DNA of 29,273 bases, from positions 1 to 29,273 of the IMG/VR virus record IMGVR_UViG_3300021962_000469; one strand, given 5' to 3'. The notes under the pieces are model-generated. The model was not told the DNA's origin, did no database searches, and saw nothing but the letters and a program-made list of their open reading frames with translations. Below, one piece after another: positions 1-29,273 of this stretch. The number at the start of each line of letters is the position of its first letter. Position 1 is the stretch's first letter. This stretch comes from a virus. A program made the translations under genes and the position numbers.

Positions 1-1
1 T

Positions 2-325
2 CCCCGGGACGACGCCACCGTGCGCGCCGCCATCGCCTACGTACCCCAGAGCACCGTGGGGGACATGACATCCCACGGACTGCTCTCCATCTACCAGAAC
101 CTGCCCGAAGTGCAGATCCTCAACAACATCCACGATGCTGCCTTCTGCCAGGTACCCGTGGACCGCAAGGATATTCTTGTACCGGAGATACTTAAATGCT
201 TGACACGTACCTTGGATGTGACGGATATTTGGGGGAAGACCCGCCCAATGCTCATACCCTGGGAGTACCAGGTAGGGATGAATTGGGGCAAGAAGAAAAA
301 GGACAACCCCGATGGAATATCCTGA
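2..325 (+). CDS. DNA polymerase, family A, C-terminal fragment (cut by window edge)
   Basis: This is the C-terminal part of a replicative DNA polymerase of family A (T7 gp5 / Pol I type), which would copy the phage genome. The frame is open from position 2, so the true start lies left of the window and only about 107 residues are seen. The visible part has the AYVPQSTVGDM segment typical of the family A fingers/palm, then NNIHDAAFCQVP, which matches motif C (consensus VHDE). Here the residue after HD is Ala rather than the usual Glu. The canonical motif C aspartate is present. The tail is short and basic. It is the first gene of the + strand block and overlaps the next small ORF by 14 bases. 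Assignment to family A is quite firm; the exact subfamily cannot be told from a fragment. Confidence 0.8.
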   Translation, partial: PRDDATVRAAIAYVPQSTVGDMTSHGLLSIYQNLPEVQILNNIHDAAFCQVPVDRKDILVPEILKCLTRTLDVTDIWGKTRPMLIPWEYQVGMNWGKKKKDNPDGIS

Positions 326-488
326 CTACCTAGGCTCCCGCCACTATAGTACACTGCTGGCCAATCGCATCCGCGCCTACTACCGCAAGAAGGACATCGA
401 GGTAGATGTGCGCGTCGAGAAGGAAGGAACCGTCTATGTCGTCCGCAGCAATCTCAGCTTCTCGTTTCCGCCTCCCCGGGCGCCGTGA
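312..488 (+). CDS. Small hypothetical protein, 58 aa, overlapping both neighbours
   Basis: ATG start at 312 lies inside the end of the polymerase gene, and its TGA at 486-488 lies inside the TSCPD gene that starts at 436. An AAGGA ribosome-binding site sits just upstream, at about 299-303. The 58-residue product begins MEYPDYLGSRHYSTLLANRI, continues with a basic stretch (RAYYRKKDIEVDVRVE) and a short beta-like segment, and ends in a proline-rich tail. I do not recognise the family. It fills what would otherwise be a 110-base gap between polymerase and TSCPD gene, and its codon use looks like its neighbours, which favours a real gene. It could instead be untranslated spacer. Confidence 0.5.
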   Translation: MEYPDYLGSRHYSTLLANRIRAYYRKKDIEVDVRVEKEGTVYVVRSNLSFSFPPPRAP

Positions 489-762
489 GTCCACCATCGA
501 GGATCTCTACTTCAACGGGGAACGCTACCATCTCAGCTACTCCACCCTGGGTGGGAAGGTGTGGGAGGTCTTCATCTCGGGCCCCCGCGCCGGCACCGAC
601 CTCTACGCCATCTGCTGCACCGCTGCCACCCTGGTGTCCCTTGCCCTGCAGCACGGTGTCCCCCTCGAAGTGATGCGCGACGCCGCCCTTCGTGACAAGG
701 AGGGGAACCCCGTCGAGATCGTAGGAGCCGTGCTGGATGTCCTCGCCAACGCTGGGGCATAG
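436..762 (+). CDS. Stand-alone TSCPD domain protein (ribonucleotide-reductase-associated fold), 108 aa
   Basis: The whole 108-residue protein reads as one TSCPD domain, the module found at the C-terminus of class II ribonucleotide reductases (NrdJ) and as a separate small protein in some bacteria and phages. Matching features in order are an arginine-rich lead-in (PGRRES), a beta strand (EDLYFNGERYHLS), GGKVWEVFISGPRAGTD (consensus EVFI..G..G), then a helix ending SLALQHGVPLEVM. The ATG at 436 is chosen over the in-frame ATG at 406 because AGGAAGGAA at 421-429 is well placed for it. It sits between polymerase and a recombination-type nuclease, consistent with a role in nucleotide supply. No large reductase subunit is visible, so the partner may be elsewhere in the phage or in the host. 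The domain call is firm; the molecular role is inferred. Confidence 0.75.
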   Translation: MSSAAISASRFRLPGRRESTIEDLYFNGERYHLSYSTLGGKVWEVFISGPRAGTDLYAICCTAATLVSLALQHGVPLEVMRDAALRDKEGNPVEIVGAVLDVLANAGA

Positions 763-1165
763 GCCCACCTACCTCAGCAACAACAAGCCCACGCGCATCC
801 AGCGCAAGGGTATCCTCTACGAGAAGAAGGTGGTGAAGCACCTCGCTGAGACCGGGGACCTCTCCACCTTCATCATCCATGGGCAGTGGATCTACTGGGA
901 CAAGGCGGTGTGCCAGCCCGACATCATCGTGGTACCCCAGCAGGGACCCATCGTGGTGGTAGAGATCAAGCTCACGCGCAAGCGCAACGTGGAGAAGAAA
1001 CTCCGCGAGGTCTACGGCGAGGCCCTGCAACGCATCTTCGCCGGGCGCCCCCTCTCCTTCTGCCAGGTCTACAAGAACCTTGACGGCGGGGAGCCCTTCG
1101 CCTATGACCCTTGGGAGCTTCTCACCCTCAGACCCGGAGAGTATGGAGAAATCCTATGGCGGTAG
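737..1165 (+). CDS. PD-(D/E)XK nuclease, possible Holliday-junction resolvase / endonuclease I type, 142 aa
   Basis: A small nuclease of the PD-(D/E)XK superfamily. Visible signature: an N-terminal helix with Glu29 (GILYEKKVVKHL), then QPDIIVV with Asp62, then a hydrophobic strand leading into EIK with Glu76 and Lys78. This E...D...ExK layout is the same as in T7 endonuclease I, although the protein could equally be a VRR-NUC-like or other resolvase. Such enzymes resolve branched replication DNA and degrade host DNA in T7-like phages. The ATG at 737 overlaps the TSCPD gene by 26 bases, with GGAG about ten bases upstream. Position after the polymerase agrees with DNA metabolism. The superfamily is well supported; the specific substrate is inference. 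Confidence 0.7.
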   Translation: MSSPTLGHRPTYLSNNKPTRIQRKGILYEKKVVKHLAETGDLSTFIIHGQWIYWDKAVCQPDIIVVPQQGPIVVVEIKLTRKRNVEKKLREVYGEALQRIFAGRPLSFCQVYKNLDGGEPFAYDPWELLTLRPGEYGEILWR

Positions 1166-1461
1166 AGTCTAACACGGTTCCCTTCAAGGTCACTCTTGAG
1201 TACGACGACAATGAGATTGCCCTCAAGATTATCCCAAATGCCAATGCCAAGGAACTCATAAAGCCGGATGGGCAATATTTGGCAGAGGTCGATCTAGGTG
1301 TACTCATCTCGCGAGCCATGAAGGGGGCTTCATGGGAGGATGAGTATGGTCGAGTCTGGTACGAACCCAAGCTGGAAGAGTCCATGAAGGACCTGATCAG
1401 TTTCGCCTACCAGCAGTTGGAAATCATGCAGGATAACTACAGGACTTTCCCGGAGGATTGA
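1156..1461 (+). CDS. Hypothetical protein, 101 aa
   Basis: Start ATG at 1156 is preceded by GGAGAA at 1145-1150 and overlaps the nuclease gene end by ten bases; an in-frame GTG further upstream would give a less convincing N-terminus. The 101-residue product begins MAVESNTVPFKVTLEYDDNE, is acidic and looks mixed alpha/beta, with a C-terminal helix (MKDLISFAYQQLEIMQDNY). No signal peptide, membrane segment or catalytic motif is visible. I do not recognise the family. It sits in the same + strand operon as polymerase and nuclease, so an early or middle expression time is likely. Confidence 0.65.
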   Translation: MAVESNTVPFKVTLEYDDNEIALKIIPNANAKELIKPDGQYLAEVDLGVLISRAMKGASWEDEYGRVWYEPKLEESMKDLISFAYQQLEIMQDNYRTFPED

Positions 1462-1465
1462 TGCC

Positions 1466-1795
1466 ATGAACATCTACTCCAGGAACTTCACGATCCCCCT
1501 GCACACCAGCGTGTACCTCATGGGGGATGCCATCGAAGTGATGGTGGACATGGGGGATGGCGAGGGGACACGAACCCTTGTCTCCTTCGATTCCCTCCTG
1601 CAGGAATACCTGCACATGCATGAGTTCGCCTTGGGCGGAGGGTATGGCCCGGAGGCCCTCGCCGACCTCCTCCAGCTACGGAAGCTGGTGGACTCCTACG
1701 TCCTCAAGGTGCGATCCGCCTCCTCCTCCGCGTCACCCGCGAAGAAGGCAAGGGCTCGTAGCCGCAAAGGCGCCCGTCGCGCTGCAGGTGCTTGA
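1466..1795 (+). CDS. Hypothetical protein with basic C-terminal tail, 109 aa
   Basis: ATG at 1466 has GGAGG at 1452-1456, nine bases upstream, a strong ribosome-binding site. The N-terminal 85 residues (MNIYSRNFTIPLHTSVYLMG onward) look like an ordinary folded domain with two beta-rich stretches and a helix (ALADLLQLRKLVDSYVLKV). The last 25 residues are Ser/Ala/Lys/Arg-rich, possibly nucleic-acid binding. That tail coincides with the overlap with the convergent - strand gene, so its composition may reflect double coding. Family not recognised. This is the last gene of the + strand block. Confidence 0.6.
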   Translation: MNIYSRNFTIPLHTSVYLMGDAIEVMVDMGDGEGTRTLVSFDSLLQEYLHMHEFALGGGYGPEALADLLQLRKLVDSYVLKVRSASSSASPAKKARARSRKGARRAAGA

Positions 1796-2006
1796 CCAGG
1801 AGGTCGAACTCCCGCACGTCCACGTGCCGTCGCAGCATCGTGCTGAGCCAGTTGCGCCTCAGCACCTGCACCTTGGGCAGGCAGTTGCATATGCGCATGT
1901 ACTCATGGGCAGTGTACCCGGGAGGTACGCTATCGATACCCCGGTAGGTGACCTGGTAGTAGCCCTTGAGCTTAGGACGTGAGTAGCTGGAGCTTGACTC
2001 TCTCAA
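1704..2006 (-). CDS. Hypothetical basic protein, about 100 aa; start uncertain
   Basis: The last gene of the leftward late block. The readable core is GYYQVTYRGIDSVPPGYTAH followed by a basic helix-rich segment (LPKVQVLRRNWLSTMLRRH) and ends in an arginine run. No ATG occurs before codon 43 of the longest frame, so a TTG start is likely; candidates are 2006 and 2024, neither with a clear ribosome-binding site. The start overlaps the preceding gene by 35 or 53 bases, and the 3' end overlaps the + strand gene by 92 bases. Residue composition between 1800 and 1980 is far more protein-like here than on the opposite strand. Family not recognised; some risk remains that it is not translated. Confidence 0.45.
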   Translation of the reverse strand: MRESSSSYSRPKLKGYYQVTYRGIDSVPPGYTAHEYMRICNCLPKVQVLRRNWLSTMLRRHVDVREFDLLVKHLQRDGRLCGYEPLPSSRVTRRRRRIAP

Positions 2007-2211
2007 GCAGGCCCGCCATTGCAATGGGGTTCATCAGGCCACCAAAGGCACCATAGACCGTGTCGTTACGGGTGAAGCCCACCACGAGGATGGACTCGGC
2101 ATCGTCTTCCACGATCTTGCGCATCTCGTCCAGCACCGTGAGGAGTTCCTTGGTGATCTCCTCGTCGGACACCTTGGCCTTGGTACCGGGGAAGTCGAAG
2201 ACGTTACCCAC
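1972..2211 (-). CDS. Hypothetical small protein, 79 aa
   Basis: Starts at a GTG (2211) with AAGGAG upstream (2221-2226 on the opposite strand), overlapping the preceding 43-aa gene by eight bases. The product begins MGNVFDFPGTKAKVSDEEIT, followed by an acidic helix (KELLTVLDEMRKIVEDDAE), a strand (ILVVGFTRNDTVYGAFGG) and a last helix (AMAGLLERVKLQLL). Helix-strand-helix composition suggests a compact cytoplasmic protein. No known motif. The gene sits near the end of the late operon among other tiny proteins. Confidence 0.65.
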   Translation of the reverse strand: MGNVFDFPGTKAKVSDEEITKELLTVLDEMRKIVEDDAESILVVGFTRNDTVYGAFGGLMNPIAMAGLLERVKLQLLTS

Positions 2212-2335
2212 GCTTGATCTCCTTCAGCATCTTCTTCGCCTGGGCACTGAGGTTCTTGGGCTTCCCCTGTGCCATCTTCTTCTTCATGGGTGGCTTCGAT
2301 ACCTGCTGCGGGATCTGCGCGCGGGTGATGGTCAT
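2204..2335 (-). CDS. Tiny basic protein, 43 aa
   Basis: ATG at 2335, TAA at 2206-2204. The product starts MTITRAQIPQQVSKPPMKKK and ends in a lysine-rich helix (AQAKKMLKEIKRG). The opening ITRAQIPQQV resembles short basic proteins I associate with aquatic podoviruses, but I give no family name. The ATG overlaps the end of the upstream 84-aa gene by four bases, and the stop overlaps the next GTG, so it sits in a fully coupled gene string. Function unknown; net positive charge may mean nucleic acid or capsid-interior association. Confidence 0.6.
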   Translation of the reverse strand: MTITRAQIPQQVSKPPMKKKMAQGKPKNLSAQAKKMLKEIKRG

Positions 2336-2586
2336 CGCAACTTCCTCTTCTTGGTGATGCACCCCAGGGGGATCATCATCTCCCCCCAGTAGCTGGGATC
2401 ATTGGTGTCATGCAGGTCCATGGTACTCACGATGAGGACGCTGGTGTCCGTGACCCTATGTACCCAGCCCACCGTGCGGATATGCGGGGCCTGCAGCGAA
2501 TCGATCTCGCGCTTCTCCCGCCACTCGTGACCCCCGAGGGTCGCGGCGTCAACCCACTCCAGATAGTAGAGGTCACCCTCTTTCAC
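2332..2586 (-). CDS. Hypothetical protein, 84 aa
   Basis: Begins at GTG 2586 in a GTGA overlap with the stop of the upstream gene, so translation is probably coupled. The sequence opens MKEGDLYYLEWVDAATLGGH and has a beta-rich middle (RTVGWVHRVTDTSVLIVSTMD) ending in a basic tail. The pattern of a short beta-barrel with tryptophans (WVDA, GWVH) recurs in small phage proteins of unknown function. No catalytic motif, signal or membrane segment is visible. Conservation-like texture makes it convincing as a gene, but no function can be given. Confidence 0.65.
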   Translation of the reverse strand: MKEGDLYYLEWVDAATLGGHEWREKREIDSLQAPHIRTVGWVHRVTDTSVLIVSTMDLHDTNDPSYWGEMMIPLGCITKKRKLR

Positions 2587-2909
2587 GTTTCGTCCAAGAG
2601 GTAGCCGAACTTGCCGATCCCCCTAGCCTCGGAGATCTCTTCGGTCATCTTCTGGATGGCCTGCCGAAGCAGGCTGCAGCACGAATCAAGGCGCGCAGCC
2701 TGCTGCTGCTGCCCCGTTTCCGAGCTTTGGAGGAACAGCAAGCTCATGGCTGAGAGGTTTTTCAGTGCCTCTCGGAGACTGTCCCGCCGCGCCCTCAGCT
2801 CCAGCAGGCGCCACACGTCGTCGGCAGTAACCTCCGCAGTCTGCTGCGGTCCGTACATGTAGCAGCTACCCACCAGCGGGGGCAGGTCCCAGCTCTCATT
2901 ATAGTGTGC
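2583..2909 (-). CDS. Hypothetical helical protein, 108 aa
   Basis: The chosen ATG (2909) gives an N-terminus MAHYNESWDLPPLVGSCYMY; a longer frame open to 2951 adds 14 residues that look like readthrough of the upstream gene. After the first 30 residues the protein is nearly all helix: ADDVWRLLELRARRDSLREA, then a Gln-rich linker (SSETGQQQQAARLD) and a final helix (LLRQAIQKMTEEISEARG). This is consistent with a coiled coil or a helical hairpin. The start overlaps the preceding gene by 11 bases. Location directly after the lysis genes could suggest a late accessory role, but nothing in the sequence fixes one. Confidence 0.6.
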   Translation of the reverse strand, partial: AHYNESWDLPPLVGSCYMYGPQQTAEVTADDVWRLLELRARRDSLREALKNLSAMSLLFLQSSETGQQQQAARLDSCCSLLRQAIQKMTEEISEARGIGKFGYLLDET

Positions 2910-3150
2910 CATGGAACTTCCAAGCCTTTCCCTCTGTGACGATGCACCCAACGTCGCCCTTCACACCCACTAGGCTCCAACTCTTGGGGCCCGCGTAGAA
3001 TGTGTAGACGATCTCGTCGGAGATGAAGGTAACCTGCGGCTTCTCCCCGAAGTTGTCAAGGAGGAAGCCAGCCACCTTGTCGGCGGGACCACAACTGGCC
3101 CACGCAACCCCCGGCAGCAGCATCCCCAGAAGGGCTAGGACGTAGCGCAC
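2899..3150 (-). CDS. Small secreted protein with signal peptide, 83 aa
   Basis: Starts at GTG 3150 with a strong GGAGGA site about eight bases upstream. The first 19 residues (MRYVLALLGMLLPGVAWAS) form a clear signal peptide with hydrophobic core and an AWA-type signal peptidase I site before SCGPADK. The mature part is about 64 residues with two cysteines (in SCG and GCI) that could form a disulfide. It overlaps the end of the muramidase gene by 16 bases, so it lies inside the lysis block. A periplasmic role in lysis or a spanin-like or inhibitor function is possible. It lacks a lipobox and a transmembrane anchor, so it is not a typical spanin. Family not recognised. Confidence 0.65.
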   Translation of the reverse strand: MRYVLALLGMLLPGVAWASCGPADKVAGFLLDNFGEKPQVTFISDEIVYTFYAGPKSWSLVGVKGDVGCIVTEGKAWKFHGTL

Positions 3151-3653
3151 ATCTTCCTCCCCATGGTTTCCACTTCCTTGACGCGGCGCCCCCAGCCCCC
3201 ACCGAAGGTATTCCAGATGGGCAGGGACTGAAGGAAGGCCAACCTACGCTGGCACACCTCACCCACAAGGGTGGCGGCATCAGCCTTCTGGATGGCCCAC
3301 AACGTCTTGGGACCTAGGGCCCCATCCGGGTTGACCCTCAGGGTATCCTGCACCGCAACCACCGCCCGCTTGGGGCCAGAGTTCACGGCATAGTCGAAGA
3401 GGCAGAGGTCAACCCCACGGGGCAGCTCATCGCCCTTCACCTTGTCCCAGTACCACGCCTTGTAGATCTGGTGCAGGTGCTCCTCAGGGATGTTGCGCAA
3501 CTCCTCCTTGGTGGCCTGGCGTCCCAGCCAGGTGGAGTAGGTACCGATGGTGACACCCTTCATGGTGGCCCCGCCCGGATCCTTGGGATGGTCGGCCCAC
3601 CCGCCCTCGTGCTTGAGCACCTCTGCGAGGCAGGCCTCGAAGTTGTCCCTCAT
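3135..3653 (-). CDS. Endolysin: N-acetylmuramidase, glycoside hydrolase 108 type, 172 aa
   Basis: A phage muramidase that cuts the glycan backbone of peptidoglycan to release progeny. The N-terminal half carries the family signature: HEGGWADHPKDPGGATMKGV at residues 15-34, with Glu16 as the expected catalytic acid, matching the HEGG...DPGG.T..GVT pattern of GH108 (ZliS-like) enzymes. The C-terminal half resembles the companion peptidoglycan-binding fold, with FDYAVNSGPKRAV and a region containing DGALGPKTLWAI. ATG 3653 is chosen because GAGGATC precedes it; the frame stays open much further upstream, but that part is antisense to the holin gene's frame. Holin lies immediately upstream. No signal peptide is visible, so export needs the holin. 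Confidence 0.88.
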   Translation of the reverse strand: MRDNFEACLAEVLKHEGGWADHPKDPGGATMKGVTIGTYSTWLGRQATKEELRNIPEEHLHQIYKAWYWDKVKGDELPRGVDLCLFDYAVNSGPKRAVVAVQDTLRVNPDGALGPKTLWAIQKADAATLVGEVCQRRLAFLQSLPIWNTFGGGWGRRVKEVETMGRKMCATS

Positions 3654-3694
3654 GTTAAAAGATCCTCGATTTATGTTCGTGTCGGGGGGACGTG

Positions 3695-4090
3695 TTAAGA
3701 GGCTAGACGCTTGTCGAGGCTGCGCAACCCACCCATGCCAAGCATGGCGAAGACCAGCTCCCACAGCATCCCGTCGAGGCCCGGCATCGGGGGCACCTGC
3801 ACCCCGGCAGCACCCAGCATCCACGGAAGGATGGGCCGCGCGATGAACTGGTAGGCGAGGGCAGCGCCGCAAACCCAACCGATGAAGGGGCGCCACCCGC
3901 CCTTGAAGATGCCGTCGCTGGCAGCCTCCACCTTGTTCAACTCGATCTGGGCGAGGTCACCTTGCTGCGCCATCTCAAGGAGGCGCACCTGCATGTCGGC
4001 CTTGGCCTTCTCCGCCTGACCCTTGTCGGGGATGACCTTGTCGAGGAGACCCCCGAGGACGGGCAGCAGGGCGGTGACGAGGGGCAACAT
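3695..4090 (-). CDS. Holin, three-transmembrane phage/GTA type, 131 aa
   Basis: A small inner-membrane protein that would form the lysis lesion for the muramidase encoded next. It has an N-terminal hydrophobic helix (LPLVTALLPVLGGLL), a charged amphipathic stretch, then GGWRPFIGWVCGAALAYQFI leading into a long membrane region, and a last hydrophobic helix (ELVFAMLGMGGLRSL). The GGWRPFIGW motif and overall plan match the three-TM holin family also known from gene transfer agents. ATG at 4090 shares one base with the stop of the preceding 58-aa gene (TAATG). The gene ends 41 bases before the muramidase start. Call is firm by motif and by neighbour. Confidence 0.82.
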   Translation of the reverse strand: MLPLVTALLPVLGGLLDKVIPDKGQAEKAKADMQVRLLEMAQQGDLAQIELNKVEAASDGIFKGGWRPFIGWVCGAALAYQFIARPILPWMLGAAGVQVPPMPGLDGMLWELVFAMLGMGGLRSLDKRLAS

Positions 4091-4266
4091 TACTTCTTGA
4101 ATCCCTTGAGGGTCTGGGCGAGGCGAGCCCTCTGGCCCATCTTGCCTGGGGCCTTCGCCGCCTTGGCCAGCTTGGCAGCGGGGATGGGCTCACCCTTCTT
4201 GGCACCCAGGGCAGAGCGCAGCGCACCCGGCTTCTTGATGGCACCAGCAATCCAGTTCTTCGCCAT
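4090..4266 (-). CDS. Tiny basic conserved phage protein, 58 aa
   Basis: ATG 4266 is preceded by AAGGAGACTACC, a strong ribosome-binding site. The protein opens MAKNWIAGAIKKPGALRSAL, continues with a KKGEPIP turn and alternating Ala/Lys helices, and ends in ARLAQTLKGFKK. I recall this layout (AIKKPGALR...G.KKGE.IP...K...) from very small proteins in many aquatic phages and some giant-virus contigs; function is not known. The strong positive charge suggests binding to DNA or RNA, perhaps as a packaged or host-acting factor. It is too short for most gene callers' default cut-offs but is convincing. Confidence 0.72.
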   Translation of the reverse strand: MAKNWIAGAIKKPGALRSALGAKKGEPIPAAKLAKAAKAPGKMGQRARLAQTLKGFKK

Positions 4267-4276
4267 GGTAGTCTCC

Positions 4277-4504
4277 TTACTTCCTTACCCCGGAGGGGCT
4301 AACGGGCCAACTCTTTCTGGCAGGACCAGTCTTCTTGCGGGCCATGGTGGCCTTCTGCGCGGGGGACATCTTGGCTGCGGCGGCAGCAGGACGGCAGGCG
4401 GGGTAGCCCCTCTTGGACTTCTCCGCCCCACTCCGGCCACAGGCCTTGCCCGTCTTTACGTCAACCCACTTCTCACCGAACCACTTACCGAGGCCGCCCT
4501 TCAC
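4277..4504 (-). CDS. Small basic protein with Cys-containing KGGLGKWF motif, 75 aa
   Basis: Starts at GTG 4504, overlapping the TGA of the upstream 56-aa gene as GTGA. The product begins with KGGLGKWFGEKWVDVKTGKA, then CGRSGAEKSKRGYPACRP, followed by an Ala/Lys/Ser-rich tail ending PARKSWPVSPSGVRK. The GGLGKWF.EKWVD...CGR...YP.CRP pattern recalls a small domain of unknown function (possibly the one called DUF5872) shared by phages and large DNA viruses. The two cysteines could bind metal or pair. It belongs to a run of four tiny basic proteins just before the lysis genes. Name uncertain; gene likely real. Confidence 0.68.
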   Translation of the reverse strand: MKGGLGKWFGEKWVDVKTGKACGRSGAEKSKRGYPACRPAAAAAKMSPAQKATMARKKTGPARKSWPVSPSGVRK

Positions 4505-4671
4505 TTCTTCTTCACGCGATTGTCCGCGCCTCCCCAACTCCCGCCCTTCTTCTTGTACTCCTTGGCAGCCCATGCGTTAGCATAGGCGCTGGGGTACACA
4601 TCGAACTTCTGCTTGGCCGCCGCCTTGGCAGCAGCCCACAGCTTGGGGTTCTTGGGGGTGGACTTGGCCAT
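4501..4671 (-). CDS. Tiny basic protein with FDVYPSAYANAW motif, 56 aa
   Basis: ATG at 4671, TGA at 4503-4501. The sequence opens MAKSTPKNPKLWAAAKAAAK, followed by QKFDVYPSAYANAWAAKEYK and a Lys/Gly-rich end (GGSWGGADNRVKKK). The KFDVYPSAYANAW segment is a pattern I recognise from small proteins in phages and algal viruses, usually without assigned function. It sits between the DUF6321-like gene (three-base overlap) and the KGGLGKWF gene (GTGA overlap). These three may form one functional set, since similar motifs are often found side by side (inference). Confidence 0.7.
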   Translation of the reverse strand: MAKSTPKNPKLWAAAKAAAKQKFDVYPSAYANAWAAKEYKKKGGSWGGADNRVKKK

Positions 4672-4672
4672 G

Positions 4673-4927
4673 TCAGCAGTTCCACGCCCGCAGGGATTTG
4701 TTGATCCTGCTGTTGGGATCGTTGGCAGTCTTGGCGCTGGTGAGCTTCTTCTTCATCCCTTTCATCCGGGCACAGAAGCTATCACGGCGGGGACCACCCT
4801 CGGGCTGGGGCGCCTTGAGACCGGGCTTCCCGGGGTTAGCGCGGTTGTAGGAGGCGCGGCCCTTCTCGTTGAGACCCCCCTTGGGGTTCTTGCCTTCGGC
4901 GCGCTGCCACGCGGGGGACTTAGCCAT
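4673..4927 (-). CDS. DUF6321-like small basic protein, 84 aa
   Basis: ATG 4927 has GGAGCAGACCT upstream, with the first eight coding bases overlapping the end of the metallophosphoesterase gene. The product opens MAKSPAWQRAEGKNPKGGLN and continues EKGRASYNRANPGKPGLKAP, then QPEGGPRRDSFCARMKGMKK and a final NDPNSRINKSLRAWNC. This AWQR.EGKNPKGGLN / GGPRRDSFCARM pattern is highly conserved in many phage and giant-virus genomes and I associate it with DUF6321. Molecular function is unknown. Conservation across unrelated viruses implies a general task, perhaps with nucleic acid. Confidence 0.78.
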   Translation of the reverse strand: MAKSPAWQRAEGKNPKGGLNEKGRASYNRANPGKPGLKAPQPEGGPRRDSFCARMKGMKKKLTSAKTANDPNSRINKSLRAWNC

Positions 4928-5666
4928 AGGTCTGCTCCAAGCTGCGGGTACTGATGAACTCCCAGCCGTCCTGGGGGAAGCCCCCAGACACACCCTTAAG
5001 TAGTGTAACCCCGGAGGTCCACATGGACTGGGCTGGCCCAGCATACCCTTCTTTTTGGGTGGGGTCAAGGTAGCATCCGGCCACCAGTCCCATCATCTTG
5101 TTCCTACCCTTGCGTACAGCCACGTCCCAGATGTGGGAGTGGCCCATGATGCATGAGCGGTACTGCTTCTTGAGGAGAGTTGCGGCGGGGTACTCCCCAC
5201 CCACGCTCTTCCCCATCACGCCCGTGACGAAGTAGTGGGATGCCGCCATCCCCTTCACCTCGTACTCCTCAAGGAAGGGCACCACCTCCCACCCATGGAG
5301 GAAGAGGTTGGAGGTGCTAAGGGTACCCTGCAACTCGGGGACGTTGTCCAGCGCCCTATCGATGCGGGCCTCGTGGTTCCCCATGAGGAACACCTTCTTG
5401 CCCTTCCACTCCCCCAGAATGCGCAGGGCCACGTTGGCAGCCTGGATGTCGGCAGCCACCGTGCGGCCATCAAAGGAGGCCTTGCGCTTCCCATTCCCCG
5501 TGAGGCTACTGCCATCATAGCTGCTGAGGGAGGGCATGTCCGCCAGATCCCCAAGGCAGAGGAGCATGTCGGGGGAGGTGTCCTGCAGGTACTTGAGGAG
5601 CCAGCGGAAGCGCCTAGGGTTGACCCCGGGGCGGGCATGGGAGTCCGGCAGGACCAGTATGTTCAC
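4920..5666 (-). CDS. Metallophosphoesterase (calcineurin-like), 248 aa
   Basis: A two-metal phosphoesterase with all signature blocks in order: PDSH (Asp8, His10), LGDLADM (Gly39-Asp40, Asp43), GNHEAR (Asn97-His98-Glu99) and GHSHIWD (His176, His178). These bind the metal pair in calcineurin-like enzymes. Length is normal for a single-domain member. The start is GTG 5666, in a GTGA overlap with the stop of the sugar/methyltransferase gene; the frame is open much further upstream but that part is antisense to other coding sequence. Substrate could be a nucleotide, a nucleic acid end or a phosphorylated sugar. Its position behind two glycan-modifying genes makes the last option attractive but unproven. 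Confidence 0.85.
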   Translation of the reverse strand: MNILVLPDSHARPGVNPRRFRWLLKYLQDTSPDMLLCLGDLADMPSLSSYDGSSLTGNGKRKASFDGRTVAADIQAANVALRILGEWKGKKVFLMGNHEARIDRALDNVPELQGTLSTSNLFLHGWEVVPFLEEYEVKGMAASHYFVTGVMGKSVGGEYPAATLLKKQYRSCIMGHSHIWDVAVRKGRNKMMGLVAGCYLDPTQKEGYAGPAQSMWTSGVTLLKGVSGGFPQDGWEFISTRSLEQTYG

Positions 5667-7831
5667 TTGAATACCTCCTTGAGGCTGGGAAGGTCCTGCT
5701 TCTTGTCCCCCAAGATGAGCTTCCAGATGGTGGGGCCGATGCCTTCCCCGTAGCACCACACGCGGATACCCATCTGCCTGACATTCTCGAAGAAGTACTG
5801 GGCATCTTGGGAGGCTGCGATCAGCTCGCCCGTGCTCCAGAACTTCTTGCCGGTCTGGCCTATCGTGATCTCCATGTACTTGGGGCGGCCCTGCTCGTCC
5901 TTGGCCTTCTTGTCGATCTGCCCCTCGGGGTAGCAGAAGTCGAAGCCGAAGAGGTGGAACTCGCTGTACCCCAAGGACTGGCAGAGGGAGAGGGCCCTCC
6001 ACGCGGCGCACGTCCCCCCGTTGATGAGGAGGGAGCCCTCGGGGAAGACCTCGCTCTTGATGAGGGCCTGCGTCATCGCATGCCAGCCCCACACATTCTT
6101 GGTCTTGCTCATCACGTGGCGCGTCACGCTGGGATCGGACATCGAGGCCACCAGCACCTTGGTGCTGGGCGGGATATCCTCCATGAGATCCTTGCGCTTG
6201 ATCCCGTGGGTGCTGATCCCGGCAACGTCGCGCGGATCGAGGAGCACCAGGTACTCGGGATCCACGCCCCACCCCATCACCGTGGGGAGGCTATGCTTCA
6301 CCACCGCGATGTCGGCACCCTCGCGCCACATCTTGATGATCTTGTCCTTCCTCTTGTGGATGTCGGGGCCCGCCGATACGATGACCAGCTTGCGGTCATG
6401 GGGCTTGGCCTTGGTGATCCACCGCGTAAGCAGGCCAAGGTTCTCCTTGACGTTGTTGATGATGTGGTCCTTGGGCATGCAGTCCTGGGCCGTGACCTTG
6501 AGGGGCATGGCGCCCATACCCGCAGCGGGGAGATCGGGGAGGCCGTCACCAACAGCAGCGATGTTGACGATGCCCCCGCCCTGCACTGCATCCTTGGACT
6601 TGTAGACTTTCTTGTCGCGGAGGATGGTGGTGAAGACAGCCTCCACCCCACGGAACTCTGCGGCGGGGATGCCGCCCTGGTTGTCCGCCACGTAGTAGTC
6701 GTCGAAGACCACGACCGGGACCCGCTTGCATTGCGCCCAATCGTGTGCGATGGTCGCCGCCGAGTGGCCGCCGTCGAGCCACGCGAAGTCCACGCCCGCA
6801 ACCTCGCGCAGCGTATCCTTCGTGTCACCTCGATGGAGATGGAACTCGAAGTGCTTGCCCTTCTCCTTCATTGCGGCGGCGAACTCGTTGAGCTTTGCCG
6901 TCACATCCTCCAGGGAGAAGTGCTTCTTGACGTTGTGCTCCTTGGCGTCGGTATCTGCTGACGCTTCCTCGAAGAGGTCATAGCCGTGATAGACAACGTG
7001 ATCCCATTTCCCAAACGCGACCTGCGCCATCTGCACGGCACGGTCCCCGTTCCAGGTTCCGGTCTCCAGGATGACCCGTGGCATGTAGTGCTGGACGAGC
7101 GCGAGGAGCTGGTCATAGCGGGTCTTGAGGCCCTGGACAACCTTGGTCTTCCGATTACCCTTGAGATGTACGAACACGTCGTTGATCGAGCTATGCTCGA
7201 AAGCGTCGAGTCCGACATACTCGGGATCGACAAGGTTGTGGGCTTCAAGCCCGTGAAGCTTGTGAAGCTGGAGGACACGCTCGAAGATGAAGGCGTCAGT
7301 CCACTCGCTGTAATTGAAGATCTCCCCGCTCATGTACAGGTCGTACATGTCAGCGATGAGGGTACGCCCCTCGTTACCGGCGAAGTAGATGAAGCCGGTC
7401 TCGCTGTAGTTGATTCCCTTGCGTCCCAGATGGGTGATGTGTCCCTTGCAGATATTGCGCAGCCACTCCAGGGTGAGGGGCTTGCGAGTCACCACGTCCC
7501 CGTCGAGCCAGAGGAAGGGGCTCTCGTCCATGGCGGCATCGTGGAGAGCGAAGACCTTGGCGCAGAACTTGAGTGCGTCCAGACGGTAGTTGTAACCCTC
7601 AGGGGTTTCCCCATTCTTGTCCGGGTGCAGGGTGCGGAAGGCAGTGAATCCTTCCACCTCCTCAAGCTTCTTGACAGTGATGGCCCTATGGTCGCATGAG
7701 ACTTCCGAGGGATCCATCCCATCCACGTAGATGGTGAGGGAGATGTTGGAGTCCCACAGGCGCGTGGAGTCGAGGAAGTTCTTGCCGTAAAGGTCCCAGC
7801 CCTTCGGCCCCCAAGAAGTAACGATTCTCAT
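5663..7831 (-). CDS. Three-domain fusion: glycosyltransferase + SAM methyltransferase + MptE/DUF115-like, 722 aa
   Basis: Three modules can be read. Residues about 1-230 resemble a nucleotide-sugar glycosyltransferase of GT-A type, with WLDGDVVTRKP (Asp110, Asp112) as the DxD metal motif. Residues about 240-450 are a class I SAM methyltransferase: ILETGTWNGDRAVQMAQ (Glu256, Gly258) is motif I and WLDGGHSAATIAHDW (Asp353) fits the Methyltransf_24-like group. Residues about 470-722 match the MptE-like/DUF115 fold, with VIVSAGPDIHKR (Ser486), VDPEYLVLLDPRD, a GGTCAAWRAL block and FGFDFCYPEG (Asp631). DUF115 occurs in Maf flagellin-glycosylation proteins and in archaeal pterin pyrophosphokinase. 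ATG 7831 overlaps the upstream glycosyltransferase gene by four bases. Module boundaries are approximate; the substrate is unknown. Confidence 0.75.
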   Translation of the reverse strand: MRIVTSWGPKGWDLYGKNFLDSTRLWDSNISLTIYVDGMDPSEVSCDHRAITVKKLEEVEGFTAFRTLHPDKNGETPEGYNYRLDALKFCAKVFALHDAAMDESPFLWLDGDVVTRKPLTLEWLRNICKGHITHLGRKGINYSETGFIYFAGNEGRTLIADMYDLYMSGEIFNYSEWTDAFIFERVLQLHKLHGLEAHNLVDPEYVGLDAFEHSSINDVFVHLKGNRKTKVVQGLKTRYDQLLALVQHYMPRVILETGTWNGDRAVQMAQVAFGKWDHVVYHGYDLFEEASADTDAKEHNVKKHFSLEDVTAKLNEFAAAMKEKGKHFEFHLHRGDTKDTLREVAGVDFAWLDGGHSAATIAHDWAQCKRVPVVVFDDYYVADNQGGIPAAEFRGVEAVFTTILRDKKVYKSKDAVQGGGIVNIAAVGDGLPDLPAAGMGAMPLKVTAQDCMPKDHIINNVKENLGLLTRWITKAKPHDRKLVIVSAGPDIHKRKDKIIKMWREGADIAVVKHSLPTVMGWGVDPEYLVLLDPRDVAGISTHGIKRKDLMEDIPPSTKVLVASMSDPSVTRHVMSKTKNVWGWHAMTQALIKSEVFPEGSLLINGGTCAAWRALSLCQSLGYSEFHLFGFDFCYPEGQIDKKAKDEQGRPKYMEITIGQTGKKFWSTGELIAASQDAQYFFENVRQMGIRVWCYGEGIGPTIWKLILGDKKQDLPSLKEVFK

Positions 7832-8589
7832 TTGTAGAGGTCCACCACATGTTTCCAGTTGAAGAACTCGTGCTCGACAAGGCGACGCTCCGCTTGCCAA
7901 GCAGCAGCGTAGGGGACATCCTTGTAGTTGGTGAACCAAGGACCCCCGTCAGTAAAGTGGATAGCCTTTGCGCTCTCGTAAGAGTAGCGCGTGGTGGGAC
8001 TGTGGTATGGAAGCCAGTTCCAGGTCTCGTCGATCTCACCAATGCTGTCCGTCCACTCGAAACCGTGGAGGTACGACCCCTTCTGTGTGTTGACTGCTTC
8101 GAGGTCCAGCTTCCGGCAGTCGGGGTGCAGGGGATTCAGAACCATGAGGGAGGACCACAGCTTACGCTGGTACTGCGTCTGCGCCACCCCGTCCATCTTG
8201 ACGGTTTCTTTGGGGACAAACTTGTGCTTCACCACCGAGACCGCCACATCGGGGTCACAGAACTGGAGCATCTTCTTGATGTCATCGAAGAAGAGGAAGT
8301 CGCAGTCCACGAAGACCACCAGGTCCTCTATTCCATGCCGCTGCGCGATGTGGGGCACCAGGAAGCGCGAAAAGGAGAACTCCGTGGAAAACGGTTTCCC
8401 GTCCGCCACGTCGATCATCTGGTTGCCTTCCCTGTACGATGTGCGCCAATACTTCCCTGCAGCCTTGAGGCTATCAAGCTTGAGGGGGGTGATGACACAG
8501 GGGACGCTACAATGCCGCTTGACGCTATGCGCGGCTACCTTGTAGGCGATGTCCTCCCGAGAGTCATAGCCAATGAAGATGTGCAGCAT
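7828..8589 (-). CDS. Glycosyltransferase, GT-A fold (GT8-like), 253 aa
   Basis: Begins MLHIFIGYDSREDIAYKVAA, the usual N-terminal strand and nucleotide-binding region of GT8-like enzymes. Then come a segment FSTEFSFSRFLVPHI and the metal-binding DxD in VFVDCDFLFFDD (Asp95, Asp97). A C-terminal part includes GFEWTDSIGEIDETWNWLP and AIHFTDGGPWF, where the His is typical of the acceptor-side site. It would move a sugar from a nucleotide donor onto an acceptor such as LPS, a virion protein or modified DNA. ATG 8589 has no ribosome-binding site, but a sigma70-like promoter would start transcription at about this codon, suggesting a leaderless message. The gene is coupled to the fusion protein downstream. 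Confidence 0.8.
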   Translation of the reverse strand: MLHIFIGYDSREDIAYKVAAHSVKRHCSVPCVITPLKLDSLKAAGKYWRTSYREGNQMIDVADGKPFSTEFSFSRFLVPHIAQRHGIEDLVVFVDCDFLFFDDIKKMLQFCDPDVAVSVVKHKFVPKETVKMDGVAQTQYQRKLWSSLMVLNPLHPDCRKLDLEAVNTQKGSYLHGFEWTDSIGEIDETWNWLPYHSPTTRYSYESAKAIHFTDGGPWFTNYKDVPYAAAWQAERRLVEHEFFNWKHVVDLYK

Positions 8590-8595
8590 CTCTGA

Positions 8596-8624
8596 ATACT
8601 AGGAGGCTGCACACTGCAAGTCAA
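8596..8624 (-). promoter_or_regulatory. Candidate sigma70 promoter for the glycan-modification genes
   Basis: On the - strand TTGACT (8624-8619) and TAGTAT (8601-8596) are separated by exactly 17 bases. The predicted +1 falls about seven bases after the -10 box, that is, on the A of the ATG at 8589. The site overlaps the last codon of the preceding 49-aa gene and occupies one of the few non-coding gaps in the late block. The -10 box matches only four of six consensus bases, so support is moderate. Confidence 0.4.
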
Positions 8625-8770
8625 GACTTTTTGTTGAAGAGGTCGAACAGGGTCTTGATCTTTTCCTCGACCACCGCCAGCCTGTTATCCATCTTGGCGA
8701 GGAGGATCACGAGGGTCACGAATCCCAGGCCCAAGGGCCAGAGGCGGGATACGATTTCGATGAAGTCCAT
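8621..8770 (-). CDS. Small single-span membrane protein, 49 aa
   Basis: ATG 8770 shares one base with the stop of the 961-aa gene (TAATG) and has a strong GGAGGAATA site. The product begins MDFIEIVSRLWPLGLGFVTL; residues 9-25 form one transmembrane helix, followed by a charged amphipathic helix (KMDNRLAVVEEKIKTLFDLF). This plan, a short N-terminus, one membrane helix and a cytoplasmic or periplasmic coiled segment, is common for small phage membrane proteins near internal virion or lysis genes. It could be a lysis regulator or a hemolysin-XhlA-like factor, but family membership is not certain. Confidence 0.65.
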   Translation of the reverse strand: MDFIEIVSRLWPLGLGFVTLVILLAKMDNRLAVVEEKIKTLFDLFNKKS

Positions 8771-11655
8771 TATTCCTCCCGTAGCCTGCGAGCATACTCG
8801 GGGCGCACGGACTTCGGCACGTCCTCAAGGTTCTGCGGACGACGGTACTCCTGCACCTTCTTGGTGATGCTCTTCTGGAAGGAGTCGGGATCCTGCACGA
8901 TGCGATCCCTGAGGGGCCTGCCCTTGTCATATTGGGCAACCTCTCGCCGCAGGCGCTGGGCTTCCTGCCTGTAGGAGGGATCCCCAGTCTCGATGGCACG
9001 GGCCTGGGCGGTGGCGATGCTGTCAGCATAGGACTTGCGCACTCGGTCCAGGCGCTGGCCCAGATCCTTGGTCTCTTCCTTGGCTTCGCGGGCCTTGGCC
9101 ACCTCGGTGGGGGTGAAGCCCACGGCCACCTTGCCGAAGTCCCGGACGCCCTGCAGCTCCTTGGCGGGGAGTACGGGCTCCATCTTGCCCGGGGTAACAT
9201 AGCCAAGTTCCTGCATGGTGACGGCGCGGGCCACGTTGCGGAAGGCCACGGGCAGCAGGGACGCAAGGGCCATGAGGGGCATGCCCTTCTGCTGGTACTT
9301 GTAGGCTTCCTCGGCACCACCCACCACGGCTCCCATGAGGGGACCCATGTTCATGAGGTCCATGGTGAGCATGTTGTTGAGGTTGAGGTCGAGGGCCGTC
9401 CTCTTGGATATGTCAACACCAAGGGCACGGAAAGGCCCATTGAGCACGTAGTCAGCCAGCTCCGCCGGGGTACCCATGAAGCTTAGGGAGGGTACCTCCT
9501 TGAAGAACTGCTGCATGGTCTCCCGGAGCTGGGACTTCAGAGCCGTGGGGCTCATGCCAAGGTAGGGGCCCACCATGTTGGTGAGCTTGTCGATGAGGTC
9601 CCCGGCAGGTCCAGCGAAGGGCAGGCCCCACAGCCCTGCCGTGGCAAACACCCCCAGGAGCATGAGGCCAAGGACCTTCTTGCCCTCGTCCGTGGACATG
9701 ATGCCCTTGCCACCGTAGTACTCGGCGGCCCGGCGCATGAAGCCCAGCATCTTGAAGGGGAAGGTGGCGAACTGGAAGATGAGGCCCGGGACAAGGCCGT
9801 GCATGTACTGGGCACGGAAGGGCTTCGACATGGAGAACTGGGTTTCCTCCACGGCGAACTTGGCGGCATCCACCCGGTCATTGACCTCCTGCCCCACGTT
9901 CTTGGCGAACTTCTGGAGGCGCTGGAAGGCAGCCTCGTTCTTCGCCATGCGATATGCGGCAAGGGCAGTGCTGAGGCGGTTGATCTGCTCGGCCATGGAG
10001 AAGGGAAGCGAGAAGGCTTCGAGGACCTTGCCTGCCTTCTGGCCCAGACCGTAGACGGATTCGATCTGGGACTGCGCCAGGAGGGAGCCAGCCTGGTCAC
10101 GAGTGAGGAGGGCTTCCGCGTAGCCGCTGCGGAAAAGCTCCTTGATCATTTCCTTCTCGTCCTGGGTGACACCCGACATCTTGTCCACGTCGAGGATCTT
10201 GTCGGGATCCAGTGACAACTTGATGTTGCGCATGATGGTGGTGGTGGCAAGGCTGAGTTCCTTCACCGCATTGCCCGTGCCGCCCACGCCCCCAAGGAAG
10301 GGCACCGTGGTGTGCAGGAGCTGGGTGAGGTTGACCAGCGCAGAGGACAGGTTCCCGCCAAGGGTGTAGAGGAAGGCCACGCTCTTGAGCTTGGCCACGA
10401 GGGCCTCGTTGCTGTGGAGGTACTGCTCCTGCTTCTCCGCGATGATGCGCAGCTTGGGATCCTGGATCTTGGAGATGGCAGCCCGGCGGGTTCCCTCCGT
10501 GGCCTTGTTGGCGATCCAGTCCGTCATCTGGTAGGAGAAGGGCGCGAAGGTACTGCGGAAGTAGGTGTCGTAGTTGTCCTCGCGCAACCATCCGGGGATG
10601 TTATACCTCTTGCGCAGGCGCGGCTGCTTGCGCTTCTCGGCCTCGACCTTGAGCCTCTTGAGGATGTCCGCGATCTGCTTCTGCGGATCATTCTTGTTTG
10701 GCGTCATGATCGCCTGGAAGAGAACGTCGATGCGATCCATCTCGTTGCTGGAGGGCAGGTACAGGTCGTAGAGTTCCTGCTCGGCCTGCAGGTCCCTCAG
10801 CTTGATGGTCTGTACGCCTTCCTTCTTGAGCTGGGCCATGCGCGCCTCGGCCTTGGCGCGGGAACTCTTGAGGGCGGGGAACCTGTCGAGGGCGGGAAGT
10901 CCGTCAGCCAGCACCGAGTCATACGCCTCGATGTGCTTCTGGTCCCCGATGTAGTACTCCACGGCCCATGCACCACGGCGCACCTGCGGGAAGTAGCCCT
11001 TGCGCCTGGCGTTCTCGATGCTGCGCAGCACGGAGGCGGCAGCCATGTTGTCGGCCTTGAGTTTCTGGGTCTCCTCCTCGTTGCGTCCCTGCACAGGGAG
11101 GTTCTCGATGTCGCTGATGGACAGTGACGGATCGAAGCCAAGGGAGGCCTTGACGGAGGAGATCACATTGTCGTAGATGTCGTCAAGGATGACTCGCACC
11201 TCGCGCCGCAGTGCGTTGAGTTCTTTTGGAAGAGTGACGATGTCCCCCGTCTTCGAGCCCACGTGGTCCTCGGTGGCGACGATGGTGGCGCTGCCGTCCG
11301 GGTTCTCCGTGGCCAGGGTCTCCTCGGCGTTCTCGATCTCCAGCATGCGCATCATGTCGCGGGACTGCTTGGAGGAGAGCGCCGCCACCTTGCGCATCAC
11401 GGGCTGGTACTTGTGCCCTAGGCGCGCCCGCAGTTCCTCGCCCAGCTTGAGGGCCTTGACGTAGGGACGCAGGGCCGGGAAGCGCGTGGCCAGGTTGTCG
11501 ATGCTGATGAAGCCACTGAGGTAACGCTGTGCGTTACTCATGAGCTTCAGCAGGGAGGGCTGCAGGTGGCCAGCTTCGATGAGGGAGCGAAGCTCCACCA
11601 CCTTGGCGAGGGTATTGTCGATGACCCCAGAGCGGGCCGGATTGCATACCGTCAT
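8770..11655 (-). CDS. Large internal virion / DNA-ejection protein with PLxRFG-like C-terminal region, 961 aa
   Basis: A long, mostly helical protein lacking a signal peptide. The N-terminal half has helices with many charged residues, ending in the region around RKRYNIPGWLREDNYDTYFR. From about residue 400 the pattern LYTLGGNLSSALVNLTQLLH, SGYAEALLTRDQAGSLLAQS, LPFSMAEQINR, GLIFQFATFPFKMLGFMRRA and the hydrophobic stretch VLGLMLLGVFATAGLWGLPF match the C-terminal segment of very large podovirus internal virion and polyvalent (PLxRFG-type) proteins. Near the end, LGVDISKRTALDLNL and LLPVAFRNVARAV also fit that family. It likely travels in the capsid and helps form the ejection channel with the 1560-aa protein encoded just upstream. 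Role by family resemblance. Confidence 0.68.
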   Translation of the reverse strand: MTVCNPARSGVIDNTLAKVVELRSLIEAGHLQPSLLKLMSNAQRYLSGFISIDNLATRFPALRPYVKALKLGEELRARLGHKYQPVMRKVAALSSKQSRDMMRMLEIENAEETLATENPDGSATIVATEDHVGSKTGDIVTLPKELNALRREVRVILDDIYDNVISSVKASLGFDPSLSISDIENLPVQGRNEEETQKLKADNMAAASVLRSIENARRKGYFPQVRRGAWAVEYYIGDQKHIEAYDSVLADGLPALDRFPALKSSRAKAEARMAQLKKEGVQTIKLRDLQAEQELYDLYLPSSNEMDRIDVLFQAIMTPNKNDPQKQIADILKRLKVEAEKRKQPRLRKRYNIPGWLREDNYDTYFRSTFAPFSYQMTDWIANKATEGTRRAAISKIQDPKLRIIAEKQEQYLHSNEALVAKLKSVAFLYTLGGNLSSALVNLTQLLHTTVPFLGGVGGTGNAVKELSLATTTIMRNIKLSLDPDKILDVDKMSGVTQDEKEMIKELFRSGYAEALLTRDQAGSLLAQSQIESVYGLGQKAGKVLEAFSLPFSMAEQINRLSTALAAYRMAKNEAAFQRLQKFAKNVGQEVNDRVDAAKFAVEETQFSMSKPFRAQYMHGLVPGLIFQFATFPFKMLGFMRRAAEYYGGKGIMSTDEGKKVLGLMLLGVFATAGLWGLPFAGPAGDLIDKLTNMVGPYLGMSPTALKSQLRETMQQFFKEVPSLSFMGTPAELADYVLNGPFRALGVDISKRTALDLNLNNMLTMDLMNMGPLMGAVVGGAEEAYKYQQKGMPLMALASLLPVAFRNVARAVTMQELGYVTPGKMEPVLPAKELQGVRDFGKVAVGFTPTEVAKAREAKEETKDLGQRLDRVRKSYADSIATAQARAIETGDPSYRQEAQRLRREVAQYDKGRPLRDRIVQDPDSFQKSITKKVQEYRRPQNLEDVPKSVRPEYARRLREE

Positions 11656-11658
11656 GGC

Positions 11659-14600
11659 TTACCCACAGGAGATGTCCTTGGTGAACGCCTCGCCGCCTTC
11701 CATCTGGCGGAAGTTGCCCTGCTCCATCACGTTGAGGGCATCGTTCATTTCCCGGGGGATGCCCTCTGGGACAATGAATCGACCTTGGTTCGGAAGTCCT
11801 CCAGCGACTTGCTGCTCCGCAGCAGTTGCAGCGCCTCGGCTGAAGCCAGGGTCCCGTCCGAGTTCCCCTCTTGTCCAAACAGGGTCAAGTGCGTCAGCAA
11901 GGCTTCCTCGCCTAACTGCTTCCATGATGCGGGAGGGTTTGCCCTTGTCGCCTGTCGCAATGCTACTTGCGACATTGCTTGTGTTGGAGTCATTGAATGC
12001 CTCTCTCATCTTGGTGATCATGTTGAAGTTCTTGGCGACAGTGCTTTCAATAGCCCTGCGCAGTGGGTCGTAGTAGCCGTTATCCGCCAAGAATTCTTCC
12101 ATGCTTGCCATGGCCGAAATGAAATTTGCGTCGTGGCTGAATACTTCCACGTGGGCAAGTTCATGCACCATGGTGTTGTAGATGTTGGAAGTGATGCCTT
12201 GGATGGTCTGGCTCTTGGAAGCTACCGGGTTTATGAGCATGGCCTTGAAAGGAACTTTGGAATTCAACCCATAGTATGACGTGTCGAAACCAATGCCCAT
12301 GTAGTATTCGTTGAGTGCATCCTGCAACGTCATGTTGCCATAGTACTTGTTGCCGCCCACTCCTTGAAGAGCCTTGCGCATCTCCATGAAGATGCTGGCA
12401 ATGTCGGTCATGTAGGCTATCGGGTTGCCATGCTGTCTTCCAACTTCCACGAGATCCACGTTGAGGTTGTTGTGGTACAGCGGAGTATTTGTGTCAATCC
12501 CCTTGAGGGGTTCGGTCTGTGCACCGTCAAGAAAATTGTCCAGGTTTTCGGTCTTACCGTTCTTGTCATACGTAACTTGAAACTTGGAGAGCTTTGAATT
12601 GTACGTTACGTCCAGCTTGTCAGGAAGGCCAATCGCGCTGGGAGCCGCAATCGAAGCGGCAGGAATCTTGACGGGGGACTTGTACGTCTTGGGCCCGGCG
12701 GCGAAGGGATCCACCTTGCCGATAGTGTACGTGTTGGCCATCGTGGCCGCAAGATCTTCCGTGCCCTTGGCCTTACCTAGCCGGAAAAATACCAAGTTCA
12801 AAGCCGCCAAGGACTGGGATATACTATCCCTCCAATTCTCTCGAGTGTCGTTGAAGGGGTAATTCTTGTCTCCGGCAACCACCTTTGGCTTCACATCCAA
12901 AATCAAGTTATACGGATACGCAGTGCCGTAGGGGTTCATCTCCGAAGAGCCAAACAACGTATCGAACTGGAAAGCACCACTTGAAAGAACAGTGTGCTTT
13001 CTTCCGTACTTATTAAATTTTCCCGGATAGGAATATTTGTACATGCTCCTATAGATGACAACGTCGCCCCAAGGGAAAGACGCGGTAGTAAATTTCGTGT
13101 AGTCTTGAAACTCAAGGTGCTTTTTGCCAACACCTAAGGTGGGCCCGCCGTTGACGGTTATTTCAAAGTCATACAGGTTTCCACTCTCATCGCTGGCGAT
13201 CCAAGGCTGCATAAGGATAGATTCAACTGAATCCTTGTCAACATCCGTTGGATTGACAGCACCAGTCTGGGAATCGGTCCACGTATCCTTGAGCTTGATG
13301 CTCACCACCGTACCATTCTTCTCCTTAGTAGGAGAAGAGACAGCCCTGATGGACCTGGGCGTACCTTCGGGAACCGTAACCCTTCCAACGGCATCGAGCA
13401 ACTTTGCGCTATCGACTTCCGTGACGGTCTTGACGCCATCCCGTACAGTCTCGATGCGCATGCTTTCCGACATCGTGAACAGGGCCAGCTTGGCGTTGCC
13501 AAAGCCACCACTGCGCATGCCTGGAGGCGTATCCTTCTTGGTCCCGGCGAGAGTGAAGAACGCCTTGAGCAGGACATCACGAGACATGCCGACGCCGTTG
13601 TCCGTGATAGTGAGTGTCCTGTTGGCTTGGTCCACAGCAATGTCGATATTGCCCTTTGTGATCTCGCCTTTGTAGAGAGCTTCCTTCACGGCATCAAAGG
13701 AGTTCTGCAACAGCTCCTTGGTAGCCAGTTTCACAGGACGATTTTCGTAAGTCGTTGCGGCAAACTTTGCAAGGATGAGTTTCGGATCGATGGCAAGATC
13801 AGTCTCTACAACCGTAGAGCTGCGCATCACATCTGGAGATTCGGGAGTGAGGATGTCCGTCGAGTACGAGTAACGCCTGGGAGTATTCTCGAAGCCGCGT
13901 GGAACGATGGTAGCCACGCCGCCTTCGATCTTCTCCACCGTGCCCACCGTGCCATCGGGCACGGACACAACGTCGCCCACCTTGATGTCGCTGGGAGGAG
14001 CCTCTCGCGCCGGTACTCCAGCTTCCTTGGGAGCAGGAGCCTCGGGCGCAACGGGCTCCGGCGTGGGAGGCGTCTCCACGAGAGGGATATCTGCAAAATC
14101 CAGCTCTACAAGGAAAGGTTCAATATTTTTGGTATCCGGGACAGCTTCCAAGACTTCGTCAAAAGTTACATACCCTCGCTTCCTGCCAAGATCTAAGAGG
14201 GTCTTCAAGCGGGGATCGTCCAGCGGGGAAGCCACGGGTGTCGGCGCAGGCGGCTCGACTTGCACCGGAGCAGGTGTCGGAGCAACTTGCGTTGGGGCTG
14301 CCGGGGTAACCTGCGTCGGAGGTTCCGGAGCAACTGGCTGTGCCGGGGCGGGCTGTGTGGCGGGGATGTTCCCCGTGCCGGGCCAGGTGTTGCTGGAGAT
14401 GATGTCGTAGGCTTCCTTGCCCGACATGGCCTCGATGGCGGAGGGCTCGTAGCCCATCGCGAAGAGACGCTGGCGCATCTTGCGATCCACCTGCATCGGC
14501 TCCACGCGCTGCCAGTAGGGGCCCTTCTGTACGACGAGGCCTTCCTGCTCAAGCATCTTGAAGAGCTTGGGCACGGAGGTGGGATCTTGGATCTCCCGGC

Positions 14601-16341
14601 CCAGTGCCTTTTCGAGCCACCGCTTCTGCAGCTTGGTGTCGGGCTTCTCTACGTTGAGGGCCTCGGCCAGCTTGGGATCGCGGCGAACGTCGAAGGCTTC
14701 CTTCTCGGCGTCAGTGGTGAAGCGGAAGAAGGCACCCTTCTGGACCACCTCGCCCTCGGCCACGAGGCGCGCAAGGACTTCCTTGTTCTGCTCCGGGGTG
14801 GTCTGCAGGCCAAGCTCTGCAAGGAACCCAGGAGTGAACATCTGGTTAGCATCCCGCGATCCCTTGTTGGTGGTGGGGATGTTCTCAAGTACCGTGCTGT
14901 AGATCTCGGAGATGGCATCGGGAGCGGGACCCTGCGGGACAGGAGGCGGGGTCTCGTTCATGAACTCGTAGGCGCCGATCTCCGGGATGTCCTTGATGAT
15001 CTCGGGATCTTCGTCCAGGGAGAGCTTGATGTACCGCTCGAACTCCTGGGGGCTCATGTTGACCAGAGCGCCTTCTTCGTCCGTGCTGAGGTTCTGGCGC
15101 ATGGCCAGCTTGCGCTTGATCTTGTCCGTGATGGGAGCCTCGGGACCCAGCAGCTTGTCCGGGTCGTACTCCCGCGCAGCAGCGTAGGCCTCGGGGAGCT
15201 GCACCGCACTGAGGTAGGCGGCGCGCTGGCTCTCGATCTTCTTGGTCTGGGCAGCCCGCTGCTGTGCCGCGATGGCTTCCTGCTCGGCCTTCTGCTCCTC
15301 GGCCTGGCGAACACGATCCTCTTCTGCCTGTGCCGTGCGCCGGGCACCATAGGCACCGGCAGCACCACCCACGGGCGCGGCACCGATACCACCCTTGAGG
15401 GCGGCGTCCACCACCTGCTTCCAGTCAAAGGTCTTGTCCGCGAGGACGTTGACTGCAGCCTGGTCGAGAAGTTCCTGTGCGCCCTCGGTCAGGCCCTCGG
15501 TAGCGGCAGTCTCAAGGGTACCGGCAAGGGCACCGCTCCAGCCCGGCCTGCCCTTCAGCAACTTGGAGGAGATGAGGTTGGTGAGCCTGTCGCCCATCTC
15601 CACGCCCTGCGTCTTGCGCAGCAGCATGACGGGAGCGATGGAGTCGAGGGCACTCTTGAGCGAGCCTACAGCGAAGGCCACGCCGGGGCGCAACTGCTGC
15701 GTCTCGTCGTAGATATTCGCAAAGGACTCGGGTACGTTCTGCAGGCCGGAGCCCAGCATGACACCCGCGACAGTCCCGATCTGCTGGCTCACCTGCTGCA
15801 TCGCTGCGGCGTAGGCAGCTTCCTTGGTGACGGTCTGACCCGCCGCCTGGGCAGCACTCTCGATGGCAGCAGCCCGCGAGGCAACGAGTCCGGTGGCAGC
15901 CCTGCCTGCAGCAAGGCGAGTGCCAGCGGCTCCCAAGCCCACGCCCGGGATGAGTGCCGTAAGCATGGAGGGAAGTGCCTGGCCGAAGGCCTCTGCCCCG
16001 TAGTCGTAGAGGGTGCCTAGGCTGTTGACATCCTCGTAGGACATCTTGGCCTGGAGACCAGCCTTGTCAAGGCGGTCCATGCGCTCCTTGTACGCCTGCA
16101 GGTTTGCCCTTGCAGCATCGTCGTAGCCAAGGGCAGACTGCGCCATGGCCGGGAGGGCCTCGCTGAGAAGACCCTTGGTCTGCTCCCACCCCGTGGCAAG
16201 GCCCTTCGTGAAGGCACCGGGCCCCTCGGGGTTCTTGCTGGGCACCCAGTCCATGCCATCCCACTCGATGACATAGGCGCCCGGAGTGTTCTTGAACGGG
16301 ACGTACTTGCTACCATCCCATTCATACTTGGTGTCGGCCAT
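11659..16341 (-). CDS. Giant multidomain virion protein with GHKL ATPase, zincin and sigma1.1-like segments, 1560 aa
   Basis: N-terminus has twin WDG motifs (YEWDGSKYVPF, IEWDGMDWVPS). Residues about 120-330 are Ala/Gly-rich hydrophobic helices typical of internal virion or polyvalent proteins. Two short repeats share VVQKG (Lys535, Lys606). A Pro-rich linker spans 660-706. Residues 711-753 resemble sigma70 region 1.1. A small barrel follows (IKVGDVVSVPDGTVGTVEKI from 786). Residues about 850-1015 show a GHKL ATPase: KELLQNSFDA (Glu876, Asn880, Asp883), ITDNGVGM (Asp914), SGGFGNAK (944-951) and GTVVSIKL (Gly1010). HELAHVEVFSH at 1393-1403 is an HExxH zincin motif. ATG 16341 follows the previous stop by two bases. 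Most likely packaged and ejected, with enzymatic modules acting in the host or on the virion; which of them are active is unknown. Confidence 0.75.
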   Translation of the reverse strand: MADTKYEWDGSKYVPFKNTPGAYVIEWDGMDWVPSKNPEGPGAFTKGLATGWEQTKGLLSEALPAMAQSALGYDDAARANLQAYKERMDRLDKAGLQAKMSYEDVNSLGTLYDYGAEAFGQALPSMLTALIPGVGLGAAGTRLAAGRAATGLVASRAAAIESAAQAAGQTVTKEAAYAAAMQQVSQQIGTVAGVMLGSGLQNVPESFANIYDETQQLRPGVAFAVGSLKSALDSIAPVMLLRKTQGVEMGDRLTNLISSKLLKGRPGWSGALAGTLETAATEGLTEGAQELLDQAAVNVLADKTFDWKQVVDAALKGGIGAAPVGGAAGAYGARRTAQAEEDRVRQAEEQKAEQEAIAAQQRAAQTKKIESQRAAYLSAVQLPEAYAAAREYDPDKLLGPEAPITDKIKRKLAMRQNLSTDEEGALVNMSPQEFERYIKLSLDEDPEIIKDIPEIGAYEFMNETPPPVPQGPAPDAISEIYSTVLENIPTTNKGSRDANQMFTPGFLAELGLQTTPEQNKEVLARLVAEGEVVQKGAFFRFTTDAEKEAFDVRRDPKLAEALNVEKPDTKLQKRWLEKALGREIQDPTSVPKLFKMLEQEGLVVQKGPYWQRVEPMQVDRKMRQRLFAMGYEPSAIEAMSGKEAYDIISSNTWPGTGNIPATQPAPAQPVAPEPPTQVTPAAPTQVAPTPAPVQVEPPAPTPVASPLDDPRLKTLLDLGRKRGYVTFDEVLEAVPDTKNIEPFLVELDFADIPLVETPPTPEPVAPEAPAPKEAGVPAREAPPSDIKVGDVVSVPDGTVGTVEKIEGGVATIVPRGFENTPRRYSYSTDILTPESPDVMRSSTVVETDLAIDPKLILAKFAATTYENRPVKLATKELLQNSFDAVKEALYKGEITKGNIDIAVDQANRTLTITDNGVGMSRDVLLKAFFTLAGTKKDTPPGMRSGGFGNAKLALFTMSESMRIETVRDGVKTVTEVDSAKLLDAVGRVTVPEGTPRSIRAVSSPTKEKNGTVVSIKLKDTWTDSQTGAVNPTDVDKDSVESILMQPWIASDESGNLYDFEITVNGGPTLGVGKKHLEFQDYTKFTTASFPWGDVVIYRSMYKYSYPGKFNKYGRKHTVLSSGAFQFDTLFGSSEMNPYGTAYPYNLILDVKPKVVAGDKNYPFNDTRENWRDSISQSLAALNLVFFRLGKAKGTEDLAATMANTYTIGKVDPFAAGPKTYKSPVKIPAASIAAPSAIGLPDKLDVTYNSKLSKFQVTYDKNGKTENLDNFLDGAQTEPLKGIDTNTPLYHNNLNVDLVEVGRQHGNPIAYMTDIASIFMEMRKALQGVGGNKYYGNMTLQDALNEYYMGIGFDTSYYGLNSKVPFKAMLINPVASKSQTIQGITSNIYNTMVHELAHVEVFSHDANFISAMASMEEFLADNGYYDPLRRAIESTVAKNFNMITKMREAFNDSNTSNVASSIATGDKGKPSRIMEAVRRGSLADALDPVWTRGELGRDPGFSRGAATAAEQQVAGGLPNQGRFIVPEGIPREMNDALNVMEQGNFRQMEGGEAFTKDISCG

Positions 16342-16343
16342 GG

Positions 16344-17693
16344 TTACCTGGGGAGCATGAGGCTCTGAGGAACGGCAGGTGCCTCCGTGGAGAGACCCAT
16401 CGACTGCATCATGAACTGCATGGCGCGCCGCTCAAGTTCGCGGGCCCGGTCAGGATCCGTGGCGGCAAGGTCCTTGGCCTGCTTCATGAGGGCTGCAGCG
16501 TTGGCAGCGGCAACTCGATCCTGTGCCGTGTCACTGCGCAGCAGGCCCGCGTAGTTGCCGGTCTTGAGGCCGATCTCCAGGGTGGCTCGCGCCAACTCGG
16601 CACTCTCCTGCGGAGTGAGGCGCGCACCGGATTCGCGCTTGCCCTGCAGCTCCGACACCCTGTCGATGACGCCGCTGGACTCAAGGTCACGGAAGATCTG
16701 GGCAGGCTGCCGCGCAAGGTTGGCGTTGAGCGTCGCCTTTGCGATGTCCACGTTGGCGCTCTGCACGAGGACACCGGCCATGGCAACCTTCTGGCTCTGG
16801 GCCGAGAGAGCCTCGCTGGACATGTTGTGGCGCTGCATCTCACGCAGCTTGTCCGTTTCGAGGTTGTAGGTCTTGATGGCCTTGTCGCGGTCGAAGGTGG
16901 AGTTCTCGATGTCGCGCTTGATCCCGGCCATGCGCAGCTTGTCCTCGCGGGACTCCTTGGCCTCTTCCTTCTCGCTGAGGCGCTGCTTCTCGCGCTCTCC
17001 ACGGTACTCCCTGACGCCCTCGGCAACGGGACCGGCGATCTGGCCAAGTGCGCCCTGCCCCAGCTTGGGCTGCGCGGCCAGGATCTTGAGGCCAGTCTCA
17101 AGGAGGGCCATGCCCTGGTCAGCCTTGTACGTGGGCTGGGCCTTGCGCTCCTCGGGAAGCTCCGCCATCACGCGCTTCTTGTACGCCTCCGGGTCCTCGA
17201 ACTTGCCCTGCTGCACGGCAAAGGCGCGACCTCCACCACCCGCACCGGGCTGACCAAGGAAGCGCCGCATGGCATCGACCGTGCTCTCCGGAGGCTGCTC
17301 CCGGTCAGGTGCCGGAGGTGCCGGGGGAGGCGGAGCCGGTGGTTCGGCAACTGCCGGTGACGGAAGGAAAGACCTGAGAGCCCTGCCCGCAATGGCTTCG
17401 GAAGTAAGATCTTCCGCAGAAGGACTGTACTGCGGGGTTTCGGCACGTTCCACCCCTCGCCTCTCAAGATACTGCTCTCGAACGCTTGGAGTAGGAAAAC
17501 CTCCAGCTTCCGGCGGACGCTCAATGATAGCCTGCGGAATACCACCCGGCAAGGTACGCTCAAGCCGACGCATCCGCTCCAGATTGGTAATGTACTCCCT
17601 GCGAGAGGCCGGAAGTCGCAGGTACTCGGGAGTGCTCTTGAACCTCCTGAGTTCATCCGGTCCCATTTCCTCAATGCGCAAGATGTCGGCCAT
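16344..17693 (-). CDS. Internal virion-type coiled-coil protein, 449 aa
   Basis: Chosen ATG 17693 (MADILRIEEMGPDELRRFKS) lies 16 bases after the transglycosylase gene; the frame is open further but that part runs into the neighbour. The first 110 residues are charged and Pro-rich, followed by a proline run (AEPPAPPPPAPPAPD) and a Gly patch (GQPGAGGGGRAF). The remaining 280 residues are a continuous heptad-like helix region (REKQRLSEKEEAKESREDKL and onward) rich in Ala, Arg and Glu. No enzyme motif. Its place between a lytic transglycosylase and the two giant proteins suggests an internal core or ejection-channel protein. Confidence 0.62.
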   Translation of the reverse strand: MADILRIEEMGPDELRRFKSTPEYLRLPASRREYITNLERMRRLERTLPGGIPQAIIERPPEAGGFPTPSVREQYLERRGVERAETPQYSPSAEDLTSEAIAGRALRSFLPSPAVAEPPAPPPPAPPAPDREQPPESTVDAMRRFLGQPGAGGGGRAFAVQQGKFEDPEAYKKRVMAELPEERKAQPTYKADQGMALLETGLKILAAQPKLGQGALGQIAGPVAEGVREYRGEREKQRLSEKEEAKESREDKLRMAGIKRDIENSTFDRDKAIKTYNLETDKLREMQRHNMSSEALSAQSQKVAMAGVLVQSANVDIAKATLNANLARQPAQIFRDLESSGVIDRVSELQGKRESGARLTPQESAELARATLEIGLKTGNYAGLLRSDTAQDRVAAANAAALMKQAKDLAATDPDRARELERRAMQFMMQSMGLSTEAPAVPQSLMLPR

Positions 17694-17709
17694 GTCCGTA
17701 GGTCCTGGG

Positions 17710-18249
17710 TCAGGGGAAAGTCGGGAAGTCCGAGAGGCCTCGGATGAACTCTTCGTGCGGGGGCTGCCCTGCGGCGCTGGACTCACGGGGGCGCGATCCC
17801 AGCTCTTCCATTTCCAGCATGCCTGGGGGAATGGACTTCTCGAACTTGGGGTTCATGCTGTGGACGTACAGCGTATACCGGCGCACCTGCGCGGGAAGAT
17901 TCTCCAGCCACTTGTCACCGTGCGTGGCGATGTGACGGCGCAGGCGCGTAGGTCCCCAGTTGTAGGCGGCGATGCCCTTCAGCTCGTCGTCGAACTGCTC
18001 CTGCAACTTCTTGGCGTAGCCCAGGCCACCAGTGATGTTCTGGTAGGGATTGAAGCGGTCAATCCCCATGACCTTCGAGACCTCGGGACCAAGCTGCATG
18101 GGACCCACGTAGCGGGTGCCCTTGCCTGCCGTGGCCTTGTCCTTCTCGTTGCCGGTCTCTCGATAGTAGATGCCGAAGAGCGACGAGGGGAACTGCCCAC
18201 TCGCCATCGTCTTCTCATAGAACTTGTCGAGTTCTTCGTTCGTGGGCAT
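17710..18249 (-). CDS. Lytic transglycosylase (SLT type), virion-associated, 179 aa
   Basis: A peptidoglycan-cleaving enzyme of the SLT/goose-lysozyme-like fold. Catalytic glutamate is expected at Glu31 in YYRETGN, followed by the GPMQL block (Gly49-Leu53) and the AAYNWGP block (Ala94-Pro100), all in canonical order. No signal peptide is seen. It is encoded among the internal virion proteins rather than with the holin, so it most likely acts at infection, opening the cell wall for DNA ejection, as the N-terminal domain of T7 gp16 does. ATG 18249 overlaps the upstream gene end by one codon. The C-terminal 60 residues are charged, Pro-rich and unlike an enzyme core, perhaps a virion anchoring tail. 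Confidence 0.82.
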   Translation of the reverse strand: MPTNEELDKFYEKTMASGQFPSSLFGIYYRETGNEKDKATAGKGTRYVGPMQLGPEVSKVMGIDRFNPYQNITGGLGYAKKLQEQFDDELKGIAAYNWGPTRLRRHIATHGDKWLENLPAQVRRYTLYVHSMNPKFEKSIPPGMLEMEELGSRPRESSAAGQPPHEEFIRGLSDFPTFP

Positions 18250-18250
18250 C

Positions 18251-19213
18251 TTAGAAAAGGCTCTTGATGCCGCTCCAGACGCTGCTGAGGCCGCTGCTGA
18301 TGGGATTGTAGTAGCTGCCACCCGTGGGAGTGGTGCTGCCAAGAAGGTTGTAGATACCAGCACCAGCCATGCCAAGGCCCGCAGCCGTAGCCAGCGGGGA
18401 AGCCTGCGGGGTGATGGTCTGGCCCGTGGTGGTCGTGGTAGCCTGCGGAGCTACACCACGGAAGATGTTACTGAGGCGCTCGATCTGCCCGAGGTCGTAG
18501 CCCTGGCGACGCATCTCTTCCTGGTAGGCAAGGTCCCGCTGCTGCTGCTCAAGCTGGCGCGGAAGGGCCTGTGCCCCAAGAACGGACTGGAGACCTTGGA
18601 GTCCCATACCCTGCTGCGCTGCACCGAGTTGGCGGAAGAGATCTGCGCCCATGAGCTGGCGCTTGGCCTCCTCACCGAAGAGGTCCGTGGCGCTCTTGAA
18701 GGCCCTCTCCTGCCCGGTGGCCTGGATGTCCGCGAGGCGCTGGCCAAGGTTGCGCTCGGCCTCGGCTTCCTGCACCCCGTAGCGCGCACCACCGAAGGCA
18801 CCCTGTCGGGAGGCCTGGAAGCCCATCTGGGGGCGCAGCTTCTCGTAGTCGCGCACCGCCTCGCGCTTGGCGATGTCGAGCACGTTCTGCGTATAGGGAT
18901 TCATGTACTGCGCAAGATCGATGTCCTGCACACCCCTTGTGCCCATGAAGGCGGAACCCATGCCAGCAGCGAGTCCGGGCTGGTAGGCAAAGGCTGCCTC
19001 GGGAGTGAGGGAGATGGCCTGCTGCTCAACGTCGCTGAGGGGCGCAATGCGCCGCGCCGGGTCGTAGTACTCGTACTCCGGCATGGCCTTGGCGGCGGAC
19101 TCCAGGATGTTGCGCTGGATGTTGGCCGCCCAGTCGGGAAGCTGCGCCGCCGTCACCGTGGTGGTGGGCGTTGACATCGTGGAGCCCTTGGTGAGCGTGT
19201 CCCAAAGTGACAT
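18251..19213 (-). CDS. Internal virion / structural protein, 320 aa
   Basis: Opens MSLWDTLTKGSTMSTPTTTV; the first ATG (19213) is preferred because AGGAT lies seven bases upstream, with an alternative at codon 13. The body shows the pattern QYMNPYTQNVLDIAKREAVR, then RQGAFGGARYGVQEAEAERN and a long Gln-rich helix (LPRQLEQQQRDLAYQEEMRR), which recur in virion proteins of aquatic podoviruses. The C-terminal 60 residues are Thr/Gly-rich with a hydrophobic stretch (ATAAGLGMAGAGIYNLLG). It is the first gene after a candidate promoter at 19240-19268 and heads the internal-protein cluster. Likely an ejected core or tail-channel protein. Confidence 0.68.
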   Translation of the reverse strand: MSLWDTLTKGSTMSTPTTTVTAAQLPDWAANIQRNILESAAKAMPEYEYYDPARRIAPLSDVEQQAISLTPEAAFAYQPGLAAGMGSAFMGTRGVQDIDLAQYMNPYTQNVLDIAKREAVRDYEKLRPQMGFQASRQGAFGGARYGVQEAEAERNLGQRLADIQATGQERAFKSATDLFGEEAKRQLMGADLFRQLGAAQQGMGLQGLQSVLGAQALPRQLEQQQRDLAYQEEMRRQGYDLGQIERLSNIFRGVAPQATTTTTGQTITPQASPLATAAGLGMAGAGIYNLLGSTTPTGGSYYNPISSGLSSVWSGIKSLF

Positions 19214-19239
19214 GGCCAGTATCCTATCCCGGGTAGTGC

Positions 19240-19268
19240 ATTATATCATGGTGGGGGCTCATGCGCAA
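19240..19268 (-). promoter_or_regulatory. Candidate sigma70 promoter with perfect extended -10
   Basis: On the - strand TTGCGC (19268-19263) and a perfect TATAAT (19245-19240) are 17 bases apart, and TGA precedes the -10 to give TGnTATAAT, the extended -10 form. It lies in the 55-base gap between the 302-aa gene and the 320-aa gene, one of the largest gaps in the leftward block. The predicted start would leave a leader of about 25 bases containing the AGGAT site. It would let the internal virion genes be transcribed by host RNA polymerase. Confidence 0.55.
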
Positions 19269-20177
19269 CTAGGTCCGTGCCATGAGGGTTGCGATGTCGT
19301 AGTTCTTGGGAGGCTGCCTCTCGTGCCCGTAGGCCTTCTTGCGGATTGCCTTGCGGATCTCTTCGAGCTTGCGCGCACCTGCCTGATTATTGCCGTCCCC
19401 GAGGGCAGCCACCGTGGCGGCATCGAAGACGAACTCCCCCGAGGAGAGGCGGGCAGGCTGCTTGCCGTCGATGATGGCGGGCACGTCGTCGTCCATGCCA
19501 CCGCTCTTGCCGGGGACGTAGCCCCCACGCGCAAGGTAGGTAGCCGCCACGTTGGGAATTACCCCAAGGAAGGGATTGCTCTGAAGGGCCTGCACCACGG
19601 CAGAGACTCCAGGCCTGTTGGCGTAGGGAGAAAGGCCAGCGTACTGGGAGATGGGAGACCTGTAGATTCCCTGCGGCTCTTGGGCCATGAGTTCTTCGGT
19701 GTTGCCGCCCTTGGTGCCATATTCGTCAACGGCAGGGTCGTCCATGGGAGCAAGTTCGGAAGGTGCAGTCCCCCTTAGGCCAAATGCACCAAGGGCAGAT
19801 TCAATGCCGGAACCAAGTCCCCGTGCAAGGGCGTTGGATGCCATCATGGCCGTGTTGAAACCGGGAACCAGTACGCCGATACTGCGAGCCACGTTCTCAG
19901 GCTTACCGAAGAAAGCATCGATGCGGTCCATGAAGGTACCGGCAGGACCCACGGAGATGTTGCCCGGCTGGCTGAACTGCGCGGGACCAAAATTCTCCGG
20001 CCCCATGGCATACCCTCTCGGGCCAGCTTCAGTTTCAATGGTGCCAGTGTAACTTGTGATGCCGGGGATTCCCCTCTGGGCAGCAGGATGCGCAACTTCG
20101 GATGCCATGCTCCAGCCCCCGTAGTCCGAGGGGGAGGTGTCCGACATGGAGGTGCCTTCGCCTTCGTATCCGCTCAT
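19269..20177 (-). CDS. Structural protein with conserved C-terminal GGYVPG domain, 302 aa
   Basis: The N-terminal two thirds are low-complexity and loop-rich (MSGYEGEGTSMSDTSPSDYG and onward). The C-terminal segment from YLARGGYVPGKSGGMDDDVP through AIIDGKQPARLSSGEFVFDA and AALGDGNNQAGARKLEEIRK is a module found at the end of many phage tail or virion proteins, usually with a GG.V.G.G.G.sDdvpa...GEFV pattern. Function of the module is not known to me. ATG 20177 overlaps the preceding stop as ATGA. Being directly downstream of the nozzle protein points to a tail or head-tail role. Confidence 0.65.
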   Translation of the reverse strand: MSGYEGEGTSMSDTSPSDYGGWSMASEVAHPAAQRGIPGITSYTGTIETEAGPRGYAMGPENFGPAQFSQPGNISVGPAGTFMDRIDAFFGKPENVARSIGVLVPGFNTAMMASNALARGLGSGIESALGAFGLRGTAPSELAPMDDPAVDEYGTKGGNTEELMAQEPQGIYRSPISQYAGLSPYANRPGVSAVVQALQSNPFLGVIPNVAATYLARGGYVPGKSGGMDDDVPAIIDGKQPARLSSGEFVFDAATVAALGDGNNQAGARKLEEIRKAIRKKAYGHERQPPKNYDIATLMART

Positions 20178-20437
20178 GTCTGGTCCACCTTTACGAGTCC
20201 CTTGTCCTGCAGGTCATTGAGGAGCTTCACCACCGTGTAGGCTACTGCAGTGACATTGATGTTACCAAGGTCTATGGTAGCGCTGGTGGGTATTGTACCA
20301 GAAACCGCGTAGCCTGTCACTGCGGGGCCCGTCACCACCTGCCCGTGGTAGAGGTTGAGGACGCGCACCAGCTCGCCCCAACTACGCTGGGCATCCGGGA
20401 GGAGGGATGCGGGGGGAAGGGGAAGGAGGGGCTTCAT
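20174..20437 (-). CDS. Small structural-region protein, 87 aa
   Basis: ATG 20437 overlaps the preceding gene's stop as ATGA, with a G-rich stretch downstream rather than a clear upstream site. The product opens MKPLLPLPPASLLPDAQRSW, followed by a helix (GELVRVLNLYHGQVVTG), a beta stretch (YAVSGTIPTSATIDLGNINV) and a helix with LLNDLQDKGLVKVD. Nothing identifies an enzyme or membrane protein. Similar small proteins with a conserved INVTAVAYTV-like strand often follow the nozzle gene in podoviruses; a tail accessory role is inferred. Confidence 0.6.
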   Translation of the reverse strand: MKPLLPLPPASLLPDAQRSWGELVRVLNLYHGQVVTGPAVTGYAVSGTIPTSATIDLGNINVTAVAYTVVKLLNDLQDKGLVKVDQT

Positions 20438-22287
20438 CGCTGGCCGTCCGGCGCGAGGCGGAAGCGCAGGGCACCAAGGCGCCACGAGGTGTCGAGGCCA
20501 TCCCCATCTATGCGGTAGTAGGAGTGGCGCCCCCGGATGCGCAGGTCGATCTTCTGGGTGTGGGCAGAGACCGTGAAGGGCCCCTTGGTGATCTCTTGGG
20601 AGACGGGGGTGTTGGGATACTTGAGGGTGTGCACCGTCATGTAGATGTTGCCGGGCATCGGATCCCCGTTGCGATCAGAGAAGTCGGGGATGATGCGATC
20701 AACGAACATCAGCTCTTGGCCCGCATCAAGGTCGAAGAGATTGCTCTCGATGTAGGAGGGAAGGGCCTGCCCGTCAGCGTCGTTGCCGTATTCGTGGTAG
20801 TACAACTTGGTAGCCGAAGAGGCCACGCCCGCCGCGATGGGGTAGGTGGCAATCCCCTGGTCGATCCAAGCGGTGCGCACCATGCTGCCGATGCTCCACG
20901 TATTCTCCAAGTAGTTGAAGATGACGTAGCGATCTACTTCCCCGGAGGTGGTGGGGTAGAACCAGATGATCTCGTTGTAGGAGGTGTTGCTCCCGCACAC
21001 GATCTTGTCAAGCTGGGTGCGATCAAGGGCCTCGAAGACGTAGCGCAGCACGTCGCACTTGAGGGGCTGGGCGGCGGCACCATCATAGACCATGAAGCGT
21101 TCATCGGCCATCCAGAAGGTACGGCCACCCACCTCCACCATGGCGTTCTGCCCCAGCACGCCGCAGTTGGTACCAATCAATTGGAACCCAAAGGTGTAGG
21201 GCGGGCCCACCTGCTGCATGCTGTAGAGGTTCTCGTCGGTCCATATGAGGATCTGGCCACGGGTGCGCCGCGCCGCCACGATGCGGGAGGCGCCTGAGAG
21301 GATCTTGTCACCCGCCGTGTTGGTGGCGCTGGCCGTCCAGTCGTTGATGTCCTCTTGGTTGCACCACCTGATGTAGAGGGGGTTGACAACCGAGGTGAGG
21401 GCGTCGGGGCACCCGAAGGAGATGAGATGGCGATCTTCGGGGCTGACGAGGATCTGGGTATTCTGTGAGGGCGACGCGGTAACCTGATAGGCCCTCTTGG
21501 CGGTACCTTGGGAGGAATCCCAATAGTAGATGCCGTTGTTGCGGGGGCTGGCAACGAGGTCCTCGCCCCAGTTGTCCATGCTCCAGTAGCGCAGCGGGGC
21601 CACGAAGGCGGAAGAGGCGGGAGTGCCCCAGCCTTGGCCACCGCTCCACACACCTGCACCCCACCCGAAATTGGGGGCGTTGCTGGCGAAGCCTGAGGGG
21701 TGGAGGAAGAAGCCGGTTGCGAGGCCCCCGCCCGAAGCAGAGGTGGCTGCGGCGGTGACCCCCGTGTTGATGGTGAAGGAGTTGGCGTCCACCACCGTGA
21801 TCTCGAAGCCCCCAAGGGGAGCCGACACGGGGTAGACGTTTCCCCCAACGGTGGTTGCCACGGAAGTGAAGTAGAAGTAGTCGCCCGTGGAGTGGCCGTG
21901 GGCCGACACGGAGACGGTGATGAGGGTGGAGCCCGCCGAGGTGCTGATGATGTCGGAGGCCGACACGGAGGTATCGACGGGGGTGATGTCGTAGTACTTG
22001 CCCCCGTCCCACACCATGAGGTGGGAGTTGGTGCCTACCGCAAGGTAGGTGGTGCCCGCAAGGTTGACCCACGTGAAGAGGGAGCGGCCCACGCCGGGAA
22101 CCTCTACGCTATCCCCCACGCCGTTGATGTTTTGCCAGCCTCCGATCTTCTCGGGCTGGCCGAAGCGGAAGCGCACCTTGTCCCCGTCGTACCAGCCGCC
22201 CTCGCCCGCATAGCGTGTCAGTTCGCGGTTGATGCCAGCCTTGGCACCTACTGAGCTGAGGCGGGGATTGGGGATGCCGTCAGCCAC
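20434..22287 (-). CDS. Tail nozzle / tubular protein B-like virion protein, 617 aa
   Basis: Opens with MADGIPNPRLSSVGAKAGIN and GGWYDGDKVRFRFGQPEKIG, the start seen in many podovirus proteins annotated as tail nozzle, tail tubular protein B or P22 gp10-like stabilisation protein. The rest is beta-rich, with repeated blades such as LFTWVNLAGTTYLAVGTNSH and a middle block with WCNQEDINDWTASATNTAGD and ILIWTDENLYSMQQVGPPY. The last part carries RIRGRHSYYRIDG. A beta-propeller tail nozzle is the best reading. Start is GTG 22287, eight bases inside the holin-like gene. Neighbouring adaptor and fibre genes support a tail-tip role. Confidence 0.75.
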   Translation of the reverse strand: MADGIPNPRLSSVGAKAGINRELTRYAGEGGWYDGDKVRFRFGQPEKIGGWQNINGVGDSVEVPGVGRSLFTWVNLAGTTYLAVGTNSHLMVWDGGKYYDITPVDTSVSASDIISTSAGSTLITVSVSAHGHSTGDYFYFTSVATTVGGNVYPVSAPLGGFEITVVDANSFTINTGVTAAATSASGGGLATGFFLHPSGFASNAPNFGWGAGVWSGGQGWGTPASSAFVAPLRYWSMDNWGEDLVASPRNNGIYYWDSSQGTAKRAYQVTASPSQNTQILVSPEDRHLISFGCPDALTSVVNPLYIRWCNQEDINDWTASATNTAGDKILSGASRIVAARRTRGQILIWTDENLYSMQQVGPPYTFGFQLIGTNCGVLGQNAMVEVGGRTFWMADERFMVYDGAAAQPLKCDVLRYVFEALDRTQLDKIVCGSNTSYNEIIWFYPTTSGEVDRYVIFNYLENTWSIGSMVRTAWIDQGIATYPIAAGVASSATKLYYHEYGNDADGQALPSYIESNLFDLDAGQELMFVDRIIPDFSDRNGDPMPGNIYMTVHTLKYPNTPVSQEITKGPFTVSAHTQKIDLRIRGRHSYYRIDGDGLDTSWRLGALRFRLAPDGQR

Positions 22288-22453
22288 CTTTGCGCCTCTT
22301 CAAGAAGTCCTGCACGGTGCGGGACTCATAGATGCGGATGGCGGTCCACACGATGGTGAAAAGGGCGGCGATGGCCGGAAGGATACCCGCGAGGGTACCC
22401 ACCACCGTGGCGACGCTGGCGGTATCCACGAGGGTCTTGGTGGACTCATCCAT
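22280..22453 (-). CDS. Small membrane protein, candidate second holin, 57 aa
   Basis: ATG 22453 overlaps the previous membrane-protein gene by eight bases. Sequence: MDESTKTLVDTASVATVVGT, then one long hydrophobic span (LAGILPAIAALFTIVWTAIR), then a basic tail (IYESRTVQDFLKRRKGG). The charged N-terminus, one or two tight membrane spans and a strongly basic C-terminus fit small class II holins, and the span ending IVWTAIRIYE looks familiar from podovirus proteins annotated as holins. A three-TM holin is already encoded next to the muramidase, so this one may be a holin, an antiholin or a membrane protein acting at infection. Confidence 0.6.
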   Translation of the reverse strand: MDESTKTLVDTASVATVVGTLAGILPAIAALFTIVWTAIRIYESRTVQDFLKRRKGG

Positions 22454-22916
22454 GGACGGATACCCACAGGAGGATGCCGAGGAGGAAGCCCACGCAGCAC
22501 TCCGCCCTCTCGGTCCACTTGCCCCCGAGGGGCTTATTGACCCAATAGGCCACCATGAAGAGGATGCCCCCGAGGGCATTGAGGAGGACCCACGGGTTGT
22601 GCCACGCGAGGGGCGCGAGGGAGATTGCCGCCACTGCCACCCCCCAGAGGGCAAGGTAGAAGTGGTCCCTTCCCTTCTCCGTGAGACCCATGGACTTGTC
22701 GAAGTAGGGGAGGGTCATCGCCGCGAAGACGAAGGGCCACAGCACCGCCAGCTTCCACTGGAGGTAGGCGAGGGGAGCCACGATGAGGAAGCTGGTGACG
22801 ATGCGCGTGATGCCCGTGCCTACGTGGCCACCCAGCATGCTGACGATCTGGTTGAGGGCCCCGCCGCGAAGACGCCAGCAGATACCACACCACACTGCAT
22901 ACAAGATAGGGATCAT
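22446..22916 (-). CDS. Multi-span membrane protein, 156 aa
   Basis: Starts MIPILYAVWCGICWRLRGGA; four or five hydrophobic segments can be read, including IVTSFLIVAPLAYLQW, VLWPFVFAAMTLPYF, FYLALWGVAVAAISLAPL, VLLNALGGILFMVAYWV and CVGFLLGILLWVSV. Loops are short and charged. ATG 22916 overlaps the endonuclease gene stop as ATGA; before the endonuclease insertion it would have been coupled to the adhesin gene in the same way. Paired with the holin-like 57-aa gene it may act on the inner membrane in lysis or superinfection exclusion. Family not identified. Confidence 0.65.
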   Translation of the reverse strand: MIPILYAVWCGICWRLRGGALNQIVSMLGGHVGTGITRIVTSFLIVAPLAYLQWKLAVLWPFVFAAMTLPYFDKSMGLTEKGRDHFYLALWGVAVAAISLAPLAWHNPWVLLNALGGILFMVAYWVNKPLGGKWTERAECCVGFLLGILLWVSVHG

Positions 22917-23401
22917 CGTGCCCTCGCATATTTAAATGGTGGAGAGATGCAGTAATTCATCGCTTTATTAATTAGCTCTGGGTCATGCTTTAACATCCCT
23001 ATTGCTTGATTGCAAACGCCGCAAAGCAAGCCTCTAACTACGTTTGTAATATGACAATGATCAATTGCTAGACGCCTTCCCTCTTTCTCTTCGGTTTTAC
23101 CGCATATAAAACATCCGCCACCTTGAATCTTCAGCATTGACTCGTAGTCTGACAAAGATATCCCATATACCCTTCGTATGATTGCGTCCCAGCGGTCAAG
23201 TCCAGACCAATTATGCGGCTTAAACATGTTGCAGTTTCTCGATTTAGAATTTCTGAATATTGCGCGAGATGTTTGAGAATGTAGCTCTCCACAATGATTG
23301 CACCTTACTTTCCATTTCCCCGGAACGCAAACATCTTCAACAACCCCGTTAGAGGTCACTTTGCCAATTAAATTAATTTTTGGTTTTCTAGATCTAATCA
23401 T
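22913..23401 (-). CDS. Endonuclease VII-like HNH nuclease, likely free-standing homing endonuclease, 162 aa
   Basis: Residues 79-140 carry the recombination endonuclease VII signature: YGISLSDYESML, then GGGCFICGK (Cys97, Cys100), RLAIDHCHITNVVRGLLCGV with Asp114-His115 and Cys127, Cys130 completing the zinc site, then CNQAIGMLKHDP. An extra N-terminal part has CNHCG (Cys34, Cys37). Such genes are usually mobile HNH endonucleases in phages. The stretch is clearly A+T-rich: three lines counted (22981-23100, 23221-23280) give 45, 40 and 33% G+C, unlike the G+C-rich neighbours. Its last residues, PFKYARAR, nearly repeat those of the adhesin gene just upstream. ATG 23401 is in an ATGA overlap with that gene. 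Confidence 0.85.
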   Translation of the reverse strand: MIRSRKPKINLIGKVTSNGVVEDVCVPGKWKVRCNHCGELHSQTSRAIFRNSKSRNCNMFKPHNWSGLDRWDAIIRRVYGISLSDYESMLKIQGGGCFICGKTEEKEGRRLAIDHCHITNVVRGLLCGVCNQAIGMLKHDPELINKAMNYCISPPFKYARAR

Positions 23402-25710
23402 CGAGCGCGACTATACTTAAAGGGGTTTTCGGCAAATGCGGCGAAGATGTAGGTGACGCTACTGGAGTTCTTTTCTGCGTCCGTGGTTCTGAGCTTGAAC
23501 CCGTTGGACAGGAAATCGACGTTCTGCGCCGTCCCAACGCCTTCGGCATCGGCGCTATTCGGCTTCAGCCGTGCGTTCACCACGTTGGACGGATTGCGCG
23601 CAGAATCCTGCACCGACCAGTTCTCTGCACCCGTGCTCTTTATGAGGACGTACCGAGGCCTGTGTCCGCAAAACACAAACGGCCCATCCGTCGAGCCGTT
23701 GCCGGTGTAGCTGCCGAACTTGGAGAAGCCTTCGATCTCGGACCAGAGGTAGGCGACTAGGGTATTTCCATTTGTGGTAAAGTTCACAAAGTTTCCAGTT
23801 GTGAACTGAGTTGATGTTGGCTCCGTATTGTTCCAAGCGCCGACTTGCGTTTGCGCGGCAGCCGTTTCATCTAGGCGAACATTCTTTGTTGCCCCCAGCG
23901 ATGCGTGGTAAGTGAACCAGTTGTCTGCACTTGGGCTACGCTGCTTTGTTATGATGAACTTAGGAACCGCACCAAGAGAATGAGAGATGTTTCTTGGAGA
24001 GGTTCCATCAGCCGTCCAAGTCACGATATCGAAGCCCGGCGTGACGCCTTCCTTCCAAGCCCAGTCCACATAGGTGGCGGCGCTGGTGTTTAGCTGGGCC
24101 AACGCACCGACCGTGTAGCCGTTGCTGTTGAATGCTGTGAGGCCGGTGGTCTCTGTCGTCTCACCGGTCGTGGTATTGCTTTCAAGCTGGTTCTGGACGC
24201 CTCGAACAGCATCGTAGAGGCCATGATCCGTTGCCGCGCTACGCGACTTGATCCACACGAGGTCCGGCTGGAACCCGAGAGAGGACACCGAAGCCGTCGC
24301 ACCCGTGCCGGTACGCAGCGTCGCGTCCATGTAGAGGCTGCCCTTCTTGATGGCGGGCGTCGGGAGGTTGGCGGTGTTCAACGCCTTGAAGCCGGTTGGC
24401 GGCGTGTAGCTGAATGGACGTTGGCCGAAGTTGAAATCGCCGATGCCGCCAGACTCCGAAGACACCGCGAAGCGATACGGCCCCGTTAGCCCTGTGAAGG
24501 CAGCGTTGGTTCCGGCGACAGGATCGCCGCTGTTCTGCACCGTGCCGTTCTTGGAGAAGTAAAGTTTCCCGTTTTCGGCATCGAGGATGATCCCGATGAC
24601 ATCGCCAGCGACGTAGCTGTTGCCGTAGGCGCTGAACGAAGCCGCATTGGCTTTCCGACCGTCGTAGTAGTAGGCGTAGGTGAAGGTGTCCTGACCAATG
24701 TATCGGTTGGCTCCGGCGTTGGCCGAACCGGCAATGATGCCCGGAACAAACTCGGCAATGTCCGCACCCATCGTCACCTCGCAGTACCACTTGCCAGACG
24801 ACATCGTGATGGAATTGTAGGCTTGCGCGTTGCCAGCCGTTCCCTTCGTGTAATTCAGATTGGCCGCCGAGTAGGTGCCGGTTGTGCCGCTAAGATCCAG
24901 CGGGTTCAACACCGGATAGTTCAGCGTCGGCGTGTCGAGCATCTGGTCGAACGTCACGCCAGAGGTCACCGAGATGCCGCTGCTGGTGAAGTTGTTGGCG
25001 TTGCCGCTGCTGTCGTTGCCGATGGTCGTGGTGCTGGTGGCGTCCGCGAACTTCAAGTAGAAGCCGTTGGTGCCGTAGGTGCCGCTGTACTTCTTTGGAA
25101 CCCACACGCCGGTTGCGCTGTCGGTCTGGCCAAAGGAGGAGGGCGATAGCTGCTGACCGTCAATAAAGTTTATTTCGGACATGTAGCCGTCGAAAAACGT
25201 GCCGCCACCGCTTACATCGCGTCCAATAGACTGCGGCTGTGCAGTATTTACGCCGAGGTCAGCATTCAGCGCCGGATTATTGCTGGTGCCGAAGGCGGTG
25301 ATCTGTGTCCCATTGACGTAGATCTTCACGCGATCATCAGCCGTCGCCTGCGTCGTGTCGAGCGCGACAACAAGATGATACCAAGCACTTGTGTCCCGAA
25401 AGACAGCGGTCGTAATTCGCCAGTTAGTGGAATATCCGCGAAACGCGAACTGATTGCTCGTATTGAAGACAATGTCGGTATAGGTTGAGTCGGTCGTGCC
25501 TGCGCGATTGCCGACAAACAGGTTCATCGACACCGCGCCGCCAAGCGTCCCGCGCTTCACCCACGCCGACCATGTCCAAGTTTTTCGGTTACTTGCACTT
25601 GCGGGAGTTCGCTCCAGATATGCGCTATTGGCGGCGCGGAAGCGCAGCGAGTAGGGGACCTGATAGGCGGCGGCCCCGCCAGCTAGGAGGACTTGATGGA
25701 TGGCAGACAT
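23398..25710 (-). CDS. LamG / SPRY receptor-binding adhesin, 770 aa
   Basis: A beta-rich virion protein likely to bind the host surface. Residues about 15-200 read as a LamG/concanavalin-like lectin domain (YSLRFRAANSAYLERTPASA start, WSAWVKRG, then YVNGTQITAF). Residues about 280-430 look like a SPRY-type domain: MSSGKWYCEVT, then GKLYFSKNGTVQNSGDP and FNFGQRPFSYTPP. The remaining part has DLVWIKSRSAATDHGLYDAV and IVTWTADGTSPRNISHSLGA, a pattern I associate with the DUF7483-type phage domain. The end, YIFAAFAENPFKYSRAR, is a recurrent C-terminus of such adhesins. ATG 25710 overlaps the preceding stop as TGATG. No chaperone or protease signature visible. Confidence 0.75.
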   Translation of the reverse strand: MSAIHQVLLAGGAAAYQVPYSLRFRAANSAYLERTPASASNRKTWTWSAWVKRGTLGGAVSMNLFVGNRAGTTDSTYTDIVFNTSNQFAFRGYSTNWRITTAVFRDTSAWYHLVVALDTTQATADDRVKIYVNGTQITAFGTSNNPALNADLGVNTAQPQSIGRDVSGGGTFFDGYMSEINFIDGQQLSPSSFGQTDSATGVWVPKKYSGTYGTNGFYLKFADATSTTTIGNDSSGNANNFTSSGISVTSGVTFDQMLDTPTLNYPVLNPLDLSGTTGTYSAANLNYTKGTAGNAQAYNSITMSSGKWYCEVTMGADIAEFVPGIIAGSANAGANRYIGQDTFTYAYYYDGRKANAASFSAYGNSYVAGDVIGIILDAENGKLYFSKNGTVQNSGDPVAGTNAAFTGLTGPYRFAVSSESGGIGDFNFGQRPFSYTPPTGFKALNTANLPTPAIKKGSLYMDATLRTGTGATASVSSLGFQPDLVWIKSRSAATDHGLYDAVRGVQNQLESNTTTGETTETTGLTAFNSNGYTVGALAQLNTSAATYVDWAWKEGVTPGFDIVTWTADGTSPRNISHSLGAVPKFIITKQRSPSADNWFTYHASLGATKNVRLDETAAAQTQVGAWNNTEPTSTQFTTGNFVNFTTNGNTLVAYLWSEIEGFSKFGSYTGNGSTDGPFVFCGHRPRYVLIKSTGAENWSVQDSARNPSNVVNARLKPNSADAEGVGTAQNVDFLSNGFKLRTTDAEKNSSSVTYIFAAFAENPFKYSRAR

Positions 25711-26669
25711 CAGGAGATTCCCGCGCCGGAGATGACCCACTCGGTATTCGAGATCTTGACGATGGTGGCAATCCCGGCGGCGGCCAACTGCCTGCCACCC
25801 ACCCCCGCATCGAAGGAGTTGTAGAGGGTATCGACGCAGGAGATGTCGATGGGTCCCGCCGATGCGTGGTTGATGAAGGTGATGGCGGTGCCGATGGCGA
25901 AGGCCACCGAGGTGTCGCCGGGGATGATGTAGGTGGCGGTGGAGGTGGCGGAGGCCGGATGGAAGATCTGCTTGCCCGCATCGGCGGAGACGAGGGAGTA
26001 GACGCTGGCCTGCACATTCTGGATGACGCGGGAGATGGCGGCCTTGGCGCCCTCCGGGGTCACCGCTTGGTCGGCGGCAATGCCCTCAAGGGTGGCGGAG
26101 GTATCCGCGAGGCGCACGATGCCAGCCGAGGTGTTGGTGGCGCTGGCAATCCCGAGGGTGACGCGCACCGCAGAGGCGTTGGTGACGCTGAGGGCCCCGT
26201 TGATGTTGACCGTGGAGGAGAAGGTGTTGACACCCTCGAAGGTGTTGGCGGCACTGAGGAGGGCCGAAGGCGGCAGCGCATTGACGAGGCTGGTACCCGT
26301 GGCCACCAAGAAGACCCAGAGGTCGCGGGGAAGGACGACACCCGTGCCCGCCGAAGTGCGGAAGGTAACGTCGGCGCCCGAAGCTTGGCAGCGCACCCAG
26401 TAGGTCTTCTCCACGTCGGGGACGATGACGCTGATGGCGGAGGTCAGGGTACCCGTGAGATCCAACACGGCGTTGCGCGCCTGATCGAGGGTGCCATCGG
26501 CGGCACTCACCACGTAGTTGGAGCCGCCCGAGATGTCGATGGCCTCGTAGCCGGTGATGGCCTGCTGCAGGAGGTTGAGGTTGTTGTTGGTCTTGACGCC
26601 CCACGTGTTGGCATTCTCGCCAGTGGCCTGCAATTCGAGGCGGAGGGTGGATGAGTAGGTAGAGGGCAT
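25710..26669 (-). CDS. Tail fibre-like protein with C-terminal module shared with the first fibre, 319 aa
   Basis: Begins MPSTYSSTLRLELQATGENA followed by NTWGVKTNNNLNLLQQAITG, a common phage fibre or tail N-terminus that probably docks to the virion. The last 180 residues, from about 26262 to the stop, align with the end of the 615-aa fibre: blocks TSAGIVRLAD, QAVTPEGAKAAISRVIQNVQ, LVSADAGKQIFHPASAT and WVISGAGIS have close counterparts there, about half identical by eye. GGAGG lies upstream of ATG 26669, which overlaps the preceding stop as TGATG. Probably a fibre or a fibre accessory that uses the same trimerisation or tip module. Confidence 0.7.
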   Translation of the reverse strand: MPSTYSSTLRLELQATGENANTWGVKTNNNLNLLQQAITGYEAIDISGGSNYVVSAADGTLDQARNAVLDLTGTLTSAISVIVPDVEKTYWVRCQASGADVTFRTSAGTGVVLPRDLWVFLVATGTSLVNALPPSALLSAANTFEGVNTFSSTVNINGALSVTNASAVRVTLGIASATNTSAGIVRLADTSATLEGIAADQAVTPEGAKAAISRVIQNVQASVYSLVSADAGKQIFHPASATSTATYIIPGDTSVAFAIGTAITFINHASAGPIDISCVDTLYNSFDAGVGGRQLAAAGIATIVKISNTEWVISGAGIS

Positions 26670-27322
26670 CACACGCCTCCCAGCAGGGTGTTGTCGCCAC
26701 CGGCGGGCGAGTCATTCTTGAGGTTGTCGTCCTGACGGGTGCGCCGCGCCTCGTTGCGCAACTTGGCCACGGCGTCCTGATACTTGCCTTCCCACAGGGT
26801 GGCGGCCTGATAGTTCTTCATGAACATGCAGGCCTCGTGCATGCACCCGTAGAAGAGGGCCTCGGGGGCATACTCGGTGAGCCAGTTGGTGGAGGTACCC
26901 ACGGGGCCAATGGAGGTAGGGATCTGGACGTAGGAGATCTCCACGGAGGCCTGCGAGGAGGGCGCGGGGGCAATGAGGAGCTGGTTGTATCCCCAGCGGG
27001 CGTAGTACTTGGGTTCACCCACGGAGGTGCGCTGCGGCCAGTACTCTCGGAGGAACTCGTCGGTACGCATGATGAGCTGGTTGTACCTTCCCGCCGAAAC
27101 ATAATTAACAGCCTTCAGCACCAGCGCGTCGGAGGGGACCGAGACGAGATAGGTGGAGACCGTCGCGGTAGTGTATACCACGAAGCCGTAGGTGTCAATG
27201 TCGCGGGAGAGGCGCATCCGCGTCTGGTCGATGAAGGTGGGGATGGCATCGGCAAACTCGGTGTCGTCATTCTCCGAGGCCGACTTGATGTAGTCGTAGA
27301 GCTGGGTGTAGGAGGTGGACAT
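26669..27322 (-). CDS. Head-tail adaptor-like protein (SU10 adaptor / T7 gp11 role), 217 aa
   Basis: Opens MSTSYTQLYDYIKSASENDD, with EFADAIPTFIDQTRMRLSRD in the first 50 residues, a middle block VSVPSDALVLKAVNYVSAGR, then YWPQRTSVGEPKYYARWGYN, LLIAPAPSSQASVEISYVQI and a helical end (LYFGCM-like HEACMFMKNYQAATLWEGKY). This order (I..fI..t..RL.RD, lPsD, G.P.YYA, i.l.P.P, Y, then a helix with a large aromatic spacing) is that of podovirus adaptor proteins linking portal and nozzle. ATG 27322 overlaps the first fibre's stop as TGATG; upstream in-frame residues are excluded as readthrough. Lying between two fibres rather than beside the nozzle gene is slightly unusual. Confidence 0.65.
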   Translation of the reverse strand: MSTSYTQLYDYIKSASENDDTEFADAIPTFIDQTRMRLSRDIDTYGFVVYTTATVSTYLVSVPSDALVLKAVNYVSAGRYNQLIMRTDEFLREYWPQRTSVGEPKYYARWGYNQLLIAPAPSSQASVEISYVQIPTSIGPVGTSTNWLTEYAPEALFYGCMHEACMFMKNYQAATLWEGKYQDAVAKLRNEARRTRQDDNLKNDSPAGGDNTLLGGV

Positions 27323-29169
27323 CAGGTGACTCCTGCGCCAGAGATCATCCACTGACCCGTATCGACCTTGATGATGGTGGCAAGGGCGGGAGCCGCCAGA
27401 GTGCGGTTGCCGGTGCTGCCATCATTGGCGAAGACGAGGGTGTCGGTGGTGATGGAGACGGTGACGGTGCCCGCCGAAACCTGATTGATGAGGGTGATGA
27501 CGGCCCCCAGAGGGAAGAATACCGAGGCGCTGCTGGGGATGATGATGGTGGCAGCAGCGGTAGCCGACGTGGGATGCAGGACGTGCCGCCCGATGTCAGC
27601 CGAGACCAGCGTGTAGGTAGTGGTGGCCTGCACATTCTGCTGGACGCGGGACATCACCGCATAGCTGGCTTCGGGAGTGACGGCGCGCTGAGTATCGGTA
27701 CCCGCCAAGGCCGCACTCACGTCGGCAAGGCGCACCAGCCCCGCAGAAGTCTGGGTGGCGCTGGTGATGTTGAGGGCGCTGAGGAACCCCGCCTTGTCGG
27801 TGACGGACACCGGCCCATTGATGTTGAGGATGGAGGTGAAGGTGTTGGCCCCCGTGAAAGTCTGGGTGCTGCTGAGGCGGGCAAAGGCGCTGGCATTGAT
27901 GATGCTGGCGTAGTAGGCCGCGAGGGATGCGGAGTCCGCAGCCTGCGTGGCGTAGGCGCTGGCACTCGTGCGATAGATGAGGGCGAGTGAGGCGTCGGCC
28001 CCCGCAGAGGTAGCGAAGGCAGAAGCCGAGGTCTTGTAGATGAAGGCGAGGGAGGCATCGCGGGAAGCCGCCGAGGCAAATGCCGACGCCGATGCCGCAT
28101 AGACCCCGGCGATGCTGGCCGCATTGTTGGCGCTGACGGCAGCCACGGAAGCGGAGGCCGCATGGATGGCCGCCATGGATGCGTGGGCCGCTGCCGACAC
28201 GTTGGAGGAAGAAGCCTGCGCCGCATAGTTGTTGGCGGCACTGGCCGCGTTGTTGGCGCTGGTGCGATAGATGGCCGCGAGGGAGGCATCCACCGCAGCA
28301 GCGGAAGCTGCAGCCACGGCGGAGTTGCGATACACGAGGGCTGCCGAGGCGGAGTCGTTGGCCTGCGTGGCAAAGGCGGAGGCGGCGGCGCGCGACACGG
28401 CGGCGGCGGATGCATCTGCGGCGGCAGAGGTAGCGAAGGCGCTGGCAGAAGCCTTGTAGACTCCGGCGATGCTTGCCTGATTGGCCGCGTCGGTGGCGAA
28501 GGCGCTGGCGGACACCTTGTAGATTTGGGCCACGGAGGCGTAACCCCCTGCTTCGGTGGCGTAGGCCGATGCGGAGGTCTTGTAGATTTGGGCGAGGGAG
28601 GCGGCCACCAGGGCAAGGGAGGCTTCCTGCGCCACCGAGGAAACTTGGGCGGCGGCAGACACAGCGCGGTCAGCGGCGCTGGCAGCATCCACGTAGGATA
28701 CCGAGGCGGCGGCGGCATAGGTGCCCGCGAGGGACGCTTCTGCGGCGGCGGAAACCAAGTAGAGGTTGGCGTTGACGGCGGCAACCGAAGCAAGCTGCGC
28801 GGAGAAGCTGGCAGCGTTGGCATACCCGGCGGCGACGCCCACGTTGGAGGCGATGGTGTCAATCTGGGTGCCGGGGTAGACCACCGCGCACTGCTTCGTG
28901 CCCGAGGAGAAGTTGACGAGGAGGTTGCCGTTGGAGGAGTTGTAGACGGTGTTGCGCGAAAGGTAGGGGATGCCCGCCGAGAGGGTGAAGGTACCGAGGC
29001 CAACTTCCCACTCGTTCTTACTTTGGTGGGTGATGGCGTAGTAGCACTGGTTGCCGCTGCCCACACCCGAGAGGAAGGTCTGGTAGTTGGTGACGGCCCC
29101 AAGGAGGGCTAGTGCCCCCGTGCCATTCCCCGTGGTATTTTCCCTGACGCGATTAGCATTGACAATCAT
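27322..29169 (-). CDS. Long alanine-rich coiled-coil tail fibre, 615 aa
   Basis: N-terminus (MIVNANRVRENTTGNGTGAL, then LSGVGSGNQCYYAITHQSKN and YLSRNTVYNSSNGNLLVNFS) is a virion-docking domain of about 105 residues, found in many phage fibres. Residues about 110-440 are extremely Ala/Ser-rich; from codon at 28584 to 27913 they form ten units of 21 residues (three heptads), best read as a trimeric coiled-coil shaft. The last 180 residues repeat the C-terminal module of the 319-aa fibre (QRAVTPEASYAVMSRVQQNV, LVSADIGRHVLHPTSAT, WMISGAGVT). ATG 29169 has a strong GGAGGATCCTG site and overlaps the upstream stop as TGATG. Confidence 0.78.
   Translation of the reverse strand: MIVNANRVRENTTGNGTGALALLGAVTNYQTFLSGVGSGNQCYYAITHQSKNEWEVGLGTFTLSAGIPYLSRNTVYNSSNGNLLVNFSSGTKQCAVVYPGTQIDTIASNVGVAAGYANAASFSAQLASVAAVNANLYLVSAAAEASLAGTYAAAASVSYVDAASAADRAVSAAAQVSSVAQEASLALVAASLAQIYKTSASAYATEAGGYASVAQIYKVSASAFATDAANQASIAGVYKASASAFATSAAADASAAAVSRAAASAFATQANDSASAALVYRNSAVAAASAAAVDASLAAIYRTSANNAASAANNYAAQASSSNVSAAAHASMAAIHAASASVAAVSANNAASIAGVYAASASAFASAASRDASLAFIYKTSASAFATSAGADASLALIYRTSASAYATQAADSASLAAYYASIINASAFARLSSTQTFTGANTFTSILNINGPVSVTDKAGFLSALNITSATQTSAGLVRLADVSAALAGTDTQRAVTPEASYAVMSRVQQNVQATTTYTLVSADIGRHVLHPTSATAAATIIIPSSASVFFPLGAVITLINQVSAGTVTVSITTDTLVFANDGSTGNRTLAAPALATIIKVDTGQWMISGAGVT
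27913..28584 (-). repeat. Coding tandem repeat: ten 63-base units in the fibre gene
   Basis: Ten consecutive in-frame units start with a Tyr/Ser/His followed by Lys/Arg/Ala, such as YKVSASAFATDAANQASIAG, YKASASAFATSAAADASAAA and YRTSASAYATQAADSASLAA. Each unit is 21 residues except the sixth, which is 35 (two extra heptads). All lengths are multiples of seven, fitting a coiled-coil heptad register. DNA-level identity between units varies, so this is an old expansion rather than a recent slippage. Confidence 0.75.
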
Positions 29170-29273
29170 CAGGATCCTCCGGGCCCGCCGTCATCCAGCG
29201 GAAGCTGTTGGTCATCGGTCTCGGTGTAGTTGATGGCCAGGGGCACATCAGGGCGGGGGTATCGAATGGCCTG
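29169..29273 (-). CDS. C-terminal end of an upstream gene (cut by window edge)
   Basis: The frame is open from the right edge to a TGA at 29171-29169, giving 34 residues: acidic and loop-like, with RYPRPDVPLAINYTETD and ending LDDGGPGGS. The stop overlaps the fibre start as TGATG, as at other junctions. Too short to assign. By position it belongs to the structural block and could be a capsid or other head/tail gene, but nothing visible shows this. Confidence 0.5.
   Translation of the reverse strand, partial: QAIRYPRPDVPLAINYTETDDQQLPLDDGGPGGS

Follow-up and report, generated by a model that had tools for sequence, protein, structure and literature searches.

A GHKL ATPase joined to a predicted zinc metalloprotease in a putative polyvalent ejection protein from a viral genome fragment

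The giant protein P0002, encoded in a viral genome fragment, carries a GHKL ATPase domain, a transducer and a zincin that together make up one conserved module of ~590 aa. The sequence studied (hereafter the window) was a 29,273-nt fragment of IMGVR_UViG_3300021962_000469, in which P0002 is a 1560-aa ORF; all but one of the module relatives came from metagenomic viral contigs. The best explanation of the whole, in which we place about even confidence, is that P0002 is a polyvalent ejection protein with an ATPase-driven zincin cargo acting in the host. The features of the gene are as follows.

11659..16341, minus strand: P0002, consisting of an N-terminal leader, a linker, a GHKL/transducer/zincin cargo and a short C-terminal tag (ORF and translation)
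15247..16224, minus strand: N-terminal leader, residues 40–365, hydrophobic and glycine-rich, common to giant ORFs with other cargo (alignment)
14065..14214, minus strand: sigma70 region 1.1-like segment, residues 710–759 (Pfam PF03979, 1.1e-6, above cut-off; RpoD 2k6x, 0.002)
13282..13776, minus strand: GHKL (Bergerat) ATPase domain, about residues 856–1020 (Pfam, AF2 model, Hsp90/TRAP1 Z 20.7, invariant residues)
12622..13281, minus strand: Hsp90/rIIA-type transducer plus linker, about residues 1021–1240 (structural alignment with the Hsp90 N+M domains)
12838..12861, minus strand: YPFNDTRE catalytic-arginine loop, residues 1161–1168 (R1167 in 59/59; HHalign with HtpG LPLNVSRE)
11977..12495, minus strand: WLM/Wss1-like zinc metalloprotease domain, residues 1283–1455 (AF2 pLDDT 89; Wss1 Z 8.7)
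12151..12165, minus strand: HELAH zinc site, residues 1393–1397 (HExxH in 59/59; third ligand H1403 at 12133–12135)
11662..11697, minus strand: C-terminal tag GGEAFTKDISCG, the last twelve residues, which stays when the cargo swaps (GGEAFAEDISCG in locus L003) (alignment)

The initial annotation had recognized four GHKL blocks in P0002, and all of them lie at the residues given there, namely ELLQNSFDA at 876–884 (13690–13716), TDNGVGM at 913–919 (13585–13605), SGGFGNAK at 944–951 (13489–13512) and GTVVSI at 1010–1015 (13297–13314). A Bergerat-fold ATPase was borne out by both profile and predicted structure: Pfam HATPase_c_3 matched residues 872–1011 (E 5.1e-11; 43.2 bits, cut-off 25), and the model, with its Bergerat pocket, aligned with ATP-bound Hsp90/GyrB structures. 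The features of the class are present (N-box E..N..D, G1 DxGxG, lid glycines, GT strand and Bergerat fold), and, judged by sequence, the motif lies far beyond chance. The AlphaFold2 model of the module, made from a 23-sequence alignment, had a mean pLDDT of 82.5 and was closest in VIA-align to closed Hsp90/TRAP1 (Z 20.7, 298 residues, 4.7 Å), with GyrB and ParE just behind. The Hsp90 N+M domains aligned structurally with module residues 1–430, and the ATPase domain exceeded its previously proposed extent, running on into the transducer to about residue 1240. A profile of the module family searched against the PDB found HtpG at 1.5e-10, and NCBIfam gave weak partial matches of P0002 to HSP90, HtpG, topoisomerase VI B and MutL. 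YPFNDTRE, containing R1167, was paired by HHalign (98%, 1e-13) with LPLNVSRE of HtpG, a loop known to hold the Hsp90 catalytic arginine. The GHKL domain is predicted to bind and hydrolyse ATP.

The reading of an ATPase in an ejection-cassette protein stood up; what it had overlooked is a fused zinc protease, which alters the likely function. HExxH, a third zinc ligand and a zincin fold, the features of the zincin class, are all present in P0002. A model of the zincin only, built from 49 sequences, reached a pLDDT of 89, and its best match among solved structures was Wss1 (Z 8.7, 105 residues, 2.6 Å); Foldseek alone gave a weak result (E 0.5), and the match to Pfam WLM (7e-5, 23.4 bits) fell under the cut-off of 26. 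Because these scores are weak, yet the zinc site is clear, we call the domain WLM/Wss1-like only. MPTase-PolyVal (Pfam PF18818) gave a weak match in one of the 49 module zincins (E 0.07).

Scans of viral contigs with the module, together with one MAG contig, yielded 84 ORFs (the E-values of these contig scans refer to candidate stretches), and removal of copies >90% identical left 60 non-redundant module sequences. Seeds located between the two active sites, and so excluding the N-box, fetched 73 loci, and HExxH lay outside every search seed. In the scans seeded with QNSFDAV the heptapeptide appears invariant by construction; with the other seeds S881 was alanine in about half of the sequences, and E, N and D were still invariant. 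The module profile matched 84/84 ORFs, and GHKL and zincin were both present in all but two, these two ORFs, which do not have both module ends, being truncated at a contig end or interrupted by a frame break. E876, N880 and D883 were kept in all 58 non-redundant sequences covering the column, as were D914, K951, R1167 and HExxH in all 59. The third zinc ligand was histidine in 53/59 and glutamate in six, a subset among loci L112, L113 and L119–L123; this natural swap of ligand supports a working zinc site, and protease activity is predicted for P0002.

The spacing between GHKL and zincin was near-constant over the 60 divergent copies, although their architectures otherwise differ and the complete module-bearing ORFs (n=72) span 812–5371 aa, with a median near 2872. 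Compared with the L002/L006 homologue, dN/dS was 0.098 in the GHKL domain, 0.20 in the transducer and 0.11 in the zincin. The module is therefore under strong purifying selection, and the pairing of its two enzymes is obligate in the family. Given the strict pairing, the spacing and the intact sites, ATPase and protease probably act jointly, a coupling suggested by their co-occurrence.

The viral protein A0A516L4L2 in BFVD, a deposited member unnamed in the tables used, matched over the full module with a TM of 0.73. Among 50,697 phage records no relative was found of whole P0002, nor of the whole module of a relative used as query, and the GHKL part from the window matched only rIIA-type or similar proteins there. 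A bacterial origin was considered and rejected: the profile matched in 68 of 369 bacterial genomes, but, one MAG apart, the best places listed covered only the GHKL part, in frames of 610–750 aa, three of which were inspected and were HtpG. The sole contig of these genomes with the dyad belongs to a Neisseriaceae MAG (L034; G001 contig 54), where it is broken into two frames of 379 and 419 aa and is possibly a prophage or contaminating phage. Two further candidates were set aside, a Pseudanabaena plasmid match, which was HtpG-like and had no protease, and the restriction-enzyme GHKL families (BbrUII, PADLOC REase_II), with weak matches to the GHKL part only. The open literature searched yielded no description of a GHKL–zincin fusion.

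P0002 had also been placed with the ejection proteins, and the neighbouring genes agree.

8770..11655, minus strand: P0003, 961 aa, C-terminal DarB/PLxRFG polyvalent tail as a separate gene (NCBIfam NF032893, 4e-52)
16344..17786, minus strand: P0004, 480 aa, upstream neighbour, to which the JC1 virion protein gp68 in this slot is alike by size and position only (ORF)
18251..19213, minus strand: P0007, 320 aa, DNA ejection protein family (phrog_4287, 5e-18)
19269..20177, minus strand: P0012, 302 aa, weakly tape-measure-like conserved neighbour (PHROGs 6e-4; synteny)
20434..22287, minus strand: P0008, 617 aa, virion structural/stabilization protein (phrog_3287, 1e-79; synteny)

P0007, of the phrog_4287 family, lies two genes upstream of P0002. 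At least one of P0008, P0012 and P0007 was detected in 28/60 loci, and in 28/28 they were upstream on the same strand and in the same order, that is structural protein, P0012, ejection protein and giant ORF; most of the other 32 loci hold little upstream DNA. The P0007 counterparts in L069 and L095 also match phrog_4287. Elsewhere in the window, P0005 (5663–7939, minus strand) has a glycosyltransferase-like N-terminus followed by Methyltransf_24 and MptE-like domains (Pfam), and the adjoining P0006 is phrog_28018.

Pfam analysis of 11 diverse module ORFs found LPD38 in four, ART-PolyVal in three, with C5 methylase, SLT transglycosylase and ddrB-ParB once each, and other module-bearing ORFs contained LPD39, SAP and GNAT. 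LPD38, LPD39, ART-PolyVal and ddrB-ParB are polyvalent-protein domains (PMC5512222), and P0002 has what marks a polyvalent protein, a large multidomain chain with class-typical domains in its homologues. A profile built from the C-terminal ends of giant ORFs that have the leader matched residues 205–934 of P0003 (4e-43), whose tail is DarB-like (PHROG DarB match), as well as many tails among the ORFs with the module. When P0003 itself was compared with the module-bearing ORFs by phmmer, it matched only its close homologue. P0002 and P0003 are three bases apart, and the shared tail profile indicates that the two correspond to one polypeptide elsewhere, for example in L089 (2888 aa). Phage F116 (L215, 10151–21512) likewise has two adjacent giant genes, one annotated as a methyltransferase and one with a P0003-like tail; splitting of the polyvalent protein may be common. 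In the JC1 report (PMC9144972), MS of CsCl-purified virions detected a DarB-like 4515-aa protein with neighbours of similar size and order, as well as gp68. From homology, synteny and this virion proteomics, we infer that P0002 would be packaged in the virion and delivered into the host with the DNA.

The homologue in L003, P0015, is 95% identical with P0002 over residues 1–660 and keeps the C-terminal tag, and has unrelated sequence in place of the GHKL–zincin block; the L002 homologue retains the block, with an additional insert. Of the complete ORFs that share the N-terminal leader (n=59), only six carried the module. Its replacement in L003 and its presence in so few leader-bearing ORFs show that the block is exchangeable cargo and not ejection machinery; it is probably one among several cargoes that can replace each other in a polyvalent protein of the ejection class. 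The replacement cargo of P0015 gave no relatives by search and no Pfam name beyond a sigma-1.1 segment; within it (L003:12290–14122) a HSHPDNTSFSKGD stretch, without a Pfam match, resembles a JAMM/JAB metal site. The sigma-1.1-like segment sits in the linker between leader and cargo and is stronger in P0015 residues 709–763 (Pfam 1.3e-14; RpoD chains); once injected, such a region 1.1 fragment could affect the RNA polymerase of the host. Synonymous divergence between P0002 and L002/L006 was 0.13 in the last 105 codons (11662–11976, minus strand) and 0.6–1.0 elsewhere, and these codons, which adjoin the cargo boundary, look as if recently recombined.

Starting from what the computation shows (the two folds, the preserved catalytic residues, their obligate pairing under purifying selection, the cassette position and the cargo swapping), we propose that P0002 would be the front half, and P0003 the tail half, of a podovirus ejection-cassette polyvalent protein, in which the leader would be the shared part and the GHKL–transducer–zincin block the interchangeable cargo. 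In the host after ejection, the GHKL domain would bind ATP and dimerize as Hsp90/rIIA do, by closure of a lid; the transducer and catalytic arginine would relay the clamp movement to the fused zinc protease. ATP-driven clamp closure would then gate or feed the protease in the host cytoplasm and restrict its action to places that contain ATP. The protease may cut the polyvalent protein itself into working parts, or it may cut a host protein; self-cutting is proposed for polyvalent zincins in general in PMC5512222. Against this explanation, the nearest virion proteomics comes from JC1, a phage without a demonstrated module copy, and other polyvalent zincins work, or are thought to, without a GHKL partner.

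A more specific form of the proposal, which we hold only tentatively and would sooner doubt than believe, is a switch thrown on arrival: the protein would be inactive in the ATP-free virion, and its clamp would close on cytoplasmic ATP and then free the injected protein or cut host proteins. If true, this would add a new principle to the regulation of injected phage proteins, along with a new class of Hsp90–protease fusion. Release or activation of polyvalent proteins is commonly ascribed to their zincins, and the GHKL–zincin fusion would offer a concrete timing switch, ATP on entry. The rIIA-type GHKL ATPases, long puzzling, would gain a relative whose enzymatic partner is defined, and the pairs with swapped cargo show how phages exchange injected effectors.

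It is also conceivable, but rather unlikely, that P0002 is an rIIA-like counter-defence effector, its GHKL domain sensing or disarming a host defence and its protease destroying a defence protein. The GHKL domain is similar to rIIA of Schitoviridae, RIIA was the largest named group among the viral fold matches, a counter-defence role of rIIA is discussed in PMC7824862, and cargo swapping between close phages is as expected for arms-race genes. However, no rIIB neighbour was seen among the annotated window genes, rIIA is encoded by a gene of its own and differs at the C-terminus, and no target is known; moreover, a dN/dS of about 0.1 and a spread over 60 copies suggest a general target, not a narrowly escaping one.

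Hsp90, TRAP1 and HtpG being the nearest solved folds, the Hsp90-like part could instead refold ejected proteins in the host while the protease trims or removes failures; N4 vRNAP, likewise giant and ejected, is proposed to unfold and refold (PMC12633501). We consider this improbable, since the zincin stands in place of the Hsp90 C-terminal dimerization domain, and 53/59 leader-bearing ORFs are without the module, so that refolding cannot depend on it. We give equally little credence to a zincin that only processes the polyprotein while virions assemble, ahead of packaging, next to a GHKL domain that is a separate, uncoupled effector; PMC5512222 proposes that polyvalent zincins carry out autoproteolysis prior to packaging. 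Strict pairing and near-constant spacing over 60 divergent copies argue for coupling instead. Remodelling of the virion or driving of ejection by the ATPase, the second option of the initial annotation, would suit the position within the ejection cassette but is highly improbable, as the module is missing from close relatives that keep all the neighbouring genes, is replaced in the phage with 95% identity over the first 660 residues and is lacking in those same 53 leader-bearing ORFs, and as ATP is, to our knowledge, not expected in the virion.

A polyvalent ejection protein with an ATPase-driven zincin cargo, the explanation that we favour, can be set beside several known systems. With the polyvalent proteins (Iyer et al. 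2017, PMC5512222; DarB, N4-type vRNAP) P0002 shares giant size, multidomain and modular build, a link to ejection and a zincin, and its relatives share LPD38, LPD39, ART-PolyVal and ddrB-ParB. The module zincin is WLM-like, however, with a match to MPTase-PolyVal in only one of 49 members, and in the main text of that paper HSP90, GHKL, histidine kinase and gyrase are absent, with MutL and MORC appearing in its references only. JC1 gp69/Bcep22 DarB-like virion protein is similarly the giant last gene of a structural module after virion proteins of similar size, has a tail related to P0003 and was found in virions by MS; the accessible text of PMC9144972 names no GHKL domain for JC1, where a single 4515-aa gene stands against two genes in the window.

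The T4/N4 rIIA proteins, too, are GHKL ATPases of phages and have a lid of the GGFG type; for N4 rIIA, HHalign gave 96% across the GHKL part. The sequence relation to rIIA thus holds for the GHKL domain but the gene context does not: rIIA lies beside rIIB, whereas here the domain is inside a 1560-aa ORF between P0004 and P0003. HtpG/Hsp90/TRAP1 have the same GHKL and middle domain with a catalytic arginine loop, but the module lacks their C-terminal dimerization domain, having the HExxH domain in its place, and is therefore not filed as Hsp90. Wss1/SPRTN (WLM/SprT) DNA–protein crosslink proteases share HExxH with a third histidine five residues on; the module differs in its weak sequence similarity, extra helical C-terminus, glutamate as third ligand in 6/59, and in showing no sign of action on DNA-bound proteins. 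Polyvalent proteins with zincins were already known; the literature searched gave no account of a pairing of GHKL and zincin in a polyvalent protein of the injected type.
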